64,000 bases of DNA from Geobacter sp. SVR (GTDB lineage: Bacteria > Desulfobacterota > Desulfuromonadia > Geobacterales > Pseudopelobacteraceae), in assembly GCF_016865365.1 (NCBI RefSeq), contig NZ_AP024469.1:1-64000 (forward strand), given 5' to 3'. This document shows, one piece after another, positions 1 to 64,000 of the stretch; position 1 is the first letter of the stretch, and each line of letters opens with the position of its first letter. The notes below the pieces were generated by a model, which was given only the letters and a program-made list of their open reading frames with translations, searched no databases and was not told the DNA's origin. A program made the translations under genes and the position numbers.

Positions 1-59
1 TCTCCGGTCCCTGGGCCGGAAACTTCTTGTTCCATTGACTATTTTCCGACTCAAAACAA

Positions 60-68
60 TGTGGATAA
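60..68 (-). promoter_or_regulatory. DnaA box upstream of dnaA
   Basis: The plus strand reads TGTGGATAA, the exact reverse complement of the consensus TTATCCACA. It lies 33 bases before the dnaA start codon. Its position suggests autoregulation of dnaA or part of the bipartite origin; that role is inferred. Confidence 0.7.
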
Positions 69-100
69 CCATATTGACCACTTTTAATTGATGTGATTTT

Positions 101-1447
101 ATGCTCGAAGCATGGCAAAAGGCGTCTGAAAATCTGGAAAAGGTCCTGTCTGAACGCGATTACACCACGTGGATCAAACCGATCTGTTACAGCCATTGCG
201 ATGCCGATACCGTCTATCTTACCGTTCCTACCTCCTTTTTCAAGGAATGGCTGGAGGAACACTACCGTCAGGTTCTGACCGGTGCCCTATCGGTTACTGC
301 CGGTAAAAATTATGCCATCGAGCTGCTGATCGGTGAAACGGCAACCGAAACCCTGCAGCCGGAAGATCTTATCATCAAGGCTCACCAGGAACCGGAACAG
401 GTTCGAGCTGCCTCGCCCGAATCAACCTTCACCCCACTTAATTCCAAATATACGTTCGATCTGTTCGTGAGCGGCACCGGCAACCAGTTTGCCCATGCCG
501 CAGCCATGGCGGTGGCACACAATCCGGCTGATACCTATAATCCGCTGTTCATCTATGGCGGCGTGGGGCTGGGAAAAAGCCATCTGCTGAATGCCATCGG
601 CCACACCATTCGCAACAATTCTCCGGAACTTAACGTCTGCTACTGCTCCGCTGAAAAGTTCATGTACGAGATGGTCAATGCGCTGCGACAGAAACGGATG
701 GAGCAGTTCAGGTCGCGGTTCAGAAACCTTGACGTGCTGCTGGTCGACGATATCCAGTTCATCTCCGGCAAGGTAGGGACCCAGGAGGAGTTTTTCCACA
801 CCTTCAATGCCCTGTACGACCTGCATAAGCAGATAGTGATCACTTCCGACAAGTTTCCGAGGGAGATATCGGACCTGGAGGAACGTCTTCGCTCCCGGTT
901 CGAATGGGGTCTTATCGCGGACATCCAGCCCCCGGATCTGGAAACCAAGATCGCAATTTTGAAGAAAAAATCGGAAGTAACCGGCATCAAGCTCCCGGAG
1001 GATGTGATTTATTTCCTGGCTTCCAGCGATACCCGCAATATCAGGGAACTGGAGGGCATGCTGATCAGGTTGGGTGCCTACAGCAGCCTGCAAAGCATTC
1101 CCATTACTCTGGATATGGCCAAGGAGAGCCTGAAGGATATTCTCGGCGACCGCCGGAAAGAAGTCACGGTAGAACTGATTCAGAAGGTGGTGGCAGAACA
1201 GTTGGGCCTCAAGGTGGGAGACATGAAATCCAACAAGAGGCTCAAAAACCTTGTAGAGGCGCGTCAGATCGCCATCTGGTTATGCCGGGACATGACCAAG
1301 GCTTCCTATCCCGATATCGGTGCAAAATTCGGAGGCAAAGATCATTCGACCGTCATATATGCCGCCAAAAAGATCGACCAGGCCCTGAAGGAAGATTCAC
1401 GGCTGTTTAAAACCATTAATGATATAAAGCAGCAGTTGCTCAAATAG
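101..1447 (+). CDS. dnaA: Chromosomal replication initiator DnaA
   Basis: DnaA binds DnaA boxes at the origin and, as the ATP form, melts the duplex and loads the DnaB helicase. The 448 residues match the family length. An N-terminal helicase-interaction domain (about 1-90) is followed by a short linker and the AAA+ domain, with Walker A GGVGLGKS at 153-160 and Walker B DVLLVDDIQF at 211-220. The C-terminal DNA-binding domain carries the signature DHSTVIYAAKKI. The ATG at 101 has an in-frame stop just upstream (TGA at 89-91), so the start cannot lie much further out, although no clear ribosome-binding site precedes it. dnaN follows after 279 bases containing more DnaA boxes. Confidence 0.98.
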   Translation: MLEAWQKASENLEKVLSERDYTTWIKPICYSHCDADTVYLTVPTSFFKEWLEEHYRQVLTGALSVTAGKNYAIELLIGETATETLQPEDLIIKAHQEPEQVRAASPESTFTPLNSKYTFDLFVSGTGNQFAHAAAMAVAHNPADTYNPLFIYGGVGLGKSHLLNAIGHTIRNNSPELNVCYCSAEKFMYEMVNALRQKRMEQFRSRFRNLDVLLVDDIQFISGKVGTQEEFFHTFNALYDLHKQIVITSDKFPREISDLEERLRSRFEWGLIADIQPPDLETKIAILKKKSEVTGIKLPEDVIYFLASSDTRNIRELEGMLIRLGAYSSLQSIPITLDMAKESLKDILGDRRKEVTVELIQKVVAEQLGLKVGDMKSNKRLKNLVEARQIAIWLCRDMTKASYPDIGAKFGGKDHSTVIYAAKKIDQALKEDSRLFKTINDIKQQLLK

Positions 1448-1726
1448 AGGAGTTATAAACACGCTGTAGACTGCGTAACAACCGGCTTTCCGGCATGTAT
1501 CGGTTCGTCTTGATGAGAAAGCCTGTGAATAGAGTTGTGAATAACTGTGCATAATACAGGTGGTGTGGATAACCGTCATTCCACGGATCATTCCATCAAC
1601 ATGCCTGTCAAAGAAAATCGTTTTTGCTTTCGATAATTTGGAACGTTATCACCAAATACACAGCCCCTACAACAACAACCAAGATTTTTAAATTCAATAT
1701 ATGAAATAATAGGTGAGGAGGAAAAT
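1448..1726. other. oriC: Probable origin of replication (oriC), dnaA-dnaN intergenic region
   Basis: This 279-base noncoding gap follows dnaA. It holds a cluster of DnaA-box-like sequences in one orientation at 1524-1572, then an AT-rich tract from about 1605 to 1712 that ends in a very A+T-rich stretch at 1682-1712, as expected for an unwinding element. A dnaA-dnaN gap with clustered boxes and an AT-rich element is the common bacterial arrangement. The exact origin limits are inferred. Confidence 0.7.
1524..1572 (-). promoter_or_regulatory. Cluster of DnaA boxes
   Basis: Four sites read in the same orientation on the plus strand: TGTGAATAG (1524-1532, two mismatches), TGTGAATAA (1536-1544, one mismatch), TGTGCATAA (1546-1554, one mismatch) and TGTGGATAA (1564-1572, perfect). 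The 10-12 base spacings between the first three place them on nearly the same helical face, which would favour cooperative DnaA binding. Confidence 0.7.
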
Positions 1727-2848
1727 ATGGAATTCAGAATCGACAAGGAAGTATTCCTCAAGTCATTGCAGAAGATTCAGGGCATCGTTGAAAAACGCAC
1801 CTCTATGCCTATCCTTTCCAATGCACTGCTGGAAGCGACGGAATCCACCCTGCTCGTTACGGCGACCGACCTGGAAGTAGGAATGAAGAGCAGTTACCCG
1901 GCAGACATCGTGTCGCCCGGCAAAATCACCGTCGGTGCCAAAAAACTTTACGAAATCGTCAAGGAACTCCCCAACCAGCTCATTACCTTCGCCACAAAGG
2001 ACAACGACTGGGTGGAGATTAAATGCGGCAAAGTCCATTTCAACATCGTGGGACTGTCACCGGAAGAATTTCCGTATTTTCCGGCTGTAAAGGAAGAAAA
2101 CCTTTTCGAGATCGAGAACACTCTCCTGAAGGATATGATTGAAAAGACCTCCTACGCCATCTGCAACGACGATACAAAATACAATCTGAACGGCCTGTTC
2201 ACCAAGGTGGAACCGGCAGCAGACGGCTCCCAGACCCTGAAGATGGTGGCAACCGACGGACATCGCCTCTCCATAGCCAACGGCGCGCTGAAGGGAACAG
2301 CCGGCCCGGAACTCCTCAAAGGGGTAATCCTTCCGAAAAAAGGCATTTACGAACTCAAGAAAATCACCGAAGAAGACAGCGGCAATCTGCTGTTCGGCTT
2401 CATGGAAAACAGCGCCGTCATCAAGCGGGGCGATTCCTACATGGTGATGCGCCTGGTGGACGGTGAATTTCCCGATTACAACCGTGTCATACCGACTGCC
2501 AACGACCGGGTGGTCACGGTCAACAAAGAGGCTTTCACTCATTCCATCCGCAGGATGGCCATTCTCTCCAGTGAAAAGTTCAAAGGCATCATGCTGGAGA
2601 TTTCGGCATCCAGCATCAAGATCTCGTCCAGCAATCCGGAACTGGGTGATGCCATGGAAGAGATAGATGTGGTCTATGGCGGAGAACCGCTGGCAGTGCG
2701 GTTCAATGCTCGTTATCTGCTGGATGTTCTGGCAGTGGCCGAAACAGAGGCCATAGAAATGAAATTCCGGGACGAGTTGTCACCTTCCATCATCGTACCG
2801 GAAAAATCCGACAGCTTCCTGGCAGTGATCATGCCCATGAGGCTATAG
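1727..2848 (+). CDS. dnaN: DNA polymerase III beta sliding clamp
   Basis: DnaN forms the dimeric ring that tethers DNA polymerase III to the template and recruits repair polymerases and the Hda-type regulator. The 373 residues match the three-domain clamp. It starts MEFRIDKEVFLKSLQ and ends in the usual hydrophobic C-terminus, AVIMPMRL. A strong ribosome-binding site (GGAGGA) sits a few bases before the ATG. recF follows after only 9 bases, so dnaN, recF and gyrB probably share a transcript. Confidence 0.98.
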   Translation: MEFRIDKEVFLKSLQKIQGIVEKRTSMPILSNALLEATESTLLVTATDLEVGMKSSYPADIVSPGKITVGAKKLYEIVKELPNQLITFATKDNDWVEIKCGKVHFNIVGLSPEEFPYFPAVKEENLFEIENTLLKDMIEKTSYAICNDDTKYNLNGLFTKVEPAADGSQTLKMVATDGHRLSIANGALKGTAGPELLKGVILPKKGIYELKKITEEDSGNLLFGFMENSAVIKRGDSYMVMRLVDGEFPDYNRVIPTANDRVVTVNKEAFTHSIRRMAILSSEKFKGIMLEISASSIKISSSNPELGDAMEEIDVVYGGEPLAVRFNARYLLDVLAVAETEAIEMKFRDELSPSIIVPEKSDSFLAVIMPMRL

Positions 2849-2857
2849 CCGGGAAAC

Positions 2858-6371
<3,514 letters not shown>

Positions 6372-6428
6372 AGTCAACACCATTGTTAATTTACATTTAT
6401 TCTTTTCACCGGATATAACGAGGAAGCG

Positions 6429-8956
<2,528 letters not shown>

Positions 8957-8963
<7 letters not shown>

Positions 8964-8996
8964 GGTTAAGGTTGAGAAAAAACTTAACCTTAACCT
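8957..8996. repeat. Inverted TTAAGG/TTAACC hexamer repeat at the gyrA 3' end
   Basis: AGGTTAAGGTTAAG (8957-8970) is the perfect reverse complement of CTTAACCTTAACCT (8983-8996), a 14-bp stem with a 12-base A-rich loop. The gyrA stop codon (8961-8963) is inside the left arm. No T-run follows on the plus strand, so it is not a classical intrinsic terminator. A related sequence pair flanks the terminator after pit (29050-29167). Confidence 0.85.
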
Positions 8997-9011
8997 CAAG
9001 CTGTCTTTCAG

Positions 9012-10592
9012 ATGACCAGACCCTTCAAGATCGATAAAAGTCTCCGGGAACGGCGCCGTATCATACGGCTGCTGGACTTCCTCAAACGGGACGACCTGAC
9101 CACGGAGCAGATGGAGCGCATCGGCAAACGCCTGCAGAAGTCGGGGCGACGCGCGCTGCGGCCGCTGGTACGCAAGTTGTGGCAGGAGAAGAGCGGCACA
9201 GCCATCTACCGCTATACCTGCATGCTCGATTTCTTCGACGACGCCGGTTGGCTCGACCAGCTCGTGCAGATCACCCTCAAGCGCACCGACCTGGAGGAGG
9301 CGGGGCGGCTGGCCCTGCTGGACGCCCTGCAGGACTACGGCATCGATGTCACCGCACCCCCCTTTGCCGCCATGACCGGTTACGGCGCCCCCACCATAGA
9401 GGGTTTCGTGCAGGATTGCCTGCATGACGGCGAGCGGGGACTGGTGCGTTTCATGGACCTGTTCCTGGATGCCGCCGATGAAATCCGTGAGCGGATGATC
9501 CGCTGCCTGTCCGAGGCGGGCACACCCGACGCGGTGGCGCTCCTGGAGATCCTGATCTCCTTCGAGCGGCCCGAGGTGGTCCGCGAAGCGATCGTTACGC
9601 TGGGAAGGATCAAAAGCGGCTTCTCCCTCGGCGTTCTCAACAAGGCCGAACGCCGGCACGAAGGGGAGATGGCCGAACTGATCCGGCGCACCATTCGCCG
9701 GCTTTCGTTCCTGGGCATCAGGGAGCCCCGGGAACTGCCCCAGTCATACCCGGTGCCGCTTCCCTTCCATCAAGTGCAGATCGGCCCGATCGATGTCTAC
9801 GGCTCCCGGTCGGTGCTGTTTTCCTGGCAGTTGGAGGACGGCAGCTTTGCCGCACTGCTGCTTCTGGCCGGAGAGTCGGAGGGGCTGATCAATGCCTTGA
9901 GCTATCGCATGCAGAACGAGCGGGAGTACCAGACGGTACTGCGAGAGGTGACGGCCGGAGAGTCGCTGTCGGAGGTCGATTCCGGTTACGCTCTGGCAGT
10001 GTTGCGGGATGCGCTGCACCACAGCCGCGAGCAGGGCTACTACCTGCCCCCCGACTTCTATGTCGACATGCGCCTGTTCAGCCCCGATGCCCTGCGGCCC
10101 GAAGCCTACGTACCCCGTTTCAGCATGGCCCACCTGGAAGGGATAGCGGAACGGATCCCGCGCTACGTTGCCCGCAGCAACGAGCTTCTCGATTGCGCCG
10201 GTCTGGAGGGATGGCTCCTGTCCGAGCCGGCGGTCTACGACGCGGCCGAGCGGCTGGATGAGCTGGGAAAGAATACGCCAGACGGCGTGCTCTCCGAGGC
10301 TGAGCTGGAATCCGAACTGGCCGACTTCTGCGCCACGTTGATCAAGCCTCGCCGGGCGGAGATCATCAAGCGCCTGCTGCTGACGGCAGATTACATGCAG
10401 CAGACCGGCAGCGAAGAAACACAGGTGCAGCACGTCCTGGCCACGGCCCTGAGCCTGGTGGGGGGCTTTCTGCCCGAGGTGCGCCATCCCTTTATCCGGC
10501 GGTTGATCCTGGACAGCATCGAGGCGGCGCGGCAGGCAATCAGCGACGGCTATGATCTGAGACAGGAGGAAGGCTATGACGATGAGGACTAG
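9012..10592 (+). CDS. HEAT-repeat-like protein of unknown function
   Basis: This 526-residue protein has no signal peptide or membrane segment. Residues about 1-230 are a run of helical hairpins rich in Leu, Ala and Arg, for example ALRPLVRKLWQEKS, RLALLDALQDYG and EVVREAIVTLGRIKSG, as in HEAT-like alpha-solenoids. The rest is mixed and unrecognised, ending acidic (EEGYDDED). It overlaps gpsA by 17 bases and follows gyrA after the hexamer repeat, so it is likely cotranscribed with gpsA and ispF. Solenoids of this kind usually bind proteins, so a scaffolding role is a guess. The plus-strand start ATGACCAGACCC has only weak ribosome-binding support. Confidence 0.8.
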   Translation: MTRPFKIDKSLRERRRIIRLLDFLKRDDLTTEQMERIGKRLQKSGRRALRPLVRKLWQEKSGTAIYRYTCMLDFFDDAGWLDQLVQITLKRTDLEEAGRLALLDALQDYGIDVTAPPFAAMTGYGAPTIEGFVQDCLHDGERGLVRFMDLFLDAADEIRERMIRCLSEAGTPDAVALLEILISFERPEVVREAIVTLGRIKSGFSLGVLNKAERRHEGEMAELIRRTIRRLSFLGIREPRELPQSYPVPLPFHQVQIGPIDVYGSRSVLFSWQLEDGSFAALLLLAGESEGLINALSYRMQNEREYQTVLREVTAGESLSEVDSGYALAVLRDALHHSREQGYYLPPDFYVDMRLFSPDALRPEAYVPRFSMAHLEGIAERIPRYVARSNELLDCAGLEGWLLSEPAVYDAAERLDELGKNTPDGVLSEAELESELADFCATLIKPRRAEIIKRLLLTADYMQQTGSEETQVQHVLATALSLVGGFLPEVRHPFIRRLILDSIEAARQAISDGYDLRQEEGYDDED

Positions 10593-11595
10593 CCGGGAAC
10601 GGGTTGCCGTGATCGGCGGCGGCAGCTGGGGTACGGCCCTGGCCCATGTACTGGCGGGGAACGGGCATGACACGGTACTGTGGGTCTACGAACAGGATCT
10701 GGCGGCCGAGATGAGTTCCACCCGTGTCAACTCGCTCTACCTGCCCGGCTTCACGCTTGATCCCGCCCTGGCCGTCACCGGTAGTCTGCCGGAGGCGCTG
10801 GCGGACCGCACGATGATCATCCTGGTGACGCCGGTACAGGTCATGCGCAGCGTGTTGTCACAGGCCGCAGCGCTGGTCGGTCCCGGAACCATACTGGTGA
10901 ATGCCTCCAAAGGCATCGAGCTGGGCACCCTGAACACCGTCTCCCAGATCTGCAGCGAGCTGTTGGGTGAGGCCGCGCTGGAAGGCTATGTTGCTCTTTC
11001 GGGTCCCACATTCGCCCGTGAAGTGGCAGCCGGACTACCGTCGCTGATCGTGGCCGCCTCCCGCAGCGAGCAGTGCGCCCGCCGGGTGCAGGCGGCATTC
11101 AGCAATCCCGTCTTCCGGGCCTACACCAACAGCGACGTGATCGGCGTCGAACTGGGAGGGGCAGTCAAAAACGTGATCGCCATTGCCGCCGGCATCTGCG
11201 ATGGTCTCGGATTCGGCCACAACGCCCGGGCAGCCCTGATTACCCGCGGATTGTCGGAGATGAACCGGCTGGGACTGGCCATGGGAGCCCAACACGCCAC
11301 CTTTGCCGGACTGGCAGGCATGGGGGACCTGGTGCTGACCTGCACCGGCGACCTCTCCCGCAACCGCACGGTGGGATACAAGCTGGGACAGGGCATGCGG
11401 CTGGCCGATATCCTGGCTGAAATGCGCATGGTGGCCGAGGGAATCAAAACGTCGGAATCGGTCTATCAATTGGCCTGCCGGTTGGGGGTAGAGATGCCGA
11501 TTGTGGAGAAGGTCTTCCAGATCCTCCACGAGGACAAGCCTGCCAAACAGGCGGTCAGCGAGCTGATGGCGCGGGATCTGAAGGCGGAGATGTAA
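10576..11595 (+). CDS. gpsA: NAD(P)-dependent glycerol-3-phosphate dehydrogenase
   Basis: GpsA reduces dihydroxyacetone phosphate to sn-glycerol 3-phosphate, the backbone for phospholipid synthesis, in the cytoplasm. The 339 residues match the family. The N-terminus has the Rossmann motif [10 protein letters not shown], then NASKGIE and SGPTFA. The catalytic-lysine segment [16 protein letters not shown] leads into the conserved helix [21 protein letters not shown] lies 5 bases before the ATG at 10576, which supports this start over the ATG at 10582. It overlaps the HEAT gene and is 10 bases from ispF. Confidence 0.97.
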
Positions 11596-11605
11596 TGGGG
11601 GAACG

Positions 11606-12079
11606 ATGCGCATAGGACACGGATACGACGTCCACCGGCTTGTGGAGGAGAGGAAGCTGATCATCGGCGGGGTGGAGATCCCCTGGGAGAAGGGGTTGTT
11701 GGGGCATTCCGATGCCGATGTCCTCCTGCACGCCATCAGCGATGCCATACTGGGGGCCATCGGTGAAGGGGACATCGGCAAGCATTTTCCCGATACCGAT
11801 CCGGCCTTCAAGGGGGCCGACAGCCTGAAGCTGCTGGAGCATGTCGGTCGATTGGCCGCCGAGCGCGGCTATCGTCTCGGCAACCTAGATGCCACCATCA
11901 TTGCCCAGCGACCCAAGATGGCCCCGCACATTCCGCAGATGCGGGCCAATATCGCCCGGGTGCTCGGTGCAGAGGCCGGGCAGGTCAACGTCAAGGCCAC
12001 CACCGAGGAGGGGCTCGGCTTTTCAGGCCGCGGCGAAGGAATCTCATCCCACGCGGTAGTGATCATGATGCCTGTGTAG
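11606..12079 (+). CDS. ispF: 2-C-methyl-D-erythritol 2,4-cyclodiphosphate synthase
   Basis: IspF cyclises CDP-methylerythritol 2-phosphate to MEcPP with release of CMP in the non-mevalonate isoprenoid pathway. The 157 residues match the trimeric enzyme. The metal-binding Asp and His of GHGYDVHRL at the N-terminus and the following [12 protein letters not shown] are present. The C-terminus has [15 protein letters not shown]. It is the last gene of the likely HEAT-gpsA-ispF unit, which ends at the bidirectional terminator at 12107-12146. Confidence 0.97.
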
Positions 12080-12106
12080 CGCGTCAGCTGTGCAGTACGG
12101 AAAAAC

Positions 12107-12146
12107 AAAAAGACCAGCGATGGATTCATTCCGCGCTGGTCTTTTT
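12107..12146. terminator. Bidirectional intrinsic terminator between ispF and dnaJ
   Basis: AAAAAGACCAGCG (12107-12119) pairs perfectly with CGCTGGTCTTTTT (12134-12146), a 13-bp stem with a 14-base loop. The T-run on one strand and A-run on the other let it serve both convergent genes. Confidence 0.9.
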
Positions 12147-12176
12147 GGTTCGTAAAGCGCTGCTGCCTCGGCCGAA

Positions 12177-13073
12177 TCACAGCCCCTTTTTGTTCAGTTC
12201 TTCCACCAGGCGTTTTTGCTCGGCGTTCAGGTTCTCCGGTATGCGCACGGTAACCTTCACGAACAGATCCCCCTTGGTGTTCGAACCGACCGGTTTGACG
12301 CCGAAACCCTTCAGACGGATCTTGGTCCCCGGCTGGATGCCGGCCGGCACCTTGATGCGCTTGTCCCCTTCCAGAGTAGGCACATCCAGGGATGTGCCCA
12401 GACAGGCGGCACTGAAAGGAATGGGGCGTTCCACGAAGAGATCGCCGCCATCCCGGGTAAAGACCGGGTCGGGCAGCACCCGGATGATCAGGTACAGGTC
12501 GCCGGCCGGACCGCCACCCTCACCCTGACCCCCCTTGCCGGCAATGCGGATCTTGCTGCCGTTGTCCACCCCTGCCGGGATCTTGACCTTGATCTCCTCG
12601 CGGCTGCCGTTGCGTCGGAAGGCGACGACTTTCTCCGCGCCGCTCACCGCGTCACGGAAGCTGACATCGGTCTCCATTTCCAGGTCGCCCCCCTTCTGAG
12701 GGCCTGCACGGAAGCCTCCCCGGCCCCCCCGACCGAAGGCGCCGCCGAACAGGCGTGAGAAGATGTCTTCTCCTCCCCCCATGCCCATGTCCCTGAAGGT
12801 GCCGCCGAAGTCGAAATTGCGGAAGATGTCTTCCTGGCTGTACTGCTTGTGGAAACCGCTGGAACCGAAGGTGTCGTACTGTTCCTTCTTCTGCGTGTCC
12901 GAAAGCACGGCATAGGCCTCGTTGATCTCCTTGAACTTATCCTCGGCCGCCTTATCCCCCGGATTGCGGTCAGGGTGATATTTGACGGCCAACTTACGGA
13001 ATGCCTTCTTTATCTCATCGGGGGTCGCCTTTTTATCCACCCCGAGAGTCTTGTAATAATCGGTCTGAGCCAT
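12177..13073 (-). CDS. DnaJ-family co-chaperone, CbpA type (no zinc finger)
   Basis: This J-domain protein would stimulate DnaK ATP hydrolysis and deliver substrates. The 298 residues start with a J domain containing HPD at residues 33-35. A Gly/Phe-rich stretch (about 85-125, with several GRGG and GGF runs) follows, then the two C-terminal substrate-binding domains. The four CxxCxGxG zinc repeats of canonical DnaJ are absent, making it a type B/CbpA-like protein. A promoter with TTGACA and TACATT at 17-base spacing lies upstream (13109-13137). No dnaK or grpE is adjacent, and a canonical DnaJ probably exists elsewhere. Confidence 0.93.
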
Positions 13074-13108
13074 GCCGGCAGTGTCCTTTCCTTCTGAAAT
13101 CTAAACAA

Positions 13109-13137
13109 AATGTAAGCCCTGTTGCGGCCGGTGTCAA
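13109..13137 (-). promoter_or_regulatory. Sigma-70-type promoter for the dnaJ-family gene
   Basis: On the minus strand TTGACA (13132-13137) and TACATT (13109-13114) are separated by 17 bases, 36 bases before the start codon. The -35 box is perfect and the -10 box near consensus. Confidence 0.6.
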
Positions 13138-13176
13138 CGGAGTATCGACCCATTCATGCCCTGAAACGCAGGGGTG

Positions 13177-13205
13177 TTGACTTTGCCATAGAAAGATCGT
13201 ATTGA
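13177..13205 (+). promoter_or_regulatory. Weak candidate promoter for rmuC
   Basis: TTGACT (13177-13182) is followed after 17 bases by TATTGA (13200-13205). The -10 is poor. It is the only promoter-like pair I see on the plus strand in the 302-base gap between dnaJ and rmuC, which otherwise holds no gene. Confidence 0.3.
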
Positions 13206-13375
13206 AATAAAAGCAATTTTGGTATTCGTCACCTGCCGGCGGATGGTTGCTCGGACGCCATCTGACGGCTGCCGCATTCTGAATCCCCGCCCGGCATAAA
13301 CCACGGACAAAGGCTTTTCAGGCCCGCAGACAGGGATGCCATGGATTCGGTCCCACCAGAAACGGAGTTCCCCTC

Positions 13376-15037
13376 GTGGAAATAGCAGTCTTTGCAGCAG
13401 GTCTGGCAGCAGGTCTCGCAGTTGCCGGTGTATTTCTGAAAAAGCGCCTGAGCGATGCCGTGAGGCTGGCCCGTGGCGAAGGGCAGGTCGAGCTTGCCTT
13501 GCTGAATGAGCGTCTCCATGGTGCCACCGAAGAGGCGGACCGCCTGCGCACCTCCCTGTCCGATTCGGAACAGCAACGGGAGCTTCTGCGGCAGTCGCTG
13601 GAGAGGTCGCGCAGCGAGTGCGCCCAGCTGTCGGAACGTGCGGGGCGTTTAACTGTCCTGGAAAACGAGCTGAAAAGCGTTGCCGCACATGCAGAGGCAC
13701 AGAGCCAGCAGGTTTCCTCCTTGCGCCAGCACCTGAGCGCTGCCCAGTCGACCCTGACAAGCAGGCTCGAAGAGATTGCCCGCCTTACCGATGAAGCCAG
13801 GGAACTCACGCTCCGGCGCGACTCCCTGCTCGTGGATCTGCAGACCCTGAATGCACGCTTTACGGAAGTATCCACCACCCTGGATGCGGAGCGCCGGCAG
13901 AACGAAGAAAAGCTGGTGTTGCTCAACGATGCCCGCGAGCAGCTTTCCAACCAGTTCAAGGCGCTGGCCAGCGAGATCCTGGAGGAGAAGGCCAAGCGTT
14001 TTACCGAGCAGAACCAGTCCAACATCGGACAGCTGCTGGAACCGCTCAAGGTCAAGCTGTCCGAGTTCCAGGGCAAGGTGGAGGAGGTCTACGTGCAGGA
14101 GGGCAAAGAGCGCAGTGCCCTGGCGGCCCAGGTCAAGCACCTGATGGACCTCAATCGGCAGCTCTCCGACGACGCCAACAACCTCACCCGTGCCCTGAAG
14201 GGCTCCAGCAAGACCCAGGGCAACTGGGGCGAAATGATCCTGGAGAAGATCCTGGAGTCATCCGGGTTGCGCAAGGGGCACGAATACGACGTGCAGGAGA
14301 GCCACACCCGCGAGGATGGCAGCCGTCTCCAGCCCGATGTGGTCATCCATCTGCCCGAGGGGCGGCACATCATTGCTGATGCAAAGGTATCGCTGATCGC
14401 CTACGAAGAGTACGTCAACGCGGACGACGACAATGGCCGGAATGCAGCCTGCAAGCGGCACATCGATTCGGTGCGGGGGCATATCAAAGGGCTGTCGGAG
14501 AAGAATTATCACGGCATCCACGGGGTGAAGTCCCTCGACTTCGTGCTGATGTTCATCCCGGTGGAACCGGCCTTCATGCTGGCCATCTCCCAGGACACCG
14601 AGCTGTGGCAGGATGCCTGGAAACGGAACGTGCTGCTGGTCAGCCCCAGCACGCTGCTGTTCGTGGTGCGCACCGTGGCCCATCTGTGGCGCCAGGAGCA
14701 GCAGAACCGCAACGCACAGGAAATCGCCCGGCGGGGAGCGGAACTGTATGATAAACTGGTGGGATTCGTGGATGATCTGAAGGGGGTCGGCTCCCGGCTG
14801 AAACAGGCCCAGGGAGAATATGACAAGGCCTATGGCAAATTCGTAGAAGGGCGCGGCAACGTCATTCGCCAGGCCGAGATGTTGAAGGCCCTGGGAGTGA
14901 AGCCGAACAAGGCCATGCCGGCCGACATGCTGGAAGCTGCCATGGAGGAGCCGGCACTGCTGCCGGGCATGCCCGCTCCAGCTGATGCCCTTTCCGGCAT
15001 GCAGCACGCGGATACGGATCGTTTACAGCCTCAATAA
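13376..15037 (+). CDS. rmuC: DNA recombination protein RmuC homologue
   Basis: RmuC-family proteins limit inversion at short inverted repeats and are predicted membrane-anchored nuclease-fold proteins. The 553 residues begin with a transmembrane segment (VFAAGLAAGLAVAGVFL, about 4-20). A long coiled coil (about 25-220, heptads rich in Leu, Glu, Arg and Gln) leads to the conserved RmuC domain (about 230-510), with KGSSKTQGNWGEMILEKIL and IIADAKVSLIAYEEY. The start is GTG at 13376 behind a modest GGAG. hemG follows 27 bases downstream, probably in the same operon. Confidence 0.95.
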   Translation: MEIAVFAAGLAAGLAVAGVFLKKRLSDAVRLARGEGQVELALLNERLHGATEEADRLRTSLSDSEQQRELLRQSLERSRSECAQLSERAGRLTVLENELKSVAAHAEAQSQQVSSLRQHLSAAQSTLTSRLEEIARLTDEARELTLRRDSLLVDLQTLNARFTEVSTTLDAERRQNEEKLVLLNDAREQLSNQFKALASEILEEKAKRFTEQNQSNIGQLLEPLKVKLSEFQGKVEEVYVQEGKERSALAAQVKHLMDLNRQLSDDANNLTRALKGSSKTQGNWGEMILEKILESSGLRKGHEYDVQESHTREDGSRLQPDVVIHLPEGRHIIADAKVSLIAYEEYVNADDDNGRNAACKRHIDSVRGHIKGLSEKNYHGIHGVKSLDFVLMFIPVEPAFMLAISQDTELWQDAWKRNVLLVSPSTLLFVVRTVAHLWRQEQQNRNAQEIARRGAELYDKLVGFVDDLKGVGSRLKQAQGEYDKAYGKFVEGRGNVIRQAEMLKALGVKPNKAMPADMLEAAMEEPALLPGMPAPADALSGMQHADTDRLQPQ

Positions 15038-15064
15038 CTCCTGGTTTCGGGAAAGGATGCGGAG

Positions 15065-16474
15065 ATGAAAAAAGTGATCGTGATCGGCGGCGGCATCTCG
15101 GGTCTCTCCACTGCCTGGCTGCTGCGGGACAAGGCCCGCAGGGCCGGCATCGAGCTGGACCTGACGTTGCTGGAAAAAGAGGCCACGCCGGGGGGCAAGA
15201 TCCGCAGCATCCGGGAGGAGGGCTATTTGTGCGAGTGGGGCCCCAACGGTTTTCTGGACAGCAAGCCCCAGACCCTGGATCTGTGCGGCGCGATCGGCGT
15301 CGGCGGCAGCCTCCATCGCAGCAACGACAATGCCCGCAAACGCTTCATTTACACGGGGGGTGAACTGCACCGCCTGCCGGAAAATGGCCCTTCCTTTCTG
15401 AAGAGCGGGCTGATCTCCTGGCCGGGCAAGCTACGCCTGGCCTTGGAGCCGACCCCGTTCATCGCCAGAGCCCCCGGGGGGGACGAAAGCCTGGCCGCCT
15501 TCGGTCGCCGCCGCCTGGGTCAGGAGGCGTTGGACAAACTGATCGCGCCCATGGTATCCGGCATCTTTGCCGGCGACCCGGAAACCATGTCGCTCAACTC
15601 CTGTTTCCCCCGCATCGCCGAGCTGGAGCGTGAGTACGGCGGGTTGATCCGCGCCATGGTCATGCTGGCCAGGAAGAAGAAAAAAGAGGTGGCCGAGGGG
15701 AAGGTGGTTTCCAGCGCCGCCGGACCGGGGGGCGTTTTGACCTCCTTCCGCGAGGGGATCCAATTCCTGACCGACGCCCTGAACGCCTCGCTGGGGGATA
15801 TCGTCCAAACGGGAATTCAGGTGACGGCGGTGGAGCAGGGGCAATCGGCTCCGTACCGTTTGCAATGCAGCGACGGCCGCGAGTACGAGGCCGATGTCGT
15901 CATCGTTGCCTCGCCCGCGTTTGCTGCGGCTGAGATGCTGTCCGGCTGCGACGATACGCTGGCGACCATTCTGCGCCAGATCCCCTATGCCAGTATGACG
16001 GTGGTCTGCTTCGGCTACGAGCGTGACCGCATCGGCCATCCCCTGGACGGCTTCGGCTACCTGATCCCCAAAAAGGAGGGGTGCAGCATTCTCGGCACCC
16101 TGTGGGACTCCAGCATGTTCGAGAACCGGGCGCCGCAGGGGAAGGTGCTCCTGCGCAGCATGATGGGTGGGGCCTGTTTTCCGCAGTACGTCACACTGAG
16201 CGACGACGAGGTGCGGACAAGGGTGATGAAGGACCTGAAGGATGTGATGGGGATTACGGCAGATCCCTCCTTTGTGCGCATCTTCCGGCACGAGCAGGCT
16301 ATCCCCCAGTATACCGTTGGGCACGGCCAGCGCCTGGCAGGGCTGGAGGAACGGCTGAAAGGCCATGCGGGCCTGATTCTGACCGGCAACTCCTACCGCG
16401 GCATCGGGCTGAACGACTGTGTGGCCGCTGCCCAGCGCGCTTCGGACGAGGTACTTACACTCCTCGGACAATAA
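15065..16474 (+). CDS. hemG: Protoporphyrinogen oxidase (HemY/HemG-type flavoprotein)
   Basis: This FAD enzyme oxidises protoporphyrinogen IX to protoporphyrin IX, the penultimate step of heme synthesis, needed by cytochrome-rich organisms. The 469 residues open with the dinucleotide-binding motif GGGISGLSTAWLL. The flavin-site segment GPNGFLDS follows, then a long amine-oxidase-like body and a C-terminal HAGLILTGNSYRGIGLNDCV, the FAD-closing motif of the family. It is 27 bases after rmuC. The fold is shared with other amine oxidases, but these motifs fit the protoporphyrinogen branch best. An anaerobe would need an electron acceptor other than oxygen. Confidence 0.92.
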   Translation: MKKVIVIGGGISGLSTAWLLRDKARRAGIELDLTLLEKEATPGGKIRSIREEGYLCEWGPNGFLDSKPQTLDLCGAIGVGGSLHRSNDNARKRFIYTGGELHRLPENGPSFLKSGLISWPGKLRLALEPTPFIARAPGGDESLAAFGRRRLGQEALDKLIAPMVSGIFAGDPETMSLNSCFPRIAELEREYGGLIRAMVMLARKKKKEVAEGKVVSSAAGPGGVLTSFREGIQFLTDALNASLGDIVQTGIQVTAVEQGQSAPYRLQCSDGREYEADVVIVASPAFAAAEMLSGCDDTLATILRQIPYASMTVVCFGYERDRIGHPLDGFGYLIPKKEGCSILGTLWDSSMFENRAPQGKVLLRSMMGGACFPQYVTLSDDEVRTRVMKDLKDVMGITADPSFVRIFRHEQAIPQYTVGHGQRLAGLEERLKGHAGLILTGNSYRGIGLNDCVAAAQRASDEVLTLLGQ

Positions 16475-16664
16475 TGAGTTATGCAGAAAAACAGGCGTTG
16501 AAACTTAAACTACCTTAGTCGGGTAGGGAAAAGCATGGAAACATCGACGGTGAGCTGAACGCGGAGAAGCATACGAAAATTTTCGACTCGGTCAGATCCG
16601 GAAAAGCTCCAGGCGATGCAGGAAGCGGTGCGGGTGGCTTCAATTTATTCTTTTCGGAGGATAT

Positions 16665-17207
16665 GTGCAGACCTGCATAGCATTGTTCAGGGGGATCAAC
16701 GTCGGAGGGAACAATACCCTTTCCATGAAGGACTTGGTTGCACTTCTCGAATCGCTTGGGCTCGATCGAGTCAGAACCTGCCTCCAGAGCGGCAACGCCG
16801 TATTTCGGACCGCAGAGGACGACAGGAGGCATCTTGCCTCTGCCATTAGGTCGGCGATCGGAAAACAGTACAGTTTCGAGCCCGCGGTCCTGCTGCTGAC
16901 CGTGGCGGAGATGGAGCAGGCGGTTGCGGCGATCCCCTTCCTCGACGCCGTGAACGAGCCGGCCACGCTGCACCTGGGGTTCCTGGACGCCGTACCGGAA
17001 CACCCTGACAGGGAGGGGCTGGAGAAGCTGAGGAACGGGAGCGAACGGTATGAGCTGAAAGGGAATGTCTTCTATTTGCATGCCCCTGACGGCACCGGCA
17101 GATCCAAACTGGCAGCAGGCGCCGAGAGGTTGCTCGGCGTACCCATGACCGGTCGAAACTGGCGGACCGTGGGCAAGATCCTGGTCCTGGCGAAAAAGGA
17201 GCCGTGA
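16665..17207 (+). CDS. DUF1697-family protein
   Basis: This 180-residue cytoplasmic protein has the family hallmarks FRGINVGGNN near the N-terminus and RTCLQSGNAVF around residue 40, and ends with a conserved RNWRTVGKIL. The biochemical function of DUF1697 is unknown. GTG at 16665 is the likely start; GGAGGA ends only 3 bases before it, an unusually short spacing. The 190 bases between hemG and this gene hold no recognisable gene. The gene opens a stretch of accessory genes with variable orientation. Confidence 0.85.
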   Translation: MQTCIALFRGINVGGNNTLSMKDLVALLESLGLDRVRTCLQSGNAVFRTAEDDRRHLASAIRSAIGKQYSFEPAVLLLTVAEMEQAVAAIPFLDAVNEPATLHLGFLDAVPEHPDREGLEKLRNGSERYELKGNVFYLHAPDGTGRSKLAAGAERLLGVPMTGRNWRTVGKILVLAKKEP

Positions 17208-17349
17208 GACGGGAAATCATGACGGTACCGGCGGCGGAAACCGGGACGCGGAAGCCTGGAACTGCATTATTCGGCTGGCAGAGATGGCACTGCTTGGCAG
17301 CACGGAGAATTATGCTGCGTAGTGACACCATGAAATGGGCATTCAATCG

Positions 17350-18603
17350 ATGAACACCTTCAAATTCATTACTTCCCGGGGCAGCCGTACGGCGGCCATG
17401 CCGTTCATCATGCTGACGGTGCTGATCGACATGGTATCCATCGGCCTGATCATCCCGGTATTGCCGACGCTGGTGGGAGGGTTTGCCGGCTCGCAGGCGG
17501 ATCAGGCGTTCTGGTACGGGGTGGTGGTGTTTTCGTTCGGGATCGCCAACTTCTTCGGTTCGCCGATCCTCGGGGCGCTGTCCGATGCCCATGGCCGCCG
17601 CCCGCTGCTTCTGCTCGGCTTCTGCGGACTCGGCCTCAACTTTATCGCCACCGGACTTGCCACGGCCCTGTGGATGCTGGTCGTGGTGCGATTGATCGGA
17701 GGCGCGCTGCAGGCCAACCTGGCCGTGGCCAATGCCTACGTGGCGGACATCACCCCTCCCGAAGAGCGGGCCAGGCGTTTCGGCATGCTGGGCGCCATGT
17801 TCGGCGTCGGTTTCATCATCGGCCCGGTCCTGGGGGGCGTGCTGGGGTCGATTGCCATACAGCTCCCCTTCTTCGTGGCCGGCGGCTGTGCCATGCTCAA
17901 CTGGCTCTACGGTTATTTCGTGCTGCCCGAGTCGCTGCCCGCCGAACGCAGGCGCCCGTTCCACTGGAGCAGGGCCAATCCGCTCACGTCGCTGCGCGAG
18001 TTGGGCAGGCTGCACGGTGTCGGCCGCCTGGCGGCCGTGGTCGCCCTGAGCGGGCTTGCCCAGTACGTGCTGTTCACCAGTTGGGTGCTGTACACCACCT
18101 TCAAGTTCGGCTGGGGGCCACGGGAGAACGGCTGGTCACTGGCCGTGGTCGGCCTCATGTCGCTGATCGTGCAGGGTTTCCTGCTCGGCCGCATGCTGAA
18201 ACACGTCACTCCCCGGCGCCTGGTGGTTGCCGGGCTGGTGTCGTCGGCCCTGGCCCACCTGGCGTGGGGTGCCGCCACCCAGGGGTGGATGATGTACGCG
18301 GTGATCGTGCTGAACGTGCTCGGCTACACGGTTACTGCGTCGCTGCAAAGCATCATTTCGAGCGCTGCCGATCCCCACAGCCAGGGACAGACCCTGGGGG
18401 CGGTGAACTCCCTGAACAGCCTGATGGCAGTGCTGGCCCCCCTGTGCGGCGCACCGCTCCTCTCGGCGGTATCGCATCTGCCGCGCGGCGATTGGCGCAT
18501 CGGCGCGCCGTTCTATTTCTGCGCCATTCTGCAGACCGCATCCCTGATCCTGGCATGCGTTCACTTCCGCCGCCACCGTAGCGACCCTGCACCATCGGCA
18601 TGA
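17350..18603 (+). CDS. Major facilitator superfamily transporter, TetA-like
   Basis: This is a proton-coupled drug/metabolite efflux protein of the inner membrane by family. The 417 residues hold about 12 hydrophobic segments. The loop 2-3 motif GALSDAHGRRPLLLLG matches the drug:H+ antiporter-1 signature, and RLIGGALQANLAVANAYVAD resembles the TetA helix 4. An aspartate in the first membrane helix (LTVLIDMVSIGLIIPVL) is typical of TetA-like proteins. Substrate cannot be read from sequence. The start may be ATG at 17335 or 17350; no adjacent tetR-type repressor is seen. Confidence 0.9.
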   Translation: MNTFKFITSRGSRTAAMPFIMLTVLIDMVSIGLIIPVLPTLVGGFAGSQADQAFWYGVVVFSFGIANFFGSPILGALSDAHGRRPLLLLGFCGLGLNFIATGLATALWMLVVVRLIGGALQANLAVANAYVADITPPEERARRFGMLGAMFGVGFIIGPVLGGVLGSIAIQLPFFVAGGCAMLNWLYGYFVLPESLPAERRRPFHWSRANPLTSLRELGRLHGVGRLAAVVALSGLAQYVLFTSWVLYTTFKFGWGPRENGWSLAVVGLMSLIVQGFLLGRMLKHVTPRRLVVAGLVSSALAHLAWGAATQGWMMYAVIVLNVLGYTVTASLQSIISSAADPHSQGQTLGAVNSLNSLMAVLAPLCGAPLLSAVSHLPRGDWRIGAPFYFCAILQTASLILACVHFRRHRSDPAPSA

Positions 18604-18679
18604 GGATGGACTCCCTGTCGCTCAGGGGTGTGATGACCGGGAAGCCCTGACCGCGATCTGTCGCTGTCGCTCGGGCAAG

Positions 18680-19429
18680 TCACCGAATGCTCTTCATGAA
18701 GAAAATCGCCGTGATGATCACGTTGAAGATGGTGATTCCCATCCGCAGGCGGGCGGGATTGATGCGGCGGGCACAGTGGGCGCCGCTGTACCCGCCGATG
18801 ACTGCTCCCGCCATCATGGCGGCCGCCTGGGGCCACCAGACCAGACCGGTGGCGGCAAAGCAGAGCACGGCAGCGGCATTCGTCACCCCCACCAGCAGCG
18901 TCTTTGCTCCGTTCATGGCCCTGATGTCCGTGATGCCGAACAGGTTCCAGACAGCCATCATCATGATACCGACCGCGCCGCCGAAGTAGCCGCCGTAGAC
19001 CCCCAGCACCGCCTGGGCGGCCAGAAGCGGAACCGGGCGCATGCCGGCCTTCCACCCCATGAGCGTCCCCAGCCGTGGACCGGCGGCGAATGCCGCAGTA
19101 CCCACCAGCAGCAGCCAGGGGATAGCCCGGTCGAAGATGGCCGTGGGGGTGATGCGGAGCAGCAGCGCCCCGCACAGCCCTCCGACGAGGCTCACCGCCA
19201 GCATCGGTTTCAGCGGCGCTCCGCTGAAGCGCGCGCACTCGCTGCGGTATGCCCAGGCTCCGGCTATGCTACCGGGAAACAGGGCGACCGTGCTGGATGC
19301 ATTCGCCGAAACCGAAGGGATACCGGTGAATATCAGCACCGGCAGTGTGATGAACGATCCTCCGCCAGCCACGGAATTCATGAATCCGGCTGCTAATCCC
19401 GATAGAAATATGAGCACGTGAGAGTTCAT
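18680..19429 (-). CDS. TauE/SafE-family membrane transporter
   Basis: The 249 residues form about eight membrane helices. The N-terminal signature LAAGFMNSVAGGGSFITLPVL and the mid-protein repeat VLGVYGGYFGGAVGIMMM are the two inverted halves of the TauE/SafE fold, associated with export of sulfite, sulfoacetate or other organosulfur anions. The gene is divergent from the LysR gene at 19531, with a perfect dyad between them, so that LysR protein is its likely regulator. It is convergent with the MFS gene. Confidence 0.92.
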   Translation of the reverse strand: MNSHVLIFLSGLAAGFMNSVAGGGSFITLPVLIFTGIPSVSANASSTVALFPGSIAGAWAYRSECARFSGAPLKPMLAVSLVGGLCGALLLRITPTAIFDRAIPWLLLVGTAAFAAGPRLGTLMGWKAGMRPVPLLAAQAVLGVYGGYFGGAVGIMMMAVWNLFGITDIRAMNGAKTLLVGVTNAAAVLCFAATGLVWWPQAAAMMAGAVIGGYSGAHCARRINPARLRMGITIFNVIITAIFFMKSIR

Positions 19430-19483
19430 GGCGCTACTATCTCTCCTGTTGCCGATCCGGTCAATGTGGGATACGCTGAGCTC

Positions 19484-19504
19484 GGCTTCGTAAAAAACGA
19501 AGCC
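19484..19504. promoter_or_regulatory. Perfect inverted repeat between tauE-like and lysR
   Basis: GGCTTCGT (19484-19491) and ACGAAGCC (19497-19504) are exact reverse complements around five A residues. The dyad sits in the only intergenic region between divergent genes and ends 26 bases before the lysR start. A LysR operator is the likely reading. Confidence 0.5.
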
Positions 19505-19530
19505 TACCGATGCGACACCAGGGGGCTCCC

Positions 19531-20412
19531 ATGCGTTTCGACCTGACTGACCTGCGGCTATTCCTTCATGTGGTGGAGGCCGGCAGCATCACCGCCGGCG
19601 CCGACCGGGCTCACTTGGCCCTGGCTTCGGCCAGCGCCCGCATCCGCGGCATGGAAGATGAGCTGGGAGCGCCGCTGTTCGAGCGGGTGCGCCACGGCAT
19701 CGAGCCCACCCCCCTTGGTGAAGCCCTGGTCCACCACGCCCGGACGATCCTGGGCCACGTGGCCGACATGCGGGGTGCCCTTGGCCAATGTGCGCGAGGT
19801 TTGCAGGTGAAGGTACGGCTTTTGTGCAATACGGCGGCCTTGACGGAATTCCTGCCGGATCTGCTCGGGCCGTTCCTGGCCCGGCATCCCCATGTCGACG
19901 TGGAGCTCCAGGAATCCTCCAGTGCCGAGATCGTCCGCCGGGTGGCGGCAGGTACGGCGGACATCGGGGTGGCAGCAGATTCCGTCGATAATGGCTGTCT
20001 CGAAACCAGGCCGTTCCGCATCGATCAACTGGTGACTGTCGTCCCCGACCGCCATCCTCTAGCCGGCGGGGAATCCGTCGGTTTCAGCGATCTGCTCCGC
20101 TATCCGTTTGTGGGGCTCACCAAGGGAAGTGCCCTGCAGGACCACCTGGACAGTCATGCGGAGCGTCTGGGCACCCGTATCGGCTACAGGGTCCGGGTGC
20201 ATGACTTTACGGCGGTCTGCCGTCTGGTGGAGGAGGAGGCCGGTATTGCCATAGTCCCGGAGACCTCTGCACTGCGCTGCGGCCGCAGCATGGCGATACG
20301 CCATATTCCCCTTGCCGATGTCTGGGCACGGCGGCAGTTGACGCTCTGCGCACGGGATTTTGCGGCGCTTCCGCTCCATACCCGACACCTGCTCGACGCC
20401 TTGTCGGACTGA
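19531..20412 (+). CDS. LysR-family transcriptional regulator
   Basis: The 293 residues have an N-terminal winged helix-turn-helix (LRLFLHVVEAGSITAGADR, then ASARIRGMEDELGAPLFERV) and a C-terminal periplasmic-binding-like effector domain. The ATG at 19531 is preferred over 19510 because MRFDLTDLRLF is the family start and GGGGG lies just before it. Position and the shared intergenic dyad indicate control of the divergent TauE/SafE gene and autoregulation. The effector is unknown; an organosulfur anion is a guess from the partner. Confidence 0.93.
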   Translation: MRFDLTDLRLFLHVVEAGSITAGADRAHLALASASARIRGMEDELGAPLFERVRHGIEPTPLGEALVHHARTILGHVADMRGALGQCARGLQVKVRLLCNTAALTEFLPDLLGPFLARHPHVDVELQESSSAEIVRRVAAGTADIGVAADSVDNGCLETRPFRIDQLVTVVPDRHPLAGGESVGFSDLLRYPFVGLTKGSALQDHLDSHAERLGTRIGYRVRVHDFTAVCRLVEEEAGIAIVPETSALRCGRSMAIRHIPLADVWARRQLTLCARDFAALPLHTRHLLDALSD

Positions 20413-20454
20413 GGGGCAAAGGTTACGCAAGCCTGTTGCGGCACATACGGTACG

Positions 20455-20484
20455 TTGACAGGCGAGTGTGTGGTGGTCTATTGT
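20455..20484 (+). promoter_or_regulatory. Candidate promoter for the DUF2461 gene
   Basis: A perfect TTGACA (20455-20460) is followed after 18 bases by TATTGT (20479-20484). It lies about 115 bases before the DUF2461 start. Confidence 0.45.
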
Positions 20485-20598
20485 TCGGGGCGTTGCGTCG
20501 TAATTCGGGCAACCGATCAGAAATCGACTGCCGGAGCAAAGACGGTCGGGGTAAGGATGCATCTGTGACAGTCATGGCAAACCACCCGGGAGGGGGCT

Positions 20599-21279
20599 AT
20601 GAGTACAACATTCACCGGTTTTTCACCCCACTCACTGGCGTTCTTCGAGGAACTGGCCGCCAATAACGCCAAGCCGTGGTTCGAGGCCCATCGGGATGAG
20701 TACGAGGAATTCCTGCTGGAGCCGCTCAAGGCCCTGGTCAACGACCTGGCCGGGCCAATGCTGGCCATCGACCCCGGACTGATCACCATCCCGGCGGTGG
20801 ACCGGACCATCTCCCGCATCTACCGCGACACCCGCTTTTCCCGCAACAAATCACCCTACAAAACCTGCCTCTGGATAACCTTCAAGCGTCCCAGTCCGGA
20901 CTGGAAAACAGCACCCTGCTTTTTCTTCGAGATCAGGGCCGAGGGCTATCGCTACGGCATGGGGTTCTACAGTGCCACGCGGGAAACCATGGACACTCTG
21001 CGGCATTTCATCGAAACCGAGCCGGACCGATTCCGGGAGGAGGTGGGGTGGCTGGGCGGACAGGAATTATTCACGGTTGCGGGGGAGTGCTACAAGCGCC
21101 CCCTGAACGCCACTCTGCCCGACGATCTGCAGGAGTGGCACCGTCGCAAGAACCTGTTTCTGGTCTGCAACCGCCAGCCTGATGGCCGGCTCTTTACGCG
21201 GGGGATTGTGGAGGACCTGCAGACGGGATTCGAGCGGCTGGCGCCACTGTACCACCTGCTGTGGCGGCTGCGGGGATAA
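20599..21279 (+). CDS. DUF2461-family protein
   Basis: The 226 residues show the family signatures FFEELAANNAKPWFEAHRDEY near the N-terminus and ISRIYRDTRFSRNKSPYKT around residue 80. DUF2461 proteins are soluble and widespread, without an assigned reaction. GGGAGGGGG lies 4-6 bases before the ATG. It converges with the AlkD-like gene, with a 53-base gap that contains a weak 7-bp hairpin (21291-21323) and no T-run. Confidence 0.9.
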   Translation: MSTTFTGFSPHSLAFFEELAANNAKPWFEAHRDEYEEFLLEPLKALVNDLAGPMLAIDPGLITIPAVDRTISRIYRDTRFSRNKSPYKTCLWITFKRPSPDWKTAPCFFFEIRAEGYRYGMGFYSATRETMDTLRHFIETEPDRFREEVGWLGGQELFTVAGECYKRPLNATLPDDLQEWHRRKNLFLVCNRQPDGRLFTRGIVEDLQTGFERLAPLYHLLWRLRG

Positions 21280-21332
21280 ACTTGAGGACAGAGGGGACCG
21301 GCGACCACCGCTTCACTCCCCTCATCGCGATA

Positions 21333-22010
21333 TCATGTTTGAGGTAAAACCGGGGAACCAAGCCCCAATCGGTCGAACTCCCGCAGGGCATCCCTGCCGA
21401 TCCAGCGGGCAGAGGGGCTGTCCATTCCGGCCAATTCCCGCGCCGTTGCCAGTGCAGCCTGTATATCCTTGCGTTTGCCGATCTCCCGCAAGGCCCAGTT
21501 GATCCCCTTTTTGACGAAATTCCTTCCATCGGCGGCCTCGTGCCGGATCAGCGCGAGAAAGGGGTGGAACCGCTCCGCAGGGGCTTTCTTCTCTTGCACC
21601 GCCAGACGGGCCATTAGCACGAACCCGGCCCGCTTGACGAACTCCCCGCTCCTGCCACTCCATTGTTCGGCCTTGTCCCAGGCAAAGGGGGTGCGGCCGA
21701 ACAGATTGCCGCAGCACTGGTCGCACACGTCCCATGAATCCAGATCCTCCACCCACTCCTCCATCTGCTCCACGGTTACCTGTCTCGGATCATCCACCAG
21801 CGAAGCCAGGATACGGGCTTCGTGAATGCCGCTGCGCCACAGCTCACGGGCGAGACGGTGGTCGCGGCGATGGGTCTTGGCAATCCCGCGCAGCACGGGG
21901 ATGTTGATCCCCAGAGTGGCGTGGGTGGCGATGCCGTAGCGGGCCATGCCGGTCACGTTGGCCGGGTTTGCCAGGCTGTGGAGACGGGTGATGATTTCAG
22001 TGCTGGTCAT
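21333..22010 (-). CDS. DNA alkylation repair protein, AlkD-like
   Basis: AlkD-type HEAT-repeat glycosylases remove positively charged N3/N7-alkylated purines. The 225 residues are mostly helical hairpins with the family core LDSWDVCDQCCGNLF, followed by FVKRAGFVLMARLAV and the late segment EAADGRNFVKKGINWALREIG. The start at 22010 (MTSTEIITRL) is chosen because it matches the family beginning; an in-frame ATG at 22031 is possible, and neither has a good ribosome-binding site. It is upstream of, and in the same orientation as, no other clear gene. Confidence 0.88.
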   Translation of the reverse strand: MTSTEIITRLHSLANPANVTGMARYGIATHATLGINIPVLRGIAKTHRRDHRLARELWRSGIHEARILASLVDDPRQVTVEQMEEWVEDLDSWDVCDQCCGNLFGRTPFAWDKAEQWSGRSGEFVKRAGFVLMARLAVQEKKAPAERFHPFLALIRHEAADGRNFVKKGINWALREIGKRKDIQAALATARELAGMDSPSARWIGRDALREFDRLGLGSPVLPQT

Positions 22011-22099
22011 GGCTGCGTTCAAATTCTGCAAGGCATACCGTCAAAGTGCGGCTGTGGGATGGTGGCGGGCAACACCGCCGGCCAAATGGAAAGGGGACG

Positions 22100-22456
22100 T
22101 TATGGCTGTGTCGAACCGGCCTGCGTCCGTGCGAACTGCTCCCGGTAGGCGGCAATGATGGCGCCTACCATGTCGCCGAAGCGCTCCTTGAGCTCCTGGC
22201 AGCGAGTCGTGTTGTGCATCTCGACCCCCTTGCGTTCGCTGCGGATCAGCCCGGCCTCACGCAGGATCCTGAAATGCTGAGAGAGGGTCGATTTCGGCAG
22301 GGTGCGGTTATCGAGCTGGAGAAAGTTCGAGCAGGTCTTCGGGCATTCGGAACGGGCTATTTCCACATAAATCTGGACCCGTACCGGATCGGAGAGGGCA
22401 TGCAGCAGGCCCTCGACCGTAACGTCGTTAATTGATGGATGATACAGCGGTTTCAT
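22100..22456 (-). CDS. ArsR-family transcriptional repressor
   Basis: The 118 residues are a winged helix-turn-helix: LLHALSDPVRVQIYVEIA, then LPKSTLSQHFRILREAGLI as the recognition region and a wing with RKGVEMHNTTR. The ATG at 22456 is taken as start because MKPLYHPS opens a normal ArsR protein, while the open frame extends upstream without homology. Cysteines occur only in ARSECPKTCSNF and TRCQ; the first pair could bind metal, but the classical ELCVCDL motif is missing, so the effector may not be arsenite. It faces a strong divergent promoter carrying a dyad (22478-22506). Confidence 0.9.
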   Translation of the reverse strand: MKPLYHPSINDVTVEGLLHALSDPVRVQIYVEIARSECPKTCSNFLQLDNRTLPKSTLSQHFRILREAGLIRSERKGVEMHNTTRCQELKERFGDMVGAIIAAYREQFARTQAGSTQP

Positions 22457-22477
22457 AGTTTTTTTGTAACACACATC

Positions 22478-22506
22478 TTGACAGACTGTCCAATAGATCA
22501 TATATT
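22478..22506 (+). promoter_or_regulatory. Consensus promoter with dyad, divergent from arsR
   Basis: TTGACA (22478-22483), 17 bases, TATATT (22501-22506). A perfect palindrome GACAG-A-CTGTC (22480-22490) overlaps the -35 box. It points away from arsR towards the 24-codon ORF at 22588 and, further on, the aldo/keto reductase. The dyad is a natural candidate for the ArsR operator. Confidence 0.65.
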
Positions 22507-22587
22507 CCGAACTAAAGAACTTATGGATTGCGGGAGATTTACAGGCAGCTGTTTCTCCCCACTGCTGCCGGGAAGGAGGTGCTTGCC

Positions 22588-22662
22588 ATGTTGCGGAAAC
22601 GCTATCAGCTGCGGGCCATCGCCCATTGCAAGGAAGGCTGCTTACTCTGGTCCCGGGCATGA
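22588..22662 (+). CDS. Possible 24-residue small protein
   Basis: An ORF of 24 codons starts with ATG 7 bases after a near-perfect ribosome-binding site (AAGGAGG, 22573-22579) and ends with TGA at 22660-22662. It lies 81 bases downstream of the consensus promoter at 22478-22506. The peptide is basic, has a CKEGC motif at residues 14-18 and ends LLWSRA. No family is recognised. The 418-base gap between arsR and the aldo/keto reductase otherwise holds only promoters. Good initiation signals plus a regulated promoter argue for a real small protein or a leader peptide. Confidence 0.45.
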   Translation: MLRKRYQLRAIAHCKEGCLLWSRA

Positions 22663-22769
22663 CCGTAAACTGCCCAGCCAGCACAACTGATTCTGCGGCT
22701 GCCGTAGTGCACCTGGCAATGCCGGTCCGCTGCGGCAGTTCTGTACTATCCCCCCGCCTGCCCCGATAC

Positions 22770-22797
22770 TTGATTCTTCGTTGAGATGCATTATAGA
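22770..22797 (+). promoter_or_regulatory. Candidate promoter for the aldo/keto reductase
   Basis: TTGATT (22770-22775) and TATAGA (22792-22797) with a 16-base spacer, 77 bases before the start of the reductase gene. Confidence 0.4.
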
Positions 22798-22874
22798 GAA
22801 TTACGAGCCGATAGTTATCCGGCAGATCATCATAGACTCACACTTTGAAGAGGTCGCACGAAAAGGAGAACGTC

Positions 22875-23906
22875 ATGGAATATCGCTTTTTGGGAGGTTC
22901 GGGCCTGAAGGTGTCCGCCCTCAGCCTGGGTACGGGAACGTTCGGCGGCAGCAACGAGTTTTTCAAGGCATGGGGAGGCAGCGATGTAAAAGAAGCGACC
23001 CGCATGGTGGATATGGCCCATGAAGCGGGGATCAATCTTTTGGATACGGCCGACATCTATTCGGACGGCCTGTCCGAGGAGATTGTCGGCGAAACCGTGC
23101 GCGGCCGCCGGGGCAAATTCCTGATCTCCACCAAGGCCACCTTCCGGCTGGGAAGCGGGCCCAATGACGTGGGATCATCGCGCTATCACCTGCTGGCATC
23201 CTGCGAAGCCAGCCTCAGACGCCTGAAAACCGACTACATCGATATCTACCACCTGCATGGCTTCGATGCCCAGACACCGCTGGAAGAGACCCTGAGCACC
23301 CTCGATACCCTGGTCACATCCGGCAAGGTCCGCTATATCGCCTGCTCCAACTTCTCCGGCTGGCACCTGATGAAGTCGCTCGCCCTGGCGGAACGCTACG
23401 GCTGGACGCGCTACGTGGCCCACCAGGTCTACTACTCGCTGGTGGGCCGGGAATATGAGTGGGAGTTGATGCCCCTGGGGCTCGATCAGAAGGTCGGCGC
23501 CCTGGTCTGGAGCCCCCTGGGATGGGGCCGTTTGACCGGCAAGATCCGCAGAGGCCAGCCGCTGCCCGAGCAAAGCCGTTTGCCCGTGACCAGTGCCCTG
23601 GGTCCCCCCGTGGTCGACGAGTATCTGTACACGGTAGTCGATGCCCTGGACGAGGTGGCGGCGGAGACGGGCAGGACCATTCCCCAGGTTGCCCTGAACT
23701 GGCTCCTGCAGAGGCCGACCGTTTCCAGCATCATCATCGGCGCCCGAAACGAGGAACAACTGCGCCAGAATCTGGGTGCCACGGGGTGGAACCTGACGGC
23801 GGAGCAGGTGGCGCGCCTGGACGAGGCCAGCCGCACAACCCTGACATATCCCTACTGGCATCAGCGGCAGTTCGAGAGGAACCCATTTCCGGTCAGCCAA
23901 GCCTGA
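22875..23906 (+). CDS. Aldo/keto reductase
   Basis: NAD(P)H-dependent oxidoreductase of the TIM-barrel AKR superfamily. The 343 residues show the catalytic tetrad context: Asp and Tyr in LLDTADIYSDG, Lys in FLISTKATF, and His in YIDIYHLHGFD. The C-terminal cofactor segment is SSIIIGARNEEQLRQN. Physiological substrate is unknown. The ATG at 22875 has AAAGGAGA 7 bases upstream and the family start MEYRFLGGSGLKVS, so it is preferred over 22845. The ferredoxin-nitroreductase gene follows 42 bases downstream, probably in one operon. Confidence 0.94.
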   Translation: MEYRFLGGSGLKVSALSLGTGTFGGSNEFFKAWGGSDVKEATRMVDMAHEAGINLLDTADIYSDGLSEEIVGETVRGRRGKFLISTKATFRLGSGPNDVGSSRYHLLASCEASLRRLKTDYIDIYHLHGFDAQTPLEETLSTLDTLVTSGKVRYIACSNFSGWHLMKSLALAERYGWTRYVAHQVYYSLVGREYEWELMPLGLDQKVGALVWSPLGWGRLTGKIRRGQPLPEQSRLPVTSALGPPVVDEYLYTVVDALDEVAAETGRTIPQVALNWLLQRPTVSSIIIGARNEEQLRQNLGATGWNLTAEQVARLDEASRTTLTYPYWHQRQFERNPFPVSQA

Positions 23907-23948
23907 CCGAAAGAACAGGCACGTAGTGCTGCAATGAACAAGGAGATC

Positions 23949-24755
23949 ATGATGGCCCTGGTAACCATTGACCACGCCGCCTGCCGCCGCGACGGCATGT
24001 GCGCCGCCGTATGCCCTATGGGGTTGTTCGACACGGATGGCGCAGGTTTTCCCGTTTTCCGTACCGGTGCGGACCAGCACTGCATCGCTTGTGGCCATTG
24101 CATCGCAGTCTGCCCCGCGAGCGCGGCCCGGCACAAGGCCCTGCCACTGGAGGATGCACCGCTCATGGGCGAGTTCCCCGTGATTTCCGTGCCGGCCCTG
24201 CACCATCTGGTGAGGGGGCGCCGCTCGGTCCGTGAATTCCGGGACGAGCCGGTGCCCGAGGAATTGGTCCGCGAAGTTGTCGAGACGGCCCGCTGGGCGC
24301 CGTCAGCCGTGAACCGTCAGCCGGTGCACTGGCTGGTGATCCGGACCCCCTCCGAGGTCAGGCGTCTGGCCGGTCTGGCGGTTGACTACCTGCGTCAGAT
24401 CAGCAGGCAGGAACCGCGCTATGCGCCGCTCGTCGACCGATGGGAACAGGGCAAGGACCCCATCCTGCGCAACGCCCCTCACCTGGTGGTGGTCCACGCC
24501 CCGGACGAGTGGAGCTGGAGTACGGTGGATGCCACCATCGCCTTGACCCAGTTCGAACTGGCGGCCGTTGCTGGCGGCATCGGCACCTGCTGGGCCGGTC
24601 TTCTGATGCGGGCCGCCAACGGTCATGTCCCGCTGCGGGAGGCCCTCGGTATCCCCGCGGATCACAGTGTGTACGGCGCTCTGATGTTCGGCCTGCCCCG
24701 CTACCGTTACCACCGCATTCCCCCGCGCCAGGCGGCACGGGTCACCTGGAGATAG
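23949..24755 (+). CDS. Ferredoxin-nitroreductase fusion protein
   Basis: The 268-residue protein has an N-terminal 2[4Fe-4S] ferredoxin module (CRRDGMCAAVCPMGLF and CIACGHCIAVCPASA) joined to an FMN-dependent nitroreductase domain from about residue 80 (VRGRRSVREFRDEPVP, APSAVNRQPVHWLVI). Electrons would pass from reduced ferredoxin through the clusters to FMN and an unknown substrate. AAGGAG at 23939-23944 supports starting at 23949 or 23952 rather than 23934. It lies just after the aldo/keto reductase, so the two may act together in reduction of a xenobiotic or metabolite. Confidence 0.93.
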   Translation: MMALVTIDHAACRRDGMCAAVCPMGLFDTDGAGFPVFRTGADQHCIACGHCIAVCPASAARHKALPLEDAPLMGEFPVISVPALHHLVRGRRSVREFRDEPVPEELVREVVETARWAPSAVNRQPVHWLVIRTPSEVRRLAGLAVDYLRQISRQEPRYAPLVDRWEQGKDPILRNAPHLVVVHAPDEWSWSTVDATIALTQFELAAVAGGIGTCWAGLLMRAANGHVPLREALGIPADHSVYGALMFGLPRYRYHRIPPRQAARVTWR

Positions 24756-24806
24756 GTGGACGCTTAGGCAGAGCGATTAACCCGGCCAGATGGCGGTTGC
24801 GTTTCT

Positions 24807-25715
24807 CTACGCACCCTCCCTGGCCGGTAGCTCTGGAAATAACGTGAAAAGCTCAAGAAAGGCCCGTGCCGCTTGGGACAGATACCGGTCCTTGCGATAT
24901 ACCAGGAACAGCTCCCGTTCCAATCCTTCGCCCGCCAGCGGGATTTCCCTCAACATGCCGCCGGAGAACTCCGCCCCCAGTACATGCCGTGACACTATCG
25001 AAATGCCCAGATCTGCCGCCACTCCCTGTTTTACCCCCTCGGTCGTGCCCAGCTCCATGATGTGCTTCAACACAATTCCCGCGTTTTCAAAATGTTTCGA
25101 CACGAGTCGCCAGGTACCGGAGCCCTGTTTCGACAGCAGAAACGTCTGACCGGCGAGCTCCGTCAACCGTACCGGTGATTTGCGCTGTGCCCAGGGATGT
25201 CGCGGCGACACGACCAGCACCATGGGATCCTTCATAAAGGACCGGATCTCCAGTCTGGGGTCAGAAGTATAATGGCCGACGAAACCCATCTCGAGGGTGT
25301 TGTCCAGCACCCTTTCCGCTATATGGCGACTGAAGGCGGTTTCAACGGTTATCTCGACGGCAGGTGCTTTCTTTCTAAATGTAGTCAGCATACCCGGGAT
25401 GATGTAGGCCGCAATGGTGACGCTGGCCCCGATGTCCAGTTTTCCGCCTGTGAGACCTTTCAAGTCATCGATGCGCGACCGGGATTGCTCCAATTGAGCG
25501 AAGATCGAGGTCGTTGCCGTGTGCAGGATATCTCCTGCCTGGGTAAGCATGACTCTCCTGCCCAACCGGTCGAACAGCCGCACCCCGTAATGCTCCTCCA
25601 GTGTGGCAATGTGCTTGCTGATGCCCGGCTGGGTCAGGTGCAGTTCCTCGGCGGCACGGGTAAAGTTCAGCCGCTCGGCCACGGTGTGAAATATCTTCAA
25701 GAGGTTCAGGTTCAT
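24807..25715 (-). CDS. LysR-family transcriptional regulator
   Basis: The 302 residues begin MNLNLLKIFHTVAERLNFTRAAEELHL and continue with the recognition helix TQPGISKHIATLEEHYG, both typical of LysR proteins. The effector-binding domain follows. It is related to the CysB/CbbR-like subgroup by general pattern only. It is divergent from the lysE-type gene at 25841, and a 26-bp dyad lies between the two, so it probably regulates that exporter. Confidence 0.93.
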   Translation of the reverse strand: MNLNLLKIFHTVAERLNFTRAAEELHLTQPGISKHIATLEEHYGVRLFDRLGRRVMLTQAGDILHTATTSIFAQLEQSRSRIDDLKGLTGGKLDIGASVTIAAYIIPGMLTTFRKKAPAVEITVETAFSRHIAERVLDNTLEMGFVGHYTSDPRLEIRSFMKDPMVLVVSPRHPWAQRKSPVRLTELAGQTFLLSKQGSGTWRLVSKHFENAGIVLKHIMELGTTEGVKQGVAADLGISIVSRHVLGAEFSGGMLREIPLAGEGLERELFLVYRKDRYLSQAARAFLELFTLFPELPAREGA

Positions 25716-25732
25716 GGAATTTACCATAACAT

Positions 25733-25758
25733 ATAGTTATTGATTTTATAATAACTAT
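25733..25758. promoter_or_regulatory. Inverted repeat, probable LysR operator
   Basis: ATAGTTATT (25733-25741) and AATAACTAT (25750-25758) are exact reverse complements with an 8-base AT-rich spacer. The dyad lies 18 bases upstream of the lysR start on the minus strand, in the intergenic region shared with lysE. It is far more AT-rich than its surroundings. Confidence 0.55.
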
Positions 25759-25840
25759 TCATTTGAGTCATTGATGGGAGTCAGATTATGATGCCGTCAG
25801 GTCGCGGTATCGTCCAGGGAGCCGCGCGAAAGGGGGGCAC

Positions 25841-26452
25841 ATGAAGCTTTATCCGGTCTATTTTGCTCTGGCGGCGTTCACGGTGTTCAGCCCCGGTCCC
25901 GGCGTCCTCATGACGCTCACGAACTCGTTGTGCTACGGTCTTAAGGGGGCATTCGGTGGGATTTTGGGGATATCCTGCGGGGCATTGGCGGTTGCCGGCA
26001 TCTCCGCCACGGGCCTTGGTGTCGTGCTGGCCGGCTCCGACCTGGCCTTCACGATAACGAAATACATCGGGGCAGCCTATCTGGTCTATCTCGGCATCAG
26101 GCTCTGGCGGTCTCCTGCGTTCATATTCAGGGAGCAGGCAGTGCACGAGGCCGGTTTCAGACGGAATTTTATCAAAGGGATGCTGCTGCAGTTTACCAAC
26201 CCAAAGGCGATCTTCTTTTTCCTCTCGGTACTTCCCCAGTTTATCGACCGCGACATGAACTTTACCCTCCAATTCACGCTCATGGCCGCGACATACGGTG
26301 TGCTGATCATCGTCATCCACAGCCTGTACGCCCTGGGTGCTCAGCAAACGCGGGTGTGGCTCACTTCGGAGGCTGGTGGGCGCGCCATCAACAGGCTGGG
26401 GGGCGCATTGTTCCTGTGTTTCGGCCTGCTCCTTGCCGTGGCCGGCAGATAG
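25841..26452 (+). CDS. LysE/RhtB-family amino acid exporter
   Basis: Inner-membrane exporter of amino acids or related small molecules. The 203 residues have about six hydrophobic segments and the family signature FTVFSPGPGVLMTLTNSL near the N-terminus, followed by YIGAAYLVYLGIRLWRS and LLQFTNPKAIFFFLSVLPQF. AAAGGGGGG lies just before the ATG. The substrate cannot be deduced. It is paired with the divergent LysR regulator. Confidence 0.93.
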   Translation: MKLYPVYFALAAFTVFSPGPGVLMTLTNSLCYGLKGAFGGILGISCGALAVAGISATGLGVVLAGSDLAFTITKYIGAAYLVYLGIRLWRSPAFIFREQAVHEAGFRRNFIKGMLLQFTNPKAIFFFLSVLPQFIDRDMNFTLQFTLMAATYGVLIIVIHSLYALGAQQTRVWLTSEAGGRAINRLGGALFLCFGLLLAVAGR

Positions 26453-26493
26453 TGGCGCTGAACCAATGCTGAGACGGATGTACCGCTTGGCAG

Positions 26494-27183
26494 CTACAGC
26501 AGACCCCGCTCCACAAAGCTGACATATTCCCCGTCGCCGACGATGATGTGATCCAGGACGCGGATGCCCATGATCTCACCCGCCTCCTTCAGGCGCCTGG
26601 TTATGGCGATATCCTCCTGGCTGGGTGCCGGATCTCCGGTGGGGTGGTTGTGCACCAGGATCACGGCGGCGGCCGACTCCCTGACCGCCGGGTGGAAAAC
26701 CTCGCGGGGATGGACGATGCTCTGGTTGAGGGAGCCTTCCGAGATCTGCACGCGCCGGATGATGCGGTTCTTTCCGTCCAGGAGCAGCGCCAGGAAGTAT
26801 TCTTTGCGGCTGTCCCTGAACTCGTGATGGAAATACTCGAAGACCTGCCGGGGTGAGGTAAAGCGGTCGAGGTGTTCCAGTTTTCGGGCCTGGAAACGCG
26901 CCGCCAAAGCGAAGGCCGCCTTGACACCGGCTGCTTTGGCGACCCCCATGCCCTTGATGGCGCACAATTCCGAAAGATTGGCGCTGCCGAGCTGCCGCAG
27001 ATTGTTGTCGAAGTGCAGGATCAGCTGCCGTCCCAGGTCGATGGCGCTCTGCCTGCTGGAGGGGTCGCCGCTCCGGACGATCAGGGCCAGCAATTCGGCA
27101 TCGCTCAAGCTGGCTGCGCCGTTAATACGCATTTTCTCCCGTGGCCGTTCGTCCTGCGGCCATTTTTTGATCCCGCCGGTCAT
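26494..27183 (-). CDS. radC: RadC-family JAB domain protein
   Basis: The 229 residues combine an N-terminal helix-hairpin-helix-like region (about 1-100, with SDAELLALIVRSGDPS) and a C-terminal JAB/MPN metal-binding domain with HNHPTGDPAPSQED. RadC proteins were named from a radiation-sensitive mutant that was later ascribed to recG; their true role is unsettled. The start at 27183 (MTGGIKKWPQ) is preferred over 27201. Confidence 0.95.
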   Translation of the reverse strand: MTGGIKKWPQDERPREKMRINGAASLSDAELLALIVRSGDPSSRQSAIDLGRQLILHFDNNLRQLGSANLSELCAIKGMGVAKAAGVKAAFALAARFQARKLEHLDRFTSPRQVFEYFHHEFRDSRKEYFLALLLDGKNRIIRRVQISEGSLNQSIVHPREVFHPAVRESAAAVILVHNHPTGDPAPSQEDIAITRRLKEAGEIMGIRVLDHIIVGDGEYVSFVERGLL

Positions 27184-27308
27184 ACACCCTCCGGTTGACA
27201 CCCCACAACATTTCTTCGGGATTCATCCCTCGTTTATGTGAAGGCATGGGTGAATTCTAATGACAGCAGAATACTGCAAGCAGCCGGCAAAGGCAATAGA
27301 TACAGGTT

Positions 27309-27326
27309 TGTTACAAGTCTGTGACA
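27309..27326 (+). promoter_or_regulatory. Possible Pho box
   Basis: TGTTACA (27309-27315) and TGTGACA (27320-27326) form a direct repeat with a 4-base spacer, the same geometry as the PhoB box (two 7-mers spaced by 4). It lies 92 bases before the DUF47 gene of a phosphate transport operon. The sequence only partly matches CTGTCAT, and no good -10 is at the expected distance. Confidence 0.3.
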
Positions 27327-27417
27327 TTTCAATGGGCAGCACCCAAAAAATATGTTAGTAATGACAGGTTTAATTGGTGCTCAAACAACGAAGGTTACGG
27401 AACGCATGGAGGCGGCA

Positions 27418-28038
27418 ATGTTCGGATTGATTCCCAAAGAAGAGAAGTTTTTTCTGCTGTTCAAGGAGATGACTACCAATATCATCGAAGGTGCGAAGCT
27501 GCTCAAGGATATGCTGGACGATTTCGAAAACCCGGCCGAGAGCCAGCGCAAGATCAAGGATGTCGAGCACAAGGGGGATTCGATCACTCACGAAATCATC
27601 CAGAAGCTCAACAAGACCTTTATCACCCCGCTCGATCGCGAAGATATCTATGCCCTGGCAGCGAAGCTGGACGACATCATCGATCTGATCGACGCTTCGG
27701 CGGCGCGGATCATCATGTACAACATCGAAAGCATTCCCGCATATGCCAAATCGCTCGGTTTCATCATTCTGCAGTCCTGCCAGGCGGTCGACAAGGCTGT
27801 TGCCATGCTGGGAAAAAAGACCAACGACGAGATTTTCGCAACCTGCGTCGAGATCAATGCCCTGGAAAACGAGGCCGACCGGGTTTCCCGCGAAGCGATC
27901 AGCCGGCTGTTCGACGATGAGAAGGATCCGATCCAGCTGATCAAGTGGAAGGAGATTTACGAGACCCTGGAGCGCGCCACCGACAAGTGCGAGGATGCTG
28001 CCAATATTCTCGAAAGCGTGGTGGTGAAGAATGCTTGA
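27418..28038 (+). CDS. DUF47-family (PhoU-like) phosphate transport accessory protein
   Basis: The 206 residues are almost entirely helical and belong to the DUF47/TIGR00153 family, PhoU-like metal-binding bundles found next to Pit transporters. The E/D-rich signatures EHKGDSITHEIIQKLN and NALENEADRVSREA are visible. GGAGG lies 6 bases before the ATG at 27418, which is preferred over the upstream ATG at 27352. It overlaps pit by 8 bases, indicating translational coupling; it probably modulates Pit activity. Confidence 0.94.
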   Translation: MFGLIPKEEKFFLLFKEMTTNIIEGAKLLKDMLDDFENPAESQRKIKDVEHKGDSITHEIIQKLNKTFITPLDREDIYALAAKLDDIIDLIDASAARIIMYNIESIPAYAKSLGFIILQSCQAVDKAVAMLGKKTNDEIFATCVEINALENEADRVSREAISRLFDDEKDPIQLIKWKEIYETLERATDKCEDAANILESVVVKNA

Positions 28039-29032
28039 TCCGGCATTTGTGCTGCTGTGTCTGGTGATCGCGGCTGCGCTGCTCTTCGATTACATCAACG
28101 GCTTCCACGACACCGCCAACGCCATTGCAACCTGTGTCTCGACCCGCGCCCTTTCGGTCAAGGCTGCCATCATTATGGCGGCATCGCTCAATTTCATCGG
28201 TGCCATGGCCTTCACCAAGGTGGCCAAGACGATCGGCACCGGCATCGTCAACGCCAGCCAGCTGACCCAGATGGTAGTTCTAGCGGGCGTGATCGGTGCC
28301 ATCATCTGGAACATCATCACCTGGTACTACGGTCTGCCCTCCTCGTCTTCCCACGCCATCATCGGCGGCCTGATGGGCGCGGTCATCGCCCATGTCGGCA
28401 CCTCCGCACTGCTCTGGGGAGGAATAAAAAAGATAGTGCTGGCACTGATCCTTTCACCCATTTTGGGCACTGTGGCCGGATACTTTTTTGTCGTGATGTT
28501 CACGTGGCTTCTGCAGAAACGGTCGCCGACAGGCATCAACCGCGGTTTCCGCAAGATGCAGATTTTTTCGGCCGGCTTCATGGCGTTTTCCCATGGCACT
28601 GCCGATGCACAGAAGTCGATGGGCGTGATCACGATGGCCCTGTTGAGTTACGGCATGATCCCCGCTTTCGAGGTCCCGCTCTGGGTCAAACTCACCTGCG
28701 CGCTTGCCATGGCATTGGGCACCGCCGCAGGGGGATGGCGGATCATCAAGACCGTGGGGCGTGATTTTGTCAAGCTTCAGCCCATGACCGGCTTTTCCGT
28801 GGACTCAGCCTCAACGACCGTCATCCTCGGGGCGGCCATGCTCGGTCTGCCGACCAGCACCACCCATGTTGTCACCTCGTCGATCCTCGGGGTAGGGCTT
28901 TCCAAGAGTCTCACAGCGGTCAACTGGAAGGTGGCCCAGCGGATCGTGGTGGCCTGGGTCCTGACGATACCGGCGGCAGCACTGGTGGCTTACCTGACCT
29001 ACCAGGTGCTGAGCCCGCTGCTGGGCAAGTAG
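28031..29032 (+). CDS. pit: Low-affinity inorganic phosphate transporter, Pit family
   Basis: Inner-membrane symporter of metal-phosphate or phosphate driven by protons (or sodium). The 333 residues contain about ten hydrophobic segments and the duplicated PHO4 signatures: NGFHDTANAIATCVSTRALS near the N-terminus and GLPTSTTHVVTSSILGVGLS near the C-terminus. LPSSSSHAIIGGLMGA marks the first half. Coupled to the DUF47 gene by overlap. Transcription ends at the hairpin at 29102-29142. Confidence 0.95.
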   Translation: MLDPAFVLLCLVIAAALLFDYINGFHDTANAIATCVSTRALSVKAAIIMAASLNFIGAMAFTKVAKTIGTGIVNASQLTQMVVLAGVIGAIIWNIITWYYGLPSSSSHAIIGGLMGAVIAHVGTSALLWGGIKKIVLALILSPILGTVAGYFFVVMFTWLLQKRSPTGINRGFRKMQIFSAGFMAFSHGTADAQKSMGVITMALLSYGMIPAFEVPLWVKLTCALAMALGTAAGGWRIIKTVGRDFVKLQPMTGFSVDSASTTVILGAAMLGLPTSTTHVVTSSILGVGLSKSLTAVNWKVAQRIVVAWVLTIPAAALVAYLTYQVLSPLLGK

Positions 29033-29049
29033 AAAAACAGGTTGAGATT

Positions 29050-29167
29050 GAGGGTAAGGTTGAAGGCTCGAGGCTATTGATCACCTGCCGTCTGCCCCAA
29101 CAAAGAAACGCCTTCACAGGATGACCTGGAAGGCGTTTCTTTTATCGTAGATCTCAACCTTAACCTC
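29050..29167. repeat. Inverted pair of TTAACC-type repeats flanking the pit terminator
   Basis: GAGGGTAAGGTTGA (29050-29063) and TCAACCTTAACCTC (29154-29167) are reverse complements with one mismatch. They enclose the bidirectional terminator. The motif is the same as that at the gyrA 3' end. Confidence 0.7.
29102..29142. terminator. Bidirectional terminator between pit and DUF2062 gene
   Basis: AAAGAAACGCCTTC (29102-29115) pairs perfectly with GAAGGCGTTTCTTT (29129-29142), a 14-bp stem around a 13-base loop, with T-rich tails on both strands. It serves the convergent genes pit and the DUF2062 gene. Confidence 0.9.
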
Positions 29168-29178
29168 AGCCTGTCTCT

Positions 29179-29661
29179 TTACTCCAGCTCTTCGCCCACC
29201 TCTTCCATCTCGCGCGTCATCTCGGCCATGGCCGCATCCTTCCGTCTGAACGTAACCACCAGCCAATAGCAGATGAAATAGGCCGCCAATGCTGCGACGA
29301 AGCCGATGATCGAGCTGCCCAGCAGGATCGATTTGGCATACGGCTGAATATGGTGCCAGCTCAGTTCCCGCAAGACCAGGTCCCTGGCGGGTTTTCCGCG
29401 CAGAAAACGGCCCAGGTTGTAGCTCGCCACCAGGGCCGGGACCACCGTGAGAGGAGTATTTATCCAGGCACCGGTGATGCAGGTCAGTTTGTTGAGGCGG
29501 AAGATAAAGGCAACGGCAATGGCCAAAGGAGTATGCAGGCCGAAGAAGGGGGTGAAGCTGATGAAGACCCCGGCGGCAAAGCCGGCGGCGATGTGCCCCG
29601 GATGGCTGTCCAGCGACAGGATCGCCCTGAATCGCCGTCTGATGTCGCTTTTATTGATCAT
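29179..29661 (-). CDS. DUF2062-family membrane protein
   Basis: The 160 residues hold about three hydrophobic segments. The N-terminal half has the family signature HIAAGFAAGVFISFTPFFGL followed by NKLTCITGAWINTPLTVVP. The C-terminus is charged (RRKDAAMAEMTREMEE). DUF2062 proteins are inner-membrane proteins of unknown role, sometimes linked to glycosyltransferases. The start may be 29661 (MINKSD) or 29694; ribosome-binding evidence is weak for both. Confidence 0.88.
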   Translation of the reverse strand: MINKSDIRRRFRAILSLDSHPGHIAAGFAAGVFISFTPFFGLHTPLAIAVAFIFRLNKLTCITGAWINTPLTVVPALVASYNLGRFLRGKPARDLVLRELSWHHIQPYAKSILLGSSIIGFVAALAAYFICYWLVVTFRRKDAAMAEMTREMEEVGEELE

Positions 29662-29749
29662 AAGGTCTTTTGAGTCTACGGTGTCGGCCGGCAATTTGTC
29701 AATGGATTAGGCTTCACCCCTGCCTCCCCTTCTGCTAGTATGAATGCCT

Positions 29750-31069
29750 ATGGATTATATCGCCGATTTGCACATTCATTCCCCCTATTCCCGCGCCACC
29801 AGCCGGGAGAGCACCCTGACCGGGCTGGCCTCCTGGGCACGGATCAAAGGTATCAACGTTATCGGCACCGGGGATTTCACCCATCCCGGCTGGTTCAGAA
29901 ACCTCTCGGAGGAGCTGACGCCGGCTGAACCGGGCCTGTTTCGCCTGAAAAACGAGGCTGCTGCGACCTCCCCCTTGGATGGCTGCATGGGGGACAGCAC
30001 CCCGGTCCGCTTTCTGCTGTCGGCCGAGATCAGCAGTATCTACAAACGCCACGGCATAGTCAGAAAGGTTCACAACCTGCTGTACGTGCCCGATTTCGAA
30101 TCAGCAGGCCGTATCAATTCCCGCCTTGCCCGGATCGGCAACATCGTCTCCGATGGCCGTCCAATCCTGGGACTGGACAGCCGTGACCTGCTGGAGATCC
30201 TGCTGGAGGAGGCGCCGGAGGGCTTTCTGGTGCCGGCCCATATCTGGACCCCCTGGTTCTCCCTGTTCGGCTCCCGTTCCGGATTCGATTCAATCGAGGA
30301 GTGCTTCGGCGACCTGAGCGACCGGATCTTTGCACTGGAAACGGGCCTTTCCTCCGATCCGGCCATGAACCGGCTGATTTCGGGTCTGGACCGTTTCGCA
30401 TTGATCTCCAATTCCGATTGTCACTCGCCATCCAACCTGGGGCGCGAGGTCAATCTGTTTTCCACCGGCCTGGACTTTTTCTCCCTGCGGGATGCGATCC
30501 GCGGCAACCGTCGTGATACCTTCCGCGGCACGGTCGAATTTTTCCCCGAAGAGGGCAAGTACCACTTCGATGGACACCGTGCCTGCGGGGTCTGTCTGGA
30601 CCCAGACGAAACGCGCCGGCTGGAGCTCTGTTGCCCGGTCTGCCGCAAGCCGGTTACCGTGGGGGTGCATCACCGGGTAATGGAGCTGGCCGACCGCGAG
30701 CAGCCGCTTTTCGGCGATGCTGCGCCGCAGGTCTTCAGTTTGATTCCCCTGCCGGAAGTCCTTGCGGATATCACCGGCATGGGGCCCGCATCCAAGCGGG
30801 TCATGCGCTGCTATGCCGAAGCGATCAGGCGTTTCGGTTCGGAATTTGCCGTTCTGATGCACGCCCCTCTGGAGGAGATTGCCAGCCACTCGGCAGTGCT
30901 GGCCGAGGCAGTGGGGCGCATGCGAAGCGGCCGGGTCATTCGGCGACCGGGCTTTGACGGCAAGTACGGCGAGATACGGGTATTTGCCGATGGGGAGCTG
31001 GATCGGTTGGGCCTGTCCGGCAGCGTGTTCGGCGAAAAGCATGCGAATCTGCGATTGAAAAGGACTTGA
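29750..31069 (+). CDS. PHP-domain protein, endonuclease Q-like
   Basis: Members of this family include endonuclease Q, which nicks DNA 5' to deaminated or abasic bases. Numbering from the ATG at 29744, the PHP domain shows DLHIHS at 8-13, Glu95, a PAHIWTP loop with His166 and DCH at 225-227, the set of metal ligands expected for the hydrolase site. A zinc finger with Cys281, Cys284, Cys297 and Cys300 follows, then a C-terminal helical part. This PHP plus four-cysteine layout is the family signature. Start is 29750 or 29744; no clear ribosome-binding site. Activity on uracil or hypoxanthine is an inference from homologues. Confidence 0.85.
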   Translation: MDYIADLHIHSPYSRATSRESTLTGLASWARIKGINVIGTGDFTHPGWFRNLSEELTPAEPGLFRLKNEAAATSPLDGCMGDSTPVRFLLSAEISSIYKRHGIVRKVHNLLYVPDFESAGRINSRLARIGNIVSDGRPILGLDSRDLLEILLEEAPEGFLVPAHIWTPWFSLFGSRSGFDSIEECFGDLSDRIFALETGLSSDPAMNRLISGLDRFALISNSDCHSPSNLGREVNLFSTGLDFFSLRDAIRGNRRDTFRGTVEFFPEEGKYHFDGHRACGVCLDPDETRRLELCCPVCRKPVTVGVHHRVMELADREQPLFGDAAPQVFSLIPLPEVLADITGMGPASKRVMRCYAEAIRRFGSEFAVLMHAPLEEIASHSAVLAEAVGRMRSGRVIRRPGFDGKYGEIRVFADGELDRLGLSGSVFGEKHANLRLKRT

Positions 31070-31128
31070 AGGCCCACATATGTTGTGGTATTTTTTCTAT
31101 TTTAAAGTTGCCAGACAAAGGAGATGCC

Positions 31129-32067
31129 GTGAAAGCCACAACCACTGCAAAATGTTTTGCCGTCGCCCTGAGCGCAGTCGCCCTGTTCGGTTGTCAGGGG
31201 GGCTCGACAGGCTCCAGCTCGGAAGCAAAGAAGGAAGGCAAGGTGCTGGCCGAGGTCAATGGCGCCACCATAACGACCGGGGACTTCTCTCGTGAGCTGA
31301 AGAACCTGCCCGAGTACCTGAAGGCCATGGCCGACACCCCCCAGGGCAGAAAAGAGATGCTGGACACGATGGTGATCCGCGAACTCATCCTGCAGCAGGC
31401 CACCAAGGACGGCGTCGACAAGAGCCCCGAGATCGAAGAAAAGCTGCAGGACCTGAAAAAACGGCTGATCGTGGAGGCATTCCTCAAGAAGAAAGTGGAA
31501 AGCGAGTCCCAGATTTCGGATGCCGATCTGAAGAAGTTCTATGACCAGAATCTCGACAAATTCAAGACCGGCGAGCAGGTCAGGGCCAGCCACATCCTGG
31601 TGAAGACCGAGAAGGAAGCCAAGGACATTCTGGCTCAGATCAAGGCTGGCGGAAACTTCGAAGAGCTGGCCAAGAAAAACTCGGTCGACTCCTCTTCCGC
31701 CAAAGGGGGCGATCTGGGCTGGTTCGGCAAAGGCACCATGGTGCCGGCTTTCGAGAAGACTGTCCTGGGATTGAAAGAGGGGCAGGTATCCGACGTCGTC
31801 AAAACCGATTTTGGTTATCACATCATCAAGCTGACCGGCAAGCGCCCGGCCGGTACCCGTCCTTTCGAAGAGGTCAAGGACCAGATCAAGGCCGCCATTC
31901 TGCCTTCCAAACAGCAGGAGATCTTCCAGAAGATCAAGGAAGATCTTAAAAAGAACGCCAAGATCACGGTCAAGGAAGATGTCTTGAATGCTCCGGAAGG
32001 AAAGAAGGAAGAAGGCAAGGCTGGTGACAAGGGGCAGGCCCCGCCCGCCGCACCCGAGAAGAAGTAG
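31129..32067 (+). CDS. PpiC-type peptidyl-prolyl isomerase lipoprotein
   Basis: Predicted lipoprotein foldase that assists folding of exported proteins, like PrsA. The 312 residues begin with a signal peptide and lipobox LFGC at residues 19-22. An N-terminal chaperone-like region is followed by the parvulin domain (about 145-245) with VRASHILVKTEKEA, GGDLGWFGKGTMVPAFE and FGYHIIKLTGKR. The C-terminal tail is Lys/Glu/Pro-rich. The start is GTG at 31129, behind AAAGGAG; the frame is open upstream but lacks a ribosome-binding site. The hairpin at 32100-32140 ends the transcript, and a second foldase gene follows. Confidence 0.92.
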   Translation: MKATTTAKCFAVALSAVALFGCQGGSTGSSSEAKKEGKVLAEVNGATITTGDFSRELKNLPEYLKAMADTPQGRKEMLDTMVIRELILQQATKDGVDKSPEIEEKLQDLKKRLIVEAFLKKKVESESQISDADLKKFYDQNLDKFKTGEQVRASHILVKTEKEAKDILAQIKAGGNFEELAKKNSVDSSSAKGGDLGWFGKGTMVPAFEKTVLGLKEGQVSDVVKTDFGYHIIKLTGKRPAGTRPFEEVKDQIKAAILPSKQQEIFQKIKEDLKKNAKITVKEDVLNAPEGKKEEGKAGDKGQAPPAAPEKK

Positions 32068-32099
32068 CGCCTTCCGGTCGGCATGACGACTGTCTGAGC

Positions 32100-32140
32100 A
32101 ACCGGAAAGGTGGGCCATACGTCTGCCTTTCCGGTTTTTT
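32100..32140 (+). terminator. Intrinsic terminator after the PpiC lipoprotein gene
   Basis: AACCGGAAAGG (32100-32110) pairs with CCTTTCCGGTT (32126-32136), then a T-run to 32140. It lies 32 bases after the stop codon and 42 bases before the next start. Confidence 0.85.
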
Positions 32141-32181
32141 CGTTGTCTTACATGTGTATCCCAAACAGGAAAGAATCGCCT

Positions 32182-33597
32182 ATGAAACGATCACTTTTCA
32201 GTCTGCTGGTTGTTTGCTGCTGCCTGCCGCTTGTCGGCGGCTGCGCGACCCAAGATGAAAGCCTGAGTACGGAGCAATACTTGGCCCGCATGGATAAGGC
32301 CATTGCGAGTATGTCGTCCGGAAAATCGGCGGCTGCTGCCAAAACGGAGAAAAAACCATCTGCAACGCCGGCGCAGGTTGAGCAGACTCCGGTGGCCGCG
32401 GCCTCGAGCACTGCCCCCGCCAGTGTCACGGCGGCGGTGGAGAAACCTGCAGCAGCGCCGGCCAAGGCCGATCAGACTCCTTTAGTTGCGGCCCCGACTG
32501 TTGCCCCCGCCAAGGTTGCGGTAGCGGCGGAAAAACCGGTCTCAGCGTCAACCGAGGCTGTACCCGTACAGGTTCCGGCGACTCCTGCCGCCGCTCCCGC
32601 CAAGGCCGAGCAGGCTCTGGCAACGGTTGTGCCCCCTTCCGCACCGAAGAAGGAGCAGGCCGCACCTGCGGCGCCTGCTCAGGGCACGCTGGTCAACGCC
32701 ATTGTCGCCGTGGTAAATGACGAGATCATCACCCGCAACGAAGTAATGCGCGAAGCCCAGCCGGCCATTCGCGAGGCAGAGAAGAAGTCTGCCCTGGATG
32801 ATGCCGGCCGCAGCACGATTCGCCACAATGCGCTGAATGCGCTGATTGAAAAAAAATTGGTCGAGCAGAAGATCAAAGAACTGAATATCAAGGTCACCGA
32901 TGAAGACATCCGCTTGTCGATCGATGATGTAAAAAAGCAGAACGGTCTGACCCAGGAAGCGCTGGTGACGGCCCTGGCCGGCCAGGGGCTCTCCTTTGAG
33001 CAGTATCGCAGCCAACTGCAGGAGCAGATCGAGAAACTGAAGCTGGTCAGCATGGAAGTGCGTTCAAAGATCCATGTCAGCGAAACGGAGATGCGCGAGT
33101 ACTACGAGGCCAATCATGCCAAGTACAGCGAGGAGGAGACCTTCCGGGCGCGCCATATCTTTTTCCGTACCAGTGAAAAACTGCCGGCCGAGGATATCAA
33201 GAGCACCATGGCCACAGCCCTGATGGTACTGGCGGAAGCAAAGAGCGGCAAAGACTTTGCCGAGCTTGCCAAAACCTATTCCCAGGACCCTGCCGCCAAA
33301 AAGGATGGCGGCGACCTGGGGCGGTTCAAGAAGGGGGATATGCAGCCTGAACTGGAGCAGGCCATCATGGCTCTGAAGCCGGGGGGGGTGAGCGAACTGG
33401 TTCATACCTCTGCCGGGCTGCACATCATCAAGCTGGAGGAGCGTGACAACGGCAAACTGAAGCCGTTCGAGAGCGTGCGGGCCGACATTGAAGAGACGCT
33501 CTACCGCAACAAGTCGGAGGAGCGCTTCAGCCAGTGGGCCAAGGACCTTCGTGCCAAGGCCAGCGTGGAGATCAAGAACCTGGCAGGGGTGATGTAG
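32182..33597 (+). CDS. SurA-like periplasmic chaperone/peptidyl-prolyl isomerase
   Basis: SurA-type proteins fold outer-membrane proteins in the periplasm. The 471 residues begin with a signal peptide ending in a lipobox VGGC (Cys21), so this copy is probably an outer- or inner-membrane lipoprotein. Residues about 45-165 are an Ala/Pro/Val/Lys-rich linker with imperfect repeats of about 30 residues. The SurA N-terminal domain (VAVVNDEIITRNEVM) and one parvulin domain (about 340-440, with EETFRARHIFFRT and GGDLGRFKKGDM) follow. One rather than two parvulin domains is seen. AGGAAAG precedes the ATG at 32182. Confidence 0.9.
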   Translation: MKRSLFSLLVVCCCLPLVGGCATQDESLSTEQYLARMDKAIASMSSGKSAAAAKTEKKPSATPAQVEQTPVAAASSTAPASVTAAVEKPAAAPAKADQTPLVAAPTVAPAKVAVAAEKPVSASTEAVPVQVPATPAAAPAKAEQALATVVPPSAPKKEQAAPAAPAQGTLVNAIVAVVNDEIITRNEVMREAQPAIREAEKKSALDDAGRSTIRHNALNALIEKKLVEQKIKELNIKVTDEDIRLSIDDVKKQNGLTQEALVTALAGQGLSFEQYRSQLQEQIEKLKLVSMEVRSKIHVSETEMREYYEANHAKYSEEETFRARHIFFRTSEKLPAEDIKSTMATALMVLAEAKSGKDFAELAKTYSQDPAAKKDGGDLGRFKKGDMQPELEQAIMALKPGGVSELVHTSAGLHIIKLEERDNGKLKPFESVRADIEETLYRNKSEERFSQWAKDLRAKASVEIKNLAGVM

Positions 33598-33647
33598 TCC
33601 TCATCGGAAGTTCTCACCTGCAGAAGCTGAAGAACGGCCCAAAAAAA

Positions 33648-33686
33648 GAAAGCGGTTCATCCATTGTGACACGGATGAACCGCTTT
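33648..33686. terminator. Terminator after the SurA-like gene and the receiver gene
   Basis: GAAAGCGGTTCATCC (33648-33662) pairs perfectly with GGATGAACCGCTTTC (33673-33687), a 15-bp stem. A run of A residues on the left gives a T-run for minus-strand transcripts, so it terminates chiefly the convergent receiver gene and also serves the plus strand. Confidence 0.85.
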
Positions 33687-33709
33687 CGTGTTTGAGCGCG
33701 GAGCCGGCG

Positions 33710-34447
33710 TTATTCCCGTCGTCGCAGGTAGCCCAGAAATTCCTCGCAGGTAAGTTCCTTTTTCCTGACCAGGTGCGCGATCTCCCTGCTGATAGCAGCC
33801 TTCTCCCCCTCCTTCATGTCCTCTTTGAGCAGCATGAACATCGGTGTGTTTTTGCTGTAGGGGTAATGCCGGAACTTTTCGAGCAGCTCAAAGGCCGACA
33901 TGTCCGGGAGCATCAGGCTGCAAAAGGAAAAATACTTGGGGCTAATGGAGGTAAGAGCAAGGGCCTCTTTGCCGGTATAGGCACTGACCACGTCGAAACC
34001 GGCCGCAGCCACTGCCTTGGCCACCTGTTCCTCGCCGTTGGAGGAAACCAGCAGCACCTGCAGGTCCCAGGTCTCGGCCTCTTCGGTCAAACCGTAGATC
34101 GACAGGCGCTCCAGCAGGTAGCGGTTATCTACGGGAAGGGTGAAAAAACCGCCTACGGGAAAGACCCCGCCGACCGTACCGGTTTCGCTCAGGAAGACCG
34201 GCAGTATCGGAATATTGCGGATGGCGGGATCGCTTTTGATCTGCAGCAGCAGCCCCCAGCCGTCTTCCGAGAAGGGAGATATGTCCAGCACGATACCGAG
34301 GGGGCGGCCGGTCGAGAGCCGATCGATCTGTTCCAGCCGGCAACGATATCCACCTGCTTCCAGATAGGAGCAGATCTGCGTCTCCCGTCCGGTGCCGGCT
34401 TTCAGACCCAGAACCCACAATTCCCGAGCGTTGGTCTCCAGTGCCAT
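33710..34447 (-). CDS. Protein with two degenerate receiver domains
   Basis: The 245 residues form two response-regulator-like halves. The first (about 1-120) has VLDISPFSEDGW with the acceptor Asp in place, but the conserved lysine is replaced by Leu in TLPVDNRYLLERL. The second (about 125-240) has the SSNGEEQVAKAV start, but the acceptor position reads CSLMLPDM, with Ser where Asp is expected, so it cannot be phosphorylated. No output domain is present. It may be a signalling adaptor or pseudo-receiver. It follows the heptose cassette on the minus strand after 131 bases. Confidence 0.75.
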   Translation of the reverse strand: MALETNARELWVLGLKAGTGRETQICSYLEAGGYRCRLEQIDRLSTGRPLGIVLDISPFSEDGWGLLLQIKSDPAIRNIPILPVFLSETGTVGGVFPVGGFFTLPVDNRYLLERLSIYGLTEEAETWDLQVLLVSSNGEEQVAKAVAAAGFDVVSAYTGKEALALTSISPKYFSFCSLMLPDMSAFELLEKFRHYPYSKNTPMFMLLKEDMKEGEKAAISREIAHLVRKKELTCEEFLGYLRRRE

Positions 34448-34578
34448 AGGTCTGCTCCTGTCCGTTGGTTTTAGTACTCAGCTCATACCAGATTTACCGT
34501 CTAAAAACCATCACAAATAGAACCGTGATTCATCGTGTAACGCAGAGGCAGCCTGAAATGCGGCACACTTCATCTTGA

Positions 34579-36045
34579 TTATGCGTACCGCTCCAGTATC
34601 CGCTCGATGATGCCGGTGGTGGATTTGCCGTCCACGAAGGTGACCAGTTCGACGTGGCCTCCGCAGGCTTCGACCACCTCCCGTCCCACTACCCCTTCCG
34701 GCGTATAGTCGCCCCCTTTGACAAGGATCTGCGGCTGGAGGGCGGTGATCAGCTCCAGCGGAGTGTCCTCGTCGAACAATACGACATAGTCGATGCAGTC
34801 CAGCGCCGCCAGGATGTGGGCGCGTTCCTCTTCACCGATCAAGGGGCGCTTCTCCCCCTTCAGGCGTCGCACTGACGCGTCACTGTTGAGCCCCAGCACC
34901 AGCAGGTCTCCCAGGCTGCGCGCCTTCTGCAGGTATTTGACATGTCCGGCATGCAGCAGATCGAAGCAGCCGTTGGTGAAAACGACCTTTTTCCCGCGTG
35001 CCCTTTCGGCCGCTATCAGGGCGGCCAGTACGTCGCGATTCTTGATCTTCGAATCGCTGTCGCTGTGGGTCAGCGCCACCGCGTTGATGATCTCGGCCGG
35101 AGTGACTGTTGATGTTCCCAGTTTACCAACTGCTATGCCGCCGGCAATATTGGCCAGGACGGCAGCCTCAGAAAGTTGCAGGCCTGCCGCCATGCCGATG
35201 GCCAGCGAGGCGAGCACCGTATCCCCCGCACCGGAGACGTCAAAGACTTCGCGGGCCACCGTGGGGATATGCACCGGGTCGGCCGTGCGCGAGAACAGCG
35301 ACATGCCCTCCTCGCTGCGGGTGATCAGGAGGTGTTCCAGGCCGGCGTTGGTCATGATGGTATCAGCAGCCCGGGCAAGCGAGTCCAGGTCGTTGATGGC
35401 GACTCCCGAGGCGGTTTCGGCCTCCTTGCGGTTGGGGGTCAGGATGGTGACGCCGCAATAACGGCGGTAGTCGTTGCCCTTGGGATCGACCAGCACCGGT
35501 ATGCCGGCCGGGCGTGCAGCCGCAACAACCGCTTCGATCACCTGCGGGGTCAGCACCCCCTTGAGGTAGTCCGAGAGCAGGATCACCCCGAATCCGCCGG
35601 CATTGGCCGCAATCCAGTCGCACACCTGCCGCTCGATTGCACAGGAGAGCGGTTCGCGCGATTCCCGGTCGATCCTGACGATCTGCTGATGGGCGGCCAC
35701 CACACGCGTCTTGCGGCTGGTGCGCCGGGCGGGGTCGCGGAAAATGGCGCCGGTGGCGAATCCCTGCCGCGTGAATGCTTCAAGCAGCGCACCGCCGTTG
35801 TCGTCCTCCCCCACTACCGAGCAGACCGTTACCCCGGCTCCCAGGCAGACCAGATTGTTGACGACATTCCCGGCCCCTCCGAGGCGCAGTTCCTCCCGCA
35901 GTATGTCCACCACCTGCACCGGAGCCTCGGGGGAGATGCGTTCCGCCCTGCCCCACAGGTACTCGTCCAGCATCAGGTCTCCGATAACCAGGCAGCGGAT
36001 CTCCCCCACCCGGTTGAAAAGCGACTCGATTGTCTTTCTGTCCAT
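34579..36045 (-). CDS. hldE: Bifunctional heptose 7-phosphate kinase / heptose 1-phosphate adenylyltransferase
   Basis: HldE makes ADP-heptose for the LPS inner core. The 488 residues are two domains: an N-terminal ribokinase-like kinase (about 1-320) with GGAGNVVNNLVCLGA and the catalytic DVSGAGDTVLASLAIGMA, and a C-terminal nucleotidyltransferase (about 350-488) with VFTNGCFDLLHAGHVKYLQK, containing the HxGH motif. Length matches E. coli HldE (477). Start at 36045 (MDRKTIESLF) is chosen over 36087. It is the last of the minus-strand genes glycosyltransferase-gmhA-unknown-hldE, which together form ADP-heptose from sedoheptulose 7-phosphate. Confidence 0.96.
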   Translation of the reverse strand: MDRKTIESLFNRVGEIRCLVIGDLMLDEYLWGRAERISPEAPVQVVDILREELRLGGAGNVVNNLVCLGAGVTVCSVVGEDDNGGALLEAFTRQGFATGAIFRDPARRTSRKTRVVAAHQQIVRIDRESREPLSCAIERQVCDWIAANAGGFGVILLSDYLKGVLTPQVIEAVVAAARPAGIPVLVDPKGNDYRRYCGVTILTPNRKEAETASGVAINDLDSLARAADTIMTNAGLEHLLITRSEEGMSLFSRTADPVHIPTVAREVFDVSGAGDTVLASLAIGMAAGLQLSEAAVLANIAGGIAVGKLGTSTVTPAEIINAVALTHSDSDSKIKNRDVLAALIAAERARGKKVVFTNGCFDLLHAGHVKYLQKARSLGDLLVLGLNSDASVRRLKGEKRPLIGEEERAHILAALDCIDYVVLFDEDTPLELITALQPQILVKGGDYTPEGVVGREVVEACGGHVELVTFVDGKSTTGIIERILERYA

Positions 36046-36103
36046 TGAATTACCCCAGTCGGCCGAGGTTGCTATTGAGGCGAACACTTCCTGACCTCAT
36101 CAT

Positions 36104-37051
36104 CTACCTCAACCGATCCAAAATTGCCGCTGCCAGAAGCGGGATCATGATTTCGTGGTGGCCGGTAATCGTCAGACCGCGACTGTCTCCGGCGGTCGGG
36201 CGTTTGACGACGTTCTGCAAGGGACGGTAATGCTGGGTCATATCGAAGTTGGCGGTGGTAAAATGATCGACATGGTGTCCCATGTTCTGGGCGATCGAGA
36301 GGGCCTTGAGAAAGACCTCCGGCATGATGACGGCACTGCCGATGTTGAGGAACACGCCGCCATTGCCGAGGGTGGCCACCACGGCGGTGAACAGCCTGAA
36401 GTCGGTGAAAGTCGCTTCGCCCAGTACGGCGCCGTCACAGTCGGGGTGCTGATGGATGATATCCGTGCCCACAGCTGCATGCACCGTGGCCGGTATGCCC
36501 TTTTCGTGGCAGCAGGCCAACAGGCTGAATTCCCGGTGGGGATTGTCGTTGTCGACGATGAAGCGTCCCAGTGCCCGACCATACCCGAGACCCTCGGGCA
36601 AGCCGGCCTTAAGAGCCCGGTTGATGTCGCGCCCGGTCTCCTCGGCCATGCCGAACGTTCCGCAATGCAGTACCGCACCGACATCCTCGCTGGTTTCCCC
36701 GATCAGCGATATCTCGTAATCATGGATGGAGGCCGAACCGTTCATGGCAACGGCGGTGATGACATCCGCCTCGATCAGCCGTTTCAGAACCGGCTGCAGG
36801 CCGCATTTTACCACATGCCCGCCGATGGCGATCACCACCGGCCTGCCCTTTTCGCGGGCGGAAACCACCGTCTCGACGACTGCTTTGAAGCTTTCGCCTC
36901 CCAACTGATGCGGCAGGGCCGCTACCAGGGAGGCAACGCTCATCCCGGCCGTGATGTCCCCGGCAAAATCACGTGCAATGGATACCTTGTTCCTGCGTTC
37001 GGCAATGGGATAGGTTTTGACCCCGGAAAGATCGATGGGCTGGATTTTCAT
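36104..37051 (-). CDS. Unknown protein in the heptose operon, deoxyhypusine-synthase-like at best
   Basis: The 315 residues are soluble and well ordered, with glycine-rich loops IAIGGHVVKCGL, NGSASIHDYEISLIGETSEDVG and LHCGTFGMAEETGRDINRAL, and a later NGGVFLNIGSAV segment. The pattern suggests an NAD-binding Rossmann-like enzyme; I suspect distant kinship with deoxyhypusine synthase but cannot show it. There is no signal peptide or membrane segment. It sits between gmhA (42 bases upstream) and hldE (58 bases downstream), so it may act on a heptose precursor or a related sugar. Function is unassigned. Confidence 0.85.
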   Translation of the reverse strand: MKIQPIDLSGVKTYPIAERRNKVSIARDFAGDITAGMSVASLVAALPHQLGGESFKAVVETVVSAREKGRPVVIAIGGHVVKCGLQPVLKRLIEADVITAVAMNGSASIHDYEISLIGETSEDVGAVLHCGTFGMAEETGRDINRALKAGLPEGLGYGRALGRFIVDNDNPHREFSLLACCHEKGIPATVHAAVGTDIIHQHPDCDGAVLGEATFTDFRLFTAVVATLGNGGVFLNIGSAVIMPEVFLKALSIAQNMGHHVDHFTTANFDMTQHYRPLQNVVKRPTAGDSRGLTITGHHEIMIPLLAAAILDRLR

Positions 37052-37093
37052 GTAATGAATACCTTTCGTAAAAACCCGGCAATCTGGTTCGAA

Positions 37094-37666
37094 TTACTGC
37101 GCGAACAGCGCCTTCTCAACCAGATCGCAGACGATGTGGATGACGGTGATGTGTCCCTCTTGAATGCGGGGCGTATCCTGGGCGGGAATGATCAGTGCCA
37201 GGTCGCACAGTTCCCTGATGCTGCCGCCGTCCTTGCCCAACAACCCCACGGTGCGGCAGCCGCGGCTGCGGGCCAGCTCCAGCGCCCGGGAGACATTGGG
37301 AGAGTTGCCGCTGGTGGAGAGGCCGATCACCACGTCGCCGGCCGCGGCCAATGCCTCGATCTGGCGGCTGAATACGCTGTCAAACCCGTAGTCGTTGCCG
37401 AGGGCGGTCAGGATGGAGGTGTCGGTGGAAAGCGCCACAGCCGGAAGCGCCCTGCGCTCCATTTTGAAGCGCCCCACTATCTCGGCGGCAAAGTGCTGCG
37501 AGTCTGCCGCAGAGCCCCCATTGCCCATCACCAGCAGTTTATTCCCGTTCATAAAGGCCCGCGTCAGCAGTTCGGCCAGTTCTGAAATCTGCGGCGACAG
37601 ATCGCGCTCAATCAGCGCAAATACCGCCTGGTGGGCCTGCAATTGTTCTCTTACCTGCTGTAGCAT
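37094..37666 (-). CDS. gmhA: Sedoheptulose 7-phosphate isomerase
   Basis: GmhA converts sedoheptulose 7-phosphate to D-glycero-manno-heptose 7-phosphate, the first step of ADP-heptose synthesis. The 190 residues match the SIS-domain family, with GNGGSAADSQHFAAEIVGRF and LSTSGNSPNVSRALE. The ATG at 37666 has AAGGAGGA directly upstream and fits the family start; the longer open frame beginning at 37771 overlaps the preceding gene. The preceding glycosyltransferase gene ends 10 bases upstream, so the genes are cotranscribed. Confidence 0.96.
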   Translation of the reverse strand: MLQQVREQLQAHQAVFALIERDLSPQISELAELLTRAFMNGNKLLVMGNGGSAADSQHFAAEIVGRFKMERRALPAVALSTDTSILTALGNDYGFDSVFSRQIEALAAAGDVVIGLSTSGNSPNVSRALELARSRGCRTVGLLGKDGGSIRELCDLALIIPAQDTPRIQEGHITVIHIVCDLVEKALFAQ

Positions 37667-37676
37667 GCCTTCCTCC

Positions 37677-38756
37677 TTAGAAGCCGTTTCTGCCGTCGCC
37701 GGCATCAGCCTGGTCCGATATTTCCCCGCCGCATCGAGCCATTCCGGCCACGGCTGCAGCCATTTCGTCAAATGTTATCGCAGGGGCTGAATCCGGAAAA
37801 GAGTCCCGGTCCATTGCCCGCACCGCTATGATCCCCTGGTCCAGGTCCAGCAATTCGGCCATCCGCTTGTGCAGCGCGCGCTGCGGTGAGAACAGCGGCA
37901 GGGGCTGCAGCTCGACGGCGGTGTGCAGGTGACTCCAGCCCTTGCGCCGGAATTCCGCATATTGACGGCGATGCAGGAAAAGCGTGAAGCGATGACCCTG
38001 GCGGGCTCCCTCCAGAATGGTCTCGATCATTCCGGCCAGGCTGTCGGCACCTGGCGCCTGTCCGAAATAGATCGCATAGTGGCAGGCAGTGCCCCAGCGC
38101 TGTCGGTAGCAGTCACTGCTGCTGCGGGTCCGTTCCAGCAGGCGTTCTCTTGAACCGTAGACGGTTTCCACCGCGTAGTCAAGGGTGGTGCCGGAGTAGA
38201 GGGAGGTGCGGTATCCCTTGCTCCAGGCGCGGCGGACATAATCCCGCAGGCACCATTCGCCGCCGTCCAATTGCTCGTCGAATCCCCCCAGCAGCCGGTG
38301 CATGTCTCCCTTGAGCACCAGGGCAGAAAAGGAGATGCCGAAGGTCTCGATTACCGAAGAGCCGCGACGAACCGGTGGGCTCTGGGGGGCGCCCGTGCCC
38401 CTGAAACGGGGAGAGGCGATTCCCCCCTGGGCTGCTTCCAGGAGTCCGGTCAGCCAGCCGGCATGCACTCGTACCTGCGGACGCAGGATCACGGCATAGT
38501 CGCTGTCCGATCGGGATAACCCCAGATTGATGGCCGGTACGAGTCCGAGATTGCGTTGCGAAGTGATGAACAGGGCCCGCTCGCCGAGCGGCTCTGAAAA
38601 CTCCTCCAGCATCAGCTCAGTCTCGCGGCTGCTGGCGTTGTCAACGACGATCAGGCGTGCTCCGGGGGAGTGGGTCAGAACGGAGGAAAGACAGGCCCTC
38701 GTCTCGAACGGGTGATTCCAGACCGTGACGATTATATCGATGGTGGGAGAAGGCAT
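37677..38756 (-). CDS. Family 2 glycosyltransferase
   Basis: The 359 residues start with a GT-A fold, IDIIVTVWNHPFETRACLSS and RLIVVDNASS, then NLGLVPAINLGLSRSDSDYAV. The family segment that usually contains an aspartate (LNPDV) reads LRPQVRV, so the usual metal-binding DxD-like residue is missing here. The C-terminal third is unrelated to a known domain. Location in the heptose cassette suggests transfer of a sugar to the LPS core. The ATG at 38756 is chosen because the frame upstream of it has no family similarity. Confidence 0.85.
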   Translation of the reverse strand: MPSPTIDIIVTVWNHPFETRACLSSVLTHSPGARLIVVDNASSRETELMLEEFSEPLGERALFITSQRNLGLVPAINLGLSRSDSDYAVILRPQVRVHAGWLTGLLEAAQGGIASPRFRGTGAPQSPPVRRGSSVIETFGISFSALVLKGDMHRLLGGFDEQLDGGEWCLRDYVRRAWSKGYRTSLYSGTTLDYAVETVYGSRERLLERTRSSSDCYRQRWGTACHYAIYFGQAPGADSLAGMIETILEGARQGHRFTLFLHRRQYAEFRRKGWSHLHTAVELQPLPLFSPQRALHKRMAELLDLDQGIIAVRAMDRDSFPDSAPAITFDEMAAAVAGMARCGGEISDQADAGDGRNGF

Positions 38757-38874
38757 AGAATTAAAGAAAGATATGCAATGGGGATTGGATGCTTCTTGTC
38801 CTGCGGGGCAGAGCATGCGCCCGGCCCCGCAGGGTGAAATTGATGGTATGCAGCCCGACTTGAAAAGAGCGGCA

Positions 38875-39966
<1,092 letters not shown>

Positions 39967-40105
39967 TTACCAGAGTGAATCTGCAATTGCAAGGAGGAAA
40001 GGAGCCCATTTCATCTGCGAAAGTCGCAGAAAGAACAGCGCGTGGATGGGCGCCGCTCAGCACGGTTGTGCAGGGTGCTTCCAATCGAGCAGGAAGTCCG
40101 CTGTG

Positions 40106-41173
40106 CTACAGCTCGATAACGAATTCTGCCCCATCCCCGACGTTGCGGGCGGTAAGGGCTCCCCCCATATGTTTCTCGATGATCACTCTGGACATGTACA
40201 GACCGATACCGGTGCCCCTGCCCGGCGTCTTGGTCGTGAAATATTGGTCAAAGATCCTCGGCAGCACCTCTGACGGTATGCCGCCGGCATTATCCCGTAT
40301 GATGACCACTGCCCTGCCCTGCAGGGAGCGGATCGAAACCGTGATCAGCGGCTGCCTGACGTTCCGCTCCAGGATGATGTCCCTGGCATTGTTCAGAATG
40401 TTCAGCATCACCTGGGCAAATTCGTTGGGGTAGCCCTCGGCGGTCACCTCCCCTTCCGCCTCCAGCTTCCACTCGATATTGCTGTTCTTCAGCACGGCCG
40501 CCACGAAATCCAGCGATTTCCGGACCAGGCTGTTGACCGGCATCCGGACACTGTTCTTGTCATGACGGAAGAAATTACTGAAATCGTCGATGGTGCGGGA
40601 CATGAAGAGAATGGTATCCATTGCCTCGCGAACCATGGTGCGGATCGTATCGGCAGACAGTTCGCCGGCCTGTGCCATCAGATGCATGTTCTGTACCAGC
40701 AAGCCCAGGTTGTTGAGTGGCTGGCGCCACTGATGGGCGATGCTGTTTATCATTTCACCCATGATGGCCAGGCGCCCCTGCTGAATCAGCAGCTCGTCCT
40801 TCCGGCGCAGTTCCTCTTCCACCTGATACACGCGCTGTTCCAGGGAGAGGTTGATTTCTTCCAGGTGCTGCTTCGAGGGGGATTTGTCACGTTCGTCCTT
40901 TTCCGGTACGGATCTGCTCTCTGCCAGTCTGCAGGATAGCAGTCTCAGTAGAAGCATTCCCAGCACCCAGAGCGCACAATGGATCGCGCCTTCCTGCAGC
41001 ACCTGTGCGTAGATGACCTGCTTCAGGACGGAAAAGGACATGAGTATCTGGTGCAGGTGATAGTGCCAGCAGAACGAAGCGGTGATCGAAACCGTCCAGA
41101 TGGCGGCCAAGGTCCAGATGATGGCCGGCATGTGGCGATCGTGGCTGTTCTGCAATGTCAGGAGGTGTGGCAT
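40106..41173 (-). CDS. Membrane sensor histidine kinase
   Basis: Inner-membrane kinase of a two-component system. The 355 residues hold two hydrophobic segments (about 15-35 and 60-80), a coiled coil, and a histidine phosphoacceptor motif INSIAHQWRQPLNNLGLLV. The ATPase domain has N box LNNARD, G1 box DNAGGIP and G2 box GRGTGIGLYMSR. The H-box form AHQWRQPL is common in deltaproteobacteria. The start at 41173 is chosen because GGAG lies 6 bases before it, against 41215. No cognate response regulator is adjacent; it may act with an unlinked regulator. Confidence 0.93.
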   Translation of the reverse strand: MPHLLTLQNSHDRHMPAIIWTLAAIWTVSITASFCWHYHLHQILMSFSVLKQVIYAQVLQEGAIHCALWVLGMLLLRLLSCRLAESRSVPEKDERDKSPSKQHLEEINLSLEQRVYQVEEELRRKDELLIQQGRLAIMGEMINSIAHQWRQPLNNLGLLVQNMHLMAQAGELSADTIRTMVREAMDTILFMSRTIDDFSNFFRHDKNSVRMPVNSLVRKSLDFVAAVLKNSNIEWKLEAEGEVTAEGYPNEFAQVMLNILNNARDIILERNVRQPLITVSIRSLQGRAVVIIRDNAGGIPSEVLPRIFDQYFTTKTPGRGTGIGLYMSRVIIEKHMGGALTARNVGDGAEFVIEL

Positions 41174-41294
41174 GCCATGCTCCGTTCGAGTCTGCTTCGG
41201 GCGGGAAAGTACCATATTTTTTTGTAACTTAAAATTACATCATTCTAATTTTTTCCTTGAGCAGGTCTGAGGTCGCCTGAAACAGGTGGCATCC

Positions 41295-41323
41295 TTGACA
41301 TTTCGCGTCTGTCTCTGTAATTT
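41295..41323 (+). promoter_or_regulatory. Promoter for ileS-lspA
   Basis: Perfect TTGACA (41295-41300) and TAATTT (41318-41323) with a 17-base spacer, about 40 bases before the ileS start. No T-box leader is visible in the short upstream region. Confidence 0.65.
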
Positions 41324-41362
41324 AATTCAGTTTTGCAGCCATGCCGGCCGAGGAGAAGTTCG

Positions 41363-44137
41363 ATGGAATACAAAGACACACTCAATCTGCCCCAGACTGA
41401 TTTCCCGATGAAGGCCAACCTGCCCCAGCGGGAGCCGCAGATGCTCGCGCAGTGGGAGGAGGGCGGCCTTTATGCAAAAATGGAGGCGGCAGGACAGAGC
41501 AGGCCGCTGTATGTGCTGCACGACGGCCCCCCCTATGCCAACGGCCATATCCATATCGGCCATGCCCTGAACAAGACCCTCAAGGATTTCGTACTCAAGG
41601 TCAAACGTATGGAAGGCTTCCACGCCCCCTACGTGCCGGGCTGGGACTGCCACGGACTGCCGATCGAGCTGCAGGTGGAGAAGAATCTCGGCTCCAAGAA
41701 ACACCAGGTCAGCAAGCTGGAGATGCGCAAGCTGTGCCGGGAGTATGCCGCCAAGTTTGTGGATATCCAGCGCGAGGAATTCAAGCGCCTGGGTGTGCTG
41801 GGGGACTGGGAGCAGCCTTACCTGACGATGAATTACGAGTACGAGGGGCTGACGGCCGCAGAACTGGCCAAATTCGCTCACAATGGCGGGCTGTACCGCG
41901 GCCGCAAACCGGTGCACTGGTGTTCCTCCTGCGTGACCGCCCTGGCCGAGGCCGAAGTGGAGTACGCCGACCATACCTCCCCCTCCATTTATGTACGTTT
42001 CCGGATCCAGGACGATCTCTCGGCAGCGATTCCCGCACTGGCCGGCAAAGAGGTGTATGTCGTCATCTGGACCACCACCCCCTGGACCATCCCGGCCAAC
42101 CTGGCCGTGGCACTGCACCCGGAATATGAGTACGTGGCCCTGGAAACCGAAAAGGGTGTCCTGATCGTGGCCGAGGGGCTGAAAGACGCTTTCCTGGCGG
42201 CCACCGGGCTCACCGGCCGGGTGATCGCCGCCTTTTCCGCCACACTGCTGGAGCGCAAGCGCGCCAAACACCCCTTCTACGACCGCGATTCGATCATCCT
42301 GCTGGGCGAGCATGTCACCCTGGAGGCCGGCACCGGCTGCGTGCATACCGCCCCCGGTCATGGACAGGAGGACTACGAACTGGCCCTAAAAGAGGGGTTG
42401 GAGATCTACAATCCGGTCGACAACCACGGCAAGTACCTGCCGACGGTGGAGTTCTTCGGCGGCCAGTCCGTTTTTGCTGCCAACCAGAACGTGATCGACA
42501 AGCTGACCGAAGTGGGTGCCCTGTTGCATACCGCTGCCATCAGTCACTCCTATCCCCATTGCTGGCGCTGCAAAAAACCGATCATCTTCCGTGCCACGGA
42601 GCAGTGGTTCATCAGCATGCAGCAGAATGATCTGCGCCAAAAAGCCCTGCAGGAGATCGACCGGGTGCAGTGGATTCCCAAATGGGGGCGCGACAGGATC
42701 TACGGCATGATCGAAAACCGCCCCGACTGGTGTGTCTCACGCCAGCGCTCCTGGGGGGTACCGATCACCGCCTTCTCCTGCACCACCTGCGGGGAATACA
42801 TCGCCGACGGCGCCCTGATGGACCATGTTGCGGCCATCTTCAAGGAGCACAGCTCCGACGTCTGGTTCGACTGGTCCGCGGAGCGGCTTCTGCCGGCCGG
42901 CACGGTCTGTCCGAAGTGCGGTGCCGCCACCTTTGAAAAGGAAAACGACATCCTGGATGTCTGGTTCGACTCGGGGGTTTCGCACGCTGCCGTACTGGAG
43001 CCGAACCCCAAGCTCGCCTCGCCGGCTGACCTGTACCTGGAGGGCAGCGACCAGCACCGCGGCTGGTTCCACTCGTCGCTGCTGGAGTCGGTTGGCTCGC
43101 GGGGTCGTGCCCCCTACCGGGGCGTATTGACCCACGGTTTCGCGCTGGATGGCCAGGGGCGCAAGATGAGCAAGTCCACCGGCAATGTGGTGGCTCCCGA
43201 GGATGTCATCAAGAAGTTCGGGGCCGATATCCTGCGCCTGTGGTGCGCGGCCCAGGACTACCGCGATGATATCCGCATCTCTGAGGTAATCCTGACCCGC
43301 GTTTCCGAGGCCTACCGCCGGATCCGCAACACCTGCCGCTACATCCTCGGCAACATCCATGATTTCGATCCCTCCACGCACATGGTCGCCTTTGAGGATA
43401 TGCCGGAAATCGACCGCTGGGCCCTGCACCAGTTGGAACTGCTCAAGGAACGGGTACTGGGGGCCTACAAACGCTTCGAGTTCCATGTGATCTACCAGGA
43501 TGTCAACGGCTTCTGCACCGTGGAAATGAGCGCCTTTTACCTGGATATCCTCAAGGACCGCATGTACACCGCACGGGCCGATTCGGCCGAGCGCCGCTCG
43601 GGGCAGACCGTGATGTACCTGATCCTCGACAGCCTGGTGCGGCTGATGGCACCGGTGCTCTCCTTCACAGCCGACGAGGTCTGGCGTTACATGCCGGGAC
43701 GCGAGGTGGAGAGTGCCCACTTGGCCCTGTTCCCGGCCATGAACCCGGAATGGAAGAACGACGCCCTGGTGGCGCGCTGGGAGCGGATCATCAAGGTGCG
43801 GGCCGATGTCTCCAAGGCGCTGGAGCTGGCTCGGACGGCCAAGACCATCGGCCTCTCTCTGGATGCGGCCGTTACCATTGCCGCTCCAGCCGAACTGCTC
43901 GGCTTCCTGCAGGAGTATCAGGCCGATCTGCCGGGTATCTTCATTGTCTCCAAGGTGGATCTGGCAGAAGCGATCGATGGCGAGTGCTGGTCGTCGGAGA
44001 GCATCGAAGGTCTGAAGGTGCAGGTTGGTGCAGCGCCCGGCGGCAAGTGCGAGCGCTGCTGGTGCTATAGTGAACAGCTGGGCACGGATGCGGCCCATGC
44101 CGGCATCTGTCCGAAGTGCACTGCGGCGGTGGCGTAG
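41363..44137 (+). CDS. ileS: Isoleucyl-tRNA synthetase
   Basis: IleS charges tRNA-Ile and edits mischarged valine. The 924 residues match the bacterial class Ia enzyme. The HIGH motif is in PPYANGHIHIGHAL, the KMSKS motif in GRKMSKSTGNV, and the C-terminal zinc finger carries CERCWCYSE and CPKCTAAV. The editing domain contains TTPWTIPANLAVALHPE. Start is ATG at 41363 behind GAGGAGAAG. The stop codon is 2 bases before the lspA start, so the two are coupled. Confidence 0.98.
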   Translation: MEYKDTLNLPQTDFPMKANLPQREPQMLAQWEEGGLYAKMEAAGQSRPLYVLHDGPPYANGHIHIGHALNKTLKDFVLKVKRMEGFHAPYVPGWDCHGLPIELQVEKNLGSKKHQVSKLEMRKLCREYAAKFVDIQREEFKRLGVLGDWEQPYLTMNYEYEGLTAAELAKFAHNGGLYRGRKPVHWCSSCVTALAEAEVEYADHTSPSIYVRFRIQDDLSAAIPALAGKEVYVVIWTTTPWTIPANLAVALHPEYEYVALETEKGVLIVAEGLKDAFLAATGLTGRVIAAFSATLLERKRAKHPFYDRDSIILLGEHVTLEAGTGCVHTAPGHGQEDYELALKEGLEIYNPVDNHGKYLPTVEFFGGQSVFAANQNVIDKLTEVGALLHTAAISHSYPHCWRCKKPIIFRATEQWFISMQQNDLRQKALQEIDRVQWIPKWGRDRIYGMIENRPDWCVSRQRSWGVPITAFSCTTCGEYIADGALMDHVAAIFKEHSSDVWFDWSAERLLPAGTVCPKCGAATFEKENDILDVWFDSGVSHAAVLEPNPKLASPADLYLEGSDQHRGWFHSSLLESVGSRGRAPYRGVLTHGFALDGQGRKMSKSTGNVVAPEDVIKKFGADILRLWCAAQDYRDDIRISEVILTRVSEAYRRIRNTCRYILGNIHDFDPSTHMVAFEDMPEIDRWALHQLELLKERVLGAYKRFEFHVIYQDVNGFCTVEMSAFYLDILKDRMYTARADSAERRSGQTVMYLILDSLVRLMAPVLSFTADEVWRYMPGREVESAHLALFPAMNPEWKNDALVARWERIIKVRADVSKALELARTAKTIGLSLDAAVTIAAPAELLGFLQEYQADLPGIFIVSKVDLAEAIDGECWSSESIEGLKVQVGAAPGGKCERCWCYSEQLGTDAAHAGICPKCTAAVA

Positions 44138-44139
44138 CG

Positions 44140-44619
44140 ATGCGGCGCTGGCAACTGTTCACGGTAATCGCCTCCGTCGGTTTGGTGCTCGACCAAGCCA
44201 GCAAACTGTACATCGACCGGGTCATGTCGTTGTACCAGTCGATCCCGGTGATCGACGGACTTTTCAACATCTTCTATATCCGCAACAAGGGGGCGGCTTT
44301 CAGTTTTCTTTCCCATGCCTCTTGGCGTGTGCCGTTTTTTATCGCGGTCTCGCTGGTGGCGTCATTGGTAATCGTGGTCGCCTTCGGAAGACTGCGCGAC
44401 GATCAGCGTCTGGCCCAGGTTTCCCTGGCCATGATTTTTTCCGGTGCCGTCGGAAATTTGATCGACCGCATCCGGTTGGGTGAAGTCATCGATTTTCTGG
44501 ATGTGTACTGGAAAACGCACCATTGGCCGGCATTCAACGTGGCCGATTCGTGTATTTGTGTCGGTGTGGCCCTGCTGGCGCTGGATATGATGCGGGAGGA
44601 GAGGCGGAAGAAGGCTTAG
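44140..44619 (+). CDS. lspA: Prolipoprotein signal peptidase (signal peptidase II)
   Basis: LspA removes the signal peptide of diacylglyceryl-prolipoproteins in the inner membrane. The 159 residues include four membrane helices and both catalytic aspartates in the conserved contexts GNLIDRIRLGEVIDF and FNVADSCICVG. NKGAAFSF is the other family motif. The start is ATG at 44140, 2 bases after ileS. It is followed directly by the repeat element at 44621-44741, which separates the gene from its probable terminator at 44786-44816. The window encodes at least two predicted lipoproteins that would be its substrates. Confidence 0.96.
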   Translation: MRRWQLFTVIASVGLVLDQASKLYIDRVMSLYQSIPVIDGLFNIFYIRNKGAAFSFLSHASWRVPFFIAVSLVASLVIVVAFGRLRDDQRLAQVSLAMIFSGAVGNLIDRIRLGEVIDFLDVYWKTHHWPAFNVADSCICVGVALLALDMMREERRKKA

Positions 44620-44620
44620 T

Positions 44621-44741
44621 AGGTTGTTGAAAAACAGCCGTCTCGCCGCCGTCCTCGAAAGCCCTCTTGTGCGGCGTAGCGCTGCTACGCCTCCGCAGGG
44701 CTTTCTGCGGGTGCGACGATCTGACTATTTTTGAACAACCT
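44621..44741. repeat. Hairpin-forming interspersed repeat (MITE/REP-like)
   Basis: Outer arms AGGTTGTTGAAAAA (44621-44634) and TTTTTGAACAACCT (44728-44741) are reverse complements with one mismatch. Inside lies a second, longer hairpin: GAAAGCCCT paired with AGGGCTTTC, and within it GTAGC and GCTAC arms. A further copy of the arm motif in inverted form (GTTTTTCAACAGTC) follows at 44744. The total of about 121 bases has no ORF and begins one base after the lspA stop codon. Confidence 0.85.
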
Positions 44742-44785
44742 GAGTTTTTCAACAGTCTGCTGGACATGCGGGAAGATTGTTTCGA

Positions 44786-44816
44786 AGAGACGCCGGGAAA
44801 AGGCGTCTCTTTTTTT
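44786..44816 (+). terminator. Intrinsic terminator, downstream of lspA and the repeat
   Basis: AGAGACGCC (44786-44794) pairs with GGCGTCTCT (44802-44810), then a seven-base T-run to 44816. A 7-base loop. It is probably the original lspA terminator, now pushed about 170 bases from the stop codon. Confidence 0.85.
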
Positions 44817-44827
44817 GTGCGACACTG

Positions 44828-45553
44828 TCAGATTGTCTCCAGCAGGCGTTCCATGCTCCGTGCCAGACCGGCTGCTGCCAGTCGGCTGTTGCGGGCCAGG
44901 CGCAGCAGCTGGGGAACGATGCCGGGGCGTCTGATGATGGTGGCAATGACCTTGATGATCCGGATGCGCTTGGTTTCATCGCAGAAGTCGTCGATGGAGA
45001 AGGCCAGTTCTTCATCCCACGGGTCGCTGATCGATCGGAGCCCGAGAAAGGGAATGCCCTGGGCGGCGGCCACCCGTGCCACGGCGGCGGTTTCCATCTC
45101 CACCACCGGATAGTTTGCGCCGGACGGCAGCAGGGGGAGCAGCGATGTTTTGTCGAGTATCGCGTCGCAGCTAATGAAGGTGCCGCACGGCAAGGAAAGC
45201 ACCTCGGCCATGCTGTTGAGTCCGTAGAGCCCGACCGGCACCGCTTCGAATCCGTCTCCCACCCAGTGCAGCACCTGTCCGGCCATCACCACGTCCCCTA
45301 CCGCCAGGCCGGGCAGGATGCCCCCTCCGAATCCGGTCGAGATCATCAGGTCAGGCCGCTGACCGGCTAGAGCCAATGCGCCCCAGCCTGCGTTGAGCAT
45401 CCCCATGCCGGTTTCGATCAGCTCGATGTCATGTCCGGAGATTTGGCAGCGATACCGGTTTCGGCCGCTGACCCGTGATTTTTCACGGTGATGGGCCATT
45501 TTCAGCACAGCCGCGGTTTCTTCGGGCATGGCGGTGATAATTCCGATATTCAT
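44828..45553 (-). CDS. Nucleoside phosphorylase/nucleosidase family protein (MTA/SAH nucleosidase-like)
   Basis: Enzymes of this PNP_UDP_1 family cleave the glycosidic bond of purine nucleosides such as methylthioadenosine and S-adenosylhomocysteine. The 241 residues show the glycine loop STGFGGGILPGLAVGDVVMA and the substrate motif NYPVVEMETAAVARVAA, and RSISDPWDEEL, where Asp is the catalytic acid position. The C-terminal third is more divergent than in MtnN. A hopanoid-linked (HpnG-like) or futalosine nucleosidase is equally possible; there are no hopanoid genes nearby. It converges with lspA and is near a terminator. Confidence 0.8.
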   Translation of the reverse strand: MNIGIITAMPEETAAVLKMAHHREKSRVSGRNRYRCQISGHDIELIETGMGMLNAGWGALALAGQRPDLMISTGFGGGILPGLAVGDVVMAGQVLHWVGDGFEAVPVGLYGLNSMAEVLSLPCGTFISCDAILDKTSLLPLLPSGANYPVVEMETAAVARVAAAQGIPFLGLRSISDPWDEELAFSIDDFCDETKRIRIIKVIATIIRRPGIVPQLLRLARNSRLAAAGLARSMERLLETI

Positions 45554-45802
45554 TGACAGGCTCCGGAGCGCTCAGCATCGAGGGGGACACTGACGGGATG
45601 TCGGTAACAGAGGCTGCAGATTACTATGATTTACCGGGTCCGTCCACGCACAATTACCTAATGTCTTCATGGTTGTGGCAAAAGTGTGACGTGGTGCAAA
45701 CGGCCTGGCAGCGGCATTTCTTGTTCGTAGCGGGCAGGGGCGCCGCAGATGCGAGGGGGCAGCGTCCACTCCGGTTTCACACCAGCGCGGAAAATGAAAC
45801 AC

Positions 45803-45831
45803 TGGACAAACGCTCTCGCATATACTATATT
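45803..45831 (+). promoter_or_regulatory. Promoter for tRNA-Ser
   Basis: TGGACA (45803-45808), 17-base spacer, TATATT (45826-45831). The expected start is about 45838, 9 bases before the mature tRNA. The 290 bases upstream, back to the nucleosidase gene, hold no recognisable gene. Confidence 0.55.
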
Positions 45832-45846
45832 TTCCATTCCCCTCGC

Positions 45847-45937
45847 GGAGAGATGTCCGAGCGGTTGAAGGAGCACGCCTGGAAAGCGTGTGTACGTTAA
45901 TAGCGTACCGAGGGTTCGAATCCCTCTCTCTCCGCCA
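45847..45937 (+). tRNA. tRNA-Ser (anticodon GGA)
   Basis: Acceptor stem GGAGAGA pairs with TCTCTCC (45927-45933), discriminator G, and an encoded CCA at 45935-45937. The anticodon stem CACGC/GCGTG encloses a loop with GGA at 45881-45883. The variable arm is long, as in all tRNA-Ser, and the T arm has GAGGG-TTCGAAT-CCCTC. The 91-base length is normal for class II. It reads UCC and UCU codons. Confidence 0.97.
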
Positions 45938-46020
45938 TTTTCAAGATGCGATGCGCAGCTGCCGGCACCGGCAGGCTGTGATACCTGCGAAGCTGAAGCC
46001 TGCGCCGTCTTTGCAGACGG

Positions 46021-46130
46021 ATATGATAGCCGGGTCCCGCGCAACTGCAGGCCGTGAACCCCGCCAGGTCCGGAAGGAAGCAACGGCAGCGGCCCCCGCT
46101 GTGTGCCGCGGGTAAACCCGGCTATCATAT
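46021..46130 (+). ncRNA. ffs: Signal recognition particle RNA (4.5S-like)
   Basis: A long terminal stem (ATGATAGCCGGGT near 46023 with ACCCGGCTATCAT ending at 46128) closes the molecule. The conserved apical sequence GGTCCGGAAGGAAGCAACGG at about 46068-46087 contains the GGAA tetraloop and the adjacent symmetrical loop, the Ffh-binding site. Position between tRNA-Ser and dnaX fits many bacteria. Mature ends are estimated to within about 6 bases. Confidence 0.95.
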
Positions 46131-46237
46131 GCGCCTGCAAATGACGGCGCGTCTTTCTTATCCCGATGTCCGCACGACTCACCCTCTTCTTTCCCGTTCG
46201 GGACGTCGGGGCGACAGATGGCCTGTGAGGTTCCCTC

Positions 46238-47995
46238 TTGTCCAACGGCACGCATTATGAAGTCCTTGCCCGGAAGTACCGTCCCCAAACCTTTTCAGAA
46301 CTGATCGGGCAGGAGCATGTCAGCCGCACCCTGCAGAACGCCATTGATTCGGGCCGCGTGGCGCATGCCTTCCTGTTTACCGGTGCCCGCGGAGTAGGCA
46401 AGACCAGTACCGCACGCATCCTGGCCAAAACCCTCAACTGCGAAAAGGGTCTCACCCACGAGCCCTGCAATGTCTGCCCGCTCTGCATCGAGATCACCAA
46501 AGGCACCTCCACCGACGTGTTCGAGATCGATGGCGCCTCCAATACCGGAGTCGACGACATCCGCGAACTGCGCGACAACATCAAGTACCTCCCCTCCCAC
46601 AGCCGCTACAAGATCTTCATCATCGACGAAGTCCACATGCTTTCGAACAACGCCTTCAATGCCCTGCTGAAGACGCTGGAAGAGCCGCCGGAACACGTCA
46701 AGTTCATCTTTGCCACCACCGAACCGCACAAGCTGCCCATCACGATCCTGTCGCGCTGTCAGCGCTTCGATTTCAAACGGGTGAGCCTGACCAGGATTGT
46801 CGCCCGCTTGCGGCAGATCGCCGATGCGGAAGGCATCAGCGTCAGCGATACCGCCCTGACCCTGGTGGCGCGTAAGGGTGACGGCAGCATGCGCGATGCA
46901 CAGACCGCCTTTGATCAGGTGCTGGCCTGCTGCGGCAGCAGCGTTGCCGACGAGGATGTGGTCACCCTGATCGGTGCGGTGGACCGGCGGCTTCTGGCCG
47001 ATATGGCGCAGGCGCTCTTCCGGGGTGACACGCAAGGGGTGCTGGCCGGAGTGAAGACCGTCGACGGTGTCGGCTACAACATGCGCCAGTTCTGTCAGGA
47101 GCTGATCGAATATTTCCGGCACCTGCTGGTGATCTGCTCGGTCAAGCAACCCGAGGAGATCCTCGATCTGTCAGCTGCCGAACTGGATGAGTTCCGACGG
47201 CAGGCCGAAGGTTTTTCGGCCCTGGACATCCAGCGCCGCTTGACGCTGCTGATCAGGGCTGAAAGCGAAATGGCCCATGCCAGTTTCCCCCGGCTGATCC
47301 TGGAGATAGCGCTGCTGAAGGCTGCCACCCTGGAACCGGTGATTCCGATTCAGGAGCTCCTGGAGAAGGTCCGGTCGCTGGGTGCGACCGCTGTCCATGC
47401 TCCCCAGCTCCCCTGGGAAACCGAGCGTGGAGGAGGCGCATCCGTTGCCGAACAGCGCAGGCAGGAGCCCCGGCCGACCGAGCCCCCGCCCCGGCCATCG
47501 TCGGCACCGCCACCGCCGCCATCGTCGCCATCCTCGCCAGCATCCCCGGCATCCCCGGCATCCCCGGCACCAGCCCATACGGCGGCGTCTCCCGCGGGTG
47601 CTCTTTCGGGCTGGGAGGGATTCGTAGCGTTCGTGACCGAAAAGAATCCCCCTCTGGGATCGGTGCTGGAGCATGGCAGCCCGCTGAAGCGGGAGCCGGG
47701 ACTGATGGAGATTGGGTTCCCGGCTGGCAGCTATTATCTGGCGAGCATTCAGGATGCCGCTTCGATCGCGGAATTGCGGGCATTGTCAAAGGCCTTTTCG
47801 GGCCAGGATGCAACGATCCGGATCAGTGCCATAAACATGGAAACGGGTGATGCGCCGCTGTCACTGATTGAAAAAAAAAAGTCTGAACACGAGCGGCGGC
47901 AGGAAGAGCTGAAGCAGGAAGTGGAACAGCATCCGGTGATCAACGAAGCGTTACGGATCTTCGGCGGGACCATTACGGATATCCGCGAAGCATGA
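46238..47995 (+). CDS. dnaX: DNA polymerase III subunits gamma and tau
   Basis: DnaX is the clamp-loader ATPase; its C-terminus binds the polymerase and helicase. The 585 residues have RNA-polymerase-like usual layout: AAA+ domain with Walker A GARGVGKTS, a zinc module (CEKGLTHEPCNVCPLC) and Walker B-like IIDEVHML, then domain III, a Pro/Ser/Ala-rich linker (about 405-450, with three 9-base repeats GCATCCCCG in the DNA) and a C-terminal domain ending in HPVINEALRIFGG. The start is TTG at 46238 behind GAGG. Near codon 545 is a run of ten A residues that could give frame-shifted shorter forms (47871-47881). ybaB follows after 74 bases. Confidence 0.96.
   Translation: MSNGTHYEVLARKYRPQTFSELIGQEHVSRTLQNAIDSGRVAHAFLFTGARGVGKTSTARILAKTLNCEKGLTHEPCNVCPLCIEITKGTSTDVFEIDGASNTGVDDIRELRDNIKYLPSHSRYKIFIIDEVHMLSNNAFNALLKTLEEPPEHVKFIFATTEPHKLPITILSRCQRFDFKRVSLTRIVARLRQIADAEGISVSDTALTLVARKGDGSMRDAQTAFDQVLACCGSSVADEDVVTLIGAVDRRLLADMAQALFRGDTQGVLAGVKTVDGVGYNMRQFCQELIEYFRHLLVICSVKQPEEILDLSAAELDEFRRQAEGFSALDIQRRLTLLIRAESEMAHASFPRLILEIALLKAATLEPVIPIQELLEKVRSLGATAVHAPQLPWETERGGGASVAEQRRQEPRPTEPPPRPSSAPPPPPSSPSSPASPASPASPAPAHTAASPAGALSGWEGFVAFVTEKNPPLGSVLEHGSPLKREPGLMEIGFPAGSYYLASIQDAASIAELRALSKAFSGQDATIRISAINMETGDAPLSLIEKKKSEHERRQEELKQEVEQHPVINEALRIFGGTITDIREA
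47871..47881 (+). promoter_or_regulatory. A10-G slippery site in dnaX
   Basis: Ten A residues (47871-47880) followed by G span codons 545-548 (GAA AAA AAA AAG). A -1 shift gives GTC then TGA at once; a +1 shift adds nine residues before TGA. This mirrors the E. coli dnaX frameshift site (A AAA AAG then stop) but lies near the C-terminus. Confidence 0.5.
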
Positions 47996-48069
47996 TACGG
48001 TACCGGGGGTAGTCGGCCGGTCCGTGTGGAAGCGATACAAGGTTTTTATTTCACTATCGGGAGGAAGCA

Positions 48070-48384
48070 ATGTCAAAAGGTTTGGCAAGTATCATGAAGC
48101 AGGCCCAGATGATTCAGCAGAAGATGGCCAGATTGCAGGAGGAGGCATCCCTCAAAACAGCCGAGGCAACATCCGGCGGTGGCGCCGTGGCTGTGGTGGT
48201 TAACGGTAAGAATGAAATTCTTTCACTCTCAATAAAAAAGGAAGCGGTGGATCCGAACGACGTGGAGATGCTCCAGGACCTGATTATCGCTGCTGTCAAC
48301 GAGGCTCTCAAGAAGGTTCATGCCGAGCTTTCCGAGGAGATGGGCAAAATCACCGGCGGTATGAACATTCCCGGCCTCTTCTGA
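48070..48384 (+). CDS. ybaB: YbaB/EbfC-family nucleoid-associated protein
   Basis: A small dimeric DNA-binding protein. The 104 residues begin with the helix [23 protein letters not shown] and contain the family segment [21 protein letters not shown]. The C-terminus is [18 protein letters not shown] lies 7 bases before the ATG. It lies between dnaX and recR, the usual bacterial order, in an apparent dnaX-ybaB-recR operon, although 269 bases of noncoding DNA precede recR here. Confidence 0.96.
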
Positions 48385-48451
48385 TCTGTTTTGCTGCAAT
48401 GACAGGATATTAAGCCCTCTCGTCAATAATTTGTCCCCGCTCCCGTGTTAT

Positions 48452-48485
48452 TTAGTTTGACTAAATGTTTTAGTTCGGCTAATAG
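48452..48485 (+). promoter_or_regulatory. Promoter with two tandem TTAG-N5-CTAA sites
   Basis: TTAGTTTGACTAA (48452-48464) and TTAGTTCGGCTAA (48470-48482) are near-identical 13-mers with palindromic arms, 18 bases apart. TTGACT (48457-48462) and TAATAG (48480-48485), 17 bases apart, fall on the two sites. It lies in the 269-base gap between ybaB and recR, with a further TATAAT at 48615-48620 closer to recR. Confidence 0.4.
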
Positions 48486-48653
48486 GTGGTGCATTCGGGA
48501 GCGCGATAACAGCGGTATTGCGGCGGACAACAAAACGAGTTCCAAGGCACCTTCCACGGTTATCCGGTCATTGCAGCCCCTCCTGAAACGAGTCTCCATG
48601 CTTTTTAACCTCGCTATAATACATAAAAAATTGTTTTATTTGTCCCGGAAAGT

Positions 48654-49247
48654 ATGTTAACTAAAGCCTCCTCGCTGTCACGTCTGGTAGGAGAACTGAA
48701 AAAATTGCCCGGAGTGGGTGAGCGTACGGCGCTGCGCCTGGCATTCCATCTGCTCAAAACTCCGCAGAACCTGACCTTGTTGGCGGAATCGCTGCTGGAG
48801 GTCCGCGCCAGGGTCCATGCCTGTTCCGTCTGTTTCGCCATTACCGAGGACGATCCCTGTGCAATCTGTTCCGGTAGCCGCGATACCGGCACCATCTGCG
48901 TGGTGGAGAATTCCCAGGATCTGATGGCCCTGGAACGGAGCAATGCCTACCAGGGGGTATACCATGTGCTGGAAGGCTGCATTTCGCCTCTGGCCGGCAT
49001 CGGGCCGGCTGATCTGCGAATTGCCGAGCTCCTGGAACGTGTTGGGCGCGGCGGGGTCAGTGAAGTGGTGATCGCCACCAATTTCACGGTGGAGGGGGAA
49101 GCAACGGCCCTCTACCTGACCAAGGCGTTGAAGCCCCTCAACCTGAAAGTGTCCCGCCTGGCTCACGGAATTCCGCTGGGCAGCGATATAGAGTTTGTCG
49201 ACGCAGCCACAGTGCAATGGGCCCTGCAGGGGCGCAACGAACTGTAA
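48654..49247 (+). CDS. recR: Recombination protein RecR
   Basis: RecR is the ring-shaped partner of RecF and RecO in gap repair. The 197 residues have an N-terminal helix-hairpin-helix (LKKLPGVGERTALRLAFHL), a four-cysteine zinc motif (CSVCFAITEDDPCAIC, with a downstream glycine) and a TOPRIM domain starting ICVVENSQDLMALE. The last helix ends LQGRNEL. Transcription may come from upstream dnaX or from the local TATAAT at 48615-48620; no matching -35 is obvious. Confidence 0.97.
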   Translation: MLTKASSLSRLVGELKKLPGVGERTALRLAFHLLKTPQNLTLLAESLLEVRARVHACSVCFAITEDDPCAICSGSRDTGTICVVENSQDLMALERSNAYQGVYHVLEGCISPLAGIGPADLRIAELLERVGRGGVSEVVIATNFTVEGEATALYLTKALKPLNLKVSRLAHGIPLGSDIEFVDAATVQWALQGRNEL

Positions 49248-49303
49248 CAACTTTCCTTGCGTAAAAGCGATCGGTTCAGGATTAACTCACACAGGAGGAG
49301 AGC

Positions 49304-52300
49304 ATGAGCAGAAAAATGGTAACCATCGACGGCAATACCGCCGCCGCCCACGTGGCCCACGCCACCAACGAGGTCATTGCCATCTACCCCATTACTCCGT
49401 CGTCGGTCATGGGTGAGATCTCCGATGCCAAGAGTGCGGCCGGCGAGAAGAACATCTGGGGAACGATTCCGCTGGTATCGGAGCTGCAGTCCGAAGGGGG
49501 AGCTGCCGGCACCGTCCATGGCGCCCTGCAGGCCGGAGCCCTGACCACTACCTTCACCGCCAGTCAAGGTCTGCTGCTGATGATCCCCAATATGTACAAA
49601 ATAGCCGGCGAGCTGACCTCAACGGTCTTTCATGTCTCTGCCCGTGCAATCTCCGCAGCCGCCCTGAATATCTTCGGCGATCATTCCGACGTCATGTCCT
49701 GCCGTTCTACCGGCTGGGCCATGTTCTGCTCCAACAACGTCCAGGAAGTCATGGACTTCGCCCTGATCGCCCAGGCAGCTACCCTGCGGTCGCGGGTGCC
49801 CTTCCTGCACTTCTTCGACGGCTTCCGCACCTCCCACGAGGTTCAGAAGGTCGAGGAACTGTCCTTTGACGACATGCGCGCCATGATCAGCGACGAGCTG
49901 GTCAACGCCCACCGCCTGCGCAGCCTCTCCCCCGATCGTCCCGTCATGCGCGGCACCGCCCAGAACCCGGACGTTTATTTCCAGGGCCGCGAAACCGTCA
50001 ACCAGTTCTACGAACCCTGCATCAAGATCGTCCAGGAAGAAATGGACAAATTCGGTAAACTCACCGGCCGCAAATACAAACTGGTCGACTATGCCGGCGC
50101 CAAAGACGCCGAACGGGTTGTCGTGGTCATGGGTTCCGCCGCCGACACTGTCCAGGAAACGGTCAACAGCCTGGTTAAAAAGGGCGAAAAGGTCGGCGTC
50201 GTCAAGGTCCACCTGTACCGTCCGTTCCCGCTGGACGCCTTCATCAAGGCCCTGCCGAAAACCGTCAAGAGCATCGCCGTTCTCGACCGCACCAAGGAGC
50301 CCGGCTCACTGGGCGAGCCGCTCTATCTTGACGTCCGCACGGCCATCGGCGAAGCCATGGCTAACGGCAAGTGCAGTTTCAAAGGGTACCCGACCATCGT
50401 CGGTGGCCGCTACGGCCTGGGTTCCAAGGAATTCACCCCGGCTATGGCCAAATCGGTATTGGACAACCTGAAAAAAGCCAAACCGAAAAACCACTTCGTT
50501 ATCGGCATCAAAGAAGATGTCACCAACTGCAGCCTGGACTATGCCCCGTCTTTCCGCAACGCCATGGACGGCACCTACGAAGCCATGTTCTACGGTCTCG
50601 GTTCCGATGGCACCGTCGGCGCCAACAAGAATACGATCAAGATTATCGGTGAAACCACCAAGAACTTTGCCCAGGCCTATTTCGTCTACGACTCCAAGAA
50701 AGCCGGCACCATCACGATATCGCACCTGCGTTTCGGGAAAAAGGCCATCAACGCCCCCTACCTGATCGATCACGCCGACTTCATCGCCTGTCACAACTTC
50801 TCCTTCCTGGAAAAGTACGACATGGTCAGCAAAGCCAAGCCGGGCGGCACCTTTCTGCTCTGTTCCCCCTTCGAGCACAATGAGGTCTGGGACAAGATGC
50901 CCAAGGAAGTCCAGCAGCAGATCATCGACAAGAAACTCAAATTTTATGTGATCAACGCGATCAAGCTGGGTGAAGAGCTTGGGCTGGGCGCCCGCATCAA
51001 CGTCATCATGCAGACAGCCTTCTTCAAGATCTCCAACATCATCCCGCTGGCCACCGCACTGAAAGAGATCAAAGGTGCCATCAAGAAGAGCTACGGCAAA
51101 TCGGGTGACAAGGTTGTCGCCATGAACAACGCCGCCGTCGACGAAGCCCTTAAGAACATTCACGAAGTTAAAGTCCCGGCCAAAGCCACCAGCAAGCTCA
51201 AGATGCCGCCGGCCGTCGCCAAGACCGCGCCCAAATTCGTGCAGAATGTTACTGGCCGCATCATCGCCGGCTTCGGCGACGAACTGCCCGTATCCCTGAT
51301 GCCGGCCGATGGTACCTTCCCGACCGCCACCTCCCAGTACGAGAAGCGCAACATCGCCGTTGACATTCCGGTCTGGGACGAACAGCTCTGCATCCAGTGC
51401 GGCATCTGCTCCTTCGTCTGTCCGCACGCCACCATTCGCATGAAGGCCTATGACGGCAAATTGCTGAAAGGCGCACCCAAGACCTTCAAATCCACCGACT
51501 GCAAACTGCCCGAATTCAAGGGGATGAAATACACCCTCCAGGTTGCACCCGAGGATTGCACTGGCTGTGGCGCCTGTGTTCACAACTGCCCGGCCAAGAG
51601 CAAGGAAGACCCCAATCACAAAGCCATCAACATGCAGTTCCAGCCGCCGCTCAGGGCTGCGGAAGCAGCCAACTACGACTTCTTCCTGGCACTGCCCGAC
51701 ATGGACCCGGCTAAGCTCAAACTGGACACCCTGCGCGGCAGCCAGTTGGTCCGTCCGACCTTCGAATACTCCGGCGCCTGTGCCGGTTGTGGCGAGACAC
51801 CGTACCTGAAGCTGCTCTCCCAGTTGTTCGGCGATCGGGCCATGATCGCCAACGCCACCGGCTGCACCTCGATCTATGGCGGCAACCTGCCCACAACCCC
51901 GTGGGCCAAGCGGGCCGACGGCCGTGGACCGGCCTGGTCCAACTCCCTGTTCGAAGACAACGCCGAATTCGGTTTCGGTATGCGTCTGGCCGTGGACAAG
52001 TTCACCGAATCGGCCCGTGAACTGGCAGCAGAACTTGCCGGCGGCAAAGGGGCCAAAGCCCTCCAGTCACTCTTGAAAGAAATCCTGGTCGCTGATCAGT
52101 CCGACCAAGCCGGTATCGAAAAACAGCGCGAACGGATTGCAGACCTCAAGAAAACCCTCAAGACAAGCAAAGACAAGACCGCCATACAGCTGCTGCCACT
52201 GGCCGACTACCTGGTCAAGAAATCGGTCTGGTGCGTGGGGGGCGACGGCTGGGCCTATGACATCGGCTATGGCGGTCTGGATCACGTGATCGCCTCCGGC

Positions 52301-52873
52301 AAAAACGTCAACCTGCTGGTTCTCGACACGGAGGTTTACTCCAACACCGGCGGCCAGGCCTCTAAAGCCACACCGACCGGTGCCGTGGCACAGTTCGCCG
52401 CGGGGGGCAAGGCCATGGCCAAGAAGGATCTGGGCATGATGGCCATGGCGTATGGCAATGTCTATGTGGCCAACGTGTCTCTGGCCAACCCGGGACAGGT
52501 TGTCAAGGCCTTCATCGAGGCCGAAGCCTATGACGGACCATCCATCATCATCGCATACTCGCATTGTATCGCCCACGGCATCAACATGACCAAGGGTGTG
52601 GACGAAAACAAGAAGGCGGTTGCTTCCGGTTACTGGCCGCTGTACCGCTATAATCCGGCCCTGGCTGCCGAAGGCAAAAACCCGCTGCAGATGGACAGCA
52701 AGGCCCCGAGCTGTTCGTTCGAGGAGTACGCTTACGGAGAGAACCGCTACAGGGTGCTGCAGAAGGCCAACCCCGAGGCAGCGGCCGTACTGATGAAAAA
52801 GGCAACCGCCTGGACTGCAAGCCGTTTCGAGTATTACGAAAAACTGGCGGCGCTCACGTTCGAGAAGAAGTAG
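49304..52873 (+). CDS. nifJ: Pyruvate:ferredoxin (flavodoxin) oxidoreductase
   Basis: This enzyme converts pyruvate and CoA to acetyl-CoA and CO2, reducing ferredoxin; in this group it can also run towards pyruvate synthesis. The 1189 residues are the fused form. The N-terminal pyrimidine-binding domains begin IDGNTAAAHVAHATNEVIAIYPITPSSVMGE. Two [4Fe-4S] motifs (CIQCGICSFVCPHATI and CTGCGACVHNCPAKS) lie near residues 690-760. The C-terminal TPP-binding domain has CAGCGETPYLKLL and GGDGWAYDIGYGGLDHVIAS. AGGAGGAGAGC precedes the ATG. An intrinsic terminator follows at 52898-52930. Confidence 0.97.
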   Translation: MSRKMVTIDGNTAAAHVAHATNEVIAIYPITPSSVMGEISDAKSAAGEKNIWGTIPLVSELQSEGGAAGTVHGALQAGALTTTFTASQGLLLMIPNMYKIAGELTSTVFHVSARAISAAALNIFGDHSDVMSCRSTGWAMFCSNNVQEVMDFALIAQAATLRSRVPFLHFFDGFRTSHEVQKVEELSFDDMRAMISDELVNAHRLRSLSPDRPVMRGTAQNPDVYFQGRETVNQFYEPCIKIVQEEMDKFGKLTGRKYKLVDYAGAKDAERVVVVMGSAADTVQETVNSLVKKGEKVGVVKVHLYRPFPLDAFIKALPKTVKSIAVLDRTKEPGSLGEPLYLDVRTAIGEAMANGKCSFKGYPTIVGGRYGLGSKEFTPAMAKSVLDNLKKAKPKNHFVIGIKEDVTNCSLDYAPSFRNAMDGTYEAMFYGLGSDGTVGANKNTIKIIGETTKNFAQAYFVYDSKKAGTITISHLRFGKKAINAPYLIDHADFIACHNFSFLEKYDMVSKAKPGGTFLLCSPFEHNEVWDKMPKEVQQQIIDKKLKFYVINAIKLGEELGLGARINVIMQTAFFKISNIIPLATALKEIKGAIKKSYGKSGDKVVAMNNAAVDEALKNIHEVKVPAKATSKLKMPPAVAKTAPKFVQNVTGRIIAGFGDELPVSLMPADGTFPTATSQYEKRNIAVDIPVWDEQLCIQCGICSFVCPHATIRMKAYDGKLLKGAPKTFKSTDCKLPEFKGMKYTLQVAPEDCTGCGACVHNCPAKSKEDPNHKAINMQFQPPLRAAEAANYDFFLALPDMDPAKLKLDTLRGSQLVRPTFEYSGACAGCGETPYLKLLSQLFGDRAMIANATGCTSIYGGNLPTTPWAKRADGRGPAWSNSLFEDNAEFGFGMRLAVDKFTESARELAAELAGGKGAKALQSLLKEILVADQSDQAGIEKQRERIADLKKTLKTSKDKTAIQLLPLADYLVKKSVWCVGGDGWAYDIGYGGLDHVIASGKNVNLLVLDTEVYSNTGGQASKATPTGAVAQFAAGGKAMAKKDLGMMAMAYGNVYVANVSLANPGQVVKAFIEAEAYDGPSIIIAYSHCIAHGINMTKGVDENKKAVASGYWPLYRYNPALAAEGKNPLQMDSKAPSCSFEEYAYGENRYRVLQKANPEAAAVLMKKATAWTASRFEYYEKLAALTFEKK

Positions 52874-52897
52874 ATAGTAGATCCATAGGTATAATCA

Positions 52898-52930
52898 GGG
52901 CTTCGCGGCAATGCCGCGAAGCCCTTTTTT
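52898..52930 (+). terminator. Intrinsic terminator after the PFOR gene
   Basis: GGGCTTCGCGGCA (52898-52910) and TGCCGCGAAGCCC (52912-52924) are perfect complements, and a T-run (52925-52930) follows. The real loop is probably about 5 bases. It lies 25 bases after the stop codon. Confidence 0.9.
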
Positions 52931-52997
52931 ACATTTTCTCTGGACCACGGTAAAATGGGATTTCGCTGGATTGATTCATAGAAATCAGGAGGAGAGA

Positions 52998-53867
52998 ATG
53001 AAGCGAGTGTTCATAGCCGGCTGCGGCTACATCGGCGTTCGTGTTGCCCGACTGGCTCGTCAGGCCGGTGCGGAGGTATCCTGCATGGTCAGGTCAGACG
53101 AGCGTGGTGCCCAGCTTGAAGCAGAGCGCTACAGCACTGTTGTCTGCACACTAGACGACCCGGAACGGATTCCGGAACCGCGTGTGGCAGAGAGTGTACT
53201 CTTCTACTTTATCCCTCCTCCGGGGGGCGGTGCCACCGACCCGCGTGCGCGCAACTTCTGTGCCGCGCTGAGCAGATCAGCGCCGCCGTCCCAGATCATT
53301 TACATGAGTGCAACCTCGGTCTATGCCGCCACGGATGGATCAGTGGTAACCGAGCAATCGCCGGCCATCCCGGCCACGGCCATGGGCAAGCGCCGCCTGG
53401 ATGCGGAAAATGCCTTCCGTGAATACGGAGCATCGGCCGGTGTGCCGGTGGTTGTCCTGCGGGTCAGCGGCATCTATGGGCCGGGAAGGCTGCCGCTGAT
53501 GCAGATCCGCCAGGGGCACCCCCTACTGAAAGAAGAGGAATCCGGTCCCAGTAACCGCATCCATGCCGATGACTTGGCCCGGGTCTGTCTGGCAGCGGCC
53601 GAGAAGGGGTGTGACGGCGAGACTTTTAATGTCAGCGATGGGCATCCCAGCAGCATGACGAGCTATTTCAACGCCGTGGCGACTGCGTTGGGGGAACCGC
53701 TCCAACCCCAGGTGACCATGGAGGAGGCCCGGAGGGTGATGTCTCCATTGATGCTGTCGTATGTGAGTGAAACGCGGGTGGTGGACAATACCCGCATGCT
53801 GGAGCGGCTGGGGGTTACTCTGCAGTACCCTACGCTGGCAGAGGGGCTGCGAACGATCCATGAATGA
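52998..53867 (+). CDS. NAD(P)-binding epimerase/reductase-like protein
   Basis: An extended short-chain dehydrogenase-like protein of 289 residues. The N-terminal Rossmann loop is FIAGCGYIGVRVARL, followed by IYMSATSVYAATDGSVV, where Tyr of the SATSVYA segment stands in the catalytic-Tyr region, and VVVLRVSGIYGPGR. It resembles YeeZ-like epimerases of the NAD-dependent epimerase family, whose substrates are unknown. GGAGGAG precedes the ATG at 52998. Its last 8 bases overlap the next gene, a DNA glycosylase, suggesting coupled translation. Confidence 0.88.
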   Translation: MKRVFIAGCGYIGVRVARLARQAGAEVSCMVRSDERGAQLEAERYSTVVCTLDDPERIPEPRVAESVLFYFIPPPGGGATDPRARNFCAALSRSAPPSQIIYMSATSVYAATDGSVVTEQSPAIPATAMGKRRLDAENAFREYGASAGVPVVVLRVSGIYGPGRLPLMQIRQGHPLLKEEESGPSNRIHADDLARVCLAAAEKGCDGETFNVSDGHPSSMTSYFNAVATALGEPLQPQVTMEEARRVMSPLMLSYVSETRVVDNTRMLERLGVTLQYPTLAEGLRTIHE

Positions 53868-54525
53868 CTTGGCCGATGATGCATTGCTCGATATTTTTGA
53901 TCTGCTGGCCCGATACTACGGGCCGCTGGGTTGGTGGCCGGCTGAAACCCCTTTCGAAGTGTGCGTCGGTGCCATTCTGACGCAGAATACCGCCTGGACC
54001 AACGTGGAAAAGGCCATTGCCGCACTCAAGGGAGCGGATGCGTTGAGTGCGGCGGGGCTGCGCGAGATCGCTCCGGACGAGCTGGCGCTGCTGATCCGTC
54101 CGGCCGGGTTTTTCAACGTCAAGAGCCGGCGTGTGAAGAGTTTCGTCGATTGGCTCTTTGGCAGGTACGGAGGTTCGCTGGAGCGGATGTTCTGTAGCGA
54201 CTGGCGCCTGCTGCGGGAGGAGCTGCTGGCCGTGGCCGGCATCGGCCCGGAGACCTGCGACGCAATCCTGCTGTATGCCGGCGGCAAGCCGACCTTTGTG
54301 GTGGATGCCTACACGCAGCGACTGTTCCATCGTCTGGGAATGCTTCAGCTGGGAAGCGACTATGATGCAACCCGCCGGTTGTTCATGGACAACCTCCCCG
54401 CCGAGCCTGTCCTGTTCAACGAGTATCACGCCCTGATCGTCGAACAGTGCAAACGGTTCTGCCGGAAAAAGCCGCGCTGCGCCGGTTGCCCGCTTGCGGG
54501 ACGGTGCTGCTGTCGAATAAGTTGA
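53860..54525 (+). CDS. Endonuclease III-related DNA glycosylase (MagIII-like)
   Basis: The 221 residues belong to the HhH-GPD superfamily. The N-terminal segment TPFEVCVGAILTQNTAWTNVEKAI and the late VEQCKRFCRKKPRCAGC lead to an iron-sulfur loop with cysteines at C-x5-C-x2-C-x5-C. The helix-hairpin-helix reads VAGIGPETCDAIL, where E. coli Nth has the catalytic Lys; here Glu stands in its place, while the catalytic Asp is kept in VVDAYTQR. That pattern indicates a monofunctional glycosylase of the H. pylori MagIII type (3-methyladenine), not an AP lyase. It starts inside the end of the epimerase gene. Confidence 0.88.
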   Translation: MNDLADDALLDIFDLLARYYGPLGWWPAETPFEVCVGAILTQNTAWTNVEKAIAALKGADALSAAGLREIAPDELALLIRPAGFFNVKSRRVKSFVDWLFGRYGGSLERMFCSDWRLLREELLAVAGIGPETCDAILLYAGGKPTFVVDAYTQRLFHRLGMLQLGSDYDATRRLFMDNLPAEPVLFNEYHALIVEQCKRFCRKKPRCAGCPLAGRCCCRIS

Positions 54526-54587
54526 CTTGCTGGATAAAGATTTGTAATTTTTTCGACATATAATTAAATAGTTATAAAATAGTTGAC

Positions 54588-54616
54588 TTGCCAGAATGAC
54601 AACTGTTTGGTATAGT
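54588..54616 (+). promoter_or_regulatory. Promoter for the candidate small RNA
   Basis: TTGCCA (54588-54593), a 17-base spacer and TATAGT (54611-54616). It directly follows an AT-rich tract. An 11-base direct repeat AGTTGACTTGC occurs at 54520-54530 and 54581-54591, the second copy overlapping the -35 region. Confidence 0.5.
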
Positions 54617-54622
54617 AAAGCC

Positions 54623-54701
54623 AGAAAAGGATTGCGGGGGTCATCACGATGACCCTCATCTGCCCTGGTAACTTTCCCTCCTAGTTGCCAGGGTGTTTTT
54701 T
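54623..54701 (+). ncRNA. Candidate small RNA with C-rich terminator loop
   Basis: From the promoter above, a short transcript would contain hairpin 1, GGGTCAT/ATGACCC (54638-54644 with 54649-54655, loop CACG), and hairpin 2, CCCTGGTAAC with GTTGCCAGGG (54663-54672 with 54684-54693, one G-U pair), followed by a T-rich run (54694-54701). The 11-base loop of hairpin 2 reads TTTCCCTCCTA, which could pair with purine-rich Shine-Dalgarno sequences. It is either a free small RNA of about 80 bases or a leader attenuator before folK; the sequence does not decide. Confidence 0.5.
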
Positions 54702-54715
54702 ATTGTGCAGTGCGG

Positions 54716-54745
54716 TTGACGCCACCCTGCCGGTTGTGCTTTAAT
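54716..54745 (+). promoter_or_regulatory. Candidate promoter for folK
   Basis: TTGACG (54716-54721), an 18-base spacer and TTTAAT (54740-54745). Transcription would begin at about 54752, exactly at the probable GTG start of folK. Confidence 0.4.
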
Positions 54746-54751
54746 CTCACA

Positions 54752-55240
54752 GTGGAAACTGAAGCCTACATCGGCATCGGCTCGAACCTTGGGGACAGGG
54801 AGCTGAATCTGCTGCGGGGAGTGGCCGAGATCGGCAAGCTTCCTCTCAGCAGGGTAACCGGATTATCCCCCTTTTACGAGACCTCGCCAGTGGGCGTTAC
54901 CGATCAACCCGCCTTCTACAATGCAGTCCTGTCCCTTGCCACCGCACTTACTCCACCTGAACTGCTGAGCGGACTACAACGGATCGAGAACGAGGTTTTC
55001 AACCGCACGCGGGAACACCGCTGGGGACCGCGGAATATCGATCTGGACCTGCTGCTGTACGGCAGCGAGGTGATTGACAGCGAGGAACTGACCATCCCCC
55101 ATCCGCGCATGGCGGAGCGGCGTTTCGTGCTTCAGCCCCTGTGCGTGCTGGCGCCCGGCCTGATACATCCGGTGCTGGGGCGAAGTATGGTCGAACTGCT
55201 CGCCATGCTCAGCTCTGTGGAAACTGTGGTGGAAATCTGA
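54752..55240 (+). CDS. folK: 2-amino-4-hydroxy-6-hydroxymethyldihydropteridine pyrophosphokinase
   Basis: FolK (HPPK) activates the pterin with ATP for dihydropteroate synthesis in folate biosynthesis. From the GTG at 54752 it has 162 residues, typical for the family. AYIGIGSNLGDRELNLLRGV starts the domain, and WGPRNIDLDLLLYG holds the metal-binding aspartates. The GTG start has no ribosome-binding site, and the expected transcription start falls on it, so the mRNA may be leaderless. It is followed by the small YHS gene. The metF-metH pair further downstream also uses folate. Confidence 0.93.
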   Translation: METEAYIGIGSNLGDRELNLLRGVAEIGKLPLSRVTGLSPFYETSPVGVTDQPAFYNAVLSLATALTPPELLSGLQRIENEVFNRTREHRWGPRNIDLDLLLYGSEVIDSEELTIPHPRMAERRFVLQPLCVLAPGLIHPVLGRSMVELLAMLSSVETVVEI

Positions 55241-55255
55241 AGACGAGGATGGTTC

Positions 55256-55516
55256 ATGATCAGACTGCTCTTTTGGTGCCTGCTCATCTATATCGGTTAC
55301 CGGATCATTGTCTCGCTGGCCAAGGGAAAGGAACTCCGGTCCGGCAGGTCTCGTGAGAGGGAGCAGGCCACCGTTACCCATCGCGATCCGGTCTGCGGAG
55401 TTTATATATCCGAGGAGGATGCGGTCATCGGCAGGCTCGGCGACGAGCGCCACTATTTCTGCTCCCGCACCTGTCTCGAAAAGTTCCAGGAACAGCTCGG
55501 CCACCCATCGGCATAA
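55256..55516 (+). CDS. Small membrane-anchored YHS-domain protein
   Basis: The 86 residues have an N-terminal membrane segment (LLFWCLLIYIGYRIIVSL, 4-21), a basic linker and a short YHS/TRASH-type domain with DPVCGVYISEEDAVIG and HYFCSRTCLEKFQEQ. The three cysteines CG, CSRTC are typical metal-binding residues of that domain. Function is unknown; metal sensing or delivery is plausible. It starts 15 bases after folK, and transaldolase follows after 21 bases. Confidence 0.85.
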   Translation: MIRLLFWCLLIYIGYRIIVSLAKGKELRSGRSREREQATVTHRDPVCGVYISEEDAVIGRLGDERHYFCSRTCLEKFQEQLGHPSA

Positions 55517-55537
55517 ACACAACCAACGGAGGAATAC

Positions 55538-56182
55538 ATGAAGTTTTTCATCGACACAGCGGATGTTAACGAGATTCGCCAGGCACACGAACTGGGACTG
55601 GTGGACGGCGTTACCACCAATCCTTCCCTGATCGCAAAATCGGGCCGTAAATTCGAGGATGTCATCAAGGAGATCGTTTCGATCGTGGATGGGCCGATAT
55701 CGGCAGAAGTGGTTGCCCTGGATGCCCCGGGCATGCTGCAGGAAGCCAAGGAGCTGGTCAAGATCCACGAGAATATCGTGGTCAAGGTGCCCATGACCCC
55801 CGAGGGGCTCAAGGCCACCCGCGCCCTGACCGACCTGGGCATCAAGACCAACGTGACCCTGATCTTCACGCCGATGCAGGCCCTGCTGGCCGCCAAGGCG
55901 GGTGCCACATACGTTTCTCCCTTTGTGGGCCGGCTGGATGACATTTCGCAGGACGGCATGGGCATCATCGAGGAGATCCGCACCATTTTCGACAACTACG
56001 GCTATACCAGCGAGATCATCGTGGCCAGTGTGCGCAACCCCGTACATGTGCTAAACTCCGCTCTGATCGGCGCCGACGTGGCCACCATCCCATACTCGGT
56101 CATGCTTCAGCTGTCAAAACACCCCTTGACCGATGCCGGCATCAAGAAATTTCTGGATGACTGGCAGAGCGTGCCGAAGTAA
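55538..56182 (+). CDS. tal: Transaldolase (TalC/FSA-type, short form)
   Basis: The enzyme moves dihydroxyacetone units in the non-oxidative pentose phosphate pathway. The 214 residues are typical of the short TalC-like subfamily. The N-terminus is [20 protein letters not shown] and [13 protein letters not shown], and the Schiff-base lysine is Lys83 in [13 protein letters not shown] ribosome-binding site GGAGGAA precedes the ATG. Sedoheptulose 7-phosphate from this pathway is also the substrate of gmhA. A terminator follows at 56207-56241. Confidence 0.95.
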
Positions 56183-56206
56183 TAGTAATCCTGGACTGAA
56201 ACCACA

Positions 56207-56241
56207 AGCCGTCAACTTTTCGCGAGTTGGCGGCTTTTTTT
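56207..56241 (+). terminator. Intrinsic terminator after transaldolase
   Basis: AGCCGTCAAC (56207-56216) pairs with GTTGGCGGCT (56226-56235) with one G-U pair, and a T-run follows to 56241. Confidence 0.85.
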
Positions 56242-56324
56242 GTAAGGTGCCTCTATAAACGGCCGGCGAAACGGACCGTACCCACGCCGGCATAGGCAAA
56301 AACAGCGACTATATTTTCCTACTA

Positions 56325-56354
56325 TTGACCAGCAGCCCGATCATCGCATATTCT
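56325..56354 (+). promoter_or_regulatory. Candidate promoter for the HD-GYP gene
   Basis: TTGACC (56325-56330), 18-base spacer and TATTCT (56349-56354), about 105 bases before the start codon. A CATGCGG/CCGCATG hairpin lies in the leader at 56381-56406. I see no c-di-GMP riboswitch motif here. Confidence 0.4.
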
Positions 56355-56458
56355 CGTGTGGCACCTTTACCATCCAATTCCATGCGGCGGTGCATTTTTC
56401 CGCATGCTCGTCGGCCTGCCGGCATGCCTCGACCCCCGATGTGCACTGGAGGTATCAC

Positions 56459-58048
56459 ATGTTAGAACATCAGGAATTTGCGGAAGTCAGTAGATTTGTT
56501 CTGGAACTCACCGCCATGGACGATTCCGACAATGATCTAGACAGCCTGCTGGCGCGCCTGCTGGAGGTGCTGCAAAAGCAGCCGGCACTATGCATCCAGC
56601 CAAAAGGGGTTGTCCGACTGTACAATCCCCGCGGCGCAATGATTTCCGTTGCACAGCACGGCCTTCACCCGATCTGGCTCGATCCCGCGGCTGATGCCCG
56701 GCTGGCCAGAGTCCCCCAGACCTTGAGCACCTCGGTTTTTACCGCACCGCTTGAAGCGCGGGACAGGGTAATCGTGCTGCCGCTCGTCAACGAGGAGCAC
56801 CAGCTCGGTCAGGCAGTAATTTTTATCGAGCCGGAGTGGGAACCCTCAGAAACGGAAATCGCCTTTATGGCCAAGCTGGCCCGGGCGCTTTCGACACTGG
56901 TGGGCCGCTGCGTGGTTAACGAGACTCTGAAAGTACGCGAGTTCGAGCTTGAAGAGATGCGGGCTCAGACCATCCGGAGTCTGGGAGAGGCTGCCGAATG
57001 CCGCGATCACGAAGTCGGAATGCATGTCATGCGCATGTCGAATTTCTCCGTTGTGATTGCCAAGGCATACGGGCTGTCCGATGAACAACGCGAGCTGCTG
57101 TACATCACGGCACCGCTGCACGATGTCGGCAAGATCGGCATTGCCGACGGCATTCTCCTGAAACCGGACAGGCTGACCGAGCACGAATTCGATATCATGA
57201 AGACCCATACCGAAATCGGAGAACGGTTGCTGCGCGGCTCGGATACTCTCATCATAGCAGCACGGGAGATCGCTTCCTCCCACCACGAAAACTGGGACGG
57301 TAGCGGCTATCCGCGGGGGCTGCGGGGTGACGAAATTCCTGTTCTGGCCCGCATATGCGCCGTTGCCGATGTTTTTGACGCACTGATCTCGGCCAGGCCT
57401 TACAAGGAGGCGTGGTCGCTTGAGGACGCCACGGCCTGGATCATCGGTCAGGCGGGCAGGAAATTCGACCCGGCCGTGGTCAGGGCCTTTGAAGCCGCAT
57501 TGCCGGAAATCGTGCGCATCCGTGAACTCTATCGGGAAGATATCATCAACCCGAACCAGATTGTGAACCTGACGGGACTGGTCCATCGGGACACCAGGTG
57601 GATCAGCTGGGATGAATCGCTGAGCGTCGGCATCGATGTGATCGACGAGCATCATCGCTACCTGTTCGACCTGGCCAATGATCTGATTGACATCGTAGCC
57701 AGAAAACGGGGGGCACGGGAAGTGGGTCGGGTGCTCAAGGCTCTCGGACAGTATGCCCAGGTGCATTTCCATGCCGAGGAGCGGATGATGGAACATTACG
57801 GTTGCCAGTGGCTGAACCGGCAAAGGGGTCAGCATCGGCAGTTTACCGAAAAGCTGCAGGAGTTTTCCGACGAGCTCCACGATAATCCGTTGGTTGCCCA
57901 GTTCGAGGTGATGGCCTACCTGCGGGGCTGGCTGGCCGGGCATATCAGGCACGAGGATGCCCATTTCAAGGAGCTGGTGACCCACTACGGCTGCAGGGAA
58001 AATGAAATGGCCGCCACGGCCGGTCCGGCTGCCGGCGATAATCGGTAA
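56459..58048 (+). CDS. HD-GYP domain protein with GAF-like sensor and C-terminal hemerythrin
   Basis: HD-GYP proteins hydrolyse the second messenger c-di-GMP. The 529 residues comprise an N-terminal GAF-like part (about 20-155), then the HD-GYP domain with HD at 221-222, HHENWDGSGYP at 275-285 (the full GYP signature) and, from about 383, a hemerythrin domain. In that domain, His399, His436, Glu440, His459, His495 and Asp500 stand at the di-iron ligand positions. So oxygen or redox state could set the c-di-GMP level. GGAGG lies 7 bases before the ATG. All catalytic residues look intact. Confidence 0.93.
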   Translation: MLEHQEFAEVSRFVLELTAMDDSDNDLDSLLARLLEVLQKQPALCIQPKGVVRLYNPRGAMISVAQHGLHPIWLDPAADARLARVPQTLSTSVFTAPLEARDRVIVLPLVNEEHQLGQAVIFIEPEWEPSETEIAFMAKLARALSTLVGRCVVNETLKVREFELEEMRAQTIRSLGEAAECRDHEVGMHVMRMSNFSVVIAKAYGLSDEQRELLYITAPLHDVGKIGIADGILLKPDRLTEHEFDIMKTHTEIGERLLRGSDTLIIAAREIASSHHENWDGSGYPRGLRGDEIPVLARICAVADVFDALISARPYKEAWSLEDATAWIIGQAGRKFDPAVVRAFEAALPEIVRIRELYREDIINPNQIVNLTGLVHRDTRWISWDESLSVGIDVIDEHHRYLFDLANDLIDIVARKRGAREVGRVLKALGQYAQVHFHAEERMMEHYGCQWLNRQRGQHRQFTEKLQEFSDELHDNPLVAQFEVMAYLRGWLAGHIRHEDAHFKELVTHYGCRENEMAATAGPAAGDNR

Positions 58049-58356
58049 ACGCCCCTGCAGGGCCATCAGCCATAAAAGAAAGAACCACTCTCCCAGGACT
58101 TCGACAGCATCCCCACCCGGGCCGATCTCCACGGCAGCGCCGGAGCAGGTCCCCAATCCGCACTCATCACACGGGACGCCGCACCCGAGCCGTGTTCTCC
58201 TGCCCATCCGTTGCAGCCGCCCGTTGTTCATTCATGGTCAGCGTGGCCGGTGTTTTAGCGTTGGATTTTCACATCAGCTTGTTATAATTTATCATTTGTC
58301 TCTCAGAACGGATGTCATCCCTGCCGGCCGGTGATCCTGCGGCCGTTGGAGCATAT
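58049..58356 (+). other. Intergenic stretch with glgA promoter
   Basis: This 308-base region between the HD-GYP gene and glgA has no ORF with coding signals. The only feature I recognise is a promoter: TTGGAT (58261-58266) and TATAAT (58283-58288) with a 16-base spacer, about 70 bases before the glgA start. The first 200 bases are GC-rich and unremarkable. Confidence 0.5.
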
Positions 58357-59877
58357 ATGAAGAAGTCTCACGAATCTCTCTCCATCCTGTTTACCGCTGC
58401 CGAGGCCGCCCCCTTTGCCAAGGAGGGGGGGCTGGGGGACGTGGTAGGTGCCCTGCCCAAATACCTGGCTGCCATGGGGCATGATGTGCGGGTGGTGATA
58501 CCGCGCTACTACGGCATTGACCGCGACAAGTTCCAGCTGCGTCTGCTGCCCGGCGTGCTGGTGGTGCCGATGGGCATCATCGGATACCAGTACTGCGGTG
58601 TCTATGAGGGGCGTCTGCCCGGCAGCGACGTTCCGATCTACTTCCTGGAGCACGAAGGCTACTATGGCCGGGCCGGCCTGTACCAGCAGGACGGCCGCGG
58701 CTATATGGACAATGACAACCGTTTCGTGTTTCTTTCCAAAGCGTCACTGGAGCTGTGCAAGATGCTCCGCTTCACGCCGGACGTGGTGCATGCGCACGAC
58801 TGGCACACCGCTGCCGCTGCATTCCTGCTCAACACATCCTACCGGCACGACCGCTTCGTGGGCGAGGCGGGTTCGCTTCTGAGCCTGCACAACATGCAGC
58901 ACCAGGGTAATTTCTATCCGGGGCTGATGGAGGTACTGGGTATCGGCTGGAAGCACTTCAACTATCTGGAGCTGGAAAAGGACGACCAGGTCAACCTGCT
59001 CAAGGGGGGCATATACCACGCCACCTTGCTGAATACGGTCAGCCAGGGCTATGCCGCCGAAATTCAGACGCCGGAGCATGGCTGGGGGCTGGAAGGGGTA
59101 TTGGCGGAGCGCAGGGCCGACCTGTTCGGGATTCTGAACGGCGTCGACTATCAGGAGTGGAATCCGGAAAGCGATCCCTTCATTGCCGCCACCTACTCGG
59201 CGCGTACCGTAAAAGCGGGCAAAGCCGCCTGCAAGCGCGACCTGCAGGCAATCATGGGATTGCCCCAGCGGGCAGACGTGCCGCTTCTGGGAGTGGTGTC
59301 CCGCATGGTCAGGCAGAAGGGGACCGATATCCTGGCCGAGGCGATCCACCGTATCCTGGAGATGGACGTACAGTTCGTGGTGGTGGGTAATGGCGAGCCT
59401 TGGGCCCACTTCTATTTCGGCGATATCGCCGCCATGTACCCCGAAAAATTCGCCTGTTTCATCGGATACGACGAATCCCTGGCTCACAAGGTCGAAGCCG
59501 GGGCCGATTTTTTCGTGATGCCTTCCGCCTTCGAGCCGTGCGGCCTGAACCAGATGTACAGCCTGGCCTACGGCACCCCTCCCATCGTGCGTGCGACCGG
59601 CGGACTGGAGGACAGCGTGCAGAACTTCGACGAAACGCGCCTAGCCGGCACCGGCTTCAAGTTCCGGCACCACAGCGCCGCCGCACTCTTCGATACGGTC
59701 GGCTGGGCGGTCTACACCTACTACAACAATCCCAAAGGGTTGGCTGCCCTGATAAAGAACGGCATGGCGCAACGCTTCACCTGGGAGGATGCCGCCTCCC
59801 GGTACGAAGAGCTCTACCGGTTGGCCATACGCCGCCGGAGAGGTGAAGAGTATTACCGCAACCGCTTCGGCGGCTAG
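58357..59877 (+). CDS. glgA: Glycogen synthase (ADP-glucose)
   Basis: GlgA adds glucose from ADP-glucose to alpha-1,4-glucan. The 506 residues match the GT5 family. The N-terminus holds KEGGLGDVVGALPK, the ADP-glucose-binding motif. The C-terminal domain has SAFEPCGLNQMYSLAYGTPP, with the catalytic Glu, and VRATGGLEDSV. GGAG lies 7 bases before the ATG at 58357, preferred over 58312. No other glg genes are next to it; it ends 71 bases before metF. Confidence 0.96.
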   Translation: MKKSHESLSILFTAAEAAPFAKEGGLGDVVGALPKYLAAMGHDVRVVIPRYYGIDRDKFQLRLLPGVLVVPMGIIGYQYCGVYEGRLPGSDVPIYFLEHEGYYGRAGLYQQDGRGYMDNDNRFVFLSKASLELCKMLRFTPDVVHAHDWHTAAAAFLLNTSYRHDRFVGEAGSLLSLHNMQHQGNFYPGLMEVLGIGWKHFNYLELEKDDQVNLLKGGIYHATLLNTVSQGYAAEIQTPEHGWGLEGVLAERRADLFGILNGVDYQEWNPESDPFIAATYSARTVKAGKAACKRDLQAIMGLPQRADVPLLGVVSRMVRQKGTDILAEAIHRILEMDVQFVVVGNGEPWAHFYFGDIAAMYPEKFACFIGYDESLAHKVEAGADFFVMPSAFEPCGLNQMYSLAYGTPPIVRATGGLEDSVQNFDETRLAGTGFKFRHHSAAALFDTVGWAVYTYYNNPKGLAALIKNGMAQRFTWEDAASRYEELYRLAIRRRRGEEYYRNRFGG

Positions 59878-59948
59878 CTGGGCGAATCACCCCGGGACTG
59901 GGCCACGCAGTTTCCGGTTATCCTAACGCTGTCTGAAAACGAGATCAG

Positions 59949-60818
59949 ATGAGAATCATTGATACGATCGTACCGAACCGCCCGTTTTTTTCGCTGGAAT
60001 TTTTTCCCCCCAAGGAGAAGGCCGAGTGGCCGGCATTTTTTCAAGCCGTGGAGCGCCTGGCGGGCCTTGGGCCGCTGTTCGCCTCCGTGACCTACGGCGC
60101 CGGAGGAAGCACCCGGGACGATACCCTGGAGATCGTAACGCGGCTGCAGCGCGATCATGGTCTGGAGACCATGGCCCATCTCACCTGTATCGGTGCTTAC
60201 CGGGGGGCACTGCTGAAGTTCCTGGATGCCCTGGCCGCGGCCGGCGTTACCAATATCCTGGCCCTGCGGGGCGATCCTCCCAAGGAAGTCCCCCCGCTGT
60301 TTTCGGCCTGCGGCACGCTGCGATATGCCTCGGACCTGGTGGCCTTTATCAGTAAAGCACATCCCGGCCTGGGGCTGGCGGTGGCCGGATACCCCGAACC
60401 ACATCCCGAGGCGGAAAGCGCCGAATCCGATCTGTCCCATCTCAAACTGAAACTGGACAACGGCGGAGATTTCGCCATCACCCAGCTCTTTTTCGACAAT
60501 CGGCTCTACTTCGATTTCGTCGCCCGGGCCCGGGCCCGGGGTATTACCAAGCCGATCGTCCCCGGCATCCTGCCGGTGGTCAGCCTCAAGGTAATCAAGC
60601 GGATCGTTTCCCTGTGCGGCGCCTATATCCCCCCCGCATTCCTGGCCGAACTGGAGGAGGCCGATGCACGGGGCGGTGCGGCTGCGGTGCAGCAGGCGGG
60701 TATCGCCCACGCACGGCGCCAGGTACGGGAGCTGCTGGCCGACGGCGTGCCGGGCGTCCATCTTTACACGCTGAATCGGGCCGAAGCGGTCCTGGAATTG
60801 ACGGAGGGGCTGTTATGA
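59949..60818 (+). CDS. metF: 5,10-methylenetetrahydrofolate reductase
   Basis: MetF reduces 5,10-methylene-THF to 5-methyl-THF, the methyl donor for methionine synthase, using a flavin. The 289 residues match the TIM-barrel family: FFSLEFFPPKEKAEW, then FASVTYGAGGSTRD and MAHLTCIGAY. CGDPP-type folate loop reads LALRGDPPKE. The stop overlaps the metH start (ATGA at 60815-60818), so the two are coupled. Confidence 0.96.
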   Translation: MRIIDTIVPNRPFFSLEFFPPKEKAEWPAFFQAVERLAGLGPLFASVTYGAGGSTRDDTLEIVTRLQRDHGLETMAHLTCIGAYRGALLKFLDALAAAGVTNILALRGDPPKEVPPLFSACGTLRYASDLVAFISKAHPGLGLAVAGYPEPHPEAESAESDLSHLKLKLDNGGDFAITQLFFDNRLYFDFVARARARGITKPIVPGILPVVSLKVIKRIVSLCGAYIPPAFLAELEEADARGGAAAVQQAGIAHARRQVRELLADGVPGVHLYTLNRAEAVLELTEGLL

Positions 60819-63800
60819 ACAACGACATTCTGAACGCGCTGTCCCGGCGCATTCTGGTCATCGACGGTGCCATGGGCACCCAGCTCCAGGCGCGGGAGCT
60901 GACGGCCGCAGACTTTGGTGGCCCCGACTACGAGGGATGCAATGAACACCTGGTGCTGACCCGCCCCGATGTGATCGAGGAGGTGCATCGGGACTATCTG
61001 GCCGCCGGGGCCGATATCATCGAAACCGACTCCTTTGGCGCCACCTCCATCGTGCTGGCCGAGTACGGCCTGGAGGCCAAGGTCCACGAGATCAACCGCC
61101 GGGCCGCGGAAATCGCCCGCACCGCCTGCGACTCTTTTGCCACGCCGGAGCGGCCCCGCTGGGTGGCTGGCTCCATGGGCCCCACTACGCGCACCATCTC
61201 GGTTACCGGCGGCGTCACGTTCGACCAGTTGGCGCAGGCTTTCCGGGAACAGGCCCTGGGGCTTCTGGCAGGCGGCGTGGACCTGCTGCTTCTGGAAACG
61301 GCCCAGGACACCCTGAATCTCAAGGCAGCAGCCGAGGGAATCCGCCTGGCCTTTGACGAGGCCGGACAACGGGTGCCGCTGATGATATCCGGCACCATCG
61401 AAGCCACCGGCACCATGCTGGCCGGACAGGGGGTGGAGGCGCTTTACGCCAGCGTCGCCCATCTGGAGGACAGCCTGGGGCTGATCAGCATCGGCCTGAA
61501 CTGCGCCACCGGACCGGAGTTCATGACCGACCACCTGCGGACCCTGTCGGCCGCGGCCGCCTGTTGCGTCTCGGTCTATCCCAATGCCGGGTTGCCGGAC
61601 GAGAATGGCTGCTATGCCGAATCGCCCGAATCCCTGGCCGCTAAACTGGCCCGCTTCGTGGAGCAGGGATGGATCAACATAGTTGGTGGCTGCTGCGGCA
61701 CCACCCCGGCCCATATTGCCGCCATTGCCGCTCTGGTGGCGGGCAGGCCGCCCCGCCGCCGGCCCGGATCGCATCGCCGGGTAGTGAGCGGCATCGAGCC
61801 GCTGTTCGTGGAGGATGAGAACCGCCCGATCCTGGTGGGGGAACGGACCAACGTGATCGGCTCGCGCAAATTCAAAAACCTGATCATCGACGGGAAGTTC
61901 GAGGAGGCGGGCGAGATCGCCCGTGCCCAGGTGCGGAGCGGAGCCCAGGTGATCGACGTGTGCGTGGCCAACCCGGACCGGGACGAGGCGGCCGACATGG
62001 AGCAGCTGCTGGAGTTCCTGCCCCGCAAGGTGCGGGTGCCGTTCATGATCGACAGCACCGATGCAGCGGTGATGGAGCTGGCGCTTACGCGGCTCCAGGG
62101 CAAGTGTCTGCTTAACTCGGTCAACCTGGAGGACGGGGAGGAGCGCTTCGCCCGCGTGGCGCCGCTGGTGCGCCGCTTCGGCGGGGCTCTGGTGGTGGGG
62201 TGCATCGATGAGGACCGGCAGCAGGGCATGGCAGTGACCAGGAGCCGCAAACTGGAGATCGCCCGGCGCTCCTTTGACCTGCTGACCGGAAGATACGGCC
62301 TGCGGCCCGAAGATTTGGTCTTTGATCCGCTGGTCTTTCCGGTGGGGAGCGGTGATGAGAATTACATCGGCTCGGCCGTGGAAACCATCGAGGGGGTACG
62401 GCTCATCGCCGAAGCGTTCCCCCGCAGCGCCACCATTCTGGGGATTTCCAACGTCTCCTTCGGCCTGCCCGCTGCCGGGCGTGAGGTGTTAAATGCGGTC
62501 TTTCTCCATCATTGCGTCAAGGCTGGCCTGAGTTATGCCATCGTCAACGCCGAAAAGCTGGAACGCTACGCCTCGCTGGCCGAGGAGGAACGGCACCTGG
62601 CCGAGGACCTGATCTTCTGGCGGGGAAGCGACCCGGTGGCCGCCTTTGCCGCCGCCTTCCGGGACAAGAAGCCCGTTTCCCACGCTCCAGCGGCCGAGCT
62701 CCCCTTGGATGAGCGCCTGCCGCTGTACATCATCGAGGGGAGCAAGGAGGGATTGACCGCCGACCTGGATGCGGCCCTGGCCCGAGGTGATCGGCCCCTG
62801 GATATCATCAACGGCCAGCTCATGGCCGGCATGGCGGAAGTGGGAAGGCTGTTCAACGACAATCAGTTGATCGTGGCGGAAGTACTCCAGTCTGCCGAGG
62901 CCATGAAGGCGGCCGTGGCGCACCTGGAGCCGCATTTGGAAAAAAGTGAGACCGCCACCAAGGGCACGCTGCTGCTGGCCACGGTCAAGGGGGATGTGCA
63001 CGATATCGGCAAGAACCTGGTGGAGATCATCCTGTCCAACAACGGTTTCAAGGTGGTCAACCTGGGCATCAAGGTGCCGCCGGAGGAGCTGATCGCAGCA
63101 GCCCGCCGCGAACATCCCGATTTTATCGGCCTCTCCGGCCTGCTGGTGAAGAGCGCCCAGCAGATGACAGTAACGGCCGCTGATCTGCGCGCCGCCGGCG
63201 TCGACGCGCCGCTCCTGGTCGGGGGAGCGGCCCTGTCTCGGGCCTTCAGCGATACGCGCATTGCCCCTGAATACGGCGGTCCGGTGCTGTATGCCAAGGA
63301 TGCCATGGATGGCCTGGCCATTGCCAACCAACTGGCCGATCCGGCGCAACGGACCGGTTTGCTGCACGACCTGGCCGAGCGTCAGGAAAAGGCCCGCGGC
63401 GCAGCTTCGACCCGGGCGGCGAACCGGCAACCGGCCGATAGCAGCGGGGGGCGCTCCGCTGTCCGCCCTGATGCACCGATCCCGGCTGCGCCGGATTACG
63501 AACCGCACCTGCTGCGGGATATCCCCCTGGCAGAGGTGGTCCCGTACCTGAACCGGCAAATGCTGTATACCAAACATCTGGGACTGTCCGGAGTGGTGGA
63601 GCGGCTGCTGACCGAGGGGGACGACAAGGCGCTCAAGCTGCACCGGGCCGTGGAGGATCTGCTGGCCCGCGCCGAGGGTGAAGGGTGGATCAGACCCCAG
63701 GCCCTGTACCGTTATTTCCCGGCCAACGGAGCCGGCAGCGAACTGATCCTGTTCGCCCCCGATGGCTCGGATCAGGAGGCGTTGCGTTTCGATTTTCCCC

Positions 63801-64000
63801 GCCAGGCAGCGGGGGAAAGGCTCTGCCTGGCTGATTTCGCTCGCCCCTTCGAGGGGGGAGAGCGAGACAATGTGGCCCTGTTCGTGGTCACCTGCGGACT
63901 GGGGGTGCGGGAGAGGGCCGAAACCTTGAAGCACCAGGGTGAGTTCCTGCAATCCCACCTGCTGCAGGCCCTGGCCCTGGAACTGGCCGAGGCCACGGCC
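60815..64000 (+). CDS. metH: Cobalamin-dependent methionine synthase (partial, runs off the window)
   Basis: MetH transfers a methyl group from 5-methyl-THF through cobalamin to homocysteine. The frame is open from 60815 to the window end (1062 codons, no stop). The homocysteine domain (about 1-320) begins ILVIDGAMGTQLQ, has LNCATG and the zinc site GGCCGTTP. The pterin-binding domain (about 330-610) has VGERTNVIGSRKF. A cap domain and the B12 domain follow, with GDVHDIGKNLVEIIL carrying the cobalamin-ligand His. The final residues belong to the reactivation domain, so little is missing. It overlaps metF by 4 bases. Confidence 0.96.
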   Translation, partial: MNNDILNALSRRILVIDGAMGTQLQARELTAADFGGPDYEGCNEHLVLTRPDVIEEVHRDYLAAGADIIETDSFGATSIVLAEYGLEAKVHEINRRAAEIARTACDSFATPERPRWVAGSMGPTTRTISVTGGVTFDQLAQAFREQALGLLAGGVDLLLLETAQDTLNLKAAAEGIRLAFDEAGQRVPLMISGTIEATGTMLAGQGVEALYASVAHLEDSLGLISIGLNCATGPEFMTDHLRTLSAAAACCVSVYPNAGLPDENGCYAESPESLAAKLARFVEQGWINIVGGCCGTTPAHIAAIAALVAGRPPRRRPGSHRRVVSGIEPLFVEDENRPILVGERTNVIGSRKFKNLIIDGKFEEAGEIARAQVRSGAQVIDVCVANPDRDEAADMEQLLEFLPRKVRVPFMIDSTDAAVMELALTRLQGKCLLNSVNLEDGEERFARVAPLVRRFGGALVVGCIDEDRQQGMAVTRSRKLEIARRSFDLLTGRYGLRPEDLVFDPLVFPVGSGDENYIGSAVETIEGVRLIAEAFPRSATILGISNVSFGLPAAGREVLNAVFLHHCVKAGLSYAIVNAEKLERYASLAEEERHLAEDLIFWRGSDPVAAFAAAFRDKKPVSHAPAAELPLDERLPLYIIEGSKEGLTADLDAALARGDRPLDIINGQLMAGMAEVGRLFNDNQLIVAEVLQSAEAMKAAVAHLEPHLEKSETATKGTLLLATVKGDVHDIGKNLVEIILSNNGFKVVNLGIKVPPEELIAAARREHPDFIGLSGLLVKSAQQMTVTAADLRAAGVDAPLLVGGAALSRAFSDTRIAPEYGGPVLYAKDAMDGLAIANQLADPAQRTGLLHDLAERQEKARGAASTRAANRQPADSSGGRSAVRPDAPIPAAPDYEPHLLRDIPLAEVVPYLNRQMLYTKHLGLSGVVERLLTEGDDKALKLHRAVEDLLARAEGEGWIRPQALYRYFPANGAGSELILFAPDGSDQEALRFDFPRQAAGERLCLADFARPFEGGERDNVALFVVTCGLGVRERAETLKHQGEFLQSHLLQALALELAEATA

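Follow-up and report, generated by a model that had tools for sequence, protein, structure and literature searches.

The segment from 54588 to 54701 on the plus strand of the window (the whole stretch of DNA analysed, i.e. the first 64,000 nucleotides of the Geobacter sp. SVR contig NZ_AP024469.1) probably harbours a free-standing gene for a trans-acting sRNA of ~80 nt, whose loop putatively pairs with Shine-Dalgarno sequences. We estimate the probability of this reading at about two in three. The parts of this proposal differ in strength. The existence of an independent sRNA gene is well supported by sequence comparisons, and the anti-Shine-Dalgarno function of the loop is likely, while we infer expression, pairing, a target set and the use of Hfq. 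The RNA belongs to an already catalogued family, RF01733, which is of unknown function and annotated as cis-regulatory. What comparative analyses add here is evidence that the sRNA gene is independent and near-universal and that its loop does not vary, together with a wider set of look-alikes.

The predicted gene has a sigma-70-type promoter (54588-54616), at the place where an earlier note on this DNA had proposed a near-consensus promoter. The -35 box TTGCCA (54588-54593) and the -10 box TATAGT (54611-54616, preceded by TG) are separated by 17 bases and match the consensus at 10 of 12 positions. Two promoter-like sites were seen in the scanned stretch, against 0.4 expected. The RF01733 match and the fold delineate a predicted transcript of about 79 nt (54623-54701), with its start deduced from the position of the -10 box. 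A conserved UUGCG lies just 5' of hairpin 1, which has 9 bp and a CACG loop (54636-54657; arms 54636-54644 and 54649-54657). Hairpin 2 is the 12-bp terminator stem (54662-54694; arms 54662-54673 and 54683-54694), followed by a single G and the T-run of the intrinsic terminator (54696-54701). Thus, all the sequence elements of the ~80-base transcript with two stable hairpins and a T-run that had been postulated were found. The segment 54622-54704 folds with -34.6 kcal/mol (z -4.75), and 0 of 200 shuffled sequences were equally stable.

The terminator stem carries a 9-nt loop, UUCCCUCCU (54674-54682), which ends with the invariant anti-Shine-Dalgarno motif CCCUCCU (54676-54682). The C-rich loop noticed earlier is thus present, but it had been given as TTTCCCTCCTA, which counts in the closing U-A pair. 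A simple terminator scan did not list this terminator because it limits loops to 8 bases. The 11-base repeat AGTTGACTTGC does occur twice, at 54520-54530 and 54581-54591. However, its suggested role as an additional binding site did not hold up: among 111 related loci the pair is confined to this genome, which speaks against a conserved binding site there.

Compensatory changes are seen in both stems. In 49 diverse copies of the terminator stem, 96.2% of the cells are paired, and 54 double-sided changes were counted, compared with a mean of 17.5 for shuffles and 13 for the best slid control; both-sided changes affect 6 of the 12 pairs. The corresponding values for hairpin 1 (40 copies) are 96.8% and 58 double changes, compared with 18.8 and 19, with both-sided changes at 6 of the 7 tested pairs. 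A lack of compensatory changes among relatives had been named beforehand as grounds for abandoning the proposal. Since the two stems have such changes, and more of them than the shuffled and slid controls, those grounds do not apply. At least 9 of 12 promoter matches are present in 82 of the 111 homologous loci, compared with ~3% of random windows. The conserved promoter, the compensatory changes, the terminator and the varying neighbourhoods described below all favour the small RNA that the earlier note had suspected. An own promoter and an own terminator, as expected for an sRNA with an anti-Shine-Dalgarno loop, are thus both present on sequence evidence, and the unpaired CCUCC motif of such an sRNA is conserved in 111 of 111 elements.

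Within the RNA, conservation is highest in the C-rich loop, as would fit a putative seed. The CCCTCCT columns are invariant in the 49-copy alignment, and the motif is identical in all 111 elements examined, on stems that change. Part of this invariance is due to ascertainment, because the model used to collect the homologues gives credit for the loop sequence itself. We identified twelve relatives that lack the RNA, nine of them with a folK match. Upstream of folK in those nine, we found neither an RNA remnant nor a hairpin with a changed loop. The RNA is cleanly absent there, not decayed, and the ascertainment objection is therefore weakened, albeit not abolished.

The Rfam model RF01733 ('atoC RNA') matches positions 54609-54700 over its full length (model positions 1-93) with 68.7 bits in cmscan. 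This exceeds its gathering score of 50 bits, and the match includes both hairpins and the loop. No covariance-model match to other Rfam families, 6C included, was obtained for this segment at E up to 1. The RF01733 consensus opens with GgUAuAcUauA, which corresponds to the -10 box of the promoter; thus, the promoter travels with the RNA. The source genome has a single copy above the cutoff. In the order, 126 of 141 genomes have the RNA, nearly always as a single copy. At an E-value threshold of 0.01, 204 of the 277 genomes of the class have it, almost always once, and 133 of these are above the Rfam cutoff, which overlooks many members elsewhere in the class. A phylum-wide sample yielded class members and two marginal matches only. 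The exact loop stretch occurs in genomes of Oryzomonas, Geobacter and Desulfuromonadaceae. Outside the order, hairpin 1 often carries a GGACGC loop while its stem varies; this loop might be a GGA site of the CsrA type or might itself take part in pairing as a second loop.

The RNA is found in at least three unrelated gene neighbourhoods. In the family of the source genome, it is located between an endonuclease-III-type or epimerase gene and folK. In other families of the order, one flank holds a divergent transglutaminase-like gene, or instead an M16 peptidase gene or a small gene. The other flank holds either cysS or a gene that encodes Fe-hydrogenase and sigma-54-activator domains and from which the name atoC probably derives. 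Beyond the order, the RNA adjoins a convergent gene for an Rrf2-type regulator. The same-strand orientation of the preceding gene in the source genome's family would be compatible with an ordinary terminator of that gene next to a chance promoter. However, a divergent gene precedes the RNA at many other loci of the order, and both hairpin 1 and the promoter are conserved. In addition, CCTCC is not enriched among the terminator loops of the source genome (3 seen versus 2.6 expected, in a count that allowed loops longer than 13 bases). Together, these observations make this explanation extremely improbable. The same count rules out, for the source genome, that all terminators have CCUCC loops.

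Weinberg et al. (2010) listed atoC in their Table 1 as probably an RNA and probably cis-regulatory, in delta-Proteobacteria (PMC2864571). A leader or attenuator acting on whichever gene follows, which is folK in this genome and the sigma-54 activator 'atoC' in others, would agree with the location of the RNA directly upstream of a co-directional gene in many cases, with 32 loci for the Fe-hydrogenase/sigma-54 activator and 28 for folK. Yet the downstream gene varies by clade, and at 33 of 104 loci the nearest one has the opposite orientation (e.g. an Rrf2-type gene in 16). Furthermore, a separate conserved promoter past the terminator precedes folK as well as the atoC-type gene, and folK is kept in RNA-less relatives, in 8 of 9 cases with its promoter. 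A cis-regulatory leader is thus very unlikely. Acting in cis on the downstream gene belongs to the family's annotation, though not to its definition, and does not fit these unrelated or opposite-strand neighbours with promoters of their own, which rather favour an independent sRNA gene.

In the window, the separate folK promoter (54716-54745, plus strand; TTGACG and TTTAAT, 18-base spacer) lies 3' of the sRNA terminator and outside the sRNA, as does folK itself (HPPK; 54752-55240, plus strand; Pfam PF01288, E 4.1e-38). Promoters of this kind (TTGAC-type, N17/18, TTTAAT) follow the RNA terminator in 34 loci listed. In most loci, the folK start codon is ~6-9 nt past the -10 box, and the mRNA is therefore probably leaderless. 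Here, folK is probably an independent transcription unit, with a leaderless mRNA predicted from the GTG codon at 54752. The earlier alternative of an attenuator of folK is contradicted by this promoter 3' of the terminator and by the many genera whose RNA has no folK beside it. Similarly, a conserved GTGTGCCA-N4-TTGCACA-N16-TATANT is present between the RNA and the start of the atoC-type gene, and this promoter speaks against a leader of that gene in other clades. Its GTGTGCCA-N4-TTGCACA part, a conserved imperfect palindrome that some loci have twice, coincides with the -35 region of the activator gene and is likely an operator. Altogether, the varied or opposite-strand neighbours and the downstream genes' own promoters argue that the RNA is a separate transcription unit.

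The loop motif CCCUCCU is the complement of the Shine-Dalgarno core AGGAGGG. Strong seed sites (-12 kcal/mol or better) were present at 14% of translation starts versus 4% of gene interiors. However, 40 decoy seeds, with the CCUCC core kept and the flanks shuffled, yielded 45-134 strong sites, compared with 58 for the real seed. As the decoys match or exceed the real seed, the preference for translation starts reflects a generic Shine-Dalgarno signal only. A ranking of targets by duplex energy over 1.26 Mb of the source genome performed no better than decoys and singled out no specific target. A pattern search of that genome for near-perfect complements returned few, mostly off gene starts, with no convincing regulon. 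Long complementarity is rare: only one of the seven near-matches inspected, at 1704625, directly precedes the start codon of a long gene, which by eye is secreted-protease-like. Thus, the search for loop complements near start codons suggested earlier gave no excess over decoys with the same core, and of the proposed anti-Shine-Dalgarno seed, the complementarity and its conservation stand but no target rises above the decoys.

The same data bear on the idea that a protein or another RNA docks at the conserved loop, which would then not be a Shine-Dalgarno seed, and that the RNA acts as a decoy or a scaffold. This would account for the invariance of the loop across the whole class and for an extended mRNA complementarity no better than that of decoys, and the GGACGC loop conserved outside the order is a possible CsrA-type site. 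In contrast, CCUCC complements the Shine-Dalgarno core exactly, and it is just this CCUCC that paralogues retain while their stems and flanks differ. We regard docking as rather unlikely.

Under our preferred reading, a housekeeping-type promoter of its own would drive the gene for the trans-acting sRNA, and a terminator of its own would end the transcript. Hairpin 1 would serve as a conserved scaffold, and the terminator hairpin would display the invariant CCCUCCU loop for pairing with AGGAGGG-type Shine-Dalgarno sequences. This pairing would block ribosomes and repress the translation of a set of mRNAs. Hfq, the gene for which is encoded in the genome, might take part. The RF01733 motif, whose function is unknown, has been regarded as probably cis-regulatory since 2010, and in Geobacterales it now appears to be an independent, near-universal, single-copy sRNA gene. 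For experimenters, this implies seeking targets in trans rather than focusing on folK or atoC. The invariant anti-Shine-Dalgarno loop would permit a direct functional test in electroactive laboratory species, for which we found no work on the RF01733 RNA in the literature. Our literature searches likewise provided nothing usable on a Geobacter atoC RNA or a Geobacter sRNA map.

Loop-based sRNAs of comparable type are proven elsewhere, namely NfeR1, RepG and B11. NfeR1 (alpha-r14 or 'cuckoo' sRNA) has three hairpins, an 'ultraconserved' CCUCCUCCC and variable stems, and its silencing of an mRNA at the translation start has been demonstrated (PMC10746234). It shares with the RNA described here an ultraconserved anti-Shine-Dalgarno motif in a loop on variable stems. 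However, the repetition of CCUCCUCCC in several hairpin loops that characterizes the alpha-r14 RNAs is replaced here by one loop with CCCUCCU, the bacterial class differs, and there is no evidence for common descent. RepG of Helicobacter pylori, also a short sRNA, uses its C/U-rich terminator loop to pair with a G-repeat in the tlpB leader (PMC8295292); here, the equivalent loop is a putative pairing site. The 6C/B11 sRNA of mycobacteria has C-rich loops for which pairing with G-rich stretches of 5' untranslated regions has been proposed (PMC10470900). The C-rich loop and the proposed pairing with G-rich mRNA sites are similar, but 6C/B11 has two such loops, and the sole Rfam match of the segment here is RF01733.

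We built a model, R1, which found many copies in genomes without a match to the Rfam model. One genome had 15 matches, and the copies were mostly outside long ORFs. Most of the copies inspected have TTGAC-type promoters, and all have CCUCC loops in terminator hairpins of other sequence; none of these paralogues is above the Rfam cutoff in the loci scanned. In three such genomes, a hairpin pattern with CCTCC in its loop matched 33, 25 and 14 times, versus once each for the reversed pattern; these are raw numbers that include double counting from variable gaps. In related genomes (family f6, genus g37), some paralogues carry a second ACCUCCUAA stretch.

Directly after ftsZ, at about 636628-636720 of the source genome, there is a second two-hairpin element, composed of a hairpin and a terminator with the loop CUUUCCCCCUCC. 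Several genera of the family retain it, whereas others have lost, altered or replaced it. This element may be another anti-Shine-Dalgarno RNA, one that originated from the 3' end of ftsZ. It is conceivable, though doubtful, that the ancient single-copy RNA, the ftsZ 3'-end member and the paralogue sets represent a class-wide system of sRNAs with anti-Shine-Dalgarno terminator loops. If so, these sRNAs would compete with ribosomes for Shine-Dalgarno sequences and in this way tune how many mRNAs are translated, a control layer of which we found no description in the literature on these metal-reducing bacteria.

Other structured RNAs were observed in the course of these analyses. A c-di-GMP-I-GGC riboswitch (RF03167, 65.4 bits) is present on the minus strand near one paralogue locus (positions 313-404 of L118). 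Finally, a Small SRP RNA (RF00169) is located at window positions 46028-46126 on the plus strand, with a tRNA gene just upstream (45847-45934, plus strand).
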